Shown: one piece after another, positions 1 to 64,000 of the stretch | How the letters are laid out: every line of letters begins with the position of its first letter | Position numbering within the stretch: the first letter of the stretch is position 1 | Source: Prolixibacteraceae bacterium | GTDB lineage: Bacteria; Bacteroidota; Bacteroidia; Bacteroidales; Prolixibacteraceae | Reading direction: 5' to 3' | DNA: 64,000 bases | Assembly (NCBI GenBank): GCA_021740385.1 | Contig: JAIOZY010000016.1 | Span: 1 to 64,000, forward strand | The notes under the pieces: generated by a model | Told to the model about the DNA's origin: nothing | The model's database searches: none | The model's input: only the letters and a program-made list of their open reading frames with translations | Made by a program: the position numbers and the translations under genes

Positions 1-131
1 GGTCAATATAGTCCGAAATCCGTGTGGGCTGGCCCTCAGGGGGTCAACATCCGCCGAAATGTCAGGAAAAAATCAATATAAAATGACCGTTAAAAAGCCC
101 CGAAATGGGGGGTCAGCTTAGTCCGAAATAT
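1..131. mobile_element. IS21-like element end (partial)
   Basis: Three spaced copies of a GGTCA-N(5-7)-CCGAAAT motif lie at about 1-19, 42-60 and 110-129, in the same orientation. Multiple short repeats of this kind are characteristic of the terminal regions of IS21-family elements in Bacteroidota, where istA/istB lie further inside. No transposase gene is in the window; it would lie before position 1. The last copy directly abuts the broken ATPase fragment at 129-266, which is what an insertion boundary would look like. The family call is inferred from memory of the motif and is not proven. Confidence 0.4.
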
Positions 132-266
132 CCAATCGTTTAGTGTTTTTTTAAAAAACGTAGTTTTCCCAACTTCTCTTGCTCCGACAAGTATGACAGC
201 TTTTCCTCTATCAAACTTTTCTTCAATGATATTTTCAATTGTCCTCGCAAACGTTTTTTGATTTAT
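129..266 (-). pseudogene. N-terminal remnant of an AAA (DUF4143-type) ATPase
   Basis: Reading the minus strand gives about 46 codons with the pattern of the start of the large DUF4143/AAA_14 ATP-binding protein family: a short helix, then a VILVGAREVGKTTFFKK Walker A stretch. The frame runs into a stop (TAA, 267-269) where a start codon would be expected; an ATG sits 9 bases further upstream but in another frame, so the start region is frameshifted. At the other end homology stops at the IS21-like motif near 129. The rest of a normal ~400-residue protein is missing. It is best read as a gene broken by the insertion and then decayed. Confidence 0.55.
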
Positions 267-676
267 TTAATTTTCATAGTCTCAAATCTCAATTTCACAC
301 AGTCTCTCTATTTGAAATAAACCGGTAAAGCAGGCTCTTCCAGCTCAAACCAGCGGTTTTGTGCCGGAATTTCAAATACACTGCGAAAAAGCATTAGCCA
401 ACATACGCAGGACAAACCAACAGCCCTCCTTCGCTGAAGCCAGGGCGGACAAGCCAGCAGCAATTAGCCGTCACCCATCAGCCATTTTCGAACAATATTA
501 TTCAATCTTCAAATTAAACCACATTTTATTAACCACTACCTGTTGAAAAATTTTCATTAGGCTAGCACAGGTAATTTTCAACACAATACATCGACTTCAA
601 TTAACAATAAAATCTGAAAATGTTCAATATGTTTTAAAAAATTACATTTCTCATTTCTAACTTTATAAAATAGGTA
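267..676. other. Non-coding spacer with dispersed repeat
   Basis: No credible gene is seen. An open frame at 361-546 has no family resemblance and a composition like the surrounding spacer. Positions 421-460 hold a CCCTCCTTCGC...GGGCGGACAAG repeat that resembles segments near 6341-6360 and 57526-57582, so it is probably a dispersed palindromic repeat family. Confidence 0.5.
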
Positions 677-684
677 TAGTTTTG
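677..684 (+). promoter_or_regulatory. -7 box of the rnf operon promoter
   Basis: TAGTTTTG matches the Bacteroidetes primary-sigma -7 consensus TAnnTTTG and sits 23 bases before the rseC start codon. No clear TTTG -33 element is visible upstream. Confidence 0.5.
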
Positions 685-707
685 CATTCTATTCAATGTA
701 AATCCGG

Positions 708-1133
708 ATGGGTTCAAAAAACGTAGTTACACATACCGGGGTTGTAAAAGAGACCGGAACTAAAGGAATTAAGGTGGATATTACCGTTCTTTCGGGGTGT
801 GCCAGCTGCCAGATCAAAGGTTCGTGCAGCATGGCCGAACAAACCAATAAAGAACTCGAAATAGAATGCGATCCTGCTCCTTTTAAAACCGGCCAGAAAG
901 TGCTGGTAAAATTACAGACACATCAGGGTTTTCGGGCACTTTTCCTCGGATATTTACTTCCTTTCATTATATTGGTAACCGTTATGATCATTTTATCAAC
1001 GCTCATTGAAAATGAAGCCACTGTTGGGCTCATTTCATTAGCATCAATTATTCCCTACTACATTGCAATATATGTTCTTCGAAACAAAATAAAAAAGAAA
1101 TTCACGTACGTGGTTAACCCGCTCAACGATTAA
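708..1133 (+). CDS. rseC: RseC/SoxR-reducing system family protein
   Basis: A 141-residue protein of the RseC family, the usual companion of rnf operons in Bacteroidota; in Escherichia coli the relative modulates SoxR reduction or sigma-E signalling. The N-terminal cytoplasmic part has the family cysteines in a CASCQIKGSC cluster (C31, C34, C40) that may bind an Fe-S cluster. Two membrane segments follow (about residues 80-103 and 105-127), then a basic tail. It begins the operon: a TAGTTTTG box lies just upstream and rnfB starts 3 bases after its stop. Its exact task for the Rnf complex is unknown; delivery or maintenance of electrons to Fe-S proteins is an inference from family membership. 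Confidence 0.85.
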   Translation: MGSKNVVTHTGVVKETGTKGIKVDITVLSGCASCQIKGSCSMAEQTNKELEIECDPAPFKTGQKVLVKLQTHQGFRALFLGYLLPFIILVTVMIILSTLIENEATVGLISLASIIPYYIAIYVLRNKIKKKFTYVVNPLND

Positions 1134-1136
1134 ATT

Positions 1137-2006
1137 ATGAGTGAACCGTTGCTATATACCGTTATCATATTAAGTGCAATAGGCATTGCAGCAGCCATAA
1201 TCCTATACCTGGTTGCCCGAAAGTTTCATGTTTACGAAGACCCCCGAATTGACCAGGTGGAAGAGGCACTGCCCGCAGCCAATTGTGGCGGATGTGGTTA
1301 TGCCGGTTGCCGGGCCTTTGCCGAAGCCATTGTGAAAGACAATTCGCTCGACGATAAATATTGCCCGGTGGGAGGCAACGAAGTGATGGAAAAAGTGGCA
1401 TCCATCATGGGACTCGAGGCCGAACAGAAAGCACCCCGCACGGCCGTTGTACGCTGCAACGGCACCTGCGAACACCGTCCGCAAACACACAATTACGAAG
1501 GAGTACAAACCTGTGCCATTGCCGCTTTAAATTACAGCGGCGAAACCGATTGCCAATATGGCTGCCTTGGTTTTGGCGATTGCTGTACCGTTTGCGATTT
1601 TGATGCTATACACATGAACCCCGAAACCGGCCTGCCCGAAGTTATCGATGAAAACTGCGTGGCCTGCGGGGCTTGTGTCGAAGCCTGCCCGCGCGATTTG
1701 ATCGAACTCAGGAAAGTGATGCCCAAATACCGGAAGGTATACGTTGCTTGCCGCAACATGGACAAAGGCGGGCCCGCCCGCAAAGCGTGTAAGGTTGCCT
1801 GCATCGGGTGCGGCAAATGCGAAGAAGTGTGCAAATTCGATGCCATTACCATCAGTAACAACCTGGCATTCATCGATTCCGACAAGTGTAAACTGTGCCG
1901 CAAATGTGCCCCGGTTTGCCCAACCAATGCCATTATTGAAGAAAATTTTCCGCCACCGAAAAAGAAACAGGCTGAAGAAAAAGAATCAAAACCTGCTGAA
2001 GCCTGA
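1137..2006 (+). CDS. rnfB: Rnf complex subunit RnfB (polyferredoxin)
   Basis: Electron-entry subunit of the ferredoxin:NAD+ oxidoreductase that couples electron flow to Na+ or H+ export. An N-terminal membrane anchor (about 5-26) precedes the RnfB-specific [4Fe-4S] site ANCGGCGYAGC (C50, C53, C58, C76). Further cysteine clusters follow: CNGTCEHR, CQYGCLGFGDC, and two to three ferredoxin motifs (CVACGACVEACP near 164, CIGCGKCEEVC near 222, CKLCRKCAPVCP near 251). The C-terminus is a Lys/Glu-rich tail. At 289 residues it is in the longer class typical of anaerobes, not the ~190-residue enterobacterial form. It sits between rseC and rnfC with no gap for a promoter. Confidence 0.95.
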   Translation: MSEPLLYTVIILSAIGIAAAIILYLVARKFHVYEDPRIDQVEEALPAANCGGCGYAGCRAFAEAIVKDNSLDDKYCPVGGNEVMEKVASIMGLEAEQKAPRTAVVRCNGTCEHRPQTHNYEGVQTCAIAALNYSGETDCQYGCLGFGDCCTVCDFDAIHMNPETGLPEVIDENCVACGACVEACPRDLIELRKVMPKYRKVYVACRNMDKGGPARKACKVACIGCGKCEEVCKFDAITISNNLAFIDSDKCKLCRKCAPVCPTNAIIEENFPPPKKKQAEEKESKPAEA

Positions 2007-2048
2007 TTACAATATTTTGAAACCAATTCAATAGAATAATTTTTACAA

Positions 2049-3377
2049 ATGTTGAAAACGTTTAAATATGGAGGTGTCCACCCGGCCGAAAACAAACTTT
2101 CGGCAGGCAAAGCCATCGAACAATTACCGTTGCCGAAAAAGGCCGCTGTATTGGTTTCACAACACATTGGCGCCCCATCGAAGGTTGTTGTCGCTAAAGG
2201 CGATACGGTAAAAGTAGGACAGGTAATTGCCCAAAGCGCCGGTTTCGTTTCCACCAACATCCACGCACCGGTTTCGGGCAAGGTGCTGAAGATTGATACC
2301 GTAACCGACAACTCGGGCTATAAAAAAGAGGCCGTTGTGATCAATGTAGATGGCGACGAATGGCTCGATGAAATTGATCGCTCGGATACCCTTGAAACAA
2401 GCATCAACCTTGACGCGAAAGAAATTACCGATAAAATTCTTCAATCGGGAATTGTTGGCCTTGGCGGCGCTACATTCCCAACCCATGTTAAACTGATGCC
2501 CCCATCCGGCATGAAGGCCAATATACTGCTGATAAACGGCGTTGAATGCGAACCGTTCCTCACATCGGATCACCGGCTGATGCTCGAAAAAGGGGAAGAA
2601 ATTTTAATGGGCACTCAATTGCTGATGAAAGCGCTGAAAGTAAAAAAAGCAGTAATCGGCATTGAACGCAACAAGCCAGACGCCATAAAACACCTTTCGA
2701 AATTGGCAACAAAACACGAAGGCATTTCGGTTTGCCCGCTTAAAGTTAAATATCCGCAGGGAGGCGAAAAACAACTCATAAAAGCCGTTACCGGGCGTGA
2801 AGTACCATCGGGCGCATTGCCCATTTCGGTAGGCGCTGTTGTAAACAATGTAGGCACTGCTTTTGCCGTTTACGAGGCCGTAATGAAAAACAAGCCCCTG
2901 TTCGAACGAATTGTAACAGTTACCGGTAAAAATATAGAAAAACCTTCGAATTTCAGGGTTCGGATTGGCACCCCTGTAAACGAGCTCATAGAAGCAGCCG
3001 GCGGCCTGCCCGAAGACACAGCACGTATAATCAGTGGCGGCCCCATGATGGGCAAAGCCATTCCCACAACCGATGTACCGGTAACAAAAGGAACATCGGG
3101 CATACTCATTATATCGGAAGAAGCAGGACACCGAAAACCCGTCGAAAATTGCATCCGCTGCGGGCGATGCGTACAGGTTTGTCCCATGGGCCTTGAACCG
3201 TATTTACTGATGACACTTTCGGAAAATAAAAAATGGGGGAAAGCCGAAACCGAAAAAGTGATGGATTGTATTGAATGCGGTTCGTGCAGCTATACCTGCC
3301 CGGCAAACCGGCCGTTACTCGATTATATCCGTTACGGCAAAACCAGCGTTGGGCAAATAATTCGGAGCAGAAAATAG
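2049..3377 (+). CDS. rnfC: Rnf complex subunit RnfC
   Basis: NADH/FMN-binding subunit that passes electrons between NAD(H) and the other Rnf subunits. Visible hallmarks: the N-terminal GGVHP motif followed by a biotinyl-like SLBB part; the GLGGATFPTHVK glycine-rich nucleotide/FMN segment around residue 138; and two C-terminal [4Fe-4S] motifs, CIRCGRCVQVCP and CIECGSCSYTCP, at about residues 365-418. Length (442) is normal for the family; there is no long Ala/Lys-rich C-terminal extension of the enterobacterial type. Start chosen at ATG 2049, 42 bases after rnfB. Confidence 0.95.
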   Translation: MLKTFKYGGVHPAENKLSAGKAIEQLPLPKKAAVLVSQHIGAPSKVVVAKGDTVKVGQVIAQSAGFVSTNIHAPVSGKVLKIDTVTDNSGYKKEAVVINVDGDEWLDEIDRSDTLETSINLDAKEITDKILQSGIVGLGGATFPTHVKLMPPSGMKANILLINGVECEPFLTSDHRLMLEKGEEILMGTQLLMKALKVKKAVIGIERNKPDAIKHLSKLATKHEGISVCPLKVKYPQGGEKQLIKAVTGREVPSGALPISVGAVVNNVGTAFAVYEAVMKNKPLFERIVTVTGKNIEKPSNFRVRIGTPVNELIEAAGGLPEDTARIISGGPMMGKAIPTTDVPVTKGTSGILIISEEAGHRKPVENCIRCGRCVQVCPMGLEPYLLMTLSENKKWGKAETEKVMDCIECGSCSYTCPANRPLLDYIRYGKTSVGQIIRSRK

Positions 3378-3416
3378 AAACTTGAACACAAAAATATTGC
3401 AATAATAGTATAACGA

Positions 3417-4412
3417 ATGAACAAAACATTAACCATATCGCCATCGCCCCATATTGCACAGGGCGATTCGGTGCAAAAAATCATGTACAAGGTGATATTT
3501 GCCTTATCGCCAGCCCTTATATGGTCATTTATTGTTTTCGGGCTACCGGCAATATTTGTCACGGCAACATCGGTTCTAACCTGCTTGATAGCCGAGTGGC
3601 TGATTCAAAAATTCCTGCTCAGAACCACACCTTCAATTAAAGATGGCTCGGCCATTCTCACAGGTATTTTGCTGGCCATGAACGTTCCGGGGAACATCCC
3701 ATTGTGGATTGTTATCATTGGCGCACTTGTTTCCATTGGTATAGGCAAAATGGCATTTGGCGGTCTTGGGCAAAACGTGTTTAACCCGGCACTTACCGGC
3801 CGTGTATTTTTACTCATATCGTTTCCGGTACAAATGACAACCTGGCCCAATGTAACAAAAACAGTTGTTGATGCCACAACCGAAGCAACTCCCCTCAACA
3901 TCATTAAAGAAGGACTCAAAAACGGAAAACCACTCACAGAACTAACCAACCAGATTCCCGATTACACCGACCTGTTTTTTGGCAACCTGAGCGGATCACT
4001 CGGTGAGATTTCAACAATCCTACTGCTTCTCGGATTTGGCTATATGCTGATACGAAAAGTAATATCGTGGCACATTCCTGTTACAGTGCTGGGAACCATT
4101 TTTGTGTTTACGGGCGTTTTGTGGCTGGCCAACCCCGACCGGTTCATGGATCCGGTATTTCACATCCTCACAGGCGGGGCTATGCTGGGAGCCATTTTTA
4201 TGGCAACCGATATGGTTACATCGCCCATGACAAAAAAGGGACAAATTATTTTCAGTATAGGAATTGGCGTAATAACCGTTTGCATTCGTACCTGGGGTGC
4301 CTATCCCGAAGGTATTTCTTTCGCCATACTGATTATGAACGCTTTTACCCCGTTAATAAATAATTACATTAAACCAAAACGATTTGGAGAGAAACAAAAT
4401 GGCAAAGCTTGA
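3417..4412 (+). CDS. rnfD: Rnf complex membrane subunit RnfD
   Basis: Integral membrane subunit (331 residues, about nine to ten hydrophobic segments) homologous to NqrB. It carries the EATPL segment at about residues 157-161, where RnfD/NqrB proteins hold a covalently bound FMN on Thr, and a conserved GAIFMATDMVTSPMT stretch near 258-272. Together with RnfE, RnfA and RnfG it forms the ion-translocating part of the pump. Its 3' end overlaps the start of rnfG by 14 bases, consistent with translational coupling. Confidence 0.93.
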   Translation: MNKTLTISPSPHIAQGDSVQKIMYKVIFALSPALIWSFIVFGLPAIFVTATSVLTCLIAEWLIQKFLLRTTPSIKDGSAILTGILLAMNVPGNIPLWIVIIGALVSIGIGKMAFGGLGQNVFNPALTGRVFLLISFPVQMTTWPNVTKTVVDATTEATPLNIIKEGLKNGKPLTELTNQIPDYTDLFFGNLSGSLGEISTILLLLGFGYMLIRKVISWHIPVTVLGTIFVFTGVLWLANPDRFMDPVFHILTGGAMLGAIFMATDMVTSPMTKKGQIIFSIGIGVITVCIRTWGAYPEGISFAILIMNAFTPLINNYIKPKRFGEKQNGKA

Positions 4413-5025
4413 ATCATCGTTTAAAAATATGCTCATTGCCCTGTTTGGGGTAACTTTTGTTGCATCGGCATCGCTGGGGCTGGTAAACGACATTACGAAA
4501 GCGCCCATTGCCGAAGCCGAAAAAGCAAAAAAGACCAACGCCATTGCTGCCGTTTTACCCGAATTCAACCATTTGGGTGAAACCGAAAAAATGCTACCCG
4601 ATAACGCAAAAGACAGCCTCGAAATATACCCGGCACTTAACGACCAGGGCGAGGTTATTGCAAATGCTGTTAAAACATACAGCTACAATGGTTTTAACGG
4701 GTACATCGAGGTGATGGTTGGCTTTAACCACGATGGGATTATTACGGGTTACCGTGTTTTAAAACACGAAGAAACACCGGGGCTTGGATCAAAAATGAAA
4801 ACCTGGTTTAACGATATTTCCAAAGAAAACCAGACCATTCTTGAAAAAAACCCGGAAAAAGTAAACCTCACCGTTTCAAAAGACGGGGGCGACATCGACG
4901 GCATAACAGCCGCGACCATTTCCTCACGGGCTTTTCTCGAATCGGTTAACCTGGCATACAATTCCTTACACGATATTTACGATGGCGTAACATCGGCCAC
5001 AAGCAAGAAAGGAGACAAACAATGA
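4399..5025 (+). CDS. rnfG: Rnf complex flavoprotein subunit RnfG
   Basis: Membrane-anchored, extracytoplasmic FMN-binding subunit, a homologue of NqrC. One N-terminal transmembrane helix (about 10-30) is followed by an FMN_bind domain. The flavinylation motif reads DGITAATISS (residues 167-176), a variant of the usual SGATxT signature read by the flavin transferase ApbE; whether the terminal Ser replaces the acceptor Thr should be checked. An upstream in-frame ATG exists at 4384, but the ATG at 4399 is preceded by GGAGAG at a suitable distance and gives the usual N-terminus. The stop overlaps the rnfE start (ATGA). Confidence 0.92.
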   Translation: MAKLESSFKNMLIALFGVTFVASASLGLVNDITKAPIAEAEKAKKTNAIAAVLPEFNHLGETEKMLPDNAKDSLEIYPALNDQGEVIANAVKTYSYNGFNGYIEVMVGFNHDGIITGYRVLKHEETPGLGSKMKTWFNDISKENQTILEKNPEKVNLTVSKDGGDIDGITAATISSRAFLESVNLAYNSLHDIYDGVTSATSKKGDKQ

Positions 5026-5651
5026 ACCAATGGAAAAATTTTTCGAAAGGGTTTATTAAAGAAAACCCGGTTTTTATCCTGCTACTGGGCATGTGCCCCA
5101 CGCTTGGCACAACGGGTTCGGCCATAAACGGGCTGGGCATGGGTCTGGCCACAACGTTTGTCCTTGTGATGTCGAACCTTGTAATTTCGCTCATCAAAAA
5201 CCTCATACCCGACAAGGTGCGCATACCGGCATTTATTGTTGTAATTGCCACGTTTGTAACCATTGTGCAAATGGTTATGCAGGCCTTTGTACCCGCCCTG
5301 TACGAAAGCCTTGGGCTTTTTATTCCGCTTATTGTTGTAAACTGTATTGTGCTTGGGCGCGCCGAAGCTTTTGCCTCGAAAAACACGGTGTTGTCGTCGG
5401 TAGTCGACGGGCTTGGCATTGGACTTGGCTTTGCGTTTGCCCTTACCCTGCTGGGCAGTGTACGTGAAATTCTTGGCAGTATTTCAATTTTTAACTGGAA
5501 AATTGCCGAAGGTTTTGCAAAACTGTTTAACCCCGAAACAACCTTTGCGCAAGGCGACGGGATGTTGGTTTTCATATTGGCACCCGGGGCTTTTATCGCC
5601 CTTGGTTTCCTCATTGCCATTATTAACCGGTTGAATAAAACAAAGGCTTAA
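5022..5651 (+). CDS. rnfE: Rnf complex membrane subunit RnfE
   Basis: A 209-residue polytopic subunit of the RnfA/RnfE (NqrD/NqrE) family with about six membrane helices. The N-terminal half has the family LGMCPTLGTT segment, which carries the cysteine that helps coordinate the intramembrane [2Fe-2S] cluster; a second conserved Cys is in VNCIVLGRAEAF. RnfE and RnfA form a pseudo-symmetric pair with inverted topology. It overlaps rnfG by four bases and is followed after 18 bases by rnfA. Confidence 0.95.
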   Translation: MNQWKNFSKGFIKENPVFILLLGMCPTLGTTGSAINGLGMGLATTFVLVMSNLVISLIKNLIPDKVRIPAFIVVIATFVTIVQMVMQAFVPALYESLGLFIPLIVVNCIVLGRAEAFASKNTVLSSVVDGLGIGLGFAFALTLLGSVREILGSISIFNWKIAEGFAKLFNPETTFAQGDGMLVFILAPGAFIALGFLIAIINRLNKTKA

Positions 5652-5669
5652 TTACAAAAAAAGGTAAAA

Positions 5670-6242
5670 ATGGAATACATCATTATCATCATATCAGCAG
5701 TACTGGTTAATAACATTGTTTTAACCCAGTTTTTGGGAATCTGCCCTTTCCTCGGCGTTTCAAAAAAAATTGATACGGCCGTTGGCATGACCGGTGCCGT
5801 GGCTTTTGTAATGGTGCTGGCCACCATTGTTACATTTCTGATTCAGCATTACCTTCTGAACCCGCTCAATTTGGCATACCTGCAAACCATCACGTTCATA
5901 CTTATTATTGCCTCGCTGGTGCAATTAGTTGAAATCATCCTTAAAAAAGTGAGCCCGGCATTATACCAGGCACTGGGTGTTTTTCTGCCACTCATTACAA
6001 CAAATTGTGCCATACTCGGTGTTGCCATATTAGTTATTCAAAAAGATTTTAATTTGATGGAAGGCGTGGTTTATGCAATTGCCAATGCCATTGGTTTTGG
6101 TTTGGCACTGATTATTTTTGCCGGATTGCGCGAACACCTCGATATGCAAAATGTACCCACAGGGTTAAAAGGTGTGCCCATTGCCCTGATCACTGCCGGC
6201 ATACTGGCCATGGCGTTTATGGGATTCTCGGGAATCGTATAA
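5670..6242 (+). CDS. rnfA: Rnf complex membrane subunit RnfA
   Basis: Last gene of the operon: a 190-residue membrane protein of the RnfA/NqrE family, six predicted helices. Family signatures include LTQFLGICPFLGVSKK near the N-terminus and TTNCAILGVA in the middle; the two cysteines are the partners of those in RnfE for the intramembrane Fe-S cluster. With it, all six canonical subunits B, C, D, G, E and A are present once each, so the pump looks functional. Confidence 0.95.
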   Translation: MEYIIIIISAVLVNNIVLTQFLGICPFLGVSKKIDTAVGMTGAVAFVMVLATIVTFLIQHYLLNPLNLAYLQTITFILIIASLVQLVEIILKKVSPALYQALGVFLPLITTNCAILGVAILVIQKDFNLMEGVVYAIANAIGFGLALIIFAGLREHLDMQNVPTGLKGVPIALITAGILAMAFMGFSGIV

Positions 6243-6641
6243 CAAATTATAAATTCCAAAAACCAAATAACAAATCATAAGTTTTTGTAATATCGAGCAT
6301 CAAGTATCCAAAATCCAAATTCCAAAATATCCTCTTTAACTAAGGCGGGCAAGGCATATTCCAAGATGCGAACAGCTTACACCCTATCATCCGGGGCTAT
6401 AGCCGACAAAACAAGCTCAGCATCCGGCACACCAGCTAACAACTCCCAGAGCCCAGCCCCCGGCCTTCGACTTGGCTTCGGCTGGCAAAGCCAGCACCCG
6501 GCAATTTTTAATAAACCATCGTTTCTTTATTTAAGAAATATCCTTAAGTTTGACTTCCTGTCAGAAATAATTTTATATTAACAGGATATTTTTATATTTC
6601 GTTTAATATTACAGCTAAAAATAATCGAAAAATATTTTAAA
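6243..6641. other. Non-coding spacer with degenerate 7-bp repeats
   Basis: No gene is seen. Positions 6291-6325 contain five consecutive 7-base units (TATCGAG, CATCAAG, TATCCAA, AATCCAA, ATTCCAA) of the same family as the array at 13988-14106. Fragments of the AAGGCGGGCAAGGC repeat lie near 6341-6360. No clear terminator with a T-run was found behind rnfA. Just before the next gene the DNA is very AT rich. Confidence 0.5.
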
Positions 6642-7835
6642 ATGGGACGAGTACTTATAATTGGAGCCGGTGGTGTTGGCACGGTAGTAGCCCACAAAAT
6701 GGCTGCCAATCCTGATGTGTTTACTGATATCATGCTGGCAAGCCGCACCAAAGCAAAATGCGATGCAATTGCAGATGCCGTAGGAAATAACCGCATAAAA
6801 ACCGCACAGGTCGATGCAAACAAAGTTCCGGAACTTGTCAGCCTTATCAATTCGTTCAAGCCCGATATTGTGGTTAACGTTGCCCTGCCCTATCAGGACC
6901 TGACCATTATGGATGCCTGCTTAGAAACAAAAACAGCCTACCTCGACACGGCCAATTACGAGCCCGAAGACGAAGCCAAATTCGAATACAAATGGCAATG
7001 GGCCTATCGCGACAGGTTTAAAGAAGCCGGCATCACAGCTATACTTGGTTGCGGTTTCGACCCGGGTGTTACCAGCATTTACACGGCTTACGCGGCAAAA
7101 CACCATTTCGACGAAATTCATTACCTCGACATTGTTGATTGCAATGCAGGCGACCACGGCAAAGCATTTGCCACCAACTTCAACCCCGAAATCAACATAC
7201 GCGAGGTAACGCAAAAAGGAAAATACTGGGAAAACGGGGAATGGAAACTGACCGAACCCCACGAAATACACAAACCACTCAATTATCCGAACATTGGCCC
7301 AAAAGAATCGTACCTGATTTACCACGAAGAACTCGAATCGCTGGTAAAGAATTTTCCTACGCTCAAACGGGCCCGGTTCTGGATGACCTTTGGCCAGGAA
7401 TACCTCACACACCTTCGGGTTATTCAAAACATTGGTATGGCCGGCATCGAACCCGTTATGTTCGAAGGGCACGAAATTGTCCCGATCAAATTCCTGAAAG
7501 CCGTACTTCCCAACCCGGGCGAACTGGGTGAAAATTATACCGGTGAAACATCAATCGGTTGCCGCATAAAGGGAATAAAAGATGGCAAAGAAAAAACCTA
7601 CTACATATACAACAACTGCAAACACCAGGATGCCTACCGCGAAACCGGCGCACAGGGGGTTAGCTACACAACCGGCGTTCCGGCCACCGTTGGTGCCATG
7701 ATGTACCTGCAGGGAATGTGGAAAGGAAACGGGGTTTTCAACGTCGAAGAGTTTGATCCCGATCCGTTCCTTGAAGAAGTTGCAAAGCAAGGCCTTCCAT
7801 GGACTGAACTGTTCGATATCGACCTGGAACTTTAG
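6642..7835 (+). CDS. Carboxynorspermidine synthase-like (saccharopine dehydrogenase family)
   Basis: Saccharopine-dehydrogenase-family oxidoreductase of 397 residues. The N-terminus is a Rossmann fold with IGAGGVGTVV (residues 6-15) for NAD(P). The middle carries GCGFDPGVTSIY, close to the pattern of carboxynorspermidine/carboxyspermidine dehydrogenases, which make carboxy(nor)spermidine from a diamine and aspartate semialdehyde in the alternative polyamine route common in gut bacteria and Bacteroidota. The partner decarboxylase (nspC) is not in the window. The gene stands alone with spacers on both sides. Saccharopine dehydrogenase proper is the alternative, but the length and C-terminal half favour the polyamine enzyme. 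Confidence 0.8.
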   Translation: MGRVLIIGAGGVGTVVAHKMAANPDVFTDIMLASRTKAKCDAIADAVGNNRIKTAQVDANKVPELVSLINSFKPDIVVNVALPYQDLTIMDACLETKTAYLDTANYEPEDEAKFEYKWQWAYRDRFKEAGITAILGCGFDPGVTSIYTAYAAKHHFDEIHYLDIVDCNAGDHGKAFATNFNPEINIREVTQKGKYWENGEWKLTEPHEIHKPLNYPNIGPKESYLIYHEELESLVKNFPTLKRARFWMTFGQEYLTHLRVIQNIGMAGIEPVMFEGHEIVPIKFLKAVLPNPGELGENYTGETSIGCRIKGIKDGKEKTYYIYNNCKHQDAYRETGAQGVSYTTGVPATVGAMMYLQGMWKGNGVFNVEEFDPDPFLEEVAKQGLPWTELFDIDLEL

Positions 7836-7864
7836 TATCCGCACATACCCCCCTATAATAACAA

Positions 7865-7890
7865 TACCGTCCGAGGGGAAACGGACGGTA
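7865..7890. terminator. Stem-loop downstream of the dehydrogenase gene
   Basis: A perfect 9-bp stem (TACCGTCCG / CGGACGGTA) closes an 8-base loop 30 bases after the stop codon. No T-run follows on the plus strand, so it may be a 3'-end processing or stabilising hairpin, not a classic intrinsic terminator. Confidence 0.45.
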
Positions 7891-8071
7891 TCTGAAAACT
7901 ATATAAAAAGGGGAAATGATTTTGAATTGGGCTGTAAAACTCATCATAAAATATTAAAGTGCAAAAAAATCGAATCGAATAACGAAATCCATTTCATGAA
8001 CCCCTGTTTTTTTATGATGAAACGATTGTTTCATTTAACAAACGTTATACTTTTAGCCGTAAAAAATTTTC

Positions 8072-8079
8072 TAATTTTG
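8072..8079 (+). promoter_or_regulatory. -7 box upstream of the VWA gene
   Basis: TAATTTTG matches TAnnTTTG and lies 26 bases before the TTG start of the following gene. No TTTG was found at the expected -33 distance. Confidence 0.45.
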
Positions 8080-8104
8080 TCGGTCAACTACAAAAGGAAA
8101 TAAA

Positions 8105-10186
8105 TTGAATTTAGAATCAGCATTATCAAATACCGCATTGTACATTTTATTGTTCCTTATTGTTGCAATTGCAATAAGCTACCTGGTTTATTTTTTCAGG
8201 AAAGACAAGGAAGAATTCACAGGCATACAGCGACTTACACTTACTACGGTACGTTTTCTTTACACTTTTCTCATTGTTTTTCTGATCATTTCACCTGTAA
8301 TTGAACTAATAAAAAAGCGGATCGAGAAGCCAATTCTTATTTTGGGTATCGACAATTCGGAATCGATGGAAAACGATACAACCTATCGGTCAGCATTAAT
8401 ATCGTTAAATGAAAATGTGATTTCGGAAGCCGGCGACAAATTTGATATCGACTATTATACTTTCGGCAATACAGTTACGCCAAAAGGCACGTTAACTTTT
8501 TCTGAAAAAATTTCGAACTATTCCAATTTTTTTAATGAGCTCGAAAAACGGTATTTCAACCTGAATATAGGTGCAATAATCATGGCCGGCGACGGCATAT
8601 ACAACGAGGGTAAAAACCCCGTGCAGGAAGCCCCCGCTCTTATGTCGCCCATTTATACAATTGGCATTGGCGATACACTCACCGACTCCGACCAGGCAAT
8701 TATTAACCTGAACCACAACCCGAATGTTTTCATGGGAAATACCTTCCCGCTTGAAATTGAAGCGCTGTTTAAGAAAGTTGATGCTCCATCTACACAGCTT
8801 AGTGTCTATATTGAAAATTCACTAATATATTCCGAAAAAATCGATATTCCACAACCCGATTATTACTACAAAAAAACGTTACGGCTCAATGCCGAAGAAC
8901 CAGGCCTTCAAACCGTCAACGTTTTACTGACGCCTCTGCCTAACGAATCGAATACAGCCAATAACCGGGCAGGTTTTTCAATTGAGGTACACGAAAACAA
9001 GTACGAAGTGCTTGTGCTCACACAATCGCCGCACCCCGATATTGGTGCAATTAGCGAAACATTAAAGCAACAGGCCAATTTCAAAATTACAAATTCAGAT
9101 ATTTCAACGTTTGACGATACCCTTTCCAACTTCGACATCGTTGTACTCAACCAGTTACCTTCGTTAAACATTCAGGAAAACAAACATTTTTTGTCATTAA
9201 AAGAAAACACAACCCTGCCCGTTTTGGTCATTACCGGCCCGCAAACATCAATATCGGCTTTTAATAACCTCAACTTAGGCCTCAAAATGGCACCCTCGGA
9301 AATTACCGAGGAGAGCAGCCCGTATTTCAATGCCGGTTTCTCCCTGTTCAGCCTTCCTCAAAATATTAATTCCGTTGCACCGTATTACCCGCCTTTGCTC
9401 ACATGGTATACCCAGTATGAGTATTCAGGTGAATTTGCCGAACTGGCCTTTCAGAAAATTAACGGGATCGAAATGGATTATCCCCTGATATTGACAGGCG
9501 AAGTTGACCAACGAAAAACCGCGGTTATTACGGGTGAAGGTATTTGGCGCTGGAAACTGCACGAATATCAGAACACCGGCAAACATCAGACTTTTAACCA
9601 ACTCTTCGTAAGCCTGTTTAACTATCTGTGCCTTAAAAAAGAACGGGAGCAGTTTAAGCTTGAATACCCGAAAATTGCACCCGAAACTTCACCCTATAAA
9701 ATAAAAGCACAGGTTTTTAATGAAATTTACGAACCCGTTACAACGACTGAAGTTAAACTTATACTGACCGATTCAACAGGTGCTGAACTCAATTACATTT
9801 TCGACTCCGACAACATATCCTACAACCTGAACATGGGCTACCTTACACCGGGAAAATATTCGTTTATTGCTTCAACTACGCTTGGAGAAAAAACGTTTAA
9901 ACAAAGCGGCAATTTCAATATTCAGGAAATAAACGTTGAACAGAATAACCTGAAAGCCGATTTTATGTTATTGAAAAATATTTCGGAACAAACAGGCGGT
10001 AAATTTTTCTACCCCTCGCAAATAGATGATCTCATAAACAAAATTGCTAAAAACAAAGGGATTGAAATAAAAATTCATAACGAAAAAAACATCTCCGAAA
10101 TAATTGACTGGAAATGGTACTTGTTTATTGTGATCTTTTTGCTCTCTTTGGAATGGTTTTTGAGAAAGTTTTGGGGCAGTTATTAG
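8105..10186 (+). CDS. Membrane-anchored von Willebrand A domain protein
   Basis: A 693-residue protein with two N-terminal membrane helices (about 11-31 and 50-66), then a VWA-like domain that opens with a MIDAS motif, GIDNSESM (D83, S85, S87). A long beta-rich middle follows and a single helix near the C-terminus (about 668-686). This layout resembles BatA/BatB-type or 'glutamine amidotransferase-like' inner-membrane proteins of Bacteroidota, but the partner MoxR ATPase is not adjacent. The start is a TTG, preceded by AAAGGAAA at 8 bases; no closer ATG fits. Function is not known; metal-dependent protein binding at the membrane is an inference from the MIDAS. Confidence 0.7.
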   Translation: MNLESALSNTALYILLFLIVAIAISYLVYFFRKDKEEFTGIQRLTLTTVRFLYTFLIVFLIISPVIELIKKRIEKPILILGIDNSESMENDTTYRSALISLNENVISEAGDKFDIDYYTFGNTVTPKGTLTFSEKISNYSNFFNELEKRYFNLNIGAIIMAGDGIYNEGKNPVQEAPALMSPIYTIGIGDTLTDSDQAIINLNHNPNVFMGNTFPLEIEALFKKVDAPSTQLSVYIENSLIYSEKIDIPQPDYYYKKTLRLNAEEPGLQTVNVLLTPLPNESNTANNRAGFSIEVHENKYEVLVLTQSPHPDIGAISETLKQQANFKITNSDISTFDDTLSNFDIVVLNQLPSLNIQENKHFLSLKENTTLPVLVITGPQTSISAFNNLNLGLKMAPSEITEESSPYFNAGFSLFSLPQNINSVAPYYPPLLTWYTQYEYSGEFAELAFQKINGIEMDYPLILTGEVDQRKTAVITGEGIWRWKLHEYQNTGKHQTFNQLFVSLFNYLCLKKEREQFKLEYPKIAPETSPYKIKAQVFNEIYEPVTTTEVKLILTDSTGAELNYIFDSDNISYNLNMGYLTPGKYSFIASTTLGEKTFKQSGNFNIQEINVEQNNLKADFMLLKNISEQTGGKFFYPSQIDDLINKIAKNKGIEIKIHNEKNISEIIDWKWYLFIVIFLLSLEWFLRKFWGSY

Positions 10187-10204
10187 TCAGTTAAATAATG
10201 GCGT

Positions 10205-11239
10205 ATGAAGAAATTCTGCTTTTTAATAATATTTACGGTTTTTGTTGTTGGCTCATTTGCACAACTAAAAAAATTTACCGTTGAAGTACCCTACCCTTCA
10301 AAGGTCGACATTTCAGACTCAATACAGAGTTTCCTGATTATGAACCGGTCTATGACTCCGGATTTCACCAACTTCAACGAAGATTCGTTGCAAATTTCTT
10401 TTTATAAAGAAAATTTCAACGTAAACGCCGTGCTTCTCGACAGTACAGCAGCCGATACAACCATAAAAGCACTTGGCGATTTACTCTATCAATCGGGGCG
10501 TTACGACATTGTTATTCCCATTGAACGTAACATTTACCGGCTTTTACCCTACGCTGAAACACCTGAACCGCTTACCTGGAATTACGTTGAAACAATGTGC
10601 GAACAATTTGAAACCGATGCACTTATTGTACTCGAAAACCAAGCTATGCGCACAGTTACAAATTACAAAAGCCAACGGGAATACATTGGATACAGCACCT
10701 ACGAAAAAACGTTTTTTGCCTCAATCGATTTCTATTACCGGGCACACTGGCGTATTTACGACCCCAAAAACCAAAAAATCATTGTCGATTACGTGACCAA
10801 TAAAGATACGTTGTACTGGGACAGTTACGAGACCGATCTGGTTAGTTGCTTCAACAACCTTCCCACAATAAAAGAAGCGTGTTACGAAACAGGTATCAAA
10901 ACAGCATTTGACCTTCGCGACATTATTGCCCCCGAATGGAAAAACGAAACCCGTTATTACTATGTGCTCAAGGACGATTCAATTGACCTGTCGATTACGT
11001 TGGCTGCTGAAGGCAAATGGGACGAAGCCCTTAAAAACTGGTATAAATACATTGATGAAGGAAACCGCTTAAAAAAGAGCCGGATACTATATAACCTTGC
11101 CCTTGCTTATGAAATGAATGGTAATTTATCCGAAGCCATACGGTGGTTAAAAGAATCGAACGACCTGTATTACCGCGAAGTTACCAAATATTACCTGCAA
11201 CAACTTGTAAAACGCTACAACGTACAAAAAAACAATTAA
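10205..11239 (+). CDS. DUF6340-like envelope protein with TPR-like tail
   Basis: A 344-residue secreted protein: Sec signal peptide MKKFCFLIIFTVFVVGSFAQ, an alpha/beta middle with the look of the DUF6340 family of Bacteroidota, and a C-terminal 80 residues that read as two tetratricopeptide-like helix pairs (EGKWDEALKNWYKYI, ILYNLALAYEMNGNLSEAI). It starts 18 bases after the VWA gene, so the two are probably co-transcribed. The DUF assignment is from memory of the pattern; no enzymatic motif is seen. Confidence 0.65.
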   Translation: MKKFCFLIIFTVFVVGSFAQLKKFTVEVPYPSKVDISDSIQSFLIMNRSMTPDFTNFNEDSLQISFYKENFNVNAVLLDSTAADTTIKALGDLLYQSGRYDIVIPIERNIYRLLPYAETPEPLTWNYVETMCEQFETDALIVLENQAMRTVTNYKSQREYIGYSTYEKTFFASIDFYYRAHWRIYDPKNQKIIVDYVTNKDTLYWDSYETDLVSCFNNLPTIKEACYETGIKTAFDLRDIIAPEWKNETRYYYVLKDDSIDLSITLAAEGKWDEALKNWYKYIDEGNRLKKSRILYNLALAYEMNGNLSEAIRWLKESNDLYYREVTKYYLQQLVKRYNVQKNN

Positions 11240-11287
11240 CGGTTTCTTTTCTGCATTTTTCTTAAATTTACCCACTAAACCGTAAAA

Positions 11288-11788
11288 ATGAAATATACCG
11301 GTATTATATTATTGGGCTTGCTTTTTTTATCAGCCTGTTCGTTGCTCAAACCTAAAAAAGCAACTGAAACAACAACATTTCCCGACCAGTCGGAAATTGT
11401 TGAAGCGGTTAATGCAGCCACCAGCCAACTAATAAATGAAGATTGGCTATCACAGTTTTTGATTATAAACGACGAAAGGCCCGTGTTGATGCCATTGCTG
11501 GTAAAAAATGAAACCAATGCAACAATCGACAGTGAAATGATCCTCTCCGAACTTGAGAAAAATTTAATTACCTCGGGCAAAGTGAGGGTAATAAAAGCCA
11601 CTCCCCAGCAACAAAAATTAACTCCCCACGAAATACTCTCATCGGGAATGAGCATCGATTATGTTATTACCACCAGCTTAATAAAAGATGGTTCATCAGC
11701 CAATACCTATAACCTGATACTCTATTTTTGGGGAAACAAATCAAAAAAACCTGAGAAAATCATTCAAAACCAAATTCAATACAACTGA
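11288..11788 (+). CDS. Small lipoprotein, LpoB/CsgG-like fold suspected
   Basis: A 166-residue lipoprotein: the lipobox LFLSACSLL puts the modified Cys near residue 17. The mature part contains RPVLMPLLVKNETNATIDSE followed by an LEKNLITSGKVRVI helix-strand, which resembles the start of penicillin-binding-protein activator LpoB and related CsgG/FlgO-like lipoproteins. It is shorter than most of those. It lies 48 bases after the previous gene and only 3 bases before the cysteate synthase-like gene. The fold call is tentative. Confidence 0.55.
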   Translation: MKYTGIILLGLLFLSACSLLKPKKATETTTFPDQSEIVEAVNAATSQLINEDWLSQFLIINDERPVLMPLLVKNETNATIDSEMILSELEKNLITSGKVRVIKATPQQQKLTPHEILSSGMSIDYVITTSLIKDGSSANTYNLILYFWGNKSKKPEKIIQNQIQYN

Positions 11789-11791
11789 TCC

Positions 11792-13087
11792 ATGCACGTT
11801 TTTCAGAAAACCAATTATCACTTAAAATCACTTTGTTGCGAAACCGAATTTGATGACGCTAACTGGGAACTGAATTGCCCGAAAAACAGCAAACCATCTT
11901 TAATAAGAACGGTTTACGCCCGAAAGCAACTACGCATACGAAACGAGTTGCCCGGCTTATACTGTTTTGCCGACTGGCTGCCCATTAACCGCATACTCGA
12001 GGGATCGGGAAAACCCGTTACTTACAAAAGCGAAGGACTTTCCAAAATACTGGGATTAAAAAACTTATACATCAATTTTAACGGCTACTGGCCCGAAAAA
12101 GGTGCATACATAAAAACCGGCACGTTTAAAGAATTTGAAGCCTACTCGGTATGTGCAAGGGAAAACCCGCACATCAACAAAACACTTGTTGTTGCTTCGG
12201 CAGGAAACACTTCGAGAGCTTTTGCCCGTGTTTGTTCCGAAAACAACATTCCACTATTGCTATTTGTCCCCTACGATTATCTCGATACCATGTGGTTTGA
12301 AAAACCGCTGCATTCATGTGTGAAACTGGTATCGGTTGAACACGGTGCCGATTACTACGATGCCATTCACTTTTCGAATTATGCCACAGAGCTGCCCGGC
12401 TTTTACCCCGAGGGTGGTGCCAAAAATGTTGCCCGTCGCGATGGAATGGGACTGGCCGTTTTATCGGCTGTTACAACCATTGGGAAAATCCCCGATTACT
12501 ATTTCCAGGCCATTGGCAGCGGAACCGGTGCTATTTCAGCCTGGGAAGCCAACCTGCGCTTTATTGAAGACGGAAGGTTTGGTAAAAACAAAATGAAGCT
12601 GATGGTTTCTCAGAACCACCCGTTTGTTCCAATAAAGGAAGCCTGGGATGCAAACTCGCGTGAATTGCTGCCCATGGATGAAAACCTTGCCCGTAAAAAT
12701 GTCGACACCATTAACGCCAAAGTATTATCGAACCGGAAACCACCTTATTCCTTAACAGGCGGCCTTTTCGATGCTTTAACCGACACAAACGGCGAAGTAC
12801 TTTCGGCTACGAACGAAGCGGCACAAAAAGCCGCTGCATTGTTTGAAAAAACCGAAGGGATTGACATTGATGTAGCAGCCTCGGTTGCCGTTGCCACCCT
12901 GATCGATTCAGTTGAAAAAAATAAAATTGAAAAAGATGCAATCGTTATGCTGAATATTACCGGAGGCGGAATAGACCGTTACATGCAAACCCACGAGCTG
13001 CATTATGCTCAGCCCGATCATGTATTTTCACTAAGCGATTCAAAGGAATTTGTCCAGTCGAAAATTCAGGATTTGTTTGACAAATAA
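11792..13087 (+). CDS. Cysteate synthase-like PLP enzyme
   Basis: A 431-residue fold-type II PLP enzyme, close in pattern to cysteate synthase, a threonine-synthase paralogue that makes L-cysteate from O-phosphoserine and sulfite. The likely PLP lysine is K113 in IKTGTFKEFEAY; the phosphate-binding loop is SAGNTSRA (about 136-143); a glycine-rich AIGSGTGAISAW segment follows near 250. In methanogens cysteate leads to coenzyme M; in Bacteroidota it feeds capnine and other sulfonolipids. The N-terminal Cys-containing segment (SLCCETEF) resembles the zinc-ribbon-like start of such proteins. It starts 3 bases after the lipoprotein gene. Threonine synthase is the main alternative. Confidence 0.75.
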   Translation: MHVFQKTNYHLKSLCCETEFDDANWELNCPKNSKPSLIRTVYARKQLRIRNELPGLYCFADWLPINRILEGSGKPVTYKSEGLSKILGLKNLYINFNGYWPEKGAYIKTGTFKEFEAYSVCARENPHINKTLVVASAGNTSRAFARVCSENNIPLLLFVPYDYLDTMWFEKPLHSCVKLVSVEHGADYYDAIHFSNYATELPGFYPEGGAKNVARRDGMGLAVLSAVTTIGKIPDYYFQAIGSGTGAISAWEANLRFIEDGRFGKNKMKLMVSQNHPFVPIKEAWDANSRELLPMDENLARKNVDTINAKVLSNRKPPYSLTGGLFDALTDTNGEVLSATNEAAQKAAALFEKTEGIDIDVAASVAVATLIDSVEKNKIEKDAIVMLNITGGGIDRYMQTHELHYAQPDHVFSLSDSKEFVQSKIQDLFDK

Positions 13088-13162
13088 TTTATGATTACCA
13101 TTTAACGCAAATGCAGCAATTTAACTGTTGTGATCCATTGAAGACAATGCAATCTACATGCA

Positions 13163-13765
13163 CTATCCAAAAAAGAAGCGGATATTCGATGCTTTGATGA
13201 AACAAGCAGAATAAGCATCTCCCATGAAACGCATTTTTCGTTCTTGCCCGTTTGTTTTAATAAAACCGGCCATTTCGAAAAGCCTGTCGGTTTCGCTTGC
13301 AGGAATACCATGCGATTCTTTAACCGGTTCGCGCAGGAAAATTTTTCCACCCGGACGAAGCAATTCATGCATTTCGGCAATCAGTTCTTCACGGTTTTCT
13401 TCGGGCACATCGTGCAAAACATAGTGCAGGTTTATTGCATCGAATTCGCCATTGGGGAAATTGAGGTTAACCAACTGCCCTTTAACAAACGAAGTGTTGG
13501 GATAATCGCGTAAATTGCGTTTTGCCCGTGAAATATATCGTTTCGAAATATCGACACAGGTTAACTGTCCGCGGTAAAGCTTGCGGGCAAGCAATTCGGC
13601 CATCACACCAATACCCGATCCGAATTCAAGAATCTTATCTTCGGGCTTCACCGGTAAAGTATCGACATAAGCACCGTAAAGGTAGCGGCGGCTTATGGGC
13701 CGTAATGCCTGTTGCATGTAAACATTTATTGTGCTGGGTTCAAAGGTGGTTGTAAGTTGAGTCAT
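13163..13765 (-). CDS. Class I SAM-dependent methyltransferase
   Basis: A 200-residue Rossmann-type methyltransferase. Motif I is ILEFGSGIGVMAE, followed by LTCVDISKRYISRAKRNL and an FDAINLHYVLHDVPEENR segment typical of small UbiE/MenG-like or type 11 methyltransferases. The substrate cannot be told. The open frame extends 11 codons upstream, but MTQL at 13765 gives the better start. It converges with the cysteate synthase-like gene and has no co-directional partner close by. Confidence 0.75.
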   Translation of the reverse strand: MTQLTTTFEPSTINVYMQQALRPISRRYLYGAYVDTLPVKPEDKILEFGSGIGVMAELLARKLYRGQLTCVDISKRYISRAKRNLRDYPNTSFVKGQLVNLNFPNGEFDAINLHYVLHDVPEENREELIAEMHELLRPGGKIFLREPVKESHGIPASETDRLFEMAGFIKTNGQERKMRFMGDAYSACFIKASNIRFFFG

Positions 13766-13987
13766 GTTTAAAATTTTAATTTTTTGCAATATCCGCATTT
13801 CGGTTCAATAATTTCACTTATTATCGGGGAAAGCACCTTTTTTACCGATGAAATTTCCTTATAAACGCTTTCGTGTTACAACTCTCTCAACACAAAGCCA
13901 ACTAAGGACCTAATTATTAAAAACTTGCCGTTAGTCAGTTGTCAGTAGTCAGTAGTTTGAACATCAACATCCAGTATCAACATCCAT

Positions 13988-14106
13988 TATCCAGTATCCA
14001 GTATCCAGTATCCAGCATCGAGTATCCAGCATCCAGTATCGAGCATCCAGTATCGAGCATCTAGTATCGAGCATCCAGCATCGAGCATCCAGCGTCGAGT
14101 ATCCAG
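13988..14106. repeat. 7-bp tandem repeat array, 17 units
   Basis: Seventeen consecutive 7-base units fit (T/C)ATC(C/G)AG: mainly TATCCAG, CATCCAG, TATCGAG and CATCGAG, with single variants CATCTAG and CGTCGAG. More degenerate units (ATCAACATCCAGTATC) extend leftwards to about 13962, and a GTCAGTAGTCAGTAG run precedes those. The array ends one base before the stop codon of the minus-strand gene at 14108. Confidence 0.85.
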
Positions 14107-14107
14107 C

Positions 14108-14722
14108 CTAAAACCAGCCAAAAATAAAGTTCATATAAACGCCGAAACTAGAGAAGTGGTCATCGTTCATATTTGGGATTGCATTAACGTTTAATGTACG
14201 CCTGTACTCGGCCCCAACATTCATTTTAAAGAAACGGGTGAGGTTTACCTCAAGTGAAACTGTTGGCACTACAACAAAAACATTATCACTCACATCCTGA
14301 TTGAGTTCATTATGATAACCTGAAATTTCACCCCATCCAATACGGGTATGAATAACCGGATGGATCATTTTTTTGGGAAATATTTCATAACCTATCCAGA
14401 AACCGCCGTGACCAAATTCAAAATTCCGCAGCGAATTTACATTTCCAACGCTGTATGAATTACTTAAGCCTTCGCCATACCCACCCAGAAAGAGGTTATT
14501 GATGATGATGCCGCCACCGCCGCCCATCAAAAAAGCAAACTCGCCATTTATGGCCGAATAGCTCATGGTAGGTCCGCCAAAGCCGCTTATACGGCGTATG
14601 GTTATCGAATTCATCACGGTTTTTACCTCATTTTTATCATTGAATTCATCCAGATCCCATTCTTGTGCCGAAAGCACAGTTACAGCAAATATTAAGATTA
14701 ACAGAAAAGCTATTTTTTTCAT
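14108..14722 (-). CDS. Secreted protein, probable outer-membrane beta-barrel
   Basis: A 204-residue protein with a clear signal peptide (MKKIAFLLILIFAVTVLSAQ). The rest alternates short amphipathic beta-strands rich in Gly, Phe and Tyr and ends in YMNFIFGWF, an aromatic C-terminus typical of outer-membrane barrels. No known family is recognised. A glycine-only run (MGGGGGIIINN) lies near residue 68. It is monocistronic by spacing; its 3' end touches the 7-bp repeat array. Confidence 0.6.
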   Translation of the reverse strand: MKKIAFLLILIFAVTVLSAQEWDLDEFNDKNEVKTVMNSITIRRISGFGGPTMSYSAINGEFAFLMGGGGGIIINNLFLGGYGEGLSNSYSVGNVNSLRNFEFGHGGFWIGYEIFPKKMIHPVIHTRIGWGEISGYHNELNQDVSDNVFVVVPTVSLEVNLTRFFKMNVGAEYRRTLNVNAIPNMNDDHFSSFGVYMNFIFGWF

Positions 14723-14899
14723 ACGATTAAATTTTTAATTTCAATTGGTCCGCCTGCTGGCGTATGGAATTTCTCCCGCCAAGGCGGGATCGTTTCATTT
14801 CGTTTTATTTAAAATTTCTTATTTACTTTTAATGCAAACATTGCTGATGATAACAGACAAGCAAACTAAAACAGGGTTGCAAAAAGTTTACTTTTTTTT

Positions 14900-15673
14900 T
14901 CACCTCACAAAAGTAAACACATCACCCGATGAGTTTTGGCTCTCGAAATAATAACCACTATGATCGAACGCCTGCAAATCGGTTACCTTTTCAAGCCGGT
15001 TTTCGATCATAAACCGCGCCATCATTCCCCTTGCCCTTTTTGCATACACGGTAACCATTTTCCGTTGTCCACCACGTTCTTCATAAAAAAGTGGCGTAAT
15101 AACCCTGTAATCTGATTTTTTAAACTTGATCGCTTTTGAATACTCATTCGAGGCAAGATTCACGAGGCATTTATCGCCCGGCGAATGATTTACTGCTTCT
15201 TCAATTGATTTGGTAATAAGCCCGGTCCATATTTCATATAAATTCTTTTTGCCGAGGAAAGCCCGTTTTGTTCCCATTTCGAATCGGTATTCCTGTATCA
15301 GGTCAAGCGGCCTTAGTATGCCATACAAGCCCGATAAAATACGCAAAACGTTTTGTGAATAATTTAATTCATCTTCTCCAAATTCTTTTGCACTTAAACC
15401 CCGGTATGCTTCACCTGTAAACGATAAAACTGCAGGAGAAGAATTTTCGGGTGTATGGTTAGTATCCCAGGTTTGAATACGTTGGTAATTGAGCATTGCC
15501 AACCTTGAATTAACCTTCATCAGCTTTGCAATTTCATCGATTGACAATTTCTTTAATTCGCCAACCAGTTTTTCAGAAACTGAAAGGTGCCCGGGCAACG
15601 TATAATGCAATCCGTCGTCATTTGACAGGGGCACTACCTTCATATCTTTTGCAGGAGATAAAATTGCCAGCAT
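14900..15673 (-). CDS. yaaA: Peroxide stress protein YaaA
   Basis: A 257-residue member of the UPF0246/DUF328 family, of normal length. The start MLAILSPAKDM and the VLSFTGEAYRGL, LYGILRPLDLIQEYRFEMGT and AKRARGMMARFM stretches are family signatures. In E. coli YaaA is induced by OxyR and limits iron-driven DNA damage under peroxide; it binds DNA through a helix-hairpin-helix-like part. Monocistronic here. Confidence 0.93.
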   Translation of the reverse strand: MLAILSPAKDMKVVPLSNDDGLHYTLPGHLSVSEKLVGELKKLSIDEIAKLMKVNSRLAMLNYQRIQTWDTNHTPENSSPAVLSFTGEAYRGLSAKEFGEDELNYSQNVLRILSGLYGILRPLDLIQEYRFEMGTKRAFLGKKNLYEIWTGLITKSIEEAVNHSPGDKCLVNLASNEYSKAIKFKKSDYRVITPLFYEERGGQRKMVTVYAKRARGMMARFMIENRLEKVTDLQAFDHSGYYFESQNSSGDVFTFVR

Positions 15674-15775
15674 AATTTAATTTTTCCCTAAAATACGACA
15701 AAAACACGTATTGAAGAAAAAAATGGAGGGCCGTAGGTCCGATGCATTTAAAATGCTGTTCAGACATAACACTGC

Positions 15776-15970
15776 CTATTTGGTTCTCTCCTTTTTCGAT
15801 AGCTTCCGCACCCCAATTGCCGTTATTGCTGCAATAAGTAAATATATCATTCCCCCGGCAGGCACCGGGTTTGCCCCGGGATCGGCAGGTGGCAATGGCT
15901 GGGCTGACAATACTTTTGCAAATATCAATAAGGAGATAATCAGTGAAAATGATTTATATATAGGTTTCAT
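15776..15970 (-). CDS. Small CTERM-like sorting-signal protein
   Basis: A 64-residue protein with a signal peptide (cleavage after LSAQ), a proline-rich spacer PLPPADPGANPVPAGG, a hydrophobic helix MIYLLIAAITAIGV and a basic end RKLSKKERTK. Pro-rich linker, helix and Arg/Lys tail match the small CTERM-type (PID-CTERM-like) proteins found in many copies in Bacteroidota. Such proteins are presumably sorted or held at the membrane; no function is established. A longer open frame on the other strand is its shadow. Confidence 0.6.
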   Translation of the reverse strand: MKPIYKSFSLIISLLIFAKVLSAQPLPPADPGANPVPAGGMIYLLIAAITAIGVRKLSKKERTK

Positions 15971-15980
15971 GCTATTAAAG

Positions 15981-16064
15981 TTATTGGTTTACAAATACTT
16001 TCTCCACTTTTCGCTGCCCGTTATCGTTTACAACCTGCACAATGTGCAAGCTGTTGCCCCTCAT
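15981..16064 (-). pseudogene. Possible remnant of a T9SS-type C-terminal domain
   Basis: The minus strand encodes 27 codons that read like the last strands of a secretion-sorting domain (GNSLHIVQVVNDNGQRK, then VEKVFVNQ and stop). The frame is closed by a TAG directly before its only ATG, and the neighbouring frame has a different open stretch, which suggests decay by frameshift. It lies between recN and the CTERM-like gene. Low-confidence call. Confidence 0.25.
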
Positions 16065-16165
16065 CTATTAATACACGATAAATTTCTGAAAATGCTTTTG
16101 ATAAATCATCTGTGTAACTTGTCCGACAAACGGCGGATCTGTGGATAAAAAAAATAAAAATTCGA

Positions 16166-17827
16166 TTATTTCCTGCCCAGCAACGAGCGCGCGTTAGCGA
16201 GAGCTTCAGGGGTTGGCGGGTTGCCGCTAAGCATTACGGCAATTTCGTTTACGCGTTCTTCGCCTGTTAGTATAACCATCCCGGTTTCGGGGCGGTTGCC
16301 GGTATCGGTTTTATATACACGGAAATGGTACTGCCCTTTTGATGCAATTTGCGGTAGGTGAGTTATGTTAATCACCTGCATGTATTCCGACATGGCTTTG
16401 AGTATTTCGCCCATGCGCACGGCAATTTCACCCGATATGCCGGCATCAATCTCATCGAAAACAATGGCCGGTAGCGCTTTCGATTTTGCCACAACGGTTT
16501 TGATGGCCAGCATCAGCCTCGATAATTCACCGCCCGAGGCCACTTTATTAATTTCCTCGGCCTTAACACCTTTGTTGGCCGAAAAAAGAAACCAGGCTTC
16601 ATCAATGCCCTGCGGTGTAAATCCGTTGGTTTTGTGCAATTCTATTCTGAAAAGTGCATTGGGCATGCCCAACAGTTGAAGGTAGCGGGTAACCTCTTTT
16701 TCAATTTCGGGAACAATCAACTCCCTTGCCTGATGCAACCGGTCAGCCTCCTCGCCCACCCTTGAATTTAACTCGGCCAGATCTTTTTTCAGTTGCTCAA
16801 TCTCCTCGTCAAAACGGGCAACATCTTGCAGTTTGGCATCATACTCATCGCGCAATTGAATGAGCTCACCAACCGAAGAAACACGGTGTTTTTGCTGCAG
16901 TGAATAAATGGTATCGAGCCGTTCGCTGATGAATTCAAGCCGGCTTGGGTCATGCTCGGTTTTTTCAGCAATTTGCTCACACTCTTCGGCAACATCACGA
17001 ATTTCGATGTACTGGCTCTCGAGCCGTTTGTGCAATGTTTCAGCCGCGGGTAAAAACGGCGCCAGTTTTTGCATGGCGGCTATTGCTTCGCGCATGGCAA
17101 ACAGCGCTGAATAACCTTCACCATCGAGTGTTTTATAAATATTGCCCAGTCCCGATTTGATCTCTTCGGAATGGCTTAACATCTCCAGCTCTTTCTCGAG
17201 TTCTTCCTGCTCCCCTTCAACAAGCTTTGCCGAATCGAGCTGTTCAAACTGGAAATTGTAATAATCGGTATCGGCTTTTGCCTGTATGGCTTTCTCCTCA
17301 AGGTTTGCCAAAGCAGCCTCTTTCGTTTTCAGTTCCTGGTAAAGGTTTTTGTACAAATCGATCGTTTCCCGATGATTCCCAAACCAATCGATTACATTGA
17401 GCTGAAAAAGGCGCTTTCCCAGTTCAAGGTTCGAATGTTGAGAGTGGATATCGATCAGTTTGAGCCCCAGTTCCCGCATAAGTGGCAGTTGCACGGGAGT
17501 ATCGTTTATGAAAGCGCGCGATTTCCCCGACTGGTTAATCTCGCGCCGGAAAACAACGGGGTTCAGCCAATCGAGGTCGTTTTGTTCAAAAAAAGATTTG
17601 AGCCCGTTATCTCCGGGTATCTGAAAAAAACCTTCAACCACGCATTTTTCGCTGTTGTCCTGTAATACCGATGTATCGGCCCGCTGGCCAAGTATTAACC
17701 CCAGGGCGCCCATGATAATTGATTTTCCGGCACCGGTTTCGCCGGTAACAACACTTAACCCCGGAGCAAAATCAACGTTCAGCTCTTTTATTATCGCGTA
17801 GTTCCGTATCGATAGGTTTTTCAGCAT
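16166..17827 (-). CDS. recN: DNA repair protein RecN
   Basis: SMC-like ATPase of recombinational repair, 553 residues, normal length. The N-terminal half-ATPase has Walker A GETGAGKSII (residues 30-39). A long coiled coil from about 150 to 370 follows, and the C-terminal half carries the signature ASGGELSRLMLAI and Walker B ALPAIVFDEIDAGISGEIA. Last gene of the bamD-rpoZ-coaBC-porD-recN operon, 8 bases after porD; the same order is conserved in many Bacteroidota. No LexA-type site could be recognised. Confidence 0.95.
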   Translation of the reverse strand: MLKNLSIRNYAIIKELNVDFAPGLSVVTGETGAGKSIIMGALGLILGQRADTSVLQDNSEKCVVEGFFQIPGDNGLKSFFEQNDLDWLNPVVFRREINQSGKSRAFINDTPVQLPLMRELGLKLIDIHSQHSNLELGKRLFQLNVIDWFGNHRETIDLYKNLYQELKTKEAALANLEEKAIQAKADTDYYNFQFEQLDSAKLVEGEQEELEKELEMLSHSEEIKSGLGNIYKTLDGEGYSALFAMREAIAAMQKLAPFLPAAETLHKRLESQYIEIRDVAEECEQIAEKTEHDPSRLEFISERLDTIYSLQQKHRVSSVGELIQLRDEYDAKLQDVARFDEEIEQLKKDLAELNSRVGEEADRLHQARELIVPEIEKEVTRYLQLLGMPNALFRIELHKTNGFTPQGIDEAWFLFSANKGVKAEEINKVASGGELSRLMLAIKTVVAKSKALPAIVFDEIDAGISGEIAVRMGEILKAMSEYMQVINITHLPQIASKGQYHFRVYKTDTGNRPETGMVILTGEERVNEIAVMLSGNPPTPEALANARSLLGRK

Positions 17828-17835
17828 AGCCTAAA

Positions 17836-18780
17836 TTAAAAAACATCCTCGTCGATCACTGAATTCTCACCCGATGTAATTTTTTCGTATTTCGCGGCAT
17901 TCGACGGGTCACATTCGGTTAAAATTTTCACAACACGCTCCTGTTCATCGGGATACGATTTTGAAAAAATATTGATCAACTCCGACGATTTTGTATCAAA
18001 AAATTGCTGGGTAATGTATAAACGTGTACGTGTGCGGAAAACTTTTTGAATAAGCTTGAGCGATTCGGCAATATTGGCCCTTCCCTCATCAACTGATTCG
18101 GCCATTTTATCGAGGCCTTTGCGGTGGTAATCGTACATAAGCTGCCTGAAAGGGGTATAGCTCTTGTTCAGCACGTTATCGACAAGCCAGTAGCGGTTGT
18201 AATCTGATTCGAAAGCACGCCATCCATTACTATTTCCCCCAACAGCCGGTGCATTCTGGCTTTCGTTTACAATGATGCGTGCACGCTCAAAATATTCAGT
18301 ACCGCCTTCCTGGGAGAAGGTATCGTAATCGTACCCGAGAATCATGTACGCATAATAGGCCAGCACGCTTGTAAGGTTGTCTTTGTTGCCCGTTTCGGAA
18401 AACTCGATGGGCTGAAATTCCTGGTAATTAAAACGAAAATATTCATCACGAATATTCAGTACGGTAGTGCGGTAAGAAGAACCATAAACCGGCCGTTTGC
18501 TTTGAACGGTTAAAAAAGCTTCGTATTCATCGCTCGATACCTGACGGTTAATCTGGATATTAATGCTGCATTCTATTTTTTCGTTGTTTTTGAAAGAATG
18601 GTTTGTCCAGGCCCGGTTGTTCATAAACTCGTACAGATCCATTTGCATCGAGCGGAAAATTTCGCGGTTTGCCCCGGTTATTTTGCTCGCGTTTACACTA
18701 ATGTTACACCGCAACTCCTGTGCATTAATTAACTGCACTGAAATAAAAAGGGCTGCAAAAAGTAAAAACAGATGCTTCAT
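17836..18780 (-). CDS. porD: Type IX secretion protein PorD (DUF4835)
   Basis: A 314-residue secreted protein with signal peptide MKHLFLLFAALFISVQLINAQ and the DUF4835 pattern (ELRCNISVNASKITGANREIF, FRFNYQEFQPIEFSETG, LTSVLAYYAYMILGYDYDTF). This family is called PorD and is linked to the type IX secretion system and gliding. It is encoded in its conserved place between coaBC and recN. Its molecular role is not settled. Confidence 0.85.
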   Translation of the reverse strand: MKHLFLLFAALFISVQLINAQELRCNISVNASKITGANREIFRSMQMDLYEFMNNRAWTNHSFKNNEKIECSINIQINRQVSSDEYEAFLTVQSKRPVYGSSYRTTVLNIRDEYFRFNYQEFQPIEFSETGNKDNLTSVLAYYAYMILGYDYDTFSQEGGTEYFERARIIVNESQNAPAVGGNSNGWRAFESDYNRYWLVDNVLNKSYTPFRQLMYDYHRKGLDKMAESVDEGRANIAESLKLIQKVFRTRTRLYITQQFFDTKSSELINIFSKSYPDEQERVVKILTECDPSNAAKYEKITSGENSVIDEDVF

Positions 18781-18825
18781 TGCAATTCGTTTGATGTGGT
18801 AAAAATAAAAAAATAGCCGGTGAAA

Positions 18826-19431
18826 TTACAACGCCATTTCTTCAATCATGCGATCAACAATATCAATTGCTACCGCTGCTTTTGATTTTAACTCGAAATT
18901 GAACGAATTATTATGTTTGTCGATGATCGTTATTTTGTTCGTATCTTTTTGAAATCCGGCCCCTGTGTCGTTCAAAGAATTTAACACGATCATATCGAGG
19001 TTTTTAGCCTGTAGTTTTCGTGCAGCATTCGTTGTTTCGTTGTGGGTTTCGAGCGCAAAGCCAACCAGCAACTGGTCGTTCCGTTTTACGCGGCCAAGGC
19101 CGGCAGCAATATCGGGGTTTGGTTTGAGCTCGATGGTCAGGTTTTCTTTATTGCGCTTAATTTTTTGTGATGATTTTTGAACCGGTGCATAATCGGCAAC
19201 AGCGGCACACATAACGGCCCCGTTGGCTTCATGAAAGTAGTGCCGGCATTTTTCGTTCATTTCAACGGCCGAAGTTACATCAACCCGCTCAATATTCTTA
19301 TGCTTTATTGAAATGGAAACCGGGCCTGAAATTAAAACAACACGTGCACCGCGCTCAGCAAGTTCTTCGGCAATGGCGTAGCCCATTTTTCCCGATGAAT
19401 AATTGCCAATAAACCTTACAGGATCAATCAT
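18826..19431 (-). CDS. coaB: Phosphopantothenate-cysteine ligase part of CoaBC (frameshifted)
   Basis: C-terminal (CoaB) half of the bifunctional coenzyme A enzyme: it joins phosphopantothenate to cysteine with CTP. It begins with MIDPVRFIGNYSSGKMG, but the same frame is open and homologous upstream as far as the homopolymer (…LNKLTFIVTAGPTHE-M…), which shows that 19431 is not a natural start. The conserved AAVADYAP and ALETHN segments are present. With one more A in the 10-A run at 19477-19486 this frame fuses to coaC and gives a normal ~400-residue CoaBC. Confidence 0.85.
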   Translation of the reverse strand: MIDPVRFIGNYSSGKMGYAIAEELAERGARVVLISGPVSISIKHKNIERVDVTSAVEMNEKCRHYFHEANGAVMCAAVADYAPVQKSSQKIKRNKENLTIELKPNPDIAAGLGRVKRNDQLLVGFALETHNETTNAARKLQAKNLDMIVLNSLNDTGAGFQKDTNKITIIDKHNNSFNFELKSKAAVAIDIVDRMIEEMAL

Positions 19432-19472
19432 CTCGTGTGTTGGTCCTGCCGTTACAATAAAGGTTAATTTAT

Positions 19473-20030
19473 TCAGTTTTTTTTTTGGCCGAAATGATTA
19501 ACGGCCGCCTCAAGAATGGCTTCGGGCTCTTTCATACGGCCCTTGCCCACCAGTCCGCTGGCAAGTTCGCCCTCTCCGGGCTCAAGTATAATGTTTCCAA
19601 ACGATTGAAGGGTCTCGATATTTTTTTGGTTAGCCGTATGGCGGAACATATCAAAATCCATGGCCGGGGCAACCATTACCGGGCAACGCATCGACATGTA
19701 GGTTGTAACGAGCATGTTGTCGGCAATACCGTTGGCCATTTTCCCAAGGGTTGAAGCTGTGGCCGGGGCAACAACCATCAGGTCGGCCCAAAGCCCAAGC
19801 TCAACATGGCTGTTCCATTCACCGGTGTTGGCCCCAAAAAAATCGCAAATTACAGGCTTATTCGACAAGGCAGAAAGCGTAACAGGGGTAATAAATTCCT
19901 TCCCCGATGGTGTTATGACCACCTGTACTTCGGCACCTTCTTTAACAAACAACCGTAAAAGCATGGCTGCTTTATATGCGGCAATACTTCCGGTTATGCC
20001 CAGTACAATATGTTTGCCTTTTAACCTCAC
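19473..20030 (-). CDS. coaC: Phosphopantothenoylcysteine decarboxylase part of CoaBC
   Basis: N-terminal (CoaC/Dfp) half: FMN-dependent decarboxylation of phosphopantothenoylcysteine. GITGSIAAYKA near the start, the catalytic-His segment NSHVELGLWADLMVVAPATA, and PAMDFDM (the PAMN-type motif) are present. The substrate-recognition clamp reads GELASGLVGKGRM, with Ser where E. coli has the reactive Cys; this may be usual in Bacteroidota. The frame ends (TGA) three codons after entering a run of ten A's; the homologous CoaB continuation is in the +1-base frame. Stop is therefore probably an artefact, slippage site or true lesion. Confidence 0.85.
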   Translation of the reverse strand: MRLKGKHIVLGITGSIAAYKAAMLLRLFVKEGAEVQVVITPSGKEFITPVTLSALSNKPVICDFFGANTGEWNSHVELGLWADLMVVAPATASTLGKMANGIADNMLVTTYMSMRCPVMVAPAMDFDMFRHTANQKNIETLQSFGNIILEPGEGELASGLVGKGRMKEPEAILEAAVNHFGQKKN

Positions 20031-20036
20031 CGGCTG

Positions 20037-20375
20037 CTAAAAATTCATTTTACGGCTATCTTTCAGGGGGTTACGATGATAGATGCCGTTTTCAACATAC
20101 TCCTGTGTGGCAATAAGTGTAGGTTTTGGCAGGCGTTCGTAAAACTTCGATATTTCAATTTGCTCACGGTTTTCAAAAACCTCTTCAAGGTTGTCGGTAT
20201 ACGATGCAAACTCCGACAGTTTCTGATTCAATTCTTCCTTCAGCTCAGAAGCTATCTGGTTCGAACGTTTGCCCAAAATCATCACGGTTTCATAAATGTT
20301 TCCCGTTTCGTTTGCCAGCATGTCAACATTTCGTGAAACGGTTGTCGTGTCGGCTTTTGTTTTTTTGTAATCCAT
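20037..20375 (-). CDS. rpoZ: RNA polymerase omega-family protein
   Basis: A 112-residue protein of the Bacteroidota omega (RpoZ/Rpb6-like) family, recognised by the NIYETVMILGKRSNQIASELKEEL core that contacts the beta-prime C-terminus. The tail beyond about residue 65 is lineage specific. It lies 7 bases after bamD and 6 bases before coaC, the conserved order in Bacteroidota. Confidence 0.85.
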   Translation of the reverse strand: MDYKKTKADTTTVSRNVDMLANETGNIYETVMILGKRSNQIASELKEELNQKLSEFASYTDNLEEVFENREQIEISKFYERLPKPTLIATQEYVENGIYHRNPLKDSRKMNF

Positions 20376-20382
20376 AATCTAT

Positions 20383-21207
20383 TTAATAGTTTGAACTAAT
20401 TTCTTCACTTACTTCGTAACCCAGCAACTCCGATAGTTGTTTGAAATTCCGGTTTACTTCTTTAATATGCTTGCTATCAGGAAATTCATCAACAAATATA
20501 AAATATTCATCGTAGGCACTGTTCAGCCTTTCCCGTTTTTTATCCTGCACACTTTTTATACCCAGGTTGTATTTTGCTTTAAACAGTAAATATTTTAACT
20601 CTTCCCTGTATTTTGTTGCCGGATAATCAGTAAGGCTGTTGTTAAGTGCAATAACCGCGGCCTTGTAATATTCCATGTCGTAATACAATTTGGCGCTAAG
20701 ATACGACTTATATACAATTTTTTCATTCAGTTCATCAATAAGTATGTTGGCCTCTTCTACTTTATCGCTGTATGGATAAAGGTTTATAAACAGCTGAAAA
20801 GCATCAATTGCCCTTCGGGTAATCTCCTGATCGAGTTTCGGACTGGGGGAGTCTTTGTAATAACACATCCCAACCATAAAATGTGCCTCTTCGGCATGTT
20901 CATGCCGGGGATACTGTTCGTAAAGGCTTTTAAAATAATGGCCGGCCAAGAGATAGTCTTTCTGCTTGTAACAGCTCTGAGCATAGAAATAATACAAATC
21001 AGCCCCCTTCGATGTACCCCTGAATGCATACACGAGGTCTTCAAAAAGGGAATTAGCGTGAACATAATCGCCTGAATTGTAGTACTCCAGCGCCTTTTTG
21101 TATTTGTACTCGTAGTCGGTACTTTTTACAACTTTATTAAATTCGCTGCACGAAAAAAATAACGAACTAATAATCAATAAGAAAAACCACTTTTTTATCA
21201 TACTCAA
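20383..21207 (-). CDS. bamD: Outer-membrane assembly lipoprotein BamD
   Basis: Essential BAM-complex lipoprotein with TPR repeats. The signal peptide ends in a lipobox-like LFFSCSEFNK. TPR units follow: YKKALEYYNSGDYVHANSLFE, ADLYYFYAQSCYKQKDYLLAGHYF, HAEEAHFMVGMCYY and so on. 274 residues is normal. The start may be the second Met at 21201, because the probable promoter leaves only a very short leader. First gene of a five-gene operon. Confidence 0.9.
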   Translation of the reverse strand: MSMIKKWFFLLIISSLFFSCSEFNKVVKSTDYEYKYKKALEYYNSGDYVHANSLFEDLVYAFRGTSKGADLYYFYAQSCYKQKDYLLAGHYFKSLYEQYPRHEHAEEAHFMVGMCYYKDSPSPKLDQEITRRAIDAFQLFINLYPYSDKVEEANILIDELNEKIVYKSYLSAKLYYDMEYYKAAVIALNNSLTDYPATKYREELKYLLFKAKYNLGIKSVQDKKRERLNSAYDEYFIFVDEFPDSKHIKEVNRNFKQLSELLGYEVSEEISSNY

Positions 21208-21217
21208 AAATGTTGTG

Positions 21218-21247
21218 CAAAAATATACTTTTCGTTTAACTTACAAA
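21218..21247 (-). promoter_or_regulatory. Promoter of the bamD operon
   Basis: On the minus strand, TTTG (21247-21244), an 18-base spacer and TATTTTTG (21225-21218) match the Bacteroidetes TTTG/TAnnTTTG promoter with a spacer one base shorter than usual. The leader to the bamD start would be about 10 bases. Confidence 0.55.
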
Positions 21248-21305
21248 ACCCGAAATATAGATAAATATGATACCCGTGAAAATTATTTAGTGAAATTTAA
21301 CACTA

Positions 21306-21336
21306 TTTGCAAAGCCCTTTAAAAATTTTACATTTG
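21306..21336 (+). promoter_or_regulatory. Full-consensus promoter of the oxoamine synthase gene
   Basis: TTTG (21306-21309), a 19-base spacer and TACATTTG (21329-21336) fit the Bacteroidetes consensus at both boxes with ideal spacing. Transcription should start near 21343, giving a leader of about 18 bases to ATG 21361. This also rules out the upstream ATG at 21307. Confidence 0.75.
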
Positions 21337-21360
21337 CAACGTTTAATCAACCGCAACATA

Positions 21361-22617
21361 ATGGACATTTTTGACAAGCTCAGAAAAGACAAGGGTGACT
21401 TGGGTCAATACCAGAAACAAGGCCACGGTTACTTCATGTTTCCCAAACTCGAAGGGGAAATTGGCCCACGCATGAAATTCAGGGGCAAGGAAGTACTAAA
21501 TTGGAGCCTGAATAACTACATTGGCCTTGCAAACCTTCCTGAAATAAGGGAAACCGATGCCCGGGCCGCTGCCGAATACGGCATGGCCTACCCTATGGGC
21601 GCCCGCATGATGTCGGGGCAAACCAGCAAACACGAAGAACTGGAACAGGAACTGGCAGCTTTCGTTAGCAAACCAAAATCGTACCTGCTAAACTATGGTT
21701 ACCAGGGAATGGTTTCGATCATCGATTCAATTGCCGGCCGTAATGATGTAATTGTGTACGACTCGGAAAGCCACGCCTGCATCATGGATGGCATTTTCCT
21801 GCACAAGGCAAAAGGCGGAAAAAGTTACGTTTTTGCCCATAACGACATCGACAAGTGCAAAAAAATGCTGGGCTTTGCAAGCCGCGTAACAAAGGAAACA
21901 GGCGGAGGCATTTTGGTCATTACCGAAGGGGTATTCGGAATGGCCGGCGACCTTGGCAAACTCGACGAAATTGTTGAACTCAAAAAAGAATTCAATTTCA
22001 GGTTGCTTGTCGATGATGCGCATGGTTTTGGTACCATGGGCAAAACCGGTGCCGGTACCGGCGAACATTTCGGTGTTCAGGAACAAATTGACATCTATTT
22101 CTCAACCTTTGCCAAAGCAATGGCCGGAATTGGCGCTTTTGTGGCTGCCGAAGAAGATGTGGTCGATTTTTTGCAATACAACCTGCGCTCACAAATTTTT
22201 GCAAAATCGTTGCCCATGCCCATGGTTATTGGCGGGCTAAAACGGTTGGAATTGCTTAAAAACTATAGCGAACTGCGTGAAAAACTATGGGACGTTGTCA
22301 ATCACTTGCAAAAAGGCTTGCGCAAACAGGGCTTCGACCTGGGAAAAACCAACTCGCCCGTTACTCCGGTATACCTTAAAGGCGGTGTTGCCGAAGCGAC
22401 AAACGTAGTGATGGACCTGCGCGAAAATTACAACATCTTCTGCTCAATGGTTATTTACCCGGTAATTCCGAAAGGTGAAATTTTACTCAGGCTTATTCCC
22501 ACAGCCGACCACACCATTGAAGATGCCGAATATACCATTCAGGCCTTTACCGAAGTACGGAAAAAACTTAACGACGGAAAATACTCTACCACGCAAATAG
22601 CCAATGTTTTTAGTTAA
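21361..22617 (+). CDS. Alpha-oxoamine synthase (possible cysteate fatty acyltransferase)
   Basis: PLP enzyme of the family with serine palmitoyltransferase (SPT), glycine C-acetyltransferase and 8-amino-7-oxononanoate synthase; 418 residues. The PLP lysine is K252 in FSTFAKAMAGIGAF; the PLP-stacking and Asp/His parts are DSESHAC and LLVDDAHGFG. Members of this exact pattern in Flavobacteriia and Bacteroidales include enzymes that condense cysteate with acyl donors to make 3-keto-capnine, and others annotated as SPT or glycine C-acetyltransferase. A cysteate synthase-like gene in the same window makes the first possibility attractive (inference). It is monocistronic: full promoter in front, strong terminator behind. 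Confidence 0.75.
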   Translation: MDIFDKLRKDKGDLGQYQKQGHGYFMFPKLEGEIGPRMKFRGKEVLNWSLNNYIGLANLPEIRETDARAAAEYGMAYPMGARMMSGQTSKHEELEQELAAFVSKPKSYLLNYGYQGMVSIIDSIAGRNDVIVYDSESHACIMDGIFLHKAKGGKSYVFAHNDIDKCKKMLGFASRVTKETGGGILVITEGVFGMAGDLGKLDEIVELKKEFNFRLLVDDAHGFGTMGKTGAGTGEHFGVQEQIDIYFSTFAKAMAGIGAFVAAEEDVVDFLQYNLRSQIFAKSLPMPMVIGGLKRLELLKNYSELREKLWDVVNHLQKGLRKQGFDLGKTNSPVTPVYLKGGVAEATNVVMDLRENYNIFCSMVIYPVIPKGEILLRLIPTADHTIEDAEYTIQAFTEVRKKLNDGKYSTTQIANVFS

Positions 22618-22640
22618 TCAATCAATTCAAACAATACATA

Positions 22641-22668
22641 AAAAGGGAAGCCACGGGCTTCCCTTTTT
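22641..22668 (+). terminator. Intrinsic terminator
   Basis: A 12-bp stem (AAAAGGGAAGCC / GGCTTCCCTTTT) with a 3-base loop is followed by T's. It closes the oxoamine synthase transcription unit; the A-rich left arm could let it work on the other strand too. Confidence 0.85.
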
Positions 22669-22757
22669 ATTTAAAACATTATTGGGAAATTCAATGCCGA
22701 ACAGGCATTTCAAAGAATTTTGCTATTTTTAAAATTTAATCGTTACATACCTTCCTT

Positions 22758-24542
22758 ATGAAACATGTATACAAATTTCACTTAGTAAGATTATTGCTGC
22801 TAAGTACTCTCTTTTTCAGTGGTTTAAACGTTTCGGCCCAACAAAGCATTTCAGAAATTTCGAAACAGTTGGAACAATTGGCATCCAACCAAAAAATATC
22901 GCTCGAAAAACTGGCCTATACAACAGGCAAGCACCCGGTGAACCTGATTAAATTTGGTAAAACAAAAGAAAACAAGCCCGCCATTTTTGTTGCAGCAAAC
23001 CTCGATGGAACAAACCTCATGGCAACACGGGGCGCCCTTTGGCTTGCCAATTTTCTGACAAACAGCACCAACAGCAGTAATGAATTTATCTGGTATATTT
23101 TGCCCTGCGGAAATCCCGATGCTTACCAACGCTATTTTGAAAATCCACAATGGGAATCGAACACCAACAAAACCACAGTAAACAACGATAACGACGAACA
23201 AACAGATGAAGATGGCCTTGACGACCTGAACGGCGACGGACTGATTACGCAGATGCTGGTAAAACACCCGCTGGGCGAATACATTAAAGATACTGCCGAC
23301 ACCCGGATTGTACGAAGGGCAAAACCCGAAAAAGGAGAAAAAGGCATGTATAAATTATTTTCTGAAGGTATTGATAATGATGGTGATGGCGAATATAATG
23401 AAGACACTCGCGGCGGCGTAAACATCAACCGTAATTTCAACTACCTGTACGAGCCTTATGTACCCGAACACGGAAAATGGAACAGCTCTGAACCCGAAAC
23501 ACATGCCCTGATGAAATTCTTTGCTGAACATCCTGAAATTGCAATGGTCATCGTACTCGACAAACACGACAACCTACTATTCCCTCCCGAAACCGATTCA
23601 AAAAATAACAAAAGCCAGAAAATTAAGGTACCAGGTTATTACGCAAACAGGTTGGGAATTGATGCCTCGAAAGTATATTCCCCCGAAGAATTGAAAAAGG
23701 AAATTGACCAGAACGTTGAAGACAAAGAACTCGGCAACAGGGTTTACCTTAACCTGTTAAACAGCACCCCTCCTGAAAACATACAATCCGACGATCTGAA
23801 ATTTTACAAACAAATTTCGAATGAATACACCCAATTCTTAACAAAGAATAACCTGCCGGAAAAATACCACAAACTACCGGAATGGAACAACGGCAGTTTT
23901 GAACAATTTGCATATTTTGAATACGGTCTGCCCGTGTTTTCGATGAATGTTTATCCTTTTCCTGAACGTGAAAACAGCAAATCGAAAAAGAACGATGACA
24001 AGAACAATTCAGAAACAGAACAATTACTGGCATACTCCGACTCACTGAATGTTACTGTTTTTGTCGACTGGGAAACCGTTAGCCACCCCGATTTCGACTA
24101 CGTTGAAGTTGGTGGCTTAATGCCCTTTGCGCACAGCATTATTGTCCCGGCCGATTCGCTCGAAACCCGTTTTGAAAAACAGCTACCCTTTATTTACAAG
24201 CTGGCTGAAAAAATTCCAACTTTAACCACCGAACACAGTATTTCGAAAAAAAGTGAAGGAATTGTAAAACTTGAAATATTCATTACCAACAACGGTGCAC
24301 TGCCCTGCCCCACTTTCATGGGGCAACGCAACCGTAAACCGGCACCCGTAGTTATAACTCTCGATAACAATCTTGAATTCCTGTCGGGGAAAGCCCGCAC
24401 CCCCCTGGAAAACATAGATGCGGGGCAAACCAAAAAATTCACTTACCTGATCAATGTAAAAGAATCCAAAGTATTAACACTTTACATTGAAGCAAAAAAT
24501 GTGATTGTGCATCAACCCACCGTAAAAATTAAACTGCAATGA
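22758..24542 (+). CDS. M14-like pseudopeptidase (catalytic residues lost)
   Basis: A 594-residue secreted protein (signal peptide to about residue 27, ...LNVSAQ) that aligns with the active M14 zinc carboxypeptidase encoded next to it, including the Ca-binding-like DxDxDG loops (NNDNDEQTDEDG, GIDNDGDGEYNED) and the NRN substrate motif. Every catalytic position is changed: HxxE is DGTN (ANLDGTNLM versus GNIHGNE), the third zinc His is Asp (MVIVLDKHDN versus MVWAFHNYGG), and the catalytic Glu is Asn (FSMNVYP versus FVGELYQ). It should not hydrolyse peptides. It may bind substrate or assist its partner; the stop overlaps the partner start by 4 bases (ATGA). Confidence 0.75.
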   Translation: MKHVYKFHLVRLLLLSTLFFSGLNVSAQQSISEISKQLEQLASNQKISLEKLAYTTGKHPVNLIKFGKTKENKPAIFVAANLDGTNLMATRGALWLANFLTNSTNSSNEFIWYILPCGNPDAYQRYFENPQWESNTNKTTVNNDNDEQTDEDGLDDLNGDGLITQMLVKHPLGEYIKDTADTRIVRRAKPEKGEKGMYKLFSEGIDNDGDGEYNEDTRGGVNINRNFNYLYEPYVPEHGKWNSSEPETHALMKFFAEHPEIAMVIVLDKHDNLLFPPETDSKNNKSQKIKVPGYYANRLGIDASKVYSPEELKKEIDQNVEDKELGNRVYLNLLNSTPPENIQSDDLKFYKQISNEYTQFLTKNNLPEKYHKLPEWNNGSFEQFAYFEYGLPVFSMNVYPFPERENSKSKKNDDKNNSETEQLLAYSDSLNVTVFVDWETVSHPDFDYVEVGGLMPFAHSIIVPADSLETRFEKQLPFIYKLAEKIPTLTTEHSISKKSEGIVKLEIFITNNGALPCPTFMGQRNRKPAPVVITLDNNLEFLSGKARTPLENIDAGQTKKFTYLINVKESKVLTLYIEAKNVIVHQPTVKIKLQ

Positions 24543-26245
24543 AACAAATACTGACAACCCTGTTCGTGACATTTTCCATGATCAATGTAAATGCAAGGCA
24601 AAATGCGATAGAAATACCCCTGCGTTTCGATCACTATTACGCGTATGAAGAGGTTAACGAAGCTTTATTCAAACTCCACGAAACCTATCCAAAGCTAACA
24701 AAGCTTGAAGTTGTAGGCAAAAGCGACGAAGATCGGGAAATCATGGCACTCACCATAAACAATGCAAAAACCGGCAGCGATATAGAAAAACCGGGCATAT
24801 ATGTCGATGGCAACATCCACGGTAACGAAATACAAGCCAGCGAGGTATGCTTGTATCTTGCCAACTATCTGTTGGAGAAATACGGCACGAACAAAACGGT
24901 TACTGACCTGGTTGACCGCATAAGCATGTACATCATCCCGTCGGTTAATGTCGACGGGCGCTGGCATTTTTTCAACGATGCCAATAACCCGAACACCAAC
25001 AGGAGTCTTCGCCGGCCGCAGGACGACGACAATGACGGCCTTTACGACGAAGACCCCTACGACGACCTCGATGGCGATGGAAATATTTGTTACATGCGGA
25101 TAAAAAACCCCGATGGCAAGTATAAAACACACCCCAAAGATAAACGCCTGATGGTTGAAATAAAACCGGGTGAAAAAGGAGAATGGACCATTCTGGGTTA
25201 CGAGGGGCTCGATAACGACAACGACGAACGTTTTAACGAAGACAGCGAAGGGTATGTAGACCCGAACCGAAACTGGCCGTTTAACTGGAAACCCGCTTTT
25301 ATCCAGCGGGGAGCAGGGCAATATCCCTTATCGGGAAAAGGGCTGAATGCCATTGCACAATTCATTGAAGAAAGACCGAATATACTAATGGTATGGGCTT
25401 TCCACAACTATGGCGGCATGTTTTTACGAAGCCCCAGCACAAAAGAGAAAGAAATCCCCAAACAGGATATTGAAGCCTACGACCTGCTGGGAAAAAAAGC
25501 TGAAAAAATGGTGCCCGGCTACAACTACATGCCTTCATACGACCTGTACCCTACTTATGGCGATTTTGGTGAATTTACTTACAACATGATGGGCGCTTTC
25601 ACCTTTGTTGGTGAACTGTATCAAAACGACAGCGAAACATTTAACAAGGAAGCCAAAAACCCCGATGAAAGCAACCAGAAAGACTATGAACGCCTGCAAT
25701 TTAACGATTACCTGGCCCATGGCGAATTGTACAAAGAGTGGAAAACTTTCAATCATCCCGATTACGGTGAAATTGAAATTGGAGGATGGGTTAAAATGAG
25801 CTCAAGGCTGCCCCACCCCTTTTTATTGCCCGAGTTGCTTCACCGAAATGCCGCTGCTGTTATCTACTCAGCCAACCAGCTTCCTGAAGTTGAAATGGAA
25901 ATATTCGAAAATGATGCATTGGGCAACAACCTCTACAAAATACGGGTCAGGCTACGCAACAAAAAAGGACTGCACACCATGAGCATGCAAAGCTGGCAAA
26001 ACAAACTATACACGCCCGACCATATCGTTATTAGTGGTGCAAAAGTTATTGCCGGTGGAAAAATCAACAACCGGTTCACGAACGATGTAACTTATAAAGA
26101 ACACAAACCCGAAATTCAGTTTACCCGTGTTCCGGGTTTTTCAACGGTTGAATATGAATTCATTGTTGAAGGCAAAGGTACTGTTCAAATCGATTACAAA
26201 TCGCGGAAAGCTAAAAACAACAACATCATAATCAACTTGAAATAA
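24539..26245 (+). CDS. M14 family zinc carboxypeptidase
   Basis: A 568-residue secreted metallopeptidase with a signal peptide (to about residue 20). Zinc and catalytic residues are all in place: GNIHGNE (HxxE), PSVNVDG, VDPNRNW (substrate Asn-Arg), WAFHNYGG (third His) and FVGELYQ (catalytic Glu). Two Asp/Asn-rich loops (DDDNDGLYDEDPYDD, GLDNDNDERFNED) look like calcium sites and are characteristic of this Bacteroidota subgroup. A beta-rich C-terminal domain follows. It is translationally coupled to the inactive paralogue. Substrate unknown, probably peptides taken up or processed at the cell surface. Confidence 0.85.
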   Translation: MKQILTTLFVTFSMINVNARQNAIEIPLRFDHYYAYEEVNEALFKLHETYPKLTKLEVVGKSDEDREIMALTINNAKTGSDIEKPGIYVDGNIHGNEIQASEVCLYLANYLLEKYGTNKTVTDLVDRISMYIIPSVNVDGRWHFFNDANNPNTNRSLRRPQDDDNDGLYDEDPYDDLDGDGNICYMRIKNPDGKYKTHPKDKRLMVEIKPGEKGEWTILGYEGLDNDNDERFNEDSEGYVDPNRNWPFNWKPAFIQRGAGQYPLSGKGLNAIAQFIEERPNILMVWAFHNYGGMFLRSPSTKEKEIPKQDIEAYDLLGKKAEKMVPGYNYMPSYDLYPTYGDFGEFTYNMMGAFTFVGELYQNDSETFNKEAKNPDESNQKDYERLQFNDYLAHGELYKEWKTFNHPDYGEIEIGGWVKMSSRLPHPFLLPELLHRNAAAVIYSANQLPEVEMEIFENDALGNNLYKIRVRLRNKKGLHTMSMQSWQNKLYTPDHIVISGAKVIAGGKINNRFTNDVTYKEHKPEIQFTRVPGFSTVEYEFIVEGKGTVQIDYKSRKAKNNNIIINLK

Positions 26246-26336
26246 TGCCTTCGGGTATTTCCCTGACACATGACAAAAAATGTAAAAAACTGTAATGTTT
26301 TTTATTTCCGGGTTACTCATACTAAAAAATTGAATT

Positions 26337-26918
26337 ATGGTATTTAAGACAGAAGTTGTTGCCTCTCGAAATTTTCGAAAAACGATCGCTTATAAAATTA
26401 TCGAAGTTTTATCTTACATTATGCTGGTCATTGTCTTGTCAGCATTAATTCAGATTATCGTTCCAAAAACTTCTGTCAGCGAGTTTATTAATGAAAACTA
26501 TGATAAATATATTCAGCCCCTGATCATTCCCCTGGTGCTGATTTTGGTTGCGTTTTCAATTACAACAAAGGCCATGATGAAAAACCCGAAAATGCTTGGC
26601 ATTATCGAAATTGATGAAAACGAAATACGTTTTTTCGTGAACGATGAGCTGAAAGAAACGAATCGATGGGAAAAAATTCAAAAAGTAAAGTTTGAATATT
26701 TTTCGCAGCAATACAGAAATAATCCCAAAGGGTGCATGAATTACCTCACCCTGTACTCGGGCTTTGGCGAAAAAACATACGAAATAGTTATAAAAAATGC
26801 GCTTACCAAAGCTGAACTGGCCGATATTCTTTCAAAAATCAATAAAAAAATTCCCGTTCGCATAAAATATGCACGCGCTGTTAACCGACTGTTTGGCGAC
26901 AGTGTACTTAAATTATAA
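26337..26918 (+). CDS. Uncharacterised membrane protein
   Basis: A 193-residue protein with two N-terminal transmembrane helices (about 22-42 and 59-78) and a cytoplasmic alpha/beta C-terminal domain (IIEIDENEIRFFVNDELKETNRW). The helix pair followed by a beta-rich domain is reminiscent of bacterial PH-domain membrane proteins, but no family is recognised. It is followed after 11 bases by another unknown gene and then the patatin gene, so the three are likely one operon. Confidence 0.5.
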   Translation: MVFKTEVVASRNFRKTIAYKIIEVLSYIMLVIVLSALIQIIVPKTSVSEFINENYDKYIQPLIIPLVLILVAFSITTKAMMKNPKMLGIIEIDENEIRFFVNDELKETNRWEKIQKVKFEYFSQQYRNNPKGCMNYLTLYSGFGEKTYEIVIKNALTKAELADILSKINKKIPVRIKYARAVNRLFGDSVLKL

Positions 26919-26929
26919 TTTTGAGAATC

Positions 26930-27415
26930 ATGAAGAGCTACAGCTTGAAACGAAAAAAATGGTACAGTTCCTCATTTCTGGTTTATTCAGGGGAAGAATT
27001 GGTTGGCGAACTGATTAACAAAGAATTAAGCAGCACTTATTTTGTCAACCTTCACAACCGCAAATTTTCCGCTTCGAAAGAAAATTTCTGGAAAGAAAAG
27101 AAACAATTTTACGAGGGAAGCAACCCAATAGGAATACTTAACGATCTACCCTTTAAAAATCATTCAATTTTAGAAATCGATCAAATCGGCAAGTCAAAAT
27201 TATCACACAATATTTGGAAAGGGCATTATAAGCTTGAAGTTGGCGGAAAAAACGTAGCCGAATGCAAGGCCGGTTTAAAAGGCATAACAATAACTGCAGG
27301 CAACTCTGTAGATGATAGTTTGTTAGCAGCAATGATGGTACAAACCGTTTCGGAAGAAAATTCAGAAGCTTTGATTCCTGTTTTCTTGCCGCTTTTCATT
27401 ATCTTGTTTATGTAA
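26930..27415 (+). CDS. Uncharacterised protein, LURP-one-like pattern suspected
   Basis: A 161-residue protein. It starts MKSYSLKRKKWYSSS and has alternating strands with conserved-looking Gly/Trp positions, a layout loosely like tubby/LURP-one folds that scramble or bind phospholipids. The C-terminus is hydrophobic (ALIPVFLPLFIILFM) and may be a tail anchor. A TTG 9 bases upstream could also start it. It sits between a membrane protein and a patatin-like phospholipase. The fold suggestion is weak. Confidence 0.5.
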   Translation: MKSYSLKRKKWYSSSFLVYSGEELVGELINKELSSTYFVNLHNRKFSASKENFWKEKKQFYEGSNPIGILNDLPFKNHSILEIDQIGKSKLSHNIWKGHYKLEVGGKNVAECKAGLKGITITAGNSVDDSLLAAMMVQTVSEENSEALIPVFLPLFIILFM

Positions 27416-27436
27416 ATACTATACTTGAATTATACC

Positions 27437-28414
27437 ATGAGAAATGCGCTATTACTAACCGGTGCTGCAGCCCGAATATCGCAGGAAGTAGCTATAATTG
27501 ACAAACTAATTGAACACAAAGGGCTCGAAATAACCCCTGAAAACACCATGCTGGCTGGCTTTAGCTCGGGTGCGCTTAACATTGCCGCGCTCAATGCATG
27601 TTTCCGGAAAGAGAACCCATTATCGTGGGACGATTACTACAAAAACGAAATTCTCTTCAACATTACAAACGATGATGTTTTCAAAAAAAATAGCTTCATT
27701 CCACTGGATACAAAGCCGCTTAGAAAAACTGTCGATGGTTTTCTGGAGAAAGCAAACATGAACTCACTTGACGATTGTGCTTTCCAGTCGTACATCCTGG
27801 CATTTTGGTACCGGAAACTAAAAACATTCTGGGCTTACAACGAAAATAAAAACTACAAAAACCTCAGCCTCTCCGACCTGATGATGGCCACAACGGCCAT
27901 ACCCATAATTTTTCCAGACCAAAAAATACTTTCGGTAAACAACAGTAAATCCAAATTCAAAAACGACAGTTTTGGCGACGGTGGCGCCGGGGGAACATTC
28001 AAACGCTTTGAAACACACCTAAAAAAAAATACACGCAAAAACGGCGGGTTCGATAACATATACATCATTAGCCCTATGAGGGAAGTCACTCACGACGATT
28101 ATCAGGACCTTTACAACATGATACCCTCGTTTGAAATATTAAAATTACAGATTAAACAAATAAAATTGCTCCGCATTTTTTTGGAAATGATCTCTCAAAA
28201 TGGTTTCGATACCTTTATTAAGCGTTTTTATAAGTGGACAAAAAAAAGAGCGATAGCCAATAACATTTATGTTTGCATCCCAAAATTACCCGAGAATTTT
28301 CCAATTTTGAACTTTAACCTGCAAAAAAAACAATACCAGTGTGTTATAAAATGGTTTGATGAAAATCCCGATGAACTTGCCATACCCATTGAAAAATATT
28401 TCAACAGTTTATAA
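27437..28414 (+). CDS. Patatin-like phospholipase
   Basis: A 325-residue patatin-fold hydrolase. The nucleophile elbow is GFSSG (Ser43), and the catalytic Asp is in SFGDGGAGG; the oxyanion region reads LTGAAAR, a relaxed form of the usual GGGxRG. No signal peptide, so it is probably cytoplasmic or peripheral. Third gene of the cluster beginning at 26337. Its substrate is unknown; membrane lipid or stored lipid hydrolysis is expected from the family. An upstream TTG gives four extra residues; ATG 27437 is preferred. Confidence 0.8.
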   Translation: MRNALLLTGAAARISQEVAIIDKLIEHKGLEITPENTMLAGFSSGALNIAALNACFRKENPLSWDDYYKNEILFNITNDDVFKKNSFIPLDTKPLRKTVDGFLEKANMNSLDDCAFQSYILAFWYRKLKTFWAYNENKNYKNLSLSDLMMATTAIPIIFPDQKILSVNNSKSKFKNDSFGDGGAGGTFKRFETHLKKNTRKNGGFDNIYIISPMREVTHDDYQDLYNMIPSFEILKLQIKQIKLLRIFLEMISQNGFDTFIKRFYKWTKKRAIANNIYVCIPKLPENFPILNFNLQKKQYQCVIKWFDENPDELAIPIEKYFNSL

Positions 28415-28648
28415 AATGAAAGAAAGGAGCCTTTCAACCCCTTTCTTCTTTAAATTAACCTTTAATTTCTGGAAAATTTTAAGGACACTTAAACTTTTGC
28501 CCTTCAACTAAAACCCATGATAAAAAAACGAAAATTTAAAAAAAATAATTCTTTACTGATTACAAAGTTAAAGATTTTCACAACTAATGCAACCGATTGC
28601 GTTAATGATTAAAAAAAAATTAAACCTTTCATCTGCGTTCATTTTTTC

Positions 28649-28656
28649 TATTTTTG
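28649..28656 (+). promoter_or_regulatory. -7 box upstream of the PurF-like gene
   Basis: TATTTTTG matches TAnnTTTG and lies 27 bases before ATG 28684. It also argues against the in-frame ATG at 28654. Confidence 0.5.
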
Positions 28657-28683
28657 TTTCGACACACTACAAAATCAAACAAT

Positions 28684-30093
28684 ATGAGCGGATTTTTTGG
28701 CGCAGTATCAGAAAACAACATCGTTTCTGATGTTTTTTACGGTACCGATTACCATTCACATTTAGGCACCAAACGTGCAGGATTAACATTCTACGCTAAT
28801 GAAAAAGGTTACCAGCGAGCCATTCACAGCCTCGAAGACGGGTATTTCAGAAATAAATTTGAAAACGACATTTCGGGCTTTACCGGCAATACCGGAATTG
28901 GCATAATTAGCGACACCGAAGCCCAGCCACTTGTAATTTTCTCTCACTTAGGACGTTTTGCACTTTCAACGGTATCCAAAATCAACAACATCAACGAACT
29001 GGCTGAACGCTTCCTGGGCCAAAGCAAAATATTTTCTGAAACCAGCCAGGGAGGTATCAACCCAACCGAACTGGTTGCCATGCTGATATGCGAAAAGAAA
29101 AGTTTTACCGAAGGCATCGAAAACGTTTTTGCCTCGGTAAAGGGGTCGTGCTCCATACTTATAATGAACGAGAACACCATCATTGCCGCCCGTGATAAAC
29201 TGGGACGCACCCCCATTATTATTGGGAAAAAAGAGGGGGCCAATTGTGTCGCATCGGAAACATCAGCGTTTTCGAACCTTAACTATAAAATTGAAAAGTA
29301 TCTGGGCCCGGGAGAAATTATCGAGATAAAATCATCGAGCTTCAAAATACTGCGCAAAGCAAATGAAACAATGCAAATTTGCGCTTTCCTCTGGGTTTAT
29401 TACGGCTACCCAACCTCGTTTTACGAGGGAATAAATGTAGATGTATGCCGCTACAAATGCGGAGCAAAACTGGCAAAACGCGACAATAACCTTCAAACCG
29501 ATTTCGTGGCAGGCATACCCGATTCCGGCATCGGGCACGCTATGGGTTACAGCAACGAGTCACGTATTCCGTTAATGCGCCCCTATGCCAAATACACACC
29601 CACCTGGCCACGTAGTTTTATGCCCCAAAGCCAGGCTATGCGCGATTTGGTGGCCAAAATGAAACTGATACCCAACAGCGCACTTACCTGCGGAAAATCG
29701 GGCATTTTTCTCGATGACTCGATCGTTCGTGGCACGCAGCTTAAAGATAATGTGAAAGATTTGCACGAAGCCGGCATAAAAGAAATACACATGCGCATTG
29801 CCTGCCCTCCACTGATTTACCCATGCAATTTTCTGAATTTCAGCCGCTCGCGCACCAAGCTCGAACTCGCTTCACGTAAGGCTATCTTTCAACTCGAAGG
29901 AAAAGAGGATGTCGATTATTCAAAATATGCCAATCCGGAAACGGAAGAATACGCCAGAATGGTTGAACAAATCAGAAAAAACCTGGGACTTACTTCGTTG
30001 AAGTTTCAAAAACTGAACGACCTGGTTGAAGCCATAGGCCTGCCAAAAAATAAACTTTGCACCCATTGCTGGGACGGTTCCGGTTATTATTAA
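28684..30093 (+). CDS. Amidophosphoribosyltransferase-like protein lacking the nucleophilic Cys
   Basis: A 469-residue PurF homologue with an N-terminal class II glutamine amidotransferase domain and a C-terminal phosphoribosyltransferase domain with the PRPP loop GIFLDDSIVRGT. The protein starts MSGFFGAV; active PurF has Cys as residue 2 (MCG...), the N-terminal nucleophile. Here it is Ser. Bacteroidota commonly carry such a paralogue besides a normal PurF. Without the Cys, glutaminase activity should be absent or weak; ammonia-dependent activity or a regulatory role is possible. It ends in a Cys/His-containing tail (LCTHCWDG). Start at 28684 is set by the conserved MSGFFG. Confidence 0.8.
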   Translation: MSGFFGAVSENNIVSDVFYGTDYHSHLGTKRAGLTFYANEKGYQRAIHSLEDGYFRNKFENDISGFTGNTGIGIISDTEAQPLVIFSHLGRFALSTVSKINNINELAERFLGQSKIFSETSQGGINPTELVAMLICEKKSFTEGIENVFASVKGSCSILIMNENTIIAARDKLGRTPIIIGKKEGANCVASETSAFSNLNYKIEKYLGPGEIIEIKSSSFKILRKANETMQICAFLWVYYGYPTSFYEGINVDVCRYKCGAKLAKRDNNLQTDFVAGIPDSGIGHAMGYSNESRIPLMRPYAKYTPTWPRSFMPQSQAMRDLVAKMKLIPNSALTCGKSGIFLDDSIVRGTQLKDNVKDLHEAGIKEIHMRIACPPLIYPCNFLNFSRSRTKLELASRKAIFQLEGKEDVDYSKYANPETEEYARMVEQIRKNLGLTSLKFQKLNDLVEAIGLPKNKLCTHCWDGSGYY

Positions 30094-30115
30094 AATACTA
30101 TTAAAACCAAAGAAT

Positions 30116-31957
30116 ATGAAAATTATCCGTATTTTATTACTGTCTGTATTTATTGCCCTTACATCCATTTCAGGGGCAAGCACACCCCTCATTATTAACA
30201 CATCTCACAGGACTGTTACATCGCTTAATGGCCATTGGAATTACATTATCGACCAGTACGAAAACGGATATTACAACTACCGCTACCAACCCATGGATCG
30301 GGATCCCGGTTATGAAAACAATCACGGGGCTTATTTTAACGATTATGTACAACAGAAAAAAACGGAACTGATTGAATACAACTTCAGCAATTCGCCAACC
30401 TTGCGTGTACCGGGATCGTGGAATGCACAGGAAGAGGAACTGTTCTGGTACGAAGGGACAATTTGGTACCGGAAACGTTTCGATTATTCGAAAAAAGACG
30501 AAAACAACCGGGTCTTTCTTTACTTCGGTGCCATAAACTACGAGGCCCACATTTACCTCAACGGCCATAAGGTTGGCAGGCACGTGGGGGGGTTTACACC
30601 CTTCAACTTTGAAATTACCGACCTGTTAAAAGAAAAAGAAAACCGGCTGGTTGTGAAAGTCGATAACAAACGGAAAAAAGAGGCCGTTCCCACCCTCAAT
30701 ACCGATTGGTTCAATTATGGCGGCATAACACGCGATGTGAAACTAGTCGAAACCTCTCCCACATTTATTCAGGATTATCACCTTCAGCTTGGCAAAGGCT
30801 CGATGAATGAAGTAAGTGGTTTTATCCAGCTCAACGGCGATGATCTTCAGCAAGAAATATCAATAGAAATACCGGAATTGAAAATTGAAACTACGGTAAA
30901 CACCAATAAAACAGGAAAAGCACCGGTTAATTTTGAGCTAAAAAATGCAACCCTGTGGTCGCCCGACAATCCGAAACTTTATGATGTTTACCTGACTCTG
31001 AATGATAATTGCCTAATTGATAAAATTGGTTTCAGGAATATTGAAACCAACGGAAGCGACATCTTGCTCAACGGTGAAAAAGTCTTTCTCAGGGGCATCA
31101 GCATCCACGAAGAAAACGGCACACGTGGCGACCGTGCCTGCAATGCCGAAGATGCCCGTATGATACTCGGGCGTGCAAAAGAACTGAATTGCAACTTTGT
31201 ACGACTGGCCCATTACCCGCACAACGAGTACATGATTAAAACTGCCGAGGAAATGGGCATCATGGTATGGAGCGAAATACCGGTATACTGGACCATCGAC
31301 TGGAATAACCCCGAAACATACAAAAATGCGTCACAACAACTCGAAGACATCATCAACCGCGATAAAAACCGCGCCAATGTAATCATCTGGTCGGTGGCCA
31401 ACGAAACACCTGTTAGCGATGCCCGTACCAAATTCCTTACCAGTCTGATTGATAAAGCCCGCTCGATGGACAAGGTACGTTTTATCAGCGCTGCGCTTGA
31501 AAAACATACCATTTCGCGCAACCCCTACGTGGTTAGCATTGAAGACCCTTTCGCGCAATATGTAGACGTGCTTTCGTTTAACCAGTACATTGGCTGGTAC
31601 GATGGCCTGCCCGATTTATGCAATCAAACAACCTGGACCATCAAATTTGAGAAGCCCGTAATCATCAGTGAATTTGGCGGCGGTGCCTTGTTTGGCTTCC
31701 ATGCCGATAAAAACACCCGCTGGAGCGAAGAATTCCAGGAAGATTTGTACGTACAAAATCTGAAAATGCTTGAAAAAATTCCAAAACTCAGTGGGATGAC
31801 ACCCTGGATATTAAGCGATTTCCGGTCACCACGCCGTATGTTGCCCTACATTCAAGATGGATGGAACCGCAAAGGCGTATTCTCGGAAAACGGTGAAAAG
31901 AAAAAAGCATTTTATGTTCTGAAAAAATATTATACTAAAAAAGAACAAGAATTCTAA
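30116..31957 (+). CDS. Glycoside hydrolase family 2 protein (beta-glucuronidase-like)
   Basis: A 613-residue secreted GH2 enzyme. A signal peptide (to about residue 22) is followed by the jelly-roll sugar-binding domain (LRVPGSWN, WYRKRFDY, YLNGHKVGRHVGGFTPF), the immunoglobulin-like middle (about 215-305) and the TIM barrel. Acid/base N429-E430 lies in WSVANET and the nucleophile E519 in IISEFGGG, the beta-glucuronidase pattern. No susCD pair is nearby. It begins 22 bases after the PurF-like gene, but a functional link is not obvious. Beta-glucuronidase or beta-galactosidase activity cannot be told apart from sequence alone. Confidence 0.88.
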   Translation: MKIIRILLLSVFIALTSISGASTPLIINTSHRTVTSLNGHWNYIIDQYENGYYNYRYQPMDRDPGYENNHGAYFNDYVQQKKTELIEYNFSNSPTLRVPGSWNAQEEELFWYEGTIWYRKRFDYSKKDENNRVFLYFGAINYEAHIYLNGHKVGRHVGGFTPFNFEITDLLKEKENRLVVKVDNKRKKEAVPTLNTDWFNYGGITRDVKLVETSPTFIQDYHLQLGKGSMNEVSGFIQLNGDDLQQEISIEIPELKIETTVNTNKTGKAPVNFELKNATLWSPDNPKLYDVYLTLNDNCLIDKIGFRNIETNGSDILLNGEKVFLRGISIHEENGTRGDRACNAEDARMILGRAKELNCNFVRLAHYPHNEYMIKTAEEMGIMVWSEIPVYWTIDWNNPETYKNASQQLEDIINRDKNRANVIIWSVANETPVSDARTKFLTSLIDKARSMDKVRFISAALEKHTISRNPYVVSIEDPFAQYVDVLSFNQYIGWYDGLPDLCNQTTWTIKFEKPVIISEFGGGALFGFHADKNTRWSEEFQEDLYVQNLKMLEKIPKLSGMTPWILSDFRSPRRMLPYIQDGWNRKGVFSENGEKKKAFYVLKKYYTKKEQEF

Positions 31958-32296
31958 GCAACTTATTTATTATAAATTATATTATAGGCAGGCATATTGT
32001 TTTGCATAAGCGATGAAGCTGCTAACCGATAGGTTCATAATCTTTTAAAATTGATTATCGACTAATGGCATTGAAAAAAATTCATTGGGAATTACGCTAC
32101 ATCCCTCATTATATACACCTGGCAATTGGAAAATTAGTTGTCCATAAATCTGCTACTGTTTTAAAATGGAACTTTTCATACTAAAAACAGCAATAATATA
32201 TTATTTCTTTTATTAAGTGATAGATTTTATTATTTTTAGCGTTTTCAATTTTAATTTATCATATAATACTCAAATATTTTTATAATTTTTTAAACA
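31958..32296. other. Long leader region of the tryptophanase-like gene, with a short ORF
   Basis: An AT-rich stretch. On the plus strand an open frame at 32065-32184 encodes 39 residues starting MALKKIHWELRYIPHYIH and containing two Trp (8 and 35). No good ribosome binding site precedes it. A TATTTTTA box near 32231-32238 resembles the -7 element (last base A instead of G). Nothing else is recognisable. Confidence 0.35.
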
Positions 32297-33760
32297 ATGG
32301 AGATGTATAACCAAACAACTGTAAAGTTTCACAGTGGGGCAAAGATTCCTTTGGAATTACACAAAGTAAGGATCGTACAGAAACTATTTTTAAAACCAAT
32401 CGATGAACGGCTTAACGCAATGCAGGAAGCGGGTTTTAATACCTTTTTGCTTAACACAAAAGATATTTTTCTCGATATGCTTACCGACAGCGGCACCAAT
32501 GCCATGAGCGACAACCAGGTATCGTCGATGCTGCAGGCCGACGATGCGTATGCCGGTTCGCAAAGCTTTTACCGCATGGAAGAAGCGCTGCAAAAAGTGT
32601 TCGGAAAAGAATACCTGCTGCCCGTACACCAGGGACGTGCTGCCGAAAATGTGATATCACAAACATTCATTAGTGATGGCGATGCCATACCCATGAATTA
32701 CCATTTTACCACGACCAAAGCCCACATGGAGCTGAACGGTGGTAAAATATTTGAAATTTTTACCGATGAAGCCCTGAAAATAAAAAGCGACAAACCGTTT
32801 AAAGGCAACATCGACGTTGAAAAATTCAAGGCACTCATCAAAGAATACGGGGTGGAAAAGATTCCGTTTATCCGCTTCGAAGCATCGACAAACCTGATTG
32901 GCGGACAACCATTCTCCATTCAAAACATGCGCGATGTTAAAAAAGTGGCCGATGAGCACGGTATCATGATGGTACTCGATGCCAGCCTTATTGGCGAAAA
33001 TGCCTGGTTCATTAAACAACGCGAAGATGAATTCAAGAATTCCTCCATTCACGATATTCTGCTGTTAATGTGCAGCCTTGCCGATGTTGTTTATTTCTCG
33101 AGCCGCAAAGTAAGTTCAACACGCGGTGGCGGTATATGCACCAACGACTACGACCTGTATATGAAAATGCGCGACCTCATTCCGCTTTACGAAGGATTCC
33201 TCACATACGGGGGCATGTCGGTACGCGAAATTGAAGCCATGGCCGTTGGTTTGTACGAAACCCTCGATGAAACCGTGATTTCACAATCGCCGTCGTTTAT
33301 CGAATACGCCGTACGGGAAATGGAAAAATTAAACATACCCGTTATTACACCTCCCGGAGCCCTGGGAGCACACATCGACTGCATGGGCTTCCTGCCACAC
33401 GTTCCACAGGAGGAATACCCGGCCGGGGCGCTCGCTGCTGCACTGTTCATCATTTCAGGCATAAGGGGCATGGAACGCGGTACCATTTCAAGTGTAAGGC
33501 TCGAAGACGGCACCGACCTGCTGGCCGATGTGGAATTGCTCAGGCTGGCCTTCCCACGCAGGGTTTTTACCCTTTCGCAAACCATGTATGTTGTCGACAG
33601 GGTAAACTGGTTGTTCGAAAACCGCGACCTCGTTGGCGGATTGCGCTTTGTTGAAGAGCCGGAGGTACTCCGTTTCTTTAACGGTAAACTTGAAGCCACC
33701 AGCGACTGGCCACAAAAATTGGTAGCTAAATTCCGCGAAGATTTCGGCAACAGCCTCTAA
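32297..33760 (+). CDS. tnaA: Tryptophanase/beta-eliminating lyase
   Basis: PLP-dependent beta-lyase of 487 residues. Family signatures: HQGRAAENVI, IPMNYHFTTTKAHMELNGG, and the PLP lysine, probably K271 in FSSRKVSSTRGGG; the arginine GMERGTISSVR that grips the carboxylate is present. Tryptophanase cleaves tryptophan to indole, pyruvate and ammonia; tyrosine phenol-lyase is the close alternative and cannot be excluded. A terminator follows directly, so it is a single-gene unit. A second ATG two codons in (32303) could be the real start. Confidence 0.78.
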   Translation: MEMYNQTTVKFHSGAKIPLELHKVRIVQKLFLKPIDERLNAMQEAGFNTFLLNTKDIFLDMLTDSGTNAMSDNQVSSMLQADDAYAGSQSFYRMEEALQKVFGKEYLLPVHQGRAAENVISQTFISDGDAIPMNYHFTTTKAHMELNGGKIFEIFTDEALKIKSDKPFKGNIDVEKFKALIKEYGVEKIPFIRFEASTNLIGGQPFSIQNMRDVKKVADEHGIMMVLDASLIGENAWFIKQREDEFKNSSIHDILLLMCSLADVVYFSSRKVSSTRGGGICTNDYDLYMKMRDLIPLYEGFLTYGGMSVREIEAMAVGLYETLDETVISQSPSFIEYAVREMEKLNIPVITPPGALGAHIDCMGFLPHVPQEEYPAGALAAALFIISGIRGMERGTISSVRLEDGTDLLADVELLRLAFPRRVFTLSQTMYVVDRVNWLFENRDLVGGLRFVEEPEVLRFFNGKLEATSDWPQKLVAKFREDFGNSL

Positions 33761-33784
33761 CAATCAACACTTTTGATAAAACAC

Positions 33785-33814
33785 AAGGGTGGCTTTTGGG
33801 GCTGCCCTTTTTTT
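33785..33814 (+). terminator. Intrinsic terminator of the tryptophanase-like gene
   Basis: A 9-bp stem (AAGGGTGGC / GCTGCCCTT, two G-T pairs) with a 7-base loop is followed by a T-run. Confidence 0.75.
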
Positions 33815-33952
33815 ATGGAGCAGGAAGTAAATGGAAGGCAATGGAAAATGCTTATCTTTATTTTTTAAATGCTATTTATACTTATTGAAACGAGCCTCAA
33901 TTGTCGGGGGATGTTCGATATAATTCATTCGAAAACAGAAAAATTAATCACA

Positions 33953-34735
33953 ATGAAACAATTACTCATCCTGGCCCTTTTAACAACCCTGGTTACGGGG
34001 TGCAAACAACAACCCGAGTTTCCGCTAACCGACCTGCACATACACCTGAAAGGCGACCTCACCATTGAAGAGGCCCTGAAAAAATCTGAAGAAGAGGGCA
34101 TCAAATACGGCATAGCTGTCAATTGCGGTTTGGGCTTCCCGGTACAAACCGATGCCCAGGCCGATTCGTTTTTCACCTTTATGCAACAATACCCCCAATT
34201 TTACGTGGGCATGCAGGCCGAAGGACGCGAATGGGTTGATCTTTTTTCAGAAGAAACCTTCTCAAAATTCGATTACGTTTTCACCGATGCCATGACCTTT
34301 ACCGATGCCAAAGGCCGCCGCAACAGGATATGGATTGAAAACGAAACCTGGATTGACGATGAAGAAGCATTCATGGACTACCTGGTCGAAACCATTGAAA
34401 CCATTCTGAACACCGAACCCATCGACATATACGTAAACCCCACGTACCTGCCCGTGAAAATGGCCGGAAGGTATAACCATTTCTGGACTGCCGAAAGAAT
34501 GGACCGGGTAATTGATGCCGCCCGAGAAAACGGCATAGCCATTGAAATAAACAACCGTTTTAAAATCCCCTCGGCCAAATTCATAAAACGGGCAAAAAAG
34601 GCCGGGGTAAAATTCACCATGGGCACCAACAATGTCGATAAAAATTTTGACGGTTCATCGTACACAAAAAAAATGATCAGGGAATGTGGATTAACAGCCA
34701 ATGATTTTTGGTTGCCCGAGATGAATAAGAGGTAA
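33953..34735 (+). CDS. PHP-like metal-dependent hydrolase lipoprotein
   Basis: A 260-residue lipoprotein. The start at 33953 gives signal MKQLLILALLTTLVTG and lipobox Cys17. The mature part begins with the DLHIHLKG His-x-His motif of PHP/amidohydrolase barrels and ends with GVKFTMGTNN, as in PHP phosphoesterases. A substrate cannot be inferred. The upstream in-frame ATG at 33869 would bury the signal peptide. Stands between the tryptophanase terminator and ygiQ. Confidence 0.65.
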   Translation: MKQLLILALLTTLVTGCKQQPEFPLTDLHIHLKGDLTIEEALKKSEEEGIKYGIAVNCGLGFPVQTDAQADSFFTFMQQYPQFYVGMQAEGREWVDLFSEETFSKFDYVFTDAMTFTDAKGRRNRIWIENETWIDDEEAFMDYLVETIETILNTEPIDIYVNPTYLPVKMAGRYNHFWTAERMDRVIDAARENGIAIEINNRFKIPSAKFIKRAKKAGVKFTMGTNNVDKNFDGSSYTKKMIRECGLTANDFWLPEMNKR

Positions 34736-34762
34736 TTACCCTTTAGAAAGAAATGGAAATCC

Positions 34763-34770
34763 TATCTTTG
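34763..34770 (+). promoter_or_regulatory. -7 box upstream of ygiQ
   Basis: TATCTTTG fits TAnnTTTG. It lies 14 bases before the TTG start, so the leader would be only a few bases long. Confidence 0.5.
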
Positions 34771-34783
34771 CCCAAAAACAGGT

Positions 34784-36661
34784 TTGACAGGCAACACATA
34801 TTCATACAACATACATGACTGGCTGCCCACTTCGGCCAAAGAGGTGAAAGCCCGCGGGTGGGAAAGCATCGACGTAATCCTTTTCAGCGGCGATGCCTAT
34901 GTTGACCACCCATCCTTTGGGGCTGCCGTAATCGTGCGGGTACTCGAAGCCGAAGGGCTAAAAGTAGCCATTGTGCCCCAGCCTAACTGGCGCGACGATT
35001 TGCGCGATTTTAAAAAGCTGGGCCGCCCCAACCTCTTCTTTGCCGTTTCGGCCGGCTGCATGGATAGCATGGTAAACCACTACACAGCCAACAAACGCCT
35101 CCGCTCGAACGATGCCTATACACCCGATGCCCGTTCGGACATGCGTCCCGACTATGCCACCATTGTTTACAGCAACATCCTGAAAAAACTTTACCCCGAT
35201 GTCCCCCTCATCATTGGCGGCATTGAAGCATCGCTGCGCAGGGTAACACATTACGACTACTGGAGCGACCAACTAAAGCCAACCATCCTGCATGATTCGA
35301 AAGCCGACCTGCTGGTATATGGCATGGGCGAAAAGGCTATTATTGAAGTCGCGAAGCAACTGAAAGAAGGCAAGAACATAAATGAAATCACATCCATTCC
35401 CCAAACAGCGTGGTTACAGACCGACAAGCCTGACGGTAATAATACTTTTCCAGGTACGCTAATCCTGTCGAGCCATCAGGAATGTTTAAACGACAAACTG
35501 AAATTTGCAGCCAATTTCCGCATAGTAGAAGAAGAATCGAACCGTTGGAACGGCGCCTGCATAATGCAAAAAGTTTACGACAAGTGGTTGGTTATAAATC
35601 CACAATACCCGCCATGGACAGAAGAAGAAATCGACCGCTCGTTCGATCTGCCGTATACCCGGCTTCCACATCCGCGCTATAAAGACAAACGCATTCCGGC
35701 CTACGAGATGATACGCCACTCGGTAAATGCACACCGTGGCTGTTTCGGGGGGTGCGCGTTTTGCACCATCTCGGCACACCAGGGCAAATTTATTGTGAGC
35801 CGCTCCGAACAGTCAATTATGAAGGAAGTTGATTCCATTACGCAAATGCCCGACTTTAAAGGGTACATCAGCGATATTGGCGGTCCCTCGGCCAACATGT
35901 ACCGCATGCAGGGCAAGAACATTGATATGTGCAAAAATTGCCGGCGGCCATCATGCATCCATCCCGCTGTTTGTCCAAACCTCAACACATCGCACCGGGC
36001 TTTGCAAAAAGTATATGCCATGGTACAAACCCACCCCGATATAAAAAAAGCATTTGTCAGCAGCGGCATCCGTTACGACCTGGTTTTTGCTCCCGGGCAG
36101 GCTACTACCGAAAACCTCGCCTACATGCGCGATGTGGTACACAACCATGTTTCAGGCCGGCTAAAAGTTGCACCCGAACACATCAGCGATAACGTGCTGA
36201 AAATTATGCGCAAACCATCTTTTTCACTTTTTAAAAAACTGTTGAAATTTTTCGAAAAGGAAAATGCCGATGCCGGGTTGAAACAACAACTCATCCCCTA
36301 CTTCATTTCAAGCCATCCCGGCAGTATAAAAGACGATATGGTACAACTGGCTGCCGAAACTAAAAAACTGAATTTCAGGCTTGAGCAGGTACAGGATTTC
36401 ACCCCCACACCCATGACTGTTGCAACGGTTATTTACTATTCAGGCGTACATCCCTACACACTGAAACCGGTATTTACCGCCCGTACCAAAGAAGAAAAAC
36501 TGGAACAACGCAAATACTTTTTTTGGTATAAGCCCGAATACCGGAAAGAAATTGGCAAAGAGTTAGGTGAAATCGGGCATGAAGCTTCCTCGATAAAGAA
36601 AGAAAAGGTTTTCAGCCGGAAATCCTCAAAAAGCCGAAAAAGAAAAACTAAGAACAAATAG
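34784..36661 (+). CDS. ygiQ: YgiQ family radical SAM protein
   Basis: A 625-residue radical SAM protein. The UPF0313 N-terminal domain has HDWLPTSAKEVKARGWESID and FSGDAYVDHPSFGAA; the [4Fe-4S] cysteines are in HRGCFGGCAFC near residue 320 (CxxxCxxC), with the accessory CKNCRRPSC patch behind. A basic Ser/Lys-rich tail ends the protein. Function is unknown; YgiQ proteins are widespread and have been suspected of modification roles. TTG 34784 is taken as start because homologues begin only a few residues before the WLPT motif and no ATG precedes it. Confidence 0.9.
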   Translation: MTGNTYSYNIHDWLPTSAKEVKARGWESIDVILFSGDAYVDHPSFGAAVIVRVLEAEGLKVAIVPQPNWRDDLRDFKKLGRPNLFFAVSAGCMDSMVNHYTANKRLRSNDAYTPDARSDMRPDYATIVYSNILKKLYPDVPLIIGGIEASLRRVTHYDYWSDQLKPTILHDSKADLLVYGMGEKAIIEVAKQLKEGKNINEITSIPQTAWLQTDKPDGNNTFPGTLILSSHQECLNDKLKFAANFRIVEEESNRWNGACIMQKVYDKWLVINPQYPPWTEEEIDRSFDLPYTRLPHPRYKDKRIPAYEMIRHSVNAHRGCFGGCAFCTISAHQGKFIVSRSEQSIMKEVDSITQMPDFKGYISDIGGPSANMYRMQGKNIDMCKNCRRPSCIHPAVCPNLNTSHRALQKVYAMVQTHPDIKKAFVSSGIRYDLVFAPGQATTENLAYMRDVVHNHVSGRLKVAPEHISDNVLKIMRKPSFSLFKKLLKFFEKENADAGLKQQLIPYFISSHPGSIKDDMVQLAAETKKLNFRLEQVQDFTPTPMTVATVIYYSGVHPYTLKPVFTARTKEEKLEQRKYFFWYKPEYRKEIGKELGEIGHEASSIKKEKVFSRKSSKSRKRKTKNK

Positions 36662-36667
36662 CTTCAC

Positions 36668-36698
36668 GGGACAGGCGATTTGAAATCGCCGAAATAGG
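36668..36698. repeat. REP-like palindrome, copy A
   Basis: GGGACAGGCGATTTGAAATC continued by GCCGAAATAGG. The core GGCGATTTGAAATCGCC is palindromic. It is one of three related elements in this stretch (others at 37391 and 37499); A and B have the same orientation and flank vapBC. Confidence 0.7.
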
Positions 36699-36735
36699 CT
36701 ACCCAACACGTGAATTTCCATAACAATAATCAATT

Positions 36736-37113
36736 CTATTGAATTATCTTTAGCCCCTTAATCCTTTCAAAATGTTTAACATTCAAGGTTGCAATTGGCG
36801 TATCATAAGTCAGGGCCGTAGCTCCTATCAGGATATCAGCCAAATCTATCATTTTATTATTTTCCAATAATTCAATATAAACTTTTATGGCTGAACCGGA
36901 ACATGCTTTATCAAATGGAATGACAGTTAAATGTGCTGATAATTCCTTCCAATACTCAAAATGAGATTTTCTGTTACCAATTCCAATTTCGTAATAAGTT
37001 ATTGATGATATACATAAATTCTCATATTCCTTTGAAACATTATAGAAGAGCGTTTTCTTCTTATCCTTTTTCCTGAAAAGCTCAATTAACACAGAAGAGT
37101 CTAACAAAATCAT
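36736..37113 (-). CDS. vapC: PIN-domain toxin (VapC-like)
   Basis: A 125-residue PIN-domain ribonuclease. The acidic metal-binding residues are visible: D5 (MILLDSSVLIEL), E42 (YYEI), and D90/D93 (IDLADILIGATAL), followed by a TLNVKHFERI end. VapC toxins cut tRNA or rRNA when released from the antitoxin. The gene overlaps the preceding small gene by 4 bases, the standard antitoxin-toxin arrangement. Confidence 0.88.
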   Translation of the reverse strand: MILLDSSVLIELFRKKDKKKTLFYNVSKEYENLCISSITYYEIGIGNRKSHFEYWKELSAHLTVIPFDKACSGSAIKVYIELLENNKMIDLADILIGATALTYDTPIATLNVKHFERIKGLKIIQ

Positions 37114-37337
37114 GCTATCCGTGATTTGTTAATGTAATTTCTTGATTCCCGGAAAGCATCATAATCCATATCGCTCCAGGTTGGTGCTTTAAGAATAAGT
37201 TCCCTGATTGACTTTGTTGATTTTCCTGAAAGAATTTCTGATTTTAAAGTATCAGACAGTTTTTTTTTCTCCTTTTCTGGTAATTGCCTTATCAATCCGA
37301 GTATTTGATAATAATCTATGTTTAATTTTAATTCCAT
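37110..37337 (-). CDS. vapB: Antitoxin partner of the PIN toxin
   Basis: A 75-residue protein. The N-terminal half, with a helix rich in Lys/Glu (IRQLPEKEKKKLSDTLKSEI), resembles antitoxins of the Bacteroidota/cyanobacterial type paired with PIN toxins; the C-terminal SDMDYDAFRESRNYINKSR tail would wrap the toxin. No classical AbrB motif was identified, so the name is by position. Confidence 0.75.
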   Translation of the reverse strand: MELKLNIDYYQILGLIRQLPEKEKKKLSDTLKSEILSGKSTKSIRELILKAPTWSDMDYDAFRESRNYINKSRIA

Positions 37338-37390
37338 GAGAATTTATAAAATTCAAATCAAAGGTATAAAATTATCAGATATGATATAAC

Positions 37391-37421
37391 AGGACATGAG
37401 ATTTGCAATCGCCGAAATAGG
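37391..37421. repeat. REP-like palindrome, copy B
   Basis: AGGACATGAGATTTGCAATC continued by GCCGAAATAGG, close to copy A, with the left arm degenerate. It lies 53 bases upstream of the antitoxin start. Confidence 0.65.
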
Positions 37422-37498
37422 GACTTCGACTTGTAAAATCTACCAAACATTTTCAAAAAAGAAGAAGGGAAAAACCAGTCGCAGGTAGCTTATTTTAT

Positions 37499-37551
37499 GG
37501 GACAGGCAATTTGCAATCGCCTATTGTTCGGGCGATTACAAATCGCCCTTC
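37499..37551. repeat. REP-like palindrome, copy C with inverted mate
   Basis: GGGACAGGCAATTTGCAATC continued by GCC, then a spacer and GGGCGATTACAAATCGCCC. The second half is itself a palindrome. This element ends almost on the stop codon of the minus-strand gene at 37553. Confidence 0.65.
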
Positions 37552-37552
37552 C

Positions 37553-37966
37553 CTACAAACCGGCCCATATTCGTGCCAGCGAAAATCCCGGGGCTTGTAT
37601 ATCCAAATCGAGAAAGTAACCAAAGGGGGTTTGAGCTGTTTCAACACCGGCATTCTGTAACCGTTTTTCGGCCTGGTCGAATACAGCTTTAGTGAATTCA
37701 AGCGAAGCCTTCGATTCCGATAAATGGGCAAACGAATGCAATACCATTTTTTTGCAGTTGTTCTTGCGCATGGTCCATTTCAGGTGGTTCACCAGCTTTT
37801 TTTCACGGCTTAAAACGTCTTTCTCTTCATCCTCCTGTTCTACCTGAATAAATGCCACGAGGCAGTTTGAAAATGAAGCCCCTTCGGTAATATCCGCTAC
37901 TTCGGGTACATTTTTTTCAGCAGGATTATAACTGAAACGAGTTGTGTATATTACGAGTACTTTCAT
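37553..37966 (-). CDS. Free-standing threonyl-tRNA editing-domain protein
   Basis: A 137-residue protein of the archaeal ThrRS editing-domain family (PF08915, D-aminoacyl-tRNA deacylase-like fold). MKVLVIYTTRFSYNP at the start, VAFIQVEQEDEEK in the middle, VLHSFAHLSESKASLEF and QTPFGYFLDLDIQAPGFSLARIW match the family closely. Such domains remove serine mischarged on tRNA-Thr in archaea; here no synthetase is attached. It overlaps into a two-gene unit with pepD (2-base gap). A trans-editing role is an inference. Confidence 0.8.
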   Translation of the reverse strand: MKVLVIYTTRFSYNPAEKNVPEVADITEGASFSNCLVAFIQVEQEDEEKDVLSREKKLVNHLKWTMRKNNCKKMVLHSFAHLSESKASLEFTKAVFDQAEKRLQNAGVETAQTPFGYFLDLDIQAPGFSLARIWAGL

Positions 37967-37968
37967 AG

Positions 37969-39423
37969 CTAAGGAATATTTTCCAGCACTTCGACCAGCA
38001 AATCCCAGAATTTTTGCACGGTTTCAATATTTAACCGTTCATCGGGCGAATGGGCGCCGTAAATGGTTGGGCCAAACGAAATCATATCGAGGTGCGGATA
38101 CTTCTTCAGGAATAAACCGCACTCGAGTCCGGCATGTATCGACCGCACAACGGGATCGGTTTTAAATAACTTCCGATAAGCCTCCTCTGTGATTTTCACA
38201 ATTTCGGAATTGGGATTGGGTGTCCAGCCCGGGTACCCGTCGGTATGTTGCACAACAGCTCCGGCCAAAAGGAACACAGCTTCAACCATCGAAGCAATGT
38301 CGGCTTTACCGCTTTCACGGTCGCTGCGCTGGCTTGTTGTAATCAAAATGAACTTTTCATCCATCTTCACCGATGCCAGGTTGGTAGATGTTTCAACCAT
38401 TCCGGGCATCCGGTAACTCATGGCCTGTACCCCGTGCGGACAAGCATAAAGAGCATTCAGTAAACGTTCGGTAAGTTTGTCGGTAAAAACCTGGCCGGGT
38501 ATCCCGCACGATCCCATTTCGAGCTTCATGTTTGGTTCGGTTATGCTGTATTCATCGCAAACATCGTGATTAAAAAGGTTAAATTCTGCCACGAGGTTTT
38601 CTTTGTATCCATTCTGAACCATAATTTCAGCCCTGGCTTCACGGGCAATGGCATTTCGCAAATTACCGCCCCCGATAACAGCAATCCTTATTCCGAAATG
38701 TTGGTAGGCATACCATAGAAAGCGTACAAGCACCTTAATGGCATTGGCTCTTCCTTTGTGAATATCGTCGCCCGAATGCCCCCCGGTTAAACCGCTAACG
38801 GCAATCTCTAGCGGGAAAAAACCTTTTGGGGCTTCTTCGCTGTCAACATTTAACGAAGCCAGCGTATCAACACCCCCGGCACAGCCAATAAACAGTTCCC
38901 CTTCATCTTCCGAATCGAGGTTAATCAGGATATCACCGCTGAAGAAATCGCTGCCCAGGTTAAAAGCCCCGGTAAGACCGGTCTCTTCATCAACCGTAAA
39001 CAGGCACTCTATGGGGCCGTGTTTCAAATTCTTATCGGTTAAAACGGCCATTTGTGCTGCAATGCCAATGCCACAATCGGCGCCCAGGGTGGTATCGGTT
39101 GCTTTCACCCATTCACCATCAATGCGTGGCACAATGGGGTCGGTAAAAAAATCGTGCTTCACATGGTTGTTCTTCTCCCCAACCATGTCGAGATGGGTTT
39201 GCAGCACAACCTTTTTACGATTTTTATAACCGGGCGATGCAGGCTTACTGATGAGCACATTGCCAAAATCGTCTCTTTTGTGATCAAGTCCATGCTTTTG
39301 AGCAAAACCTAGCACAAAATCAATGATCTTCTCTTCATGCTTCGAAGGACGGGGAACCTGACAAATATCCTCAAAAAAACCCCATACACGCTCCGGTTTC
39401 AAATGGCTGATTATCCTCTTCAT
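37969..39423 (-). CDS. pepD: Aminoacyl-histidine dipeptidase (PepD)
   Basis: A 484-residue M20-family cytosolic dipeptidase. Metal ligands are seen in QTHLDMVGE (H77, D79), TLGADCGIGIA, DEETGLTG (general base Glu plus ligand Glu) and the Asp-Ser-Glu (LDSEDEGELF) region. It hydrolyses Xaa-His and other unspecific dipeptides. The minus-strand promoter box at 39470 lies about 47 bases before the start; the ThrRS-editing protein gene follows. Confidence 0.93.
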   Translation of the reverse strand: MKRIISHLKPERVWGFFEDICQVPRPSKHEEKIIDFVLGFAQKHGLDHKRDDFGNVLISKPASPGYKNRKKVVLQTHLDMVGEKNNHVKHDFFTDPIVPRIDGEWVKATDTTLGADCGIGIAAQMAVLTDKNLKHGPIECLFTVDEETGLTGAFNLGSDFFSGDILINLDSEDEGELFIGCAGGVDTLASLNVDSEEAPKGFFPLEIAVSGLTGGHSGDDIHKGRANAIKVLVRFLWYAYQHFGIRIAVIGGGNLRNAIAREARAEIMVQNGYKENLVAEFNLFNHDVCDEYSITEPNMKLEMGSCGIPGQVFTDKLTERLLNALYACPHGVQAMSYRMPGMVETSTNLASVKMDEKFILITTSQRSDRESGKADIASMVEAVFLLAGAVVQHTDGYPGWTPNPNSEIVKITEEAYRKLFKTDPVVRSIHAGLECGLFLKKYPHLDMISFGPTIYGAHSPDERLNIETVQKFWDLLVEVLENIP

Positions 39424-39783
39424 ATAATTATTTTTTTTACTTTTATTTCAATTGTTTTTCGATTAAATACAAACTTACCCAATTTTCAAAGCTTTTTCGC
39501 TGTATTTTATCACATAAATCATAACTAAGTTTTCTTGAAAAATGGAAAAATTAATTTAAAACAACTATTTTTAGTTCAAATTATTAAACTAAACCATTTT
39601 TTTATAAATGAAACGACCATGAATTGAGCTTAGCGAAATCGTGTTAATCAATTTTACATTTTAAAGTACACTCACGAAAATGATTTAAATTAGCTGACGC
39701 TGATCTCCGATTCATCGTGAATTACATCTTATACCGAATGAATAAACAATTTTAATAAGATTAAATAATTAATATTAAACACT
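39424..39783. other. AT-rich intergenic region between divergent genes
   Basis: No gene or repeat is recognised. A minus-strand TAAGTTTG box at 39470-39477 fits TAnnTTTG and probably serves pepD. For the plus-strand gene at 39784 no box close to consensus is visible. Confidence 0.5.
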
Positions 39784-40221
39784 ATGAAGAAATCGATTTT
39801 AATTGTGATGATAACAATTCTTACAGGAACGTTATCGTTTGCCCAGGAAGAAATTTTAGGAAAATGGAAAACCATTGATGACGCGACCGGCGAACCAAAA
39901 TCTGTTGTAGATATTCGCATTGAAGACGGAAAAATGTACGGAAAAATCATCAAACTTTTCAACGAAGACCCAAATTACGACCCGGTTTGCGATGAATGCA
40001 CCGATCATTTAAAAGATCAGAAAATTATCGGCATGCAAATTATTAATGGCTTAACCCTTGAAAAAGGAAAATGGGAAGGCAAAAAAGGCATACTCGATCC
40101 CGATAACGGCAAATATTACGATGTAAAAATATGGGTCGATGAAGATGACCCAACCAAATTAAATGTACGCGGATACATCCTTTTCCTGTACCGAACACAA
40201 ACCTGGGTACGGGAAGTTTAA
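39784..40221 (+). CDS. DUF2147 family secreted protein
   Basis: A 145-residue secreted protein: signal peptide to residue 20 (LSFAQ), then a lipocalin-like DUF2147 domain with ILGKWKTIDDATG, the DPVCDEC cysteine pair and LNVRGYILFLYRTQTWVR. The family is common and without a known task; a ligand-binding beta-barrel is expected. Single gene. Confidence 0.85.
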   Translation: MKKSILIVMITILTGTLSFAQEEILGKWKTIDDATGEPKSVVDIRIEDGKMYGKIIKLFNEDPNYDPVCDECTDHLKDQKIIGMQIINGLTLEKGKWEGKKGILDPDNGKYYDVKIWVDEDDPTKLNVRGYILFLYRTQTWVREV

Positions 40222-40242
40222 AAAAAAATTATAAAGAAATAG

Positions 40243-40308
40243 TTGAAATTATCCAGGTTTTATAAATTTGTGCGCCCGTTAAGCAGGGAATTTTTATGCT
40301 TAACGGGC
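40243..40308 (+). promoter_or_regulatory. Promoter and 12-bp stem-loop in front of tRNA-Arg
   Basis: TTG (40243-40245), a 17-base spacer and TAAATTTG (40263-40270) form a promoter close to the Bacteroidetes type. Immediately behind lies a perfect 12-bp inverted repeat, GCCCGTTAAGCA / TGCTTAACGGGC (40274-40285 and 40297-40308), with an 11-base loop. It ends 5 bases before the tRNA, so it would form the 5' end of the tRNA precursor. Confidence 0.55.
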
Positions 40309-40313
40309 TAATT

Positions 40314-40385
40314 GGTCCCATAGTTCAATGGATAGAATATCAGATTCCGGTTCTGACGATGTGGGTTCGACTCCCGCTGGGATCA
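40314..40385 (+). tRNA. tRNA-Arg (CCG)
   Basis: All arms fold: acceptor GGTCCCA/TGGGATC (one G-T pair), D arm GTTC...GAAT, anticodon stem TCAGA/TCTGA with loop TTCCGGT (anticodon CCG, reads CGG), and T arm GTGGG-TTCGACT-CCCGC. Discriminator A; the CCA end is not encoded. A variable loop of four bases makes it class I. Confidence 0.93.
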
Positions 40386-40390
40386 CATTT

Positions 40391-40728
40391 TTAAAGTTCT
40401 ATTGAAAGCAATTCTTCTCCCAGGGAATGCAAGGCACTTTCAATTTTTTCTATCTGCTTTTTTCTTGGTTTAGATACCCCGTTAGTAATGCCCTAATTGG
40501 CGTTGGTTAATACCGGTCATTTTCTCAAGTGCCGATTTGGTAAAAATACCTTTGTAGTAATGCATCAAACTTTCAACATCCCACTTGTAGGATAAATTAT
40601 AATCACCCTGGAATATTTCCGGAATTGGTTCATTGTCTTCTTTCATCCCTTCCAGATGAAAAGCAATCCCATCAATAACCTCTTTTTTCAATTTTTCAAA
40701 ATCTTCTGCGGTGCAAACAAAGCCATCC
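40391..40728 (-). pseudogene. hicB: HicB-family antitoxin pseudogene
   Basis: Minus-strand codons read DGFVCTAEDFEKL, then IDGIAFHLEGM and IFTKSALEKMTGINQRQLGHY, the HicB HTH region, then a stop (TAA) at the frame end near 40482. Homology continues in the +1 frame as NGVSKPRKKQIEKIESALHS down to a TAA at 40391. A two-base loss (for example the GC of a Tyr-Ala-Asn-Gly coding stretch) explains this. The N-terminus is also missing: a stop codon directly precedes DGFVC and no ATG is there. No hicA toxin gene is visible. Confidence 0.75.
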
Positions 40729-40741
40729 TAAAAAACAATCT

Positions 40742-40749
40742 TATTTTTG
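40742..40749 (+). promoter_or_regulatory. -7 box upstream of pabB
   Basis: TATTTTTG fits TAnnTTTG, 8 bases before ATG 40758. The transcript would be almost leaderless. Confidence 0.45.
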
Positions 40750-40757
40750 TCTTTACA

Positions 40758-41729
40758 ATGAACAAAACAGAGGCAATTTCAAATATTAACAAAAGGGCTT
40801 CACTAAAAGAACCTTTTCTTTTTGTAATTAACTATAAAATGGACAATTGCCTCGTGTTATCTCCGGAAGATGCCTGCCTGCAAAACATTCTTTTCAACTT
40901 TAACGGCATTAAAAATTACCATTACGAACAACTAATTGCAACCAATATTAAATTTAAAAAGCACCCGGTTGAGTTCGCGAAATACCTTGACGCTTTTAAC
41001 AAGGTACAAAAACACCTTAACCGGGGCAATTCATACCTTGTTAACCTGACATTTCCCACGCCGGTTGAAACAAATTTGAGCCTCAGCGACATTTTCTATT
41101 CGGCCTTTGCAAAATACAAACTGCTGATGAAAGACCGGTTCATGGTTTTTTCGCCCGAGTCGTTCGTGAAAATTGAAAACGGCGAAATAAGCACCTACCC
41201 CATGAAAGGCACCATTGATGCCGGAGAGCCCAATGCAACTGAAAAGCTGCTTACAAATAAGAAAGAGCTGGCCGAACATGCTACCATTGTCGACCTGCTA
41301 CGCAACGACCTTAGCAAGACAGCTACAAATGTACGTGTTGAGAAATTCAGGTACATCGATGAAATAAAAGCCAGCGGAAAGCAGTTATTGCAGGTGAGCT
41401 CGAAAATAACAGGTACACTGCCGGGCAATTATCACGAAAATCTGGGCAATATCCTTTTTGAGATGTTGCCGGCCGGTTCGGTTACCGGGGCGCCAAAAAC
41501 AAAAACACTTGAAATAATTGCAGAAGCCGAAAATTACTCCAGGGGTTTTTATACGGGCATTGCCGGTTATTTCGACGGGCAAAACCTCGATAGCTGTGTG
41601 TTGATCAGGTTTATTGAAAACCATAACGGAAAGTTGTTTTATAAAAGCGGTGGGGGTATAACATCGCAAAGCAATGCGAAACAAGAATATTGGGAATTAA
41701 TTGATAAAATATATGTGCCGGTTAGTTGA
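40758..41729 (+). CDS. pabB: Aminodeoxychorismate synthase component I
   Basis: A 323-residue chorismate-binding enzyme without the N-terminal domain of TrpE; it aminates chorismate for folate synthesis. Signatures: NRGNSYLVNLTFPT, the YPMKGTI segment, VDLLRNDLSK and PAGSVTGAPKTKTLEII. The open frame reaches 40656 upstream, but the first 34 codons lie in the hicB pseudogene and the promoter box sits just before ATG 40758. It overlaps pabC by 17 bases. Confidence 0.9.
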   Translation: MNKTEAISNINKRASLKEPFLFVINYKMDNCLVLSPEDACLQNILFNFNGIKNYHYEQLIATNIKFKKHPVEFAKYLDAFNKVQKHLNRGNSYLVNLTFPTPVETNLSLSDIFYSAFAKYKLLMKDRFMVFSPESFVKIENGEISTYPMKGTIDAGEPNATEKLLTNKKELAEHATIVDLLRNDLSKTATNVRVEKFRYIDEIKASGKQLLQVSSKITGTLPGNYHENLGNILFEMLPAGSVTGAPKTKTLEIIAEAENYSRGFYTGIAGYFDGQNLDSCVLIRFIENHNGKLFYKSGGGITSQSNAKQEYWELIDKIYVPVS

Positions 41730-42330
41730 GTCGATACGAATTGAAAACAGGCAACTTCAGCATGTTGATTTGCACAACAAACGCTTTTATGCTGCAAGGA
41801 AAAAGCTGTTTGGCTGTAAAGGAAATGTTGATCTTTCGGAAATGATCAGCATACCTGCGTCGCTGACCAATGCAAGGTATAAATGCCGCGTAATTACCAA
41901 CGGGGAAAATTTCCAGATTGAAATAAACCCTTACACCCAGCGGACAATCAAATCGCTGAAAGTTGTTTTCAACAATCACATTGACTACCCCTACAAATAT
42001 GAAAACCGTTCGGAAATAATGAGTTTGTATAAGCTGCGTGGAAAATGCGATGATATACTAATCGTCAAAAACAACAACCTAACCGATTCAAGTGCTGCAA
42101 ACGTGCTTCTTTTCGATGGATCGAAATGGGTAACACCTTCAACACCCCTGCTTAAAGGCGTTCAGCGTCAATACCTTTTAAACGCAGGCAGCATTACCGA
42201 ACAAAAGCTAACAATAGCCGATCTGCATCATTTTCAAACAATAAAACTCGTCAATGCCATGATAGATTTTAAACGGGCCCCGCTCATTGATGTACACTCG
42301 TGTGTTTGCTTTGATTCATCGCCGGATTAA
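41713..42330 (+). CDS. pabC: Aminodeoxychorismate lyase-like PLP enzyme
   Basis: A 205-residue fold-type IV PLP protein. It should release 4-aminobenzoate from aminodeoxychorismate. The LRGKCDDILIVKNNNLTDSSAANVLLFDG stretch (about 100-130) and TPSTPLLKGVQRQYLL are the class IV aminotransferase signature. It is shorter than usual (about 260), mainly in the N-terminal domain, as in other Bacteroidota PabC. The start ATG 41713 lies inside pabB. Confidence 0.82.
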   Translation: MCRLVESIRIENRQLQHVDLHNKRFYAARKKLFGCKGNVDLSEMISIPASLTNARYKCRVITNGENFQIEINPYTQRTIKSLKVVFNNHIDYPYKYENRSEIMSLYKLRGKCDDILIVKNNNLTDSSAANVLLFDGSKWVTPSTPLLKGVQRQYLLNAGSITEQKLTIADLHHFQTIKLVNAMIDFKRAPLIDVHSCVCFDSSPD

Positions 42331-42383
42331 AAATCATTAACCATTGTTAATAAAAAATGAACGATTGGAATGCAAAATTTCAA

Positions 42384-42391
42384 TACATTTG
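42384..42391 (+). promoter_or_regulatory. -7 box upstream of the HD-domain gene
   Basis: TACATTTG fits TAnnTTTG, 28 bases before ATG 42419. A TTG at 42365-42367 lies 16 bases upstream, shorter than the usual spacing. Confidence 0.5.
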
Positions 42392-42418
42392 CTTTAACAA
42401 AAAAACTTTTTTTGAAAC

Positions 42419-43243
42419 ATGGCCCTACATGCAGAGGAAAATATCAGTAACGATTTTGAGATTAGCACCGAATCATTTAACCGGATCAGCAACGCGGTTT
42501 TCGATTACATAAATTCATTTACAAGTGAAGATGAATATGTAAACATGAACCTGTCGCTTAAACGCGAACACATTAACAGGGTAATTGGTTATTCCGAGGT
42601 TATTTCGCGCAGCCTCGCTTGTACCGACCACGAAGTACGTGTTGCCCTGCTTGTCGCCCTGTTGCACGATATTGGACGCTTTGAGCAGTTTATAAAACAC
42701 CGTACATTTGTCGATACCGAATCGGTTGACCATGCTGCCCTGGCAATTGAAATCATTAAAACAAACGGGTGGCTGAACGAATTGACCCCTGATGTTTGCA
42801 ACTGGATTATCAGCGCTGTTGAAAATCATAACAAACGCCTTATTCCCAAAACCGAAGCAAACAGGGAATTGTTTTTCAGTAAAATAATCCGCGATGCCGA
42901 TAAAATCGACATCATGGATATGGCCGTGAAAGAGTATTCGAAAAAAAACAAAACCAAAAATGAAGCCTTTACGCTGGGGCTCGAAAAATCGTTTGCCGTA
43001 TCGAAACCCGTTATCGACAGCATTGTTGCAGGCAAACTTCCCGACAAAAAAGATTTAAAGACGGTTAATGATTTCAAGTTATTGCAAATGGCCTTCGTTT
43101 TTGACCTCAATTTCAAAAAAAGCTTTACCATTGTGAATCAAAAGCAATATTTAAAGCAACTGTTTGAAAGCCTGCCCAAAAGCGATCATATTTTTGATGC
43201 TTACCGCGTAACCAAAATCCATGTCGAAAACCACATCTTTTAA
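42419..43243 (+). CDS. HD-domain phosphohydrolase
   Basis: A 274-residue HD-superfamily protein. The metal motif is visible as H in INRVIGYSEVISRSL... and LLHDIGRFEQF (His-Asp near residue 83), with HAALAIEII and IIRDADKIDIMDMA completing the site. Its substrate (nucleotide or cyclic dinucleotide) cannot be predicted. Single-gene unit between pabC and surE. Confidence 0.75.
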   Translation: MALHAEENISNDFEISTESFNRISNAVFDYINSFTSEDEYVNMNLSLKREHINRVIGYSEVISRSLACTDHEVRVALLVALLHDIGRFEQFIKHRTFVDTESVDHAALAIEIIKTNGWLNELTPDVCNWIISAVENHNKRLIPKTEANRELFFSKIIRDADKIDIMDMAVKEYSKKNKTKNEAFTLGLEKSFAVSKPVIDSIVAGKLPDKKDLKTVNDFKLLQMAFVFDLNFKKSFTIVNQKQYLKQLFESLPKSDHIFDAYRVTKIHVENHIF

Positions 43244-43397
43244 AAAAAGTACCGCCACGCAATCGTTTTAATTGATGCACTTTTTTTTTCAAAAACCCAC
43301 ATTTTACGTACTTTTAGGGCAGCATTGTAAAAACAAATTATTCTGAAAATTAACACAATAAATATCAACTAATTCAGCAGGTTGCTATAAAGGGAAG

Positions 43398-44162
43398 ATG
43401 ATGACGGGACGAAAAAAAATTTTAATCAGCAACGACGATGGCGTAAAGGCCAAAGGACTGGCATCGCTCATTGAAGTTGCAAAAGAATTTGGCGATGTGC
43501 TTGTGGTTGCGCCCCACATGCCCCGCTCGGGAATGTCGAGCGCAATTACCGTTGAATTGCCAATAAGGTTAAGGTGCATAGAGGAGAGCGAAGGCCTGCA
43601 AGTGTACCGATGTACCGGAACACCGGTCGATTGCATAAAAATTGGCTTCGACCAACTCTTAAACAACAAACCCGACCTGGTTTTATCGGGTATAAACCAC
43701 GGTGCCAATTCGTCAATCAGCGTACATTACTCAGGCACAATGGGAGCTGCAATTGAAGGCTGCATTCACGAAGTACCTTCCATTGGTTTATCGCTTTGCG
43801 ACTACCGCCCCGATGCCGATTTTTCGTTAATGATACCCTACGTACGCAACCTCATTTCGGAAACCCTGAATAACGGGTTGCCCATGGGTACCTGCTTAAA
43901 CGTTAATGCCCCCGAAGGCACACCCAAAGGCATTACGGTATGCAGGCAGGGACATGGCCGCTGGGTGGAAGAATTTGACGCACGCAAAGACCCGCACAAC
44001 CGCGATTATTACTGGATTACCGGCTATTACAAAAACATGGACAACGGCATGGATGATACCGACAACCATGCCCTTGCCCAGGGATATGTTTCGGTTGTGC
44101 CCATCCAAATCGACATGACAAACCACGGTCACATCGAAACCCTTAAAAAATGGAAGCTGTGA
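43398..44162 (+). CDS. surE: 5'-nucleotidase SurE
   Basis: A 254-residue survival protein SurE, a metal-dependent nucleotidase/polyphosphatase. KKILISNDDGVKAKG near the start (D13, D14), VVAPHMPRSGMSS, and SGINHGANSSISVHYSGTMG carry the metal ligands. Double ATG at 43398. It overlaps the following small membrane protein gene by 13 bases; lpxB comes further downstream, an arrangement seen repeatedly in Bacteroidota. Confidence 0.95.
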   Translation: MMTGRKKILISNDDGVKAKGLASLIEVAKEFGDVLVVAPHMPRSGMSSAITVELPIRLRCIEESEGLQVYRCTGTPVDCIKIGFDQLLNNKPDLVLSGINHGANSSISVHYSGTMGAAIEGCIHEVPSIGLSLCDYRPDADFSLMIPYVRNLISETLNNGLPMGTCLNVNAPEGTPKGITVCRQGHGRWVEEFDARKDPHNRDYYWITGYYKNMDNGMDDTDNHALAQGYVSVVPIQIDMTNHGHIETLKKWKL

Positions 44163-44461
44163 GAAAAAAAAAGCCGTTCTTCGATAGAATATTACTGGGT
44201 TTTGGTACAGGAATACTTTTCCCGCTTGTTGTGTTTTACATGTATTATTTTTTCAAATACAACGAAATTGCATTTTTCGAATACATCGCCTCGTTGCACA
44301 AATACAGTTTGTTGTTTAAAATTATGAGTTTATGCGTATTAAGTAACCTGCCTCTTTTTTACGTTTTTATCCATTTTAAACAATACAGAGGGGCACGCGG
44401 CATGGTAATGGCCTGTTTTATATATGCTTTTGCCGTTTTAATTTACCGGATAATAAGTTAA
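44150..44461 (+). CDS. Small membrane protein between surE and lpxB
   Basis: A 103-residue protein with three hydrophobic helices (about 17-36, 56-73 and 81-101) and basic ends. No family recognised. It starts within the 3' end of surE, so it is translated with it. The neighbourhood surE-this-lpxB suggests an envelope role (inference). Confidence 0.6.
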   Translation: MEAVRKKKPFFDRILLGFGTGILFPLVVFYMYYFFKYNEIAFFEYIASLHKYSLLFKIMSLCVLSNLPLFYVFIHFKQYRGARGMVMACFIYAFAVLIYRIIS

Positions 44462-44500
44462 TTTGCAATACACTGAAATTTAAATTGGTGGAATGGTGAC

Positions 44501-44750
44501 AGGCAGAGGGCAAAGGGCAAAGGGCAAAGGGCTGAGAGCTGAGGGCAGAGGGCAAAGGGCAAAGGGCAGAGAGCAAAGGGCGGAGAGCAAAGGGCAGAGG
44601 GCAAAGGGCAAAGGGCAAAGGGCAAAGGGCAGAGAGCTGAGAGCTGAGAGCAGAGGGCAGAGGGCAGAGGGCAAAGGGCAGAGAGCTGAGAGCTGAGAGC
44701 AGAGGGCGAAGAGCAAAGGGCAGAGAGCAGAAGGCAGAGGGCAGAAAGTT
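44501..44750. repeat. 7-bp purine-rich tandem repeat array
   Basis: About 250 bases of 7-base units of the form AGRGCNR, chiefly AGGGCAA, AGGGCAG, AGAGCTG and AGAGCAA, perfect in places for several units and with higher-order duplication (GGGCAGAGAGCTGAGAGCTG occurs twice). Because 7 is not a multiple of 3 and there are few stops, long spurious open frames run through it on both strands. It separates surE and its partner from lpxB. Confidence 0.9.
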
Positions 44751-44797
44751 GAATGTAATAAAGAGTCAGGATTTTTTATTAGTAAAAGCATCATAAC

Positions 44798-45931
44798 ATG
44801 AAGTATTTCATCATAGCCGGCGAACCATCGGGCGATATGCATGCAGCAGCATTAATGAAAGAAATTAAAGTACTGGATGCAAAAGCGATGTTTGTGTACA
44901 TGGGCGGCGACCTGATGGCCGAACAAGGCGGGCAAATGATTGTTCATTACCGCGAAATGGCCTTCATGGGACTGCTACCGGTTATTATGAATATCGGGAA
45001 AATAAACCGCAACCTGAAACAGGCCAAAAAAGAACTGCTCAAAGCAAAACCCGATGTACTGATCCTGATCGACTACCCCGGCTTCAACCTTCGTATGGCC
45101 AGATTTGCTAAAGAAAACAATATAAAAACAGCCTATTACATCTCACCCAAAGTATGGGCATGGAATACCAAACGGGCAACAAAAATAAAGGCTTTTGTCG
45201 ACAATATGTATACCATTTTGCCTTTCGAAACCGAATTTTACAACAAATACAATTATAACGTACATTACGTGGGCAACCCGGTATGCGACATTATCAACGG
45301 CTTTAAACCCGAATGCCTCGATGAAAAAACATTCAAAGAAAAACACCGGCTGAATGAAAAGCCCATTATTGCAATGCTTGCAGGCAGCCGTAAGCATGAA
45401 ATAAAATCGCTGCTACCGGTAATGGAAAAATCCGCGCGCTTATTCCCCGATTATCAATTCGTAGTAGCCGGAGCGCCCGGTATCGAGCCCGAATTCTACC
45501 GTTCGATTTTGAACCCAACAACAAAAATTGTGTATGGCAAAACCTACGAGCTATTAAAATACAGCAAGGCAGCCCTGGTAACATCGGGCACAGCAACACT
45601 TGAGACAGCCCTGCTCAAAGTTCCCCAATTGGTTTGTTATAAAATGGGCATGGGTTTTATTTTGCAATTTTTCAGGAAACTAATATTAAAAACGCCCTGG
45701 TTTTCGTTGGTAAACCTGATAGCCGGGAAAGAAGTGGTTAAAGAATTTTTTCAGTCGGAAGTAACCTTGCGTAACCTCGAAAAAGAGCTACGACGAATTA
45801 CCGGTGACGAAAAATACCGTAAAATAATGATTGACGAATATTCAAAAATAGAACAGAAACTGAAAACAAACGGAGCTGCCCGAAACGCCGCTCAAATGAT
45901 TGTTGAATCACTGAAAGCCGACAACAAATGA
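44798..45931 (+). CDS. lpxB: Lipid-A-disaccharide synthase
   Basis: A 377-residue glycosyltransferase (family 19) of lipid A synthesis, joining UDP-diacylglucosamine and lipid X. MKYFIIAGEPSGDMHAA at the start, LIDYPGFNLRMARFAKE, YYISPKVWAWNTKR and YGKTYELLKYSKAALVTSGTATLE are family hallmarks. It overlaps the next gene by 4 bases (ATGA), a surprising but clear coupling to the ABC transporter gene. Confidence 0.93.
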   Translation: MKYFIIAGEPSGDMHAAALMKEIKVLDAKAMFVYMGGDLMAEQGGQMIVHYREMAFMGLLPVIMNIGKINRNLKQAKKELLKAKPDVLILIDYPGFNLRMARFAKENNIKTAYYISPKVWAWNTKRATKIKAFVDNMYTILPFETEFYNKYNYNVHYVGNPVCDIINGFKPECLDEKTFKEKHRLNEKPIIAMLAGSRKHEIKSLLPVMEKSARLFPDYQFVVAGAPGIEPEFYRSILNPTTKIVYGKTYELLKYSKAALVTSGTATLETALLKVPQLVCYKMGMGFILQFFRKLILKTPWFSLVNLIAGKEVVKEFFQSEVTLRNLEKELRRITGDEKYRKIMIDEYSKIEQKLKTNGAARNAAQMIVESLKADNK

Positions 45932-48339
45932 AGAGCCTGTTACGAAAAGAACTGAATGCATTTTTCACATCATTGTCGGGCTATTTGGCCATGGGCATTT
46001 TTTTGCTTGCAACCAGCTTGTTCCTGTGGGTCATACCCGGCGAATTTAACCTGATTGAAAGCCGCCAGGCATCGTTAAAAGGCTTTTTCACACTGGCACC
46101 GTGGCTTTATTTGTTTCTGGTGCCGGCCATTACCATGCGCATGTTTGCCGAAGAGAAAAAATCGGGAACACTTGAATTGCTCCTGACCAGGCCCTTGTCG
46201 TCATCCAAAATTATTTTCACTAAGTACCTTGCCGCACTCATACTTGTATCCCTCTCGTTGCTTCCAACGCTCATCTATTTTTTAACCGTTTACCTGCTTG
46301 GAAACCCAATGGGAAACATCGATACCGGTGCAACCTGGGGATCGTATGCCGGTTTGCTTTTACTGGCATCGGGCTATATTGCCATCGGGCTGTTTGCATC
46401 AGCATCAACATCGAACCAGGCCATTTCATTCCTTGTTGCAATAGTTTTATCGTACATCTTCTTCAAGGGTTTTAACGCACTTGCCCTGCTAAATCCCCCG
46501 GCAGTTATACAAAACGTATTGCTTGAACTTAGCCTTAACGACCATTACCTTTCGTTAAACCGCGGTGTGATCGATTCGCGCGATGTAGCCTATTTCATTG
46601 TTCTCACAGTGGTTTTCCTCGTTTTTATCCCCGGTATTTTACGCGGCAACAAGCTTGCATTTCGTTTCAATACAAAGATCAGCCTGATTGCCGTCCTGTT
46701 GATCGCTTTTTCAACCTTTTCCATCAGCTACCGGTTTTTCAGAATTGACCTTACTGCCGAAAAACGTTATTCGATTAGTGAAACCTCCAAAACAATCCTG
46801 TCGAAACAAAAGGGAATATCGTCGATAGAAATATACCTTTCGGGCGATTTGCCGGCTGAAATGAAAACTTTTCAGCGTTCAATCATCGATAAAATTGAAG
46901 ATTTAAACGCCTATTCTCCCCACCGCATTTATTACCGAATTTTCGATGTCTATTCGCAAAAAACCGACTCGGTGCGCAACAACACAATCATCCAGCTAAT
47001 CAATGCAGGCATTCAGCCCATAAGCCTCGAGCATAAAACCACCGAAGGCCTTTCGACCAAACAAATTTTTCCGGGGGCCATTGTCAGGTCAAACGGAAAA
47101 ATGGTTGCATTGAATTTATTAAAAAACAACCCGTTATTGCCTTACAGCGAGAACATCAAACACTCGGTTGAACTGCTTGAATATGAATTTGCCCGGGCAC
47201 TCAGGGTACTTCAGAATAAAAAAAAGCCGCAGGTTGCGTTTCTAAAGGGGCACGGCGAAGCCGATGCTTTTTCCACAAACTCGTTGCGAATGGCCCTTTC
47301 GGAAAGCTATTCCATAACTGAAACAACGGCTAAAGAACTGAACAACGATGATTCAACCCGTATTTTGGTTGTTGCCGACCCCGTTGAACCCTTCCCCGAA
47401 AGCGATAAGCTCTTTATCGATCAGTTTATCATGCGGGGCGGACGTGTACTGTGGTGCATCGACCCGGTATATACGGCTGTCGACTCACTTTCGCGGGGAC
47501 ATTCGACCCTTGCATTTGAAAAAGGGCTCAACCTGCGTGACTTGCTTTTTGGTTACGGGGTACGCATAAATGCCGATCTGCTACAGGATGTGGTTTGCAT
47601 GGAATACCCGGTAAATACAGCACCGCCCGGGCAACCAACAAAATTTGTACCCGCACCCTTTTACTACGCATTGCTTGCTACGCCCAATGCAAACAATCCC
47701 GTATCGAGAAACCTGAACAGGGTAATGACCGAATTTGTAAGCTCGGTTGACAGCGTAGGGGCCAATCCCGGTGTGAAAATTTCGCCGTTATTAACCACAT
47801 CGCCCTATTCGCGGAGGCTACAAACACCGGTTGAAGTAAGTATATTATCGGCTACAACCCCACCCGACAGCCGCCTTTTCAACCAGGGGATGATACCAAT
47901 AGGCATGGCACTTGAGGGTAAATTCGCTTCCGGTTTTAAAAACCGTATGACCCATTCACTTGGAATTGATCAGCAAAAAATACTGTCGGAAAGCAAAGCC
48001 ACAAAAATGATTGTAATAACCGATGGCGGCATTATTACAAATAAAGTACGAAACCGAAACGGCAAATTACAAACACAGCCACTGGGCTACGATATGTACT
48101 CGGGGCAAACTTTCGGGAACCGTGATTTTTTATTGAATTGTATCGATTACCTGAACGATAACTCGGGCATTATGCAACTGCGGTCGCGCACGGTAAAAAT
48201 GCGTTTGCTCGATAAAACAAAAATCCGCAAATGGGAAAAGAAAATTGTATTATTTAACACGCTGGCACCCATTCTGGTTATACTTATATCGGGCATTGCC
48301 TATAGCTTGCTACGGCGCCAAATATACCGGAAAAAATAA
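45928..48339 (+). CDS. gldFG: GldF-GldG fusion, gliding-type ABC transporter
   Basis: An 803-residue protein that fuses an ABC-2 permease (residues 1 to about 240, six hydrophobic helices; FFTLAPWLYLFLVPAITMRMFAEEKKSGTLELLLTRP is the GldF/ABC-2 signature) to a GldG-like extracytoplasmic domain (about 245 to 800, opening with a further helix, RIDLTAEKRYSISETSKTIL, and ending with a C-terminal helix). In flavobacteria gldF and gldG are separate, sum about 800 residues. The ATPase partner GldA is not in the window. In this lineage the transporter may serve gliding or type IX function; function is by homology only. Confidence 0.8.
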   Translation: MKSLLRKELNAFFTSLSGYLAMGIFLLATSLFLWVIPGEFNLIESRQASLKGFFTLAPWLYLFLVPAITMRMFAEEKKSGTLELLLTRPLSSSKIIFTKYLAALILVSLSLLPTLIYFLTVYLLGNPMGNIDTGATWGSYAGLLLLASGYIAIGLFASASTSNQAISFLVAIVLSYIFFKGFNALALLNPPAVIQNVLLELSLNDHYLSLNRGVIDSRDVAYFIVLTVVFLVFIPGILRGNKLAFRFNTKISLIAVLLIAFSTFSISYRFFRIDLTAEKRYSISETSKTILSKQKGISSIEIYLSGDLPAEMKTFQRSIIDKIEDLNAYSPHRIYYRIFDVYSQKTDSVRNNTIIQLINAGIQPISLEHKTTEGLSTKQIFPGAIVRSNGKMVALNLLKNNPLLPYSENIKHSVELLEYEFARALRVLQNKKKPQVAFLKGHGEADAFSTNSLRMALSESYSITETTAKELNNDDSTRILVVADPVEPFPESDKLFIDQFIMRGGRVLWCIDPVYTAVDSLSRGHSTLAFEKGLNLRDLLFGYGVRINADLLQDVVCMEYPVNTAPPGQPTKFVPAPFYYALLATPNANNPVSRNLNRVMTEFVSSVDSVGANPGVKISPLLTTSPYSRRLQTPVEVSILSATTPPDSRLFNQGMIPIGMALEGKFASGFKNRMTHSLGIDQQKILSESKATKMIVITDGGIITNKVRNRNGKLQTQPLGYDMYSGQTFGNRDFLLNCIDYLNDNSGIMQLRSRTVKMRLLDKTKIRKWEKKIVLFNTLAPILVILISGIAYSLLRRQIYRKK

Positions 48340-48397
48340 ACACCGGAAGTTATTCGGATACACGTAATCAAGAGTTTGAATAAATTCAATGTGAAAG

Positions 48398-48406
48398 TTA
48401 TCCACA
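48398..48406 (+). promoter_or_regulatory. DnaA box upstream of dnaN
   Basis: TTATCCACA is a perfect match to the DnaA-binding consensus, 243 bases before the dnaN start. A single box is seen; no cluster typical of an origin was found around it. Confidence 0.45.
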
Positions 48407-48517
48407 AAATTTGATAAAAAATTCGACATTTCTTACTTTGTTCCAAACGATCAACAAGATTTTCATGTATATTTGATATAATTTTTAATGTTCAAAACAA
48501 GCTGAAAAAAGGAAACG

Positions 48518-48610
48518 ATGAAACAGGTACCGGTTATTTCGGGCAGGTTCATCCGGTATGCCGGTTTCGGGTACACGGTTTTTTTTGACGTTTATAACTT
48601 GTATTTTTGA
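48518..48610 (+). CDS. Possible 30-residue small protein upstream of dnaN
   Basis: An ATG at 48518, preceded by an AAAAAAGGAAAC ribosome site, opens 30 codons (MKQVPVISGRFIRYAGFGYT...) to a TGA at 48608. A perfect TATATTTG box at 48468-48475 could drive it. The last two codons overlap the TATTTTTG box (48602-48609) that fits dnaN. No homologue is recognised; a chance frame is possible. Confidence 0.25.
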   Translation: MKQVPVISGRFIRYAGFGYTVFFDVYNLYF

Positions 48611-48648
48611 TCCAGTAACCAGACATAACTTAAAAAGAAAATAAACAC

Positions 48649-49779
48649 ATGAAATTTGTAGTTTCAAGTACCGAATTATTAAACCACATTACCTCCATAA
48701 GCAGGGTTATCAGCACCAAAAGCACACTGCCAATACTTGATAATTTCCTGTTTAACCTCGAGGACAATAAACTGACCATTACGGCATCAGACCTTGAATC
48801 GACCCTCATTACGTGGATTGAACTGGAAAACACCGAAGGGATTGGTGAAATTGCCATACCGGCAAAACTGCTGATCGACACCCTGAAAGAATTTCCCGAG
48901 CAACCCCTCACTTTTCAGGTTAATACCGAAACATTTTCTATCGACATCTTTTCTGAAAACGGGAAATACAGCATTTCAGGGCAAAACGGCGAAGAGTACC
49001 CCGAGGTTCCTGAATTGAACAAAGGGAATGTTACATCGGTCTCGATGAACCACGATGTTTTGATGCAGGGAATTGTTAAAACACTTTTTGCCACGGCCGA
49101 TGACGAGTTAAGGCCCGTTATGAACGGTATTCTTGTTGAAATCACGCCCGAAGACATCACCTTTGTTGCTTCCGATGCACATAAACTCGTACGGTACAAA
49201 CGGGCCGATGTTACTGCCGAAATCGAATCATCGTTTATTCTGCCCAAAAAGCCGGCAGCACTCATTAAAAACCTGTTACCCAGGGAAGACCTTGATGTAA
49301 AACTTGAATTTGACGAGAAAAATGCCGTATTCAACCTGACTAATTACATGGTAATTTGCCGGTTGGTAGAGGGTAAATACCCCAGCTACAACTCGGTTAT
49401 ACCTACCAATAACCCAAATAAACTGCTGGTTGACCGGCTCGAACTTTACAATACACTTCGCAGGGTATCGGTCTTTTCAAACCAGGCCAGCAACCTGGTA
49501 CGTTTAAAAATTGGTGGCAACCAGCTGGTTGTTTCGGCACAGGATGTCGATTTTTCAATATCGGCCGTTGAACGGATCAATTGCACGTACGAAGGGGATG
49601 AAATGGAAATTGGTTTTAAATCGTCGTTCCTGCTCGAAATTTTGTCCAACCTCTCTACATCTGACATTCGCGTAGAATTAGCCGATCCCACACGGGCCGG
49701 CATATTGCTGCCCGATGAAAAAGAGAACGAAGATGAAGACGTGCTCATGCTACTAATGCCAATGATGGTTAATGCATAA
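48649..49779 (+). CDS. dnaN: DNA polymerase III beta clamp
   Basis: The sliding clamp, 376 residues, three clamp domains of normal length. MKFVVSSTELLNHITSISRVISTKSTLPILDNFLF opens it, and the C-terminus LMLLMPMMVNA corresponds to the usual MPMR-type end with partner-binding surface. A TATTTTTG box at 48602-48609 is the likely -7 element; a DnaA box lies further upstream. An intrinsic terminator follows, so it is a single-gene unit. dnaA is not adjacent in the window. Confidence 0.95.
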   Translation: MKFVVSSTELLNHITSISRVISTKSTLPILDNFLFNLEDNKLTITASDLESTLITWIELENTEGIGEIAIPAKLLIDTLKEFPEQPLTFQVNTETFSIDIFSENGKYSISGQNGEEYPEVPELNKGNVTSVSMNHDVLMQGIVKTLFATADDELRPVMNGILVEITPEDITFVASDAHKLVRYKRADVTAEIESSFILPKKPAALIKNLLPREDLDVKLEFDEKNAVFNLTNYMVICRLVEGKYPSYNSVIPTNNPNKLLVDRLELYNTLRRVSVFSNQASNLVRLKIGGNQLVVSAQDVDFSISAVERINCTYEGDEMEIGFKSSFLLEILSNLSTSDIRVELADPTRAGILLPDEKENEDEDVLMLLMPMMVNA

Positions 49780-49798
49780 AAGGAAAACAACAAATACA

Positions 49799-49826
49799 AG
49801 CGCTGTGAAAACGCAGCGCTTTTTTT
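49799..49826 (+). terminator. Intrinsic terminator of dnaN
   Basis: A 7-bp stem (AGCGCTG / CAGCGCT) with an 8-base loop runs straight into TTTTTT. Confidence 0.85.
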
Positions 49827-49838
49827 ATCTTTAAGCCT

Positions 49839-50645
49839 ATGGAATTAGAATTAAGAAACCCGCTGGTTTTTCTCGACCTGGAAACAACAGGGATCAACAT
49901 TGCCTCCGACCGCATTGTTGAAATTGCCCTGCTGAAAATTTATGTTGATGGCAATGAAGAAGAAAAACTGCTGCGCATAAACCCCGAAATGCCCATTCCT
50001 GCCAAAACATCAAAGATTCACGGTATTTACGACAAGGATGTTAAAGATTGCCCCACGTTTAAAGAAGTGGCAAAATCGTTGGCGCTTTTTATTGAAGGGT
50101 GCGACCTGGCAGGTTTTAATTCCAACCGTTTCGACATACCGCTTCTGGCTGAAGAATTTTTAAGGGCCGGTATCGACATCGACCTGAAAAAGAGGAAGTT
50201 CATCGACATTCAGGCCATTTTTCATAAAATGGAAAAACGAACCTTGAAAGCTGCATATAAACTCTATTGCCAAAAAGAACTTACCGATGCCCACAGCGCC
50301 ATGGCCGATACCAAAGCCACGTATGAAGTGCTTAAATCGCAAATCGATTTTTACAACGGAACCGAATACGAAGAACCCGATGGCCGTAAAAGCATCCCCA
50401 TTATAAACGATGTAGACAAACTCAGTGAATTTTCGGCGTACGACCGAAATGTTGATTTTGTTGGCAGAATTGTATATGATGAAAACGGCGTCGAAATTTT
50501 CAACTTCGGGAAAAACAAGGGAGTACCCGTTGAAAAAGTACTGAAAGAGCAACCCGGTTATTACGGCTGGATCATGAACGGCGATTTTCCACTATACACC
50601 AAAAAGGTGCTTACTGCCATTAAATTAAGGGCTTTCAACAAGTAA
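49839..50645 (+). CDS. DnaQ-like 3'-5' exonuclease
   Basis: A 268-residue DEDDh exonuclease. VFLDLETTG near the start holds D13 and E15; FNSNRFDIPLLAEEF supplies the second Asp and HSAMADTKATYEVL the His/Asp. Beyond about residue 180 a C-terminal part carries FNFGKNKGVPVEKVL...GYYGWIM, a small domain shared by several Bacteroidota exonucleases (the 'quorum-sensing/exonuclease' C-terminal type). It may be an epsilon-like proofreading subunit; position next to dnaN supports but does not prove this. Confidence 0.85.
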   Translation: MELELRNPLVFLDLETTGINIASDRIVEIALLKIYVDGNEEEKLLRINPEMPIPAKTSKIHGIYDKDVKDCPTFKEVAKSLALFIEGCDLAGFNSNRFDIPLLAEEFLRAGIDIDLKKRKFIDIQAIFHKMEKRTLKAAYKLYCQKELTDAHSAMADTKATYEVLKSQIDFYNGTEYEEPDGRKSIPIINDVDKLSEFSAYDRNVDFVGRIVYDENGVEIFNFGKNKGVPVEKVLKEQPGYYGWIMNGDFPLYTKKVLTAIKLRAFNK

Positions 50646-50746
50646 GTCGGACATTCCTGTCCGACTGTCGGGTTAAAAAACCCGACTTACATTTTTTTGT
50701 CGGGTAGGAATACCCGACTTACAATTTCTCGGGCAGGAAACCCGAC
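50645..50746. repeat. Cluster of four GTCGGG palindromes
   Basis: Consecutive hairpins: AGTCGGACA-TTCC-TGTCCGACT (50645-50666), GTCGGGTT...AACCCGAC-like (50667-50686), GTCGGGTA-GGAA-TACCCGAC (50699-50718) and TCGGGCAGGAAACCCGA (50729-50745). They share the GTCGGG core, tolerate only small loops, and lie between convergent genes, where they may also terminate transcription. They have the look of REP/BIME elements. Confidence 0.8.
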
Positions 50747-50754
50747 GTACCTGT

Positions 50755-52032
50755 TTACTTTGACTGCTTCAAAATTACTTCCTCAATGGCTTTTTGGCAA
50801 ACGGGACAAAACTTTCCGGCAGCCTGTTCCTTCATCCAGCAGGTTTGAAAGGGACTATAAACGCCTTTTTCCTGGTAACCTCCGCCTTCAAATACACCCA
50901 CTTTATCGATATAGGTTGAATCTCGCGAAGTTGGCACAGGAATACCGGGTTCAATCATTGTTTTCCACTTTTTATCGAAATCGTGAAGGGTTGAAATATT
51001 TGGTTCCCAGGGTTCCCATTCCGGCGAGTAAAAATCGTCGTTGCCCGGTTCGCTGTAATAATATTCATCGGCAAGGCCGGCAAAAGCATGGCCAAATTCG
51101 TGAATGAACACGAAAGGCGATTTCTCATTATCGACGGTACAAATGCTGTAAAAATTATAAAAGCCGCCTCCCCCGTACCTGTCGGTATTTACCAAAAGCA
51201 CAATGTGGTCCCATCCAATCCCGTCAAGTACATCGTAAATGTCTTTCATAGCGCTTGTGGTAAGATAACGATACGATCCAAAAGTGTTGTAATGCGAATC
51301 GAAGGCTGTATTCCGGTATTCATCTTTTGTTGGCATATCGCAACCGCTTTCGGCCGAGGGAACTTTAACGGCAAAAATATTAAACCGGTTTTTGAAATTG
51401 CAATAGGGCGCTGCCTCAAACAGGCTGTCGGCCAGGCGTTTTACATCGGACACAAACTTGGGCAACTGGTCTCGGGTATACCCTTCGGACAAAAAAACCA
51501 AATCGATTTTTTTACTGCTATTACCGCTATACATCACGGTGTCAATATCAGGAACGACATATTTTTCATCAAGTATACGATTATCAGCAATAAAAACGGT
51601 ATCGGCAAACAGGGTATTCCACTGGTTTAGTGAATCGCGGTTCTGAATTTCAATTTTCACATTGTTGGCCAGGCGGGGGAAATGGGCTGAATGCTCATAC
51701 GAACGGTATCTGTTATTTGCTTCAGCCGTAAGCCTCCACTCGTAAAACAAGGGGCTAAACCCTTTCTGATAAAACAATTCACCGGTTTCGCAATTGTAAA
51801 CCGAATAACGATAATTTCCCATTGTAGCCGGTTGTTCAGGTTTAAACACCCCACCTCCCCACGATGGAAGAAACTTTGTTTGGGCATGAATAACCTGAAC
51901 CGAAGACTTATTGCCAATCAGTTCAAAATCGTAACGAATGGCTTCGGCACATAAACTTGTATCGGAGTTCTCGCCGGCCAGACTTAAAACTGAAATAAAA
52001 AATAACAATGTGAATATCAAAAATAACCTCAT
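50755..52032 (-). CDS. M64 family secreted metallopeptidase
   Basis: A 425-residue secreted peptidase of the IgA-peptidase M64 family. Start at 52032 gives signal peptide MRLFLIFTLLFFISVLSLAG. The zinc site is HEFGHAFAGLADEY (H311, E312, H315, with the downstream Asp typical of the extended HExxHxxGxxDE motif). Several conserved Cys near the C-terminus (QTCWMKEQAAGKFCPVC) probably bind a second metal or form disulfides. The open frame extends 63 codons further upstream but lacks a credible signal there. Divergent from mscS. Confidence 0.85.
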   Translation of the reverse strand: MRLFLIFTLLFFISVLSLAGENSDTSLCAEAIRYDFELIGNKSSVQVIHAQTKFLPSWGGGVFKPEQPATMGNYRYSVYNCETGELFYQKGFSPLFYEWRLTAEANNRYRSYEHSAHFPRLANNVKIEIQNRDSLNQWNTLFADTVFIADNRILDEKYVVPDIDTVMYSGNSSKKIDLVFLSEGYTRDQLPKFVSDVKRLADSLFEAAPYCNFKNRFNIFAVKVPSAESGCDMPTKDEYRNTAFDSHYNTFGSYRYLTTSAMKDIYDVLDGIGWDHIVLLVNTDRYGGGGFYNFYSICTVDNEKSPFVFIHEFGHAFAGLADEYYYSEPGNDDFYSPEWEPWEPNISTLHDFDKKWKTMIEPGIPVPTSRDSTYIDKVGVFEGGGYQEKGVYSPFQTCWMKEQAAGKFCPVCQKAIEEVILKQSK

Positions 52033-52034
52033 GG

Positions 52035-52046
52035 CAAATATATTTG
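52035..52046. promoter_or_regulatory. Palindromic CAAATATATTTG at a divergent start
   Basis: The palindrome contains a TATATTTG (TAnnTTTG) box on both strands, at 52039-52046 (plus) and 52042-52035 (minus). The plus box could drive mscS with a leader of about 80 bases. The minus box is only 3 bases from the M64 start, too close to be its promoter. Confidence 0.35.
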
Positions 52047-52135
52047 CATTAAAATAACCGGGTTTAGTATCTGTTTTAAAAAATAATTTCAAATTTGCAT
52101 AAAATTTCGAAACTCGTACATGAAAACAATCACAC

Positions 52136-53395
52136 ATGCAACACATTTTAGAATTTTTGTATAAATGGACTTTTAAGGCTTTCGGAAATGAAAGTTTTTC
52201 CGAATTCACCTCAACGGCCATTTTGGGCTTAGCTATTCTTATTTTTGCAGTTATCGTTTTTTACGTTACCCGGCTTGTATTAATATCCATAACCCGCAGG
52301 CTATCAAAAAGAACAAAAACCGAATGGGACGATATCCTGATAAAACACAAAATTTTCCAAGGCATATCGCACTTCCTGCCTGCTATCATTATTTACTTTT
52401 TTTCAGGTTTTGGCTCAGTTTATTACCCTTCACTTCAGGAATTTATCAAAACCCTATGTAATATTTATTTTTTAGGCACAGGGCTTTTTGTTATTAATGC
52501 CTTTTTAAGTTCACTTAATGAAATTTACAATAAAAGTTTCCCTGCTGCAAAAGAGAGGCCTATTGCCGGTTTTATTCAATTGCTGAAAATATTTCTCTAT
52601 TTTATCGGGTTACTTGTTCTCATTGCAATCATTTTTAACAAAGAACTTGGAACCTTATTTGCCGGATTAGGTGCTGCCGCTGCCATTCTTATATTGGTTT
52701 TTAAAGACTCCATACTCGGTTTTGTTGCCAGTATCCAAATCAGCATGAACAACATGGTAAAAATTGGTGACTGGCTCGAAATGCCCTCGAAAAATGCCGA
52801 TGGTGAAGTAATTGAAATAAACCTCACAACAGTTAAAGTAAAGAACTGGGATAAAACCATCAGCAACCTTCCCACGTATTCGCTTATTTCAGAATCATTC
52901 ATCAATTGGAAAGGGATGGAAGAAAGCGGTGGGCGCCGCATTAAACGTTCGATCTACATTGATATGACCAGTGTAAAATTCTGTACACAGGAGATGCTCG
53001 AAAAATTTCAAAAATTCATGCTTATAAAAGACTATGTTGCAAAAAAGCAGCAAGAAATTGAGGAATTTAACGCCAGCCTTAAAATACCCCCCAAAGAGCA
53101 TTTCAATGGCCGCAGGCAAACCAACCTGGGCATTTTCAGAAAATACCTTGAGGCTTACCTGCACAATAACCAGAATATAAACGACAAGCTTACTTTTTTA
53201 ATCAGGCACCTTCAACCTACAGAGAAAGGGATACCTATTGAAATTTATGTTTTCAGCAACGATACCCGCTGGGCCAATTACGAAGCCATTCAGGCCGATA
53301 TATTTGACCATGTTCTGGCCGTTTTACCCGAATTTGAACTCAGGGTATTCCAAAATCCTTCGGGGGCCGATATTTTAAAATTACGGAATGAATAA
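52136..53395 (+). CDS. Mechanosensitive ion channel (MscS family)
   Basis: A 419-residue channel. Four to five N-terminal helices lead into the pore helix (ELGTLFAGLGAAAAILILVFKDSILGFVASIQISMNNMVKIGDWLEM, about 165-215), the MscS signature, then the beta domain (VIEINLTTVKVKNWDKTISNLPTYSLI) and a mixed C-terminal domain. It should open on membrane tension to release osmolytes. Long paralogue type, similar to YbdG/MscM group (inference from length). Confidence 0.88.
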   Translation: MQHILEFLYKWTFKAFGNESFSEFTSTAILGLAILIFAVIVFYVTRLVLISITRRLSKRTKTEWDDILIKHKIFQGISHFLPAIIIYFFSGFGSVYYPSLQEFIKTLCNIYFLGTGLFVINAFLSSLNEIYNKSFPAAKERPIAGFIQLLKIFLYFIGLLVLIAIIFNKELGTLFAGLGAAAAILILVFKDSILGFVASIQISMNNMVKIGDWLEMPSKNADGEVIEINLTTVKVKNWDKTISNLPTYSLISESFINWKGMEESGGRRIKRSIYIDMTSVKFCTQEMLEKFQKFMLIKDYVAKKQQEIEEFNASLKIPPKEHFNGRRQTNLGIFRKYLEAYLHNNQNINDKLTFLIRHLQPTEKGIPIEIYVFSNDTRWANYEAIQADIFDHVLAVLPEFELRVFQNPSGADILKLRNE

Positions 53396-53406
53396 GCAAA
53401 CAAAAG

Positions 53407-53435
53407 TTGTAAACCCCTTAAAATTATTATTTTTG
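53407..53435 (+). promoter_or_regulatory. Promoter of the MBL-fold gene
   Basis: TTG (53407-53409), 18 bases, TATTTTTG (53428-53435). Leader of about 20 bases to ATG 53461. Confidence 0.55.
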
Positions 53436-53460
53436 CTTTTCTAATCAGTAACGAATTACA

Positions 53461-54525
53461 ATGCGGAAAATTTTTATTGGAATCTTATTGTTGATGGCGG
53501 CAGAGGTAACCCATGCCCAACATGCCGTTGTAAAAACAATAACCGACGACATAATAACCATTTCTCCGGGTAGAAAGCAGCTTCACACCCTGGGCTGGCC
53601 CAACGATATTATTAATTCGGTAGCCGTGAAAACGTCCGACGGTATAGTGTTGATCGACACCCAGAATTCGCCGGCCAATGCCCGTTTAATTAAAAAAGCG
53701 ATCCGTGATAAATTCAACGATTCCACATTCGTATATATTATCAACACCCACGGGCACTCGTGCCACTCGGGCGGTAACTGCGTTTTTGACAAAAACCGCA
53801 TTGTGGCACAGGCAAACAGTCTGGCCGAAATAAAGGATTACGATGACCTGTTCCTTGGGCAAACGGTTGATTTTTTGCGACAGAAAATTTATCACAAGAA
53901 CAATATTCTCGACACCATTTCCATTGAGGGCGAACTTTCCGACTCAATCAAACAGGCCATCGACCTGTACAAGTTTTACGAAGCCGACCTGATGGAAAAC
54001 TACAAAGCCCGGTACCCTGACCTTACGTTTAAAGACAGCCTGCAGCTTGAAGCCGGCAATAAAACATTCAAACTTACTTACATGGGTAAAGGGCACGGCA
54101 ATGCCGACATTGTTGTATACATAAAAGAAGACAACGTGCTTTGCACCGGTAATTTGTTTCACCTGGGATCGTACAGCGAAGAAGGGATGCCCAGCTTTTA
54201 CCTTAACCGGCCAAACGAAATCGAAAAATGGATCGATGCCTTAAACAAAATTCTTTCCCCCGGGTATTCCATTGAAAATGTAATTACCACACACGGTAAA
54301 AAACCGTTAAAACGGCGCAACCTCGAATTTGTTAATGCCTACTGTAAAAAAGTGGTTGAGCAGGTTAAAAAATCAAAAAAAGAAAACCTTCCGGTTGAAG
54401 CCGTTCAGCAAATGGATAATTTTGAAGAATTATTTGAGGAATATTCCGATGTTGTTTCAGTAAATAAGAAGAGTAAAGAGATGCATGCCCGAAACATGGG
54501 AATTATATGGCAATACATCGATTAG
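53461..54525 (+). CDS. Metallo-beta-lactamase-fold protein with substituted metal ligands
   Basis: A 354-residue secreted protein (signal peptide to about residue 20). The MBL fold is clear, with metal residues H97, H99, H102, H212 and H278. Two usual ligands are changed: HxHxDH reads HGHSCH, with C101 in place of the Asp, and the later bridging Asp/Cys is Asn (TGNLFHL, N231). The remaining His set could hold one metal, while the second site is crippled or uses the Cys. The C-terminal part (about 290-354) is helical and charged. Function unknown; hydrolysis is uncertain. Confidence 0.75.
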   Translation: MRKIFIGILLLMAAEVTHAQHAVVKTITDDIITISPGRKQLHTLGWPNDIINSVAVKTSDGIVLIDTQNSPANARLIKKAIRDKFNDSTFVYIINTHGHSCHSGGNCVFDKNRIVAQANSLAEIKDYDDLFLGQTVDFLRQKIYHKNNILDTISIEGELSDSIKQAIDLYKFYEADLMENYKARYPDLTFKDSLQLEAGNKTFKLTYMGKGHGNADIVVYIKEDNVLCTGNLFHLGSYSEEGMPSFYLNRPNEIEKWIDALNKILSPGYSIENVITTHGKKPLKRRNLEFVNAYCKKVVEQVKKSKKENLPVEAVQQMDNFEELFEEYSDVVSVNKKSKEMHARNMGIIWQYID

Positions 54526-54547
54526 CTATCTTTTAAAAAATACAAAA

Positions 54548-54647
54548 AACAAGGGCCAGTCCACTGATCTTAAAAAGGGCAACAAACACTAAAACACTAT
54601 CGTAACACTAAGATGAATGAAAAGAATGCCCGGACCGGCCCTTTGTT
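54548..54647. terminator. Long-range inverted repeat between convergent genes
   Basis: AACAAGGGCCAGTCC (54548-54562) and GGACCGGCCCTTTGTT (54632-54647) pair with one mismatch and one bulge, about 70 bases apart. It lies between the stops of the MBL gene and the jelly-roll gene and may stop transcription from both sides. Confidence 0.4.
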
Positions 54648-54657
54648 AAAAAGAAAA

Positions 54658-55665
54658 TTAATAATATCGTTTATCTTTTCGCTTATCCCTCCAGTACTGG
54701 ATAAATTTCTCCTGGGTTATTAAGCCTACTGAACCTTCGAGAATACCACCTTCCCCACCTTTATCGTACACCCGTATTTCAACCGTGTTTTTCCCGGCTT
54801 TTAACACCCCAGTGGGAATGCAGTAGTTTCTGAATTCGCGGTGCATTTCGGTGTAACTACGGCCGCTCAAATCGCCGGTTTGGCCAATAAACGTATCGTT
54901 TATGAACACTTGGTCGAAATCGTCGATGCGGCCTGCCAAAAATACCATCCGTTTTTTAGCCATCGATGAAGGCAAATTAAACGTTGTTGAGTAAACGGCA
55001 TAGCCATCGTAGTTGTAGTATCCCTGGTTTTCCCACTGACCGGGCACAACAATGGTTTTTTTGTTTGAATCTGACGGGTCACGGCCGGTATTAAAGTCCC
55101 AGTTTCCGCATAGGTTTACGTCAAGGTCAATGGCAATATCGGCTGCGCCCAACACAATATTCCCCCTTACAATGCCCCCTTCAAGCTGCGAATCGTAAAC
55201 ACGGACGGCCACCACGTTTTCCCGGTTGAAATGCACCAGTGTTTGCGGCACCGCGTATACACGGTTTGCATTGTATGCTGTTGAATAATAGGGCGGAAAA
55301 GAACCGGTTTGGCCAATTTTCACCCCATTAAAAAATACTTCATCAACATCGTCGATGTAACCCAGTTCAAGGAAAAGCTCGCGGCCCTGAAAGTTTGCCG
55401 GCACCTCAAAACGTTTCCTGTACCATGCAAAACCATCGTAACCCTGGTAGCCTTCTTCTTCCCAGCGTGCAGGCACATACACCTGTTGCCAGTTACTTTC
55501 GTCGTACCCGGGAGAAGCCCATTCGGGGTTATCGCCAATTTTGAAATGCCATAATCCCCTGAGCCCTTCCTCCATATAATAGCGGTTTGCCTGCAACGCT
55601 CCGGCAAAACCTGCCAGGAGAAATACGGTTACTGTTATTTTCATCAATGTCTTCATAATGTTCAT
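54658..55665 (-). CDS. Tandem jelly-roll (GH2 sugar-binding-like) secreted protein, second copy
   Basis: A 335-residue secreted protein made of two successive GH2 sugar-binding/galactose-binding-like jelly-roll units. Each shows the W..Y.S.W..V.VP..WE...Y..YDG.AWYR pattern, a DDVDEVFFNG/DDFDQVFIND turn and a VRVYD...GGI end. There is no catalytic barrel. It closely resembles its upstream neighbour (55668-56720) in order and motifs, so the pair is a tandem duplication. It may bind polysaccharide at the cell surface. The start may be one of two internal Mets (55656 or 55644). Confidence 0.7.
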   Translation of the reverse strand: MNIMKTLMKITVTVFLLAGFAGALQANRYYMEEGLRGLWHFKIGDNPEWASPGYDESNWQQVYVPARWEEEGYQGYDGFAWYRKRFEVPANFQGRELFLELGYIDDVDEVFFNGVKIGQTGSFPPYYSTAYNANRVYAVPQTLVHFNRENVVAVRVYDSQLEGGIVRGNIVLGAADIAIDLDVNLCGNWDFNTGRDPSDSNKKTIVVPGQWENQGYYNYDGYAVYSTTFNLPSSMAKKRMVFLAGRIDDFDQVFINDTFIGQTGDLSGRSYTEMHREFRNYCIPTGVLKAGKNTVEIRVYDKGGEGGILEGSVGLITQEKFIQYWRDKRKDKRYY

Positions 55666-55667
55666 TT

Positions 55668-56720
55668 TTACCAGTCAAATATCGACCGAATTATCGACTC
55701 GACCTTACTGCCCCATAACACATCATCGTGATGTTCGATAAGGATATTTGCATTACGGCGGGTAACCAAACCTACGGGGCCTTCATATATCCCGCCCTCC
55801 TGCTGTTCGTCGTATACTTCAACTACCAGCACATTGTTCTTTTTCAGCACGCCCCGGGGAATTTCGTAAACCCTGAACATGCGATAGGCCTGCCACTTAC
55901 GCAACCGGTTATACACTTCAAGGTCGCTGGTACGCGCGATGTATTTGCCATTTAAATAAACCCGGTCGAAATCATCAATACGTCCCAGCGAAAGGAAAAG
56001 GTCTTCCCCACTCAACTCATCGGGCAATGTAAATTCTTTGCGGTACCAGGCATAACCGTCGTGTTTGGCATAACCCTGCGAATTCCAGCCACCCGGCACA
56101 TAAATTTCATCCCAATTGGAATCATCAAAACCGGGTTCGTGCATATCCCGCTCACGGAATGTCGAAAATTTCCATATTCCGCTCAGGTTTTGCGATATCA
56201 GCGAAACATCGTTGTCGTAAAAAATTCCTATTTTATCGCCCCGCACGATGCCGCCATCCAATCCTTCATCGTAAACCCTTACTGCAATTACATTTTCGGC
56301 AGGTTTAAGTATACCCGATGGAACAGCATATCTTCGATAAACGTTGTACGCGGTAAAATAGTCGGGGAAAAAACCTCCGGTGTTGCCAATTTTCACCCCA
56401 TTGACAAACACTTCATCAACATCGTCAATCTCACCGAGAAAAAGGAACAATTCGCCATCGTCGGGATAAGAACGCATATCAAAATCTTTCCGATACCAGG
56501 CATACCCGTTATAACCCGGGTAATATTCTTCCCATTTTCCGGGTACCCTTATTTTGTCCCAGTCCGACACATCGGTTTCGGGGGCAGCCCATTCGGGATT
56601 ATCGCCAACCGAAAAATACCAGTACCCTTCCAGGTCAACCACGTAGCTCCAGTCGGCAGCACGAACTGCTGCCGAACCTGAGAGCAACATGAATAATAGT
56701 GCGAATATCAACTTTCTCAT
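55668..56720 (-). CDS. Tandem jelly-roll (GH2 sugar-binding-like) secreted protein, first copy
   Basis: A 350-residue secreted protein with the same two jelly-roll units as the gene that follows: signal peptide MRKLIFALLFMLLSGSAAVRA, then WAAPETDVSDWDKIRVPGKW, AWYRKDF, DDVDEVFVNG and VRVYDEGLDGGI, then a second set (DDSNWDEIYVPGGW, AWYRKEF, DDFDRVYLNG). Only 2 bases separate it from the second copy. No active site. The four units in two genes look like a duplicated binding module. Confidence 0.7.
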   Translation of the reverse strand: MRKLIFALLFMLLSGSAAVRAADWSYVVDLEGYWYFSVGDNPEWAAPETDVSDWDKIRVPGKWEEYYPGYNGYAWYRKDFDMRSYPDDGELFLFLGEIDDVDEVFVNGVKIGNTGGFFPDYFTAYNVYRRYAVPSGILKPAENVIAVRVYDEGLDGGIVRGDKIGIFYDNDVSLISQNLSGIWKFSTFRERDMHEPGFDDSNWDEIYVPGGWNSQGYAKHDGYAWYRKEFTLPDELSGEDLFLSLGRIDDFDRVYLNGKYIARTSDLEVYNRLRKWQAYRMFRVYEIPRGVLKKNNVLVVEVYDEQQEGGIYEGPVGLVTRRNANILIEHHDDVLWGSKVESIIRSIFDW

Positions 56721-56829
56721 TATCCTTCTTTTTAATTCGTTTTATATCCTTTTTTTTGCCCTTTGAATATAACCGGTTTTTATAAACACTGTATACCCGG
56801 CAGCAGGAATCAACCCAAAATTATTCAGA

Positions 56830-57210
56830 CTAAATAGCCCTGTAATCAATTTTCAAGATAAAATGGTAATTTTTCCCGGTCATTTTTTTATCAACATCCA
56901 GTGTTTTGTCTTTGAACAACTGCATTACATAATTTTTTGCAAGCAGGTTGTCCGACTTTATGGCAATAACTTTCACCTGTGCATCTTCGGTAAGGTGAAA
57001 AATGATATCAACATCTTCTTTCATCCTGTTCACGTTTTCTCGATACAAAAAGTTGAAGGGTTCCAAGATGTCGTTTTGAACTTCAAGGCGCAAGGTTTCG
57101 CGCAGGTTGTTCTTCAGGTAATCAACACGTTTTGTGTTTTCGGCTTTCGCGATGGAAACAGTGGCTAATACTGCAATCAACATCAAAGTAATTCTTAATT
57201 GTGCTTTCAT
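56830..57210 (-). CDS. Small secreted protein of unknown function
   Basis: A 126-residue protein with signal peptide MKAQLRITLMLIAVLATVSIAKA. The mature part ends in strands HLTEDAQVKVIAIKSDN and KNYHFILKIDYRAI that recall the C-terminal TonB-like fold but are too short to be sure. Located upstream of the jelly-roll pair with a gap of 109 bases; possibly its own unit. Confidence 0.55.
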   Translation of the reverse strand: MKAQLRITLMLIAVLATVSIAKAENTKRVDYLKNNLRETLRLEVQNDILEPFNFLYRENVNRMKEDVDIIFHLTEDAQVKVIAIKSDNLLAKNYVMQLFKDKTLDVDKKMTGKNYHFILKIDYRAI

Positions 57211-57595
57211 GGCTAAAAAATTTTAATTATTAGTTAATTGTATCCGGTTCCTTTTTGCAGGAATCCGTTTCATGGCTTTAAATTTTAAAACAATAACAGG
57301 GAGCACATGCAACTCACCAAAAGAGAGTAAGCGGATTTTAAAAGTTTGTGTTTTCCTGTTTTGTTTCATAACGCTCAATGTTTTTAATGAACACTACAAA
57401 AGTATTCCCCAATTATCACACATACGTCAGGATTTATTCACAAGTTGTTATAAAATGTCACAAAATGTCACAGGGAAAAATGATGGAAGATGCTGTGAAA
57501 CGGAATTCTGCAGAGCGAGATGGAAGCCCTCCTTCGCCAACCGCGTGTCGCTTTAGCGGTGGCGCAGGCTATGGCGGGCGAAGAAACAATGCAAT
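57211..57595. other. Spacer with a dispersed repeat and short tandem copy
   Basis: No gene is seen. A 10-base unit AAAATGTCAC occurs twice in tandem at about 57452-57471. Positions 57526-57582 hold GAAGCCCTCCTTCGCC...GGCGGGCGAAG, a long imperfect inverted repeat of the same family as 421-460; it reaches almost to the stop of the response regulator gene. Confidence 0.5.
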
Positions 57596-58279
57596 TTATC
57601 GAATCAACCGGTAACCCATTCCATGTACAGTAACAATGTGGTTGGTTGTATCGGTGTCGATTTTTTGCCGCAGGCGCAGTATGAAATTATCGACGGTACG
57701 CGGGCTGGGCTGGTAATCGAGCCCCCATACTTTATCGAGCAAATCGTCGCGGGTTACAATCTGCCCGTTCCGTTCGTAGAGGTAATGCAGTATTTCAAAT
57801 TCCTTGTGCGATAATTTTACGGGGGTTTGATTTTCGAATGCCTCGAAGGTTTTAAAATTGATATTTAAACGGCCAATTTCGATCATATCCCCATGACTGA
57901 CGGTTTCGGCAACAGCTGCTGTGCGTCTCATAATGGCCTTAATACGTGCCAACAGTTCGCGCAAACTGAATGGTTTGGTAATGTAATCGTCGGCACCCAG
58001 CTCGAGGCCCCTTACTTTGTCAAGCTCCTGCCCTTTTGCCGTTAGCAAAATCACGGGTGTTTTAATGCCCTGGGCACGGCATTTTTTCAAAATATCGAAA
58101 CCCGACATAACGGGGAGCATCACATCGAGTAAAACCAGGTCGAAACGGCCGGTTTCGAGCTTGCGGCACCCGTCGTCGCCTTTCGAGGCTGTTTCAACTT
58201 CGTAATCTTCAAACTCAAGGTTATCGCGTAAGCCCGATAACATAGCGGGTTCGTCTTCGATGATGAGTATTCTGGCCAT
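57596..58279 (-). CDS. OmpR/PhoB-type response regulator
   Basis: A 227-residue two-domain regulator. The receiver has E8/D9, phospho-acceptor D52 (VLLDVMLPVMSG) and K104 region (ILLTAKGQELD); the winged-helix effector has KLSHKEFEILHYLYERNGQIVTRDDLL and RTVDNFILRLRQKID. It binds DNA after phosphorylation by the adjacent kinase. The kinase gene precedes it by 2 bases. Targets are unknown. Confidence 0.92.
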   Translation of the reverse strand: MARILIIEDEPAMLSGLRDNLEFEDYEVETASKGDDGCRKLETGRFDLVLLDVMLPVMSGFDILKKCRAQGIKTPVILLTAKGQELDKVRGLELGADDYITKPFSLRELLARIKAIMRRTAAVAETVSHGDMIEIGRLNINFKTFEAFENQTPVKLSHKEFEILHYLYERNGQIVTRDDLLDKVWGLDYQPSPRTVDNFILRLRQKIDTDTTNHIVTVHGMGYRLIR

Positions 58280-58281
58280 AT

Positions 58282-59826
58282 TTATTTTATTTTACCCGGA
58301 ATTATTAATTTAAACCGACTGCCTTTTCCTTCTTCGCTTTCAACCGAAACGTTGCCCCCGTGGGCTTTCATTATCTGGTAAACAATGTTAAGTCCCAGCC
58401 CCGAGCCCTTGGCCACATGGGCCAGGTTTCCGCTTGTAACCCGGTAAAATTTGTCGAATATGTGTTTCTGGTATTTCCGGGGTATTCCAATACCGTTATC
58501 TTCAACTTCGACAAAAACCTGCGTACCGGCCTTACCCGACCTGAAAGTTATTGTTTTTCCCGATTCTTTACCGTATTTAATGGCATTGTCAATCAGGTTA
58601 ACAATACACTCGGTCAGGGCTTCTCTGTCGGCAAGGCAGCAGAGGGGATTATTGGAAAGCTCCAGTGCCACATCAACCCCATATTGCCCGTAATGGGGCA
58701 TATACGATTCGTTTATTTCGTGTATCAGTCCGTTTAACTCCACACTGGCAAAATGGTATTTCCGCTTTTTCTTTTCCAGTCGCGAAAATGATAAAATTCG
58801 GTTTACCAAATCGTTAAGGCGGTTTGCCTCAAAATTGATGACACGGAAGTATTCCTTCTTTTTGGCATCGTTTTTAACCCGGTCGAGCAAAAGCGTTTCG
58901 GCATACATGCTTATGAGTGCCAGCGGGGTACGTATTTCGTGCGAAACATTTGAAACAAAATCCGACTTCATTTCAGTCAGCAATATTTCCTTTCGGATAC
59001 TTGCAATTATAAAAATCAGGCCAACAACCATAAAAAACAACAAGCCCAGGAATATGTAATTATCGCGCCTGCTGCGTTGGTAAACCAGTTCGTCGATGGT
59101 GGCCGACTGCAGCCCGATGCTGAAAACATAACCGGGTAAATACAACGAATTTTTCCGGTACTCGTTATCGTCACTGTCCAACTCACTTCCAAAACGATAA
59201 ACCACTTCCCCCCGCAGCGTGTCAACAACCGATATCTGAAACGATTGCCCGGCAACCACCTGCTGAATGCGGGCACTCAGGTTTTGCTCAACAAATACCG
59301 GTGTACTAACCGAAACGGCCACAATGTAATCGCCGGCAACATTGAACGGTGCAAAGCAAAAGTGTGTAAACTGTCCGTCGCGAACCGGCTCGATGCGCTG
59401 ATAATTAGCAGCTTTAAAATCAATTAAGCGGTTAGAAAGGCTGTCTGAAATAATTTCGCCATTCAAATTCTCAGTTTTACCGCGCTCAAACTTCACCGGT
59501 TGACCGTTTTTTTTCAAAAACCGGATGGATAAAATAGCCGGGTTGTTGTCAAAAAGCTTGGTTGTAATATCCGTCATAACTTCACCGCTACAGTCAACAG
59601 GCATATCTAACTTATTCACCCACAACGAAACAATGTTTTCGGTTTGCTGGTTAAGCGAGTAAAGTATCGCTTCCATTTGCCCTTCGAAAACTTCCTGAAC
59701 CATTTTTTCGTTTTCGGTAAGACTGGTGAAGTGCCTAACAACAAAATACGATACCGGCAAAATGCAAATGATCAGCAATAAAAAAGAAACAATAAAAATA
59801 TACCTGCGCATAACCGTATGTTTCAA
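58282..59826 (-). CDS. Membrane sensor histidine kinase
   Basis: A 514-residue kinase. Two transmembrane helices (about 9-30 and 257-277) bracket a periplasmic sensor of about 220 residues with no recognised domain. Then comes the HisKA box SDFVSNVSHEIRTPL (H296), N box NLIDNAIKYGKESG, G1 DNGIGIP and G2 GSGLGLNIV. It should phosphorylate the response regulator encoded downstream with which it is coupled. The Met at position 6 (59811) is an alternative start. Signal unknown. Confidence 0.92.
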   Translation of the reverse strand: MKHTVMRRYIFIVSFLLLIICILPVSYFVVRHFTSLTENEKMVQEVFEGQMEAILYSLNQQTENIVSLWVNKLDMPVDCSGEVMTDITTKLFDNNPAILSIRFLKKNGQPVKFERGKTENLNGEIISDSLSNRLIDFKAANYQRIEPVRDGQFTHFCFAPFNVAGDYIVAVSVSTPVFVEQNLSARIQQVVAGQSFQISVVDTLRGEVVYRFGSELDSDDNEYRKNSLYLPGYVFSIGLQSATIDELVYQRSRRDNYIFLGLLFFMVVGLIFIIASIRKEILLTEMKSDFVSNVSHEIRTPLALISMYAETLLLDRVKNDAKKKEYFRVINFEANRLNDLVNRILSFSRLEKKKRKYHFASVELNGLIHEINESYMPHYGQYGVDVALELSNNPLCCLADREALTECIVNLIDNAIKYGKESGKTITFRSGKAGTQVFVEVEDNGIGIPRKYQKHIFDKFYRVTSGNLAHVAKGSGLGLNIVYQIMKAHGGNVSVESEEGKGSRFKLIIPGKIK

Positions 59827-60024
59827 AACAATTATTTACCGATTCAGTCGGGATGAAAGACCGAATCAGCAAAATAATACAAAAAAACAATCATTTAACA
59901 CATTGAGGCCTTTTTTTGTGAACACATTGAAAGAATTTCTGTATTTTAGTTGAAATTTATAACTTTAGGGCAAACCATTATTAATCTACCTATTATATTG
60001 TCGAACTCTTAAACCTGTATCACT

Positions 60025-60249
60025 ATGAAAAAATCGCTTTTTATTTTATTGTTCGGGGTTCTGTTTTTAGTTGCCTGCAACAGCCAAAACAAAAAAACCG
60101 ACGAAGAAGTAACCGAAGAAGCCGTTGAAACCGTTGAAGAGGTTGCTGAAGCTACTGAAGAGAAAGTCGAAGAATGCGACACCGTTAAAGCTGAAGTTGA
60201 AAAAGCTGACGAAGAATGTGAAGAAGCTGCTGAAGAACCAGCCGAATAA
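60025..60249 (+). CDS. Very acidic small lipoprotein
   Basis: A 74-residue lipoprotein: signal and lipobox FLVACNSQ (Cys18), then a Glu/Ala/Val repeat-like stretch (VTEEAVETVEEVAEATEEKV, VEKADEECEEAAEEPAE) with Cys at two places in the acidic part. The mature chain is more than one third Glu and probably helical; the gene has its own promoter-like AT-rich front and a strong terminator behind. No family function is known. Confidence 0.7.
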   Translation: MKKSLFILLFGVLFLVACNSQNKKTDEEVTEEAVETVEEVAEATEEKVEECDTVKAEVEKADEECEEAAEEPAE

Positions 60250-60361
60250 GTATTACCTCTCACTTAATGATGGTTTTACAGTATCCAATAGTGCATTAGG
60301 CGCGCTTTTAATTTTATGGTACCAGTCAATACCATAAAAGCTGTAGAACAATTGAAAATTT

Positions 60362-60404
60362 AAATGCTGCCCATGGGTCATCAATACCGGGGCAGCATTT
60401 TTTA
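60362..60404 (+). terminator. Intrinsic terminator
   Basis: An 11-bp stem (AAATGCTGCCC / GGGCAGCATTT) with a 17-base loop is followed by a T-run. A second, perfect 10-bp hairpin (TTTTATGGTA / TACCATAAAA, 60312-60339) without T-run precedes it. Confidence 0.75.
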
Positions 60405-60513
60405 TTCGTATTGCCGGCCACATGCAGGATCATAAGCACAATACCCGACCCCAATAACATCGTTTTATTGTAAAAAATATTATCAAAAACGCGTTTTTTA
60501 AAAATAATTATGA

Positions 60514-60521
60514 TATATTTG
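60514..60521 (+). promoter_or_regulatory. -7 box of the WYL regulator gene
   Basis: TATATTTG fits TAnnTTTG, 27 bases before ATG 60548. No TTTG at -33. Confidence 0.5.
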
Positions 60522-60547
60522 GGGATATCCACCTAAAATACAAGCAA

Positions 60548-61264
60548 ATGGATCAACCCAAACTCGACCGCTTGTTGCGGTTAATGAAAATGCTCACCGG
60601 CAATGTATCCTATTCAGTGCTGGAATTATCGGACAGGCTTGAGATTACGCCCCGTAGTGTTTACCGGTATATTGACACCTTTCGTGAAGCAGGCTTCGTA
60701 ATTAAAAAAAGGGGTAATATTTTCCGCATCGATAAATCGTCTCCCTATTTTAAAGATATCAGCAGCCTGATACATTTTACCGAAGAAGAGGCCTACATCC
60801 TTAAAAGCGCCATCGAGAGCATCGATGAAAACAACCTCATAAAGCAAAACCTGAAAAAGAAACTTTATACGGTATACGACTATAAAATTCTGGCCGAAAC
60901 CATTGTAAAAGGCAAAAACGCGAAAAATGTAAATTCCCTTATTGAAGCCATTGAAAACGAACGGCAGGTTGTGCTTCAAAACTACAACTCGGCACACAGT
61001 CACGGAACAACCAACCGGCTTGTTGAACCGTTCGCTTTTACCACAAATTACATACAGCTTTGGGCTTACGAACCCGCCAGCCAAATGAACAAACTGTTTA
61101 AAATATCACGCATCGGATTGGTAAAAATCAACGATGAAACATGGCAGCAAGGCAACAAGCACAAAGCCGGTTATATAGATGCATTCAGGATAAGCAGCCA
61201 CCAGCAAATACCGGTAAAACTAAAACTAAAGATGCGGGCCGCCCAACTGCTTATTGAAGAATAA
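60548..61264 (+). CDS. HTH-WYL transcriptional regulator, C-terminus cut by a TAA
   Basis: A 238-residue DeoR/YafY-like regulator: N-terminal HTH (residues 1-60; SVLELSDRLEITPRSVYRYID) and WYL-type domain (about 120-210; YIQLWAYEPASQMNKLFKISRIG). WYL proteins often control CRISPR-Cas and defence genes. The frame ends with TAA at 61262-61264, but the same frame continues after CCC to ATG 61268 with the C-terminal WCX region. The protein is therefore truncated exactly between the WYL and WCX parts. Joined, the gene would give about 303 residues, normal for the family. Confidence 0.8.
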   Translation: MDQPKLDRLLRLMKMLTGNVSYSVLELSDRLEITPRSVYRYIDTFREAGFVIKKRGNIFRIDKSSPYFKDISSLIHFTEEEAYILKSAIESIDENNLIKQNLKKKLYTVYDYKILAETIVKGKNAKNVNSLIEAIENERQVVLQNYNSAHSHGTTNRLVEPFAFTTNYIQLWAYEPASQMNKLFKISRIGLVKINDETWQQGNKHKAGYIDAFRISSHQQIPVKLKLKMRAAQLLIEE

Positions 61265-61267
61265 CCC

Positions 61268-61459
61268 ATGGCCGAAAAAGATCTTGTACGGATATCGGAT
61301 AACCATTGGGAATTTTCAACCGCAGTATGCAGCTACGAAGGAATTGGGCGTTTTGTGGCCGGACTTTTCGAAGAAGTTGAAATAGTGGAACCCGTTGAAT
61401 TTAAAACGTTTGTTAGCGGTAAAATGGAAAAGGGATTGAGGCGATTGAGGGAAGATTGA
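61268..61459 (+). pseudogene. Separated C-terminal (WCX) part of the WYL regulator
   Basis: A 63-residue frame (DNHWEFSTAVCSYEGIGRFV) with the pattern of the WCX domain that normally follows WYL. It is in the same frame as the gene before it; between them stand only the TAA and one Pro codon. Replacing TAA by a Tyr codon would restore LLIEE-Y-PMAEKDLVRISD, a normal reading. Its last codons (KGLRRLRED) are already in the GATTG repeat at 61432-61530, which supplies the stop. Confidence 0.75.
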
Positions 61460-61530
61460 AAGATTGGGGAGATTGGGAGATTGGGGAGATTGGGGAGATT
61501 GGAGAGATTGGAGAGATTGGGAGATTGATG
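61432..61530. repeat. GATTG-rich tandem repeat after the WYL gene
   Basis: A run of units with period about 9, mostly GATTGGGGA, GATTGGAGA and GATTGAGG-like. It begins inside the coding end of the WCX frame, so its GATTGA motif gives the TGA stop. Confidence 0.8.
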
Positions 61531-61581
61531 GAAAATTGATAGTTGTACAAAATGAATGAATAAACTCTAAATTAAAAAATT

Positions 61582-61950
61582 ATGGACAATAAAGAATGGC
61601 TGGATTACAAAATTCAGGTAAGGGAACGGTTGCGGGATTTTACCCTCGATATTTTAATGCTTTCGGAAATGTTTCCAAAATCGGAAAGGGGCAAAATTAT
61701 CAATTACCAGGTAACACGTTCGGGATCTTCCATGTATGCCAATTATCGTGCTGCGCTCAGGGGCAGGTCGAAAGCAGAATTTTTCAGTAAATTATCCATT
61801 TCGGTTGAAGAGGCTGACGAAACAGAAATGTGGTTAGACCTTGTTGCCAGCTCAGGAATCATAAAAAATAAAATTGTAACCGAAATGCATGAAAAAAGCC
61901 TTGACCTGTTAAAAATACTAGCGTCCATGCGAAAACATTCCGGAAATTAA
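61582..61950 (+). CDS. Four-helix-bundle protein (S23/IVP family)
   Basis: A 122-residue protein of the four-helix-bundle family known from intervening sequences in 23S rRNA genes. Patterns RLRDFTLDILMLSEMFPKSERG, YQVTRSGSSMYANYRAALRGRSKAEFFSKL and EEADETEMWLDL are typical. It is a free-standing copy, not in an rRNA gene. Similar folds serve as DGR accessory (Avd), but no reverse transcriptase is near. GATTG repeats lie before it and their inverted CAATC form after it. Confidence 0.85.
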   Translation: MDNKEWLDYKIQVRERLRDFTLDILMLSEMFPKSERGKIINYQVTRSGSSMYANYRAALRGRSKAEFFSKLSISVEEADETEMWLDLVASSGIIKNKIVTEMHEKSLDLLKILASMRKHSGN

Positions 61951-61983
61951 ATTCAATTAAAATCAATGGAAATAAATGAAAAT

Positions 61984-62023
61984 CAATCACACCAATCTAA
62001 CCAATCACACCAATCTTTTTTTT
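61984..62023. repeat. CAATC repeat with T-run, inverted copy of the GATTG family
   Basis: Four CAATC units spaced 9 bases apart are followed by nine T's. The CAATC unit is the reverse complement of GATTG, so the array at 61432-61530 and this one enclose the four-helix-bundle gene as long inverted repeats. Confidence 0.75.
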
Positions 62024-62095
62024 ACCTGTGACAGAAGTTGTCAAAACGGCCATGTAATTTTGAACCTGTAAGTTAAACCATAAAATTTAAAAACA

Positions 62096-62413
62096 ATGAA
62101 CGACAGGCATTTATCAACATTTAACCTTGCAGGTTTTACCTATTACGACGGTATAGAAGTTTTTGGAGAATTGAAAGTGGGCACTTTATTAAACCTGAAG
62201 GCCGAGCCCGAAAACAAGTTCGACCCCGAGGCCGTGGCCCTGTATTATAAAAACAAAAAACTGGGCTACGTGCCAAAAGATGAAAACACGATGCTTTTTA
62301 AATTCCTGGTACTGGGGCATACCAACTTATTTGAAGCGCGGGTGAACCGACTCTCGCCCGAGAAGCACCCCGAGGGACAGGTTGGCGTTGTGGTGAGGAT
62401 TAATGAGAAATAG
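62096..62413 (+). CDS. HIRAN-domain protein
   Basis: A 105-residue protein consisting of a single HIRAN domain (FNLAGFTYYDGIEVFGELKVG, LKAEPENKFDPEAVALYY, KKLGYVPKDEN). HIRAN domains bind single-stranded DNA ends or damaged DNA and are often fused to helicases; here it stands alone, with a family-typical length. A TAATTTTG box at 62055-62062 is a likely -7 element. Its stop (TAG, 62411-62413) overlaps the following GATTG repeat. Context next to cas6 is suggestive but a defence role is not proven. Confidence 0.85.
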   Translation: MNDRHLSTFNLAGFTYYDGIEVFGELKVGTLLNLKAEPENKFDPEAVALYYKNKKLGYVPKDENTMLFKFLVLGHTNLFEARVNRLSPEKHPEGQVGVVVRINEK

Positions 62414-62506
62414 ATTGGGGAGATTGGGGAGATTGGGGAGATTGAGGAAAGATTGAAGGGATTGAAGAAAGATTGATGCCATTCAATCCCGACAATCCCA
62501 CCAATC
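62413..62506. repeat. GATTG/CAATC repeat pair between HIRAN and cas6 genes
   Basis: GATTGGGGA units run from 62413 to about 62476, followed by three CAATC units (62484-62506). The two halves are inverted and could fold into a hairpin. The array starts with the last base of the HIRAN stop codon. Confidence 0.78.
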
Positions 62507-62527
62507 TAAAAACATAAATATTTATAT

Positions 62528-63310
62528 ATGCGATTTGAAATAACATTTAACCGTACCACCAGGCAGCGCATGTTGCCCATGGATTACCAGTACTACATCA
62601 GCGCCTGGATATATAAGGTATTGAAACAGGCCGATAAACCGTTTGCCGATTTCCTGCATAATAAAGGATATGGCGACCAAAACAAACTGTACAAACTTTT
62701 TTGTTTTTCGCGGTTGAACTTCGGGAAACCCAAAATGTGGAAAGAGGGAAAGCTTTTTGAAATAGCAGCAAACGAATTAAAACTGAAACTATCGTTCGAC
62801 GTTTCGGAAGCTGCCGCCAACTTTATTAAAGGACTGTTTATGCAGCAGGAATTTTTTCTCGGAAACCGCTTTAACGGCATCGACCTGAAAGTAACCGCGG
62901 TTGAAGCCCTGCCCGAACCACAATTCGGAACATTGCAACATTACCGGTTTATTACCCCCTGCGTGGTGAGCATCAAAACCGCCAACAACCCCCTGCCCCA
63001 ATACCTGATGCCCGACAATAAAGAATTTGATTATCCAACACTGCTAAAAAAACACTGGACAGAAAAACTAAGCAACACCCGGCAGACCAACATTGAAAAC
63101 GGTGAAATAAACCTGCATATTGAAAAAACATACAGGAAAAGTGGGTACGTGATAAAACCCGGCACCCCCGAACAAACCCGTGTAATTGGCAGCCTTTTCG
63201 ACTTTAGCCTTGAAGCGCCCCTGCCCGTGCACCAACTGATATGGAATGCCGGCGCCTGCGAGAAAAGCAGCAGCGGGTTTGGATGGGTGGAGATGGTTGA
63301 AAAAGATTGA
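62528..63310 (+). CDS. cas6: CRISPR-associated endoribonuclease Cas6
   Basis: A 260-residue Cas6. Two ferredoxin-like folds are expected; the C-terminal G-rich loop SSSGFGWVEMV and the upstream NAGACEKSSSG segment match the Cas6 signature GxGxxxxxGFG. Cas6 cuts the precursor CRISPR transcript at repeats in type I and III systems. No other cas gene and no CRISPR array is within the window, which stops about 690 bases further on. The stop TGA at 63308-63310 is part of a GATTGA unit. Confidence 0.88.
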   Translation: MRFEITFNRTTRQRMLPMDYQYYISAWIYKVLKQADKPFADFLHNKGYGDQNKLYKLFCFSRLNFGKPKMWKEGKLFEIAANELKLKLSFDVSEAAANFIKGLFMQQEFFLGNRFNGIDLKVTAVEALPEPQFGTLQHYRFITPCVVSIKTANNPLPQYLMPDNKEFDYPTLLKKHWTEKLSNTRQTNIENGEINLHIEKTYRKSGYVIKPGTPEQTRVIGSLFDFSLEAPLPVHQLIWNAGACEKSSSGFGWVEMVEKD

Positions 63311-63379
63311 AATGATTGATGTAAGATTGAAGGGATTGGTGTAAGATTGAAGGGATTGGTGTAAGATTGAAGGGATTGG
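63308..63379. repeat. GATTG repeat with 20-bp higher-order unit behind cas6
   Basis: Three exact copies of a 20-base unit, TGTAAGATTGAAGGGATTGG, stand head to tail at 63320-63379, after a short GATTGAAATGATTGA lead. It is not a CRISPR array: there are no unique spacers. Confidence 0.85.
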
Positions 63380-63407
63380 TGTGATTGATTGTTGTTTAGA
63401 AATAAAA

Positions 63408-63761
63408 ATGGATAGCATGCAGCATAACGAGAAACTTGAACACGGACATTTTTACCATATTTATAACCATGCAGTTGGTGGGCGATATTTATTCCGCAAA
63501 CCGGAAAATTATCATTTTTTCCTGGGACTGTACGATAAATATATCGACACCGTTGCCTATACGTATGCCTGGGTGCTTATGCCAAATCACTTTCATTTTT
63601 TGGTGAAGATAAAAAGTAAAGAAGAAATTGCAGCTACATCCCATACCCCTGACAGGGTACGAAAGCCAGCAACCGATCAAGCAGTTACCCCTGACAGGGT
63701 TCGGAAGCCTGTCAATGATAAAATAAATGTTGACGAAATGAACCGGTGGCTGGGCATATAA
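63408..63761 (+). pseudogene. REP-associated tyrosine transposase (TnpA_REP), truncated
   Basis: A 117-residue Y1_Tnp protein of the RAYT group. The HUH-type metal motif PNHFHFLV is present at about residue 60, preceded by HGHFYHIYNHAVGGRYLF. A normal protein continues another ~60-100 residues with the catalytic Tyr; this one ends at NRWLGI before that helix, so it is probably inactive. Its middle contains a twice-repeated TPDRVRKP segment encoded by REP-like DNA (63644-63666 and 63687-63709). The longer frame starts at 63381; ATG 63408 or 63417 is preferred. Confidence 0.75.
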
Positions 63762-63776
63762 TTATGGCCATAGTCA

Positions 63777-63809
63777 AAACCCTCAAGGTTTTCGAAACCT
63801 TGAGGGTTT
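63777..63809. repeat. Perfect 15-bp hairpin of REP type
   Basis: AAACCCTCAAGGTTT-TCG-AAACCTTGAGGGTTT is a perfect inverted repeat with a 3-base loop, 16 bases after the transposase stop. Such palindromes are the usual partner DNA of RAYT transposases. Confidence 0.8.
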
Positions 63810-63846
63810 AAGGGTTAGAAAAAATTGAAAATATAAAACACGAATT

Positions 63847-64000
63847 ATGCAATTTGAAACCATTTATTCACAAACCCCCGAAAATATAAAATTGAAATTC
63901 CTGAATGCCATTATCAGGCACAACGAAAAGCTCAAAAAAGAGTTTCTCGCATTCACAAAAAATACAGAAAAAGTAATCGACGGGTTTTGCTATTCAGATT
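63847..64000 (+). CDS. Partial unknown gene running out of the window
   Basis: From ATG 63847 a frame stays open for 51 codons to the window edge (MQFETIYSQTPENIKLKFLN, KVIDGFCYSD). It is lysine-rich and helical. Only the N-terminus is visible and I do not recognise the family. It might belong to the same accessory locus as cas6. Confidence 0.5.
   Translation, partial: MQFETIYSQTPENIKLKFLNAIIRHNEKLKKEFLAFTKNTEKVIDGFCYSD

What the first reader, a model, noticed from the sequence alone, without database searches (positions are those of the whole stretch)
22758..26245. Coupled pair of M14 peptidases, one with all zinc and catalytic residues replaced
Comparing the two proteins shows HxxE to DxxN, third His to Asp and catalytic Glu to Asn in the first, while the second keeps HGNE, His and Glu. 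The rest, including the Ca-type loops and the NRN motif, is retained, and the genes overlap by 4 bases. This is the signature of a pseudoenzyme kept with its active partner, perhaps as a substrate-binding or regulatory subunit.
Basis: seen in the sequence. Interest (0 to 1): 0.68.

Follow-up and report, generated by a model that had tools for sequence, protein, structure and literature searches.

The report
Paired dead and live bacterial carboxypeptidases
In many bacteria the gene for a protein-trimming enzyme is accompanied by a sister gene whose product has lost every residue needed for catalysis, and because this dead-plus-live pair is preserved across several bacterial phyla, the dead copy probably has a job of its own, most likely as a partner of the live one.

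Summary
Protein A (22758-24542) is an M14 carboxypeptidase homologue with all three zinc ligands and the catalytic Glu replaced; B (24539-26245) keeps them; the genes overlap by ATGA. Close A pairs show purifying selection (median dN/dS 0.08; B 0.05; the window's own gene is in no such pair). B follows A on the same strand in 267 of 268 readable loci; the exception has both genes, unlinked. In the window's own family A and B occur in the same 55 of 140 genomes; a 56th contig ends inside A. Named carriers include Bacteroidota, Balneolota, Acidobacteriota, Chlorobiota, Zixibacteria and Krumholzibacteria. A is one clade, so its inactivation is old. No third gene is shared by the loci. Best reading: A is the non-catalytic partner subunit of a secreted carboxypeptidase. 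Contact is inferred, not shown: AlphaFold folded both halves of an A-B chain but did not fix their arrangement (pTM 0.52).

The parts
22758..24542 (+). Gene A: M14 pseudopeptidase, 594 aa, hydrophobic N-terminus, M14 fold, beta-rich C-terminal part
24539..26245 (+). Gene B: M14 carboxypeptidase with complete catalytic set, 568 aa, hydrophobic N-terminus
24539..24542 (+). ATGA overlap of A stop and B start
   Evidence: the same -4 spacing in 30 of 145 distinct junctions, +2 in 52 of 145
23004..23006 (+). A D83, at zinc-ligand His69 (CPA numbering)
23013..23015 (+). A N86, at zinc-ligand Glu72
23181..23240 (+). A Asp-rich Ca-type loop 1 (residues 142-161), shared with B
23364..23405 (+). A Asp-rich loop 2 (residues 203-216), shared with B
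23427..23435 (+). A N-R-N motif (224-226), kept here but mostly G-I in type I relatives
23559..23561 (+). A D268, at zinc-ligand His196
23946..23948 (+). A N397, at catalytic Glu270
24818..24829 (+). B HGNE zinc motif (H94, E97)
25001..25003 (+). B R155, Arg127 equivalent
25265..25273 (+). B N-R-N motif (243-245), Asn144-Arg145 equivalent
25403..25405 (+). B H289, third zinc ligand
25547..25549 (+). B Y337, Tyr248 equivalent
25613..25615 (+). B E359, catalytic Glu270 equivalent

Best explanation
A and B are the two products of an old gene duplication, read from one coupled pair of genes and exported by the general secretory route. B is a working zinc carboxypeptidase that trims C-terminal residues from peptides outside the inner membrane. 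A is a non-catalytic M14 subunit that most likely binds B as a heteromer and supports it (folding or stability, substrate presentation, or docking). SHOWN: loss of the site throughout the sampled A family, its completeness in B, co-occurrence, gene order, purifying selection on close A pairs, A as one clade. INFERRED: co-transcription and coupled translation (from spacing), export (from N-terminal sequence), enzyme activity of B (from residues), physical complex, and what A contributes.
For: 189 of 190 distinct A sequences keep 0 of the 4 zinc and catalytic residues, one keeps 1; 171 of 173 distinct fully covered B keep all 4. Median dN/dS A 0.082, B 0.046 over 90 locus pairs. 267 of 268 loci in which A's 3' neighbour could be read have B next on the same strand (loci partly repeat the same assemblies). 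Own family: A in 56 of 140 genomes, B in 55 of 140, the same ones less G137, whose contig ends inside A. Phylum sample: 37 of 395 genomes with a strong B, A present in 36 of them, the 37th not assessable. In G719 A and B sit on different contigs, yet both are kept. The commonest other gene cluster is in 34 of 134 loci, so the pair looks like a unit rather than part of a larger operon. A is one group on the tree (SH-aLRT 98 and 99). Hydrophobic N-terminus without lipobox in 186 of 193 A and 229 of 230 B, lipobox-like in 4 A (crude test on the sets before removal of repeats).
Against: AlphaFold2 on an A-B chain from a relative (64 rows) gave good halves (mean pLDDT 84.0) but pTM 0.52, so no defined A-B arrangement. 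In five loci, two of them apparently the same record (L074, L169; the others L163, L231, L303), A is in pieces, beside an undivided B in three of them (L074, L169, L231), and one search counts one stop inside the match of G195; assembly error and real loss were not told apart. Residues at the former site differ between A subgroups, so one shared ligand is unlikely.
Confidence: 0.6

Rival explanations
1. A is an independent secreted binding protein (peptide or cell-wall ligand) that works in the same pathway as B without touching it; linkage only serves co-expression.
For: No interface predicted; A and B unlinked in one genome; type II/III A keeps N144 (73 of 73) and a base at 145 (65 of 73), the carboxylate-binding subsite.
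Against: A strong B was not found without A in any assessable genome of two samples, which is more than pathway partners usually show (inference). Most type I A have lost N144 and R145.
Confidence: 0.22
2. A is a dedicated folding helper or inhibitor of B, acting like the prodomain of pancreatic carboxypeptidases but encoded as a separate protein.
For: A is the first gene of the pair and has the same kind of N-terminus as B. In the Csd1-Csd2 crystal the C-terminal tail of Csd2 lies in the groove of Csd1 (section title in the outline of PMC5053510), a precedent for control.
Against: The model of A matches the M14 catalytic domain; a prodomain-like part was not searched for apart. Nothing shows inhibition.
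Confidence: 0.12
3. A has kept or gained another catalytic activity or another metal site.
For: An acidic residue sits at position 69 in 163 of 190 A, and 33 of 190 have Asp at 270.
Against: The third-ligand position is Gly, Ser or Asp in 188 of 190 and never His; position 72 is His, Val, Asn, Thr and others; no alternative set of ligands is common to the family.
Confidence: 0.05
4. A is a decaying duplicate of B.
For: A has the higher dN/dS in 87 of 90 locus pairs and is in pieces in a few assemblies.
Against: dN/dS far below 1 (median 0.082, maximum 0.150); one old group across phyla; loss of the site in all relatives.
Confidence: 0.01

Closest known systems
M14 metallocarboxypeptidases (Pfam PF00246; carboxypeptidases T, A, B)
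   Same: Fold and family of both proteins: model of A Z 21.8, rmsd 2.9 over 250 residues to carboxypeptidase B, 1zli; B half of the relative's model Z 30.8, rmsd 2.8 over 302 residues to carboxypeptidase T, 3prt; complete catalytic set in B.
   Different: A lacks every zinc ligand and the catalytic Glu. Both proteins carry Asp-rich loops and a beta-rich C-terminal part.
Known M14 pseudopeptidases AEBP1/ACLP, CPXM1, CPXM2, CPD domain III, yeast Ecm14 (PMC11266112)
   Same: M14 homologues with active-site residues lost; CPD-III sits beside active M14 domains and is suggested to present substrate (section 3.1).
   Different: All five are from animals or yeast. By the review's table (passage) each keeps His69, whereas none of 190 A does. 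Among them only CPD joins inactive and active M14 domains, and in one chain.
Mitochondrial processing peptidase and bacterial M16B two-gene pairs
   Same: An active and an inactive homologue of one peptidase family; in bacteria from a two-gene operon (review section 4).
   Different: M16 fold, and the MPP heterodimer is known by structure; here M14, heteromer not shown.
Helicobacter pylori Csd1-Csd2 (M23B), PMC5053510
   Same: A zinc peptidase with a homologue of incomplete metal ligands; proven heterodimer (abstract).
   Different: Other fold and family; peptidoglycan as the likely substrate.

Membership tests
M14 carboxypeptidase (B) | Pfam Peptidase_M14 above gathering score | tested here: met
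   144.5 bits, cut-off 21.6
M14 carboxypeptidase (B) | His69, Glu72, His196 zinc ligands, Glu270, Arg127, Asn144, Arg145, Tyr248 | tested here: met
   H94, E97, H289, E359, R155, N243, R244, Y337
M14 carboxypeptidase (B) | Carboxypeptidase activity | not testable with these tools
   needs an assay
M14 carboxypeptidase (A) | M14 sequence family and fold | tested here: met
   62.5 bits, cut-off 21.6; model Z 21.8 to carboxypeptidase B
M14 carboxypeptidase (A) | Zinc ligands and catalytic Glu | tested here: not met
   D83, N86, D268, N397; 189 of 190 distinct relatives keep 0 of 4
M14 pseudopeptidase (A) | Homologue whose loss of essential residues is conserved across relatives under selection | tested here: met
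M14 pseudopeptidase (A) | Absence of enzyme activity | not testable with these tools
   needs an assay
Active/inactive heteromeric peptidase pair (MPP, M16B, Csd1-Csd2 type) | Paired genes for an active and an inactive homologue | tested here: met
Active/inactive heteromeric peptidase pair (MPP, M16B, Csd1-Csd2 type) | Stable heteromer | tested here: inconclusive
   AlphaFold2 on an A-B chain, pTM 0.52
Active/inactive heteromeric peptidase pair (MPP, M16B, Csd1-Csd2 type) | Inactive subunit needed for activity | not testable with these tools
   needs bench work

The most novel reading that the evidence does not exclude
A two-subunit M14 carboxypeptidase, found in several bacterial phyla, in which an anciently inactivated M14 subunit is an obligate partner of the active one: an M14 counterpart of mitochondrial processing peptidase and, as far as my searches reach, the first pseudopeptidase family of M14 described from bacteria.
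Probability: 0.5. Interest if true: 0.75.

Novelty: new variant of a known kind. Interest (0 to 1): 0.63.

Why it matters
The M14 pseudopeptidases in the review I read are from animals and yeast, and what a dead M14 domain does beside live ones (as in carboxypeptidase D) is an open question. A compact two-gene bacterial system, present in cultured strains such as Draconibacterium orientale, in which the dead copy is kept wherever the live one is, makes that question directly testable. It also warns that gene A, if named by family hit alone, would be taken for an active zinc carboxypeptidase.

Tried and rejected
Decay of A was tested by homologue residues and dN/dS and rejected; no dN/dS pair includes the window's own gene, because no close enough relative passed the filter. 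A wider operon was sought by clustering neighbours; no third gene is shared. PHROGs gave no family for either protein; NCBIfam gave two hits for A far below their cut-offs and none for B. A first A-B alignment for folding (A4) seemed, from its invariant columns, to have put the A-only rows on the B half and was not used. Its replacement (A5) was checked row by row; the fold gave no defined arrangement. In the structural comparisons the M14 parts dominate; the C-terminal part of A was not folded alone, and the A half of the A-B model was barely tested. Trees are 'quick' IQ-TREE runs on reduced sets (53 A and 45 B, then 51 and 45), with long rows in both: the outgroup branch L001 is very long and one outgroup row (L315) falls beside B, so the root between A and B is not settled; that A is one group is supported in both. 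L233_A and L237_A were dropped from the second tree as long rows. A pieces under 450-500 aa were left out of the residue counts. The counts (193 A, 230 B) held cut copies of the same B and a few near-copies of A; one search removed repeats (190 A, 193 B, of which 173 B cover all four positions). The type I versus II/III split is a rough motif rule: 19 sequences with Pro at 270 remain in type I. Searches of papers that listed no bacterial M14 pseudopeptidase: no paper; 20 of 55 listed; 4; 6; the library lacks most subscription journals.

Full report
What is there. Two ORFs, A (22758-24542, 594 aa) and B (24539-26245, 568 aa), overlap by ATGA. Both are Peptidase_M14 by Pfam; they are 31% identical. 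In CPA numbering A has D83, N86, D268 and N397 where B has H94, E97, H289 and E359. A also differs at the Arg127 and Tyr248 columns, but keeps N224-R225-N226 and the Asp-rich loops. The genome has two other M14 places, on other contigs.

Homologues of A. Within the window's own family 56 of 140 genomes carry A, in 8 of 23 genera. A profile of 20 A sequences reached 30 of 393 genomes of the order sample and 35 of 395 of the phylum sample at E 1e-40; only the best few candidates per genome were scored, so these are lower bounds, and in G643 and G888 the match scored was B, with A found beside it later. Phyla of the 80, read from titles: Bacteroidota 52, Acidobacteriota 5, Krumholzibacteriota 3, Zixiibacteriota 2, Aminicenantota 1 plus 10 Aminicenantes without rank, one each of Balneolota, Chlorobiota and Myxococcota, four unranked. 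Nearly all non-Bacteroidota records are MAGs, whose labels can err; Fodinibius halophilus (Balneolota) is a strain, as is Draconibacterium orientale among the Bacteroidota. A further family (kin of G603) has A in 56 of 216 genomes at E 1e-60.

Is the loss conserved? Of 190 distinct A sequences, position 69 is E 145, D 18, K 10, S 9, other 8 (0 H); 72 is E in 1 (L282); 196 is G 144, S 38, D 6, T 1, E 1 (0 H); 270 is P 86, N 51, D 33, Q 10, other 10 (0 E). Of 193 distinct B, 69 and 72 are H and E in 193; 196 is H in 173 of 174 covered; 270 is E in 172 of 173 covered; the Arg127, Asn144, Arg145 and Tyr248 columns are invariant where covered. Counted per sequence, 189 of 190 A keep none of the four and one keeps one; 171 of 173 fully covered B keep all four. 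The two exceptions among B are L232 (first of two tandem B) and L163, a MAG locus where A is also in pieces.

Is A decaying? Over 90 locus pairs among 107 loci (own family and the loci; pairs chosen by shared 12-mers in B, dS under 2; Nei-Gojobori counts), median dN/dS is 0.082 for A (0.015-0.150) and 0.046 for B (0.009-0.111); A is higher in 87 of 90. The window's own pair is in none of them. A is constrained, though less than B.

Is the pair real? A was collected by similarity to A alone; B was then looked for. Of 273 loci with A (L037-L310 and the window), 267 have B next on the same strand within 400 nt, 5 run to the edge of the locus and 1 lacks B. Many loci are the same assembly fetched twice, so these are not 273 independent cases. 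The one exception, G719, has A and B on different contigs, not at their ends. In the reverse direction, B at E 1e-100 is in 55 of 140 genomes of the own family, exactly those with A except G137, whose contig ends inside A. In the phylum sample 37 of 395 genomes have B at E 2e-128 or better; A is present in 36, and in G662 B begins at the contig edge. Six further genomes have only weaker B hits, near 1e-65, of another M14 group of about 600-690 aa. Junctions: of 145 distinct, the B-frame ATG nearest to A's stop lies +2 nt in 52, -4 in 30, -1 in 4 (choosing the nearest ATG leans towards short distances). No other gene cluster is shared by the loci; the commonest is in 34 of 134, all of them in the window's own family as far as I looked (loci partly repeat assemblies).

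History. In a quick tree of 99 rows A is one side of a branch (SH-aLRT 98) and B another (86); with seven M14 outgroup rows A stays one group (99) while one outgroup row falls beside B. Several sub-groups recur on both sides, for example the window with L107. This fits one duplication, inactivation of A before the sampled lineages split, and joint inheritance or joint transfer; which of the two was not tested.

Structure. AlphaFold2 of A with 20 rows: mean pLDDT 71.8, pTM 0.73. Foldseek finds carboxypeptidases; VIA-align gives Z 21.8, rmsd 2.9 over 250 residues to carboxypeptidase B. Mean pLDDT 84.0, pTM 0.52: halves good, arrangement undefined. This neither shows nor excludes a complex. The B half gives Z 30.8 to carboxypeptidase T.

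What the former pocket looks like. In type I (120 sequences, rough split) the columns 196 (Gly) and 69 (Glu/Asp) are more conserved than 88% and 75% of columns, while 72, 127 and 248 vary widely. In type II/III (73) N144 is invariant, 145 is K or R in 65, 72 is His in 63 and 270 is Pro in 70. So the carboxylate-binding end of the site may survive in type II/III but not in most type I. The window's A is in type I but keeps N-R-N. A role common to all A is therefore more likely a protein-protein one than a shared peptide pocket (inference).

Compared with what is known. A 2024 review of metallopeptidase pseudoenzymes (PMC11266112; I read sections 3.1 and 4 and passages elsewhere, including table rows; outline) says that M14 contains four pseudopeptidase members in vertebrates and one characterised in yeast; what I read names no bacterial one. 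In its table all five keep His69. Pairs of a live and a dead homologue are known elsewhere: M16 (same review) and Csd1-Csd2, M23B (PMC5053510, abstract and section titles; PMC9507126, passages). Among what seven paper searches listed I saw no bacterial M14 pseudopeptidase or such a pair; PMC7706225 (Ecm14) was seen as a listing only, and the library lacks most subscription journals. Hence: a new variant of a known kind.

What remains open: whether A binds B, what A adds, and what B cuts.

Noticed in passing
L231 (G643) and L232 (G851): A is followed by two tandem B genes; in L232 the first B has Leu at the third zinc His, perhaps a second dying copy.
   Followed up: partly
L235 and L236 (G719): A and B present in one genome but on different contigs, away from contig ends: the only unlinked pair seen.
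   Followed up: partly
L074 and L169 (A), L163, L231, L303; match of G195: A reading frame in pieces or with a stop in a few assemblies; assembly error and real loss not told apart.
   Followed up: no
L145, L168, L187, L307, L308: B open frames with long N-terminal extensions, in four of them overlapping A's frame at length; true starts not settled.
   Followed up: no
L311-L316: Another M14 group of about 600-690 aa related to B, from other genomes of the phylum sample: five of six read HSGE where B has HGNE and, by eye, Asp at the third zinc His (M-D-T for F-H-N); the sixth (L315) reads HDNE. Whether they stand alone was not checked.
   Followed up: no
L086 / L200, A gene: Open frame of 810 aa with a long Ala-His-rich repeat near its N-terminus.
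   Followed up: no
Type I A of about 670-730 aa, for example L065, L082: Insert of several tens of residues between the M14 core and the motif W-x(n)-HP, absent from the window's A.
   Followed up: no
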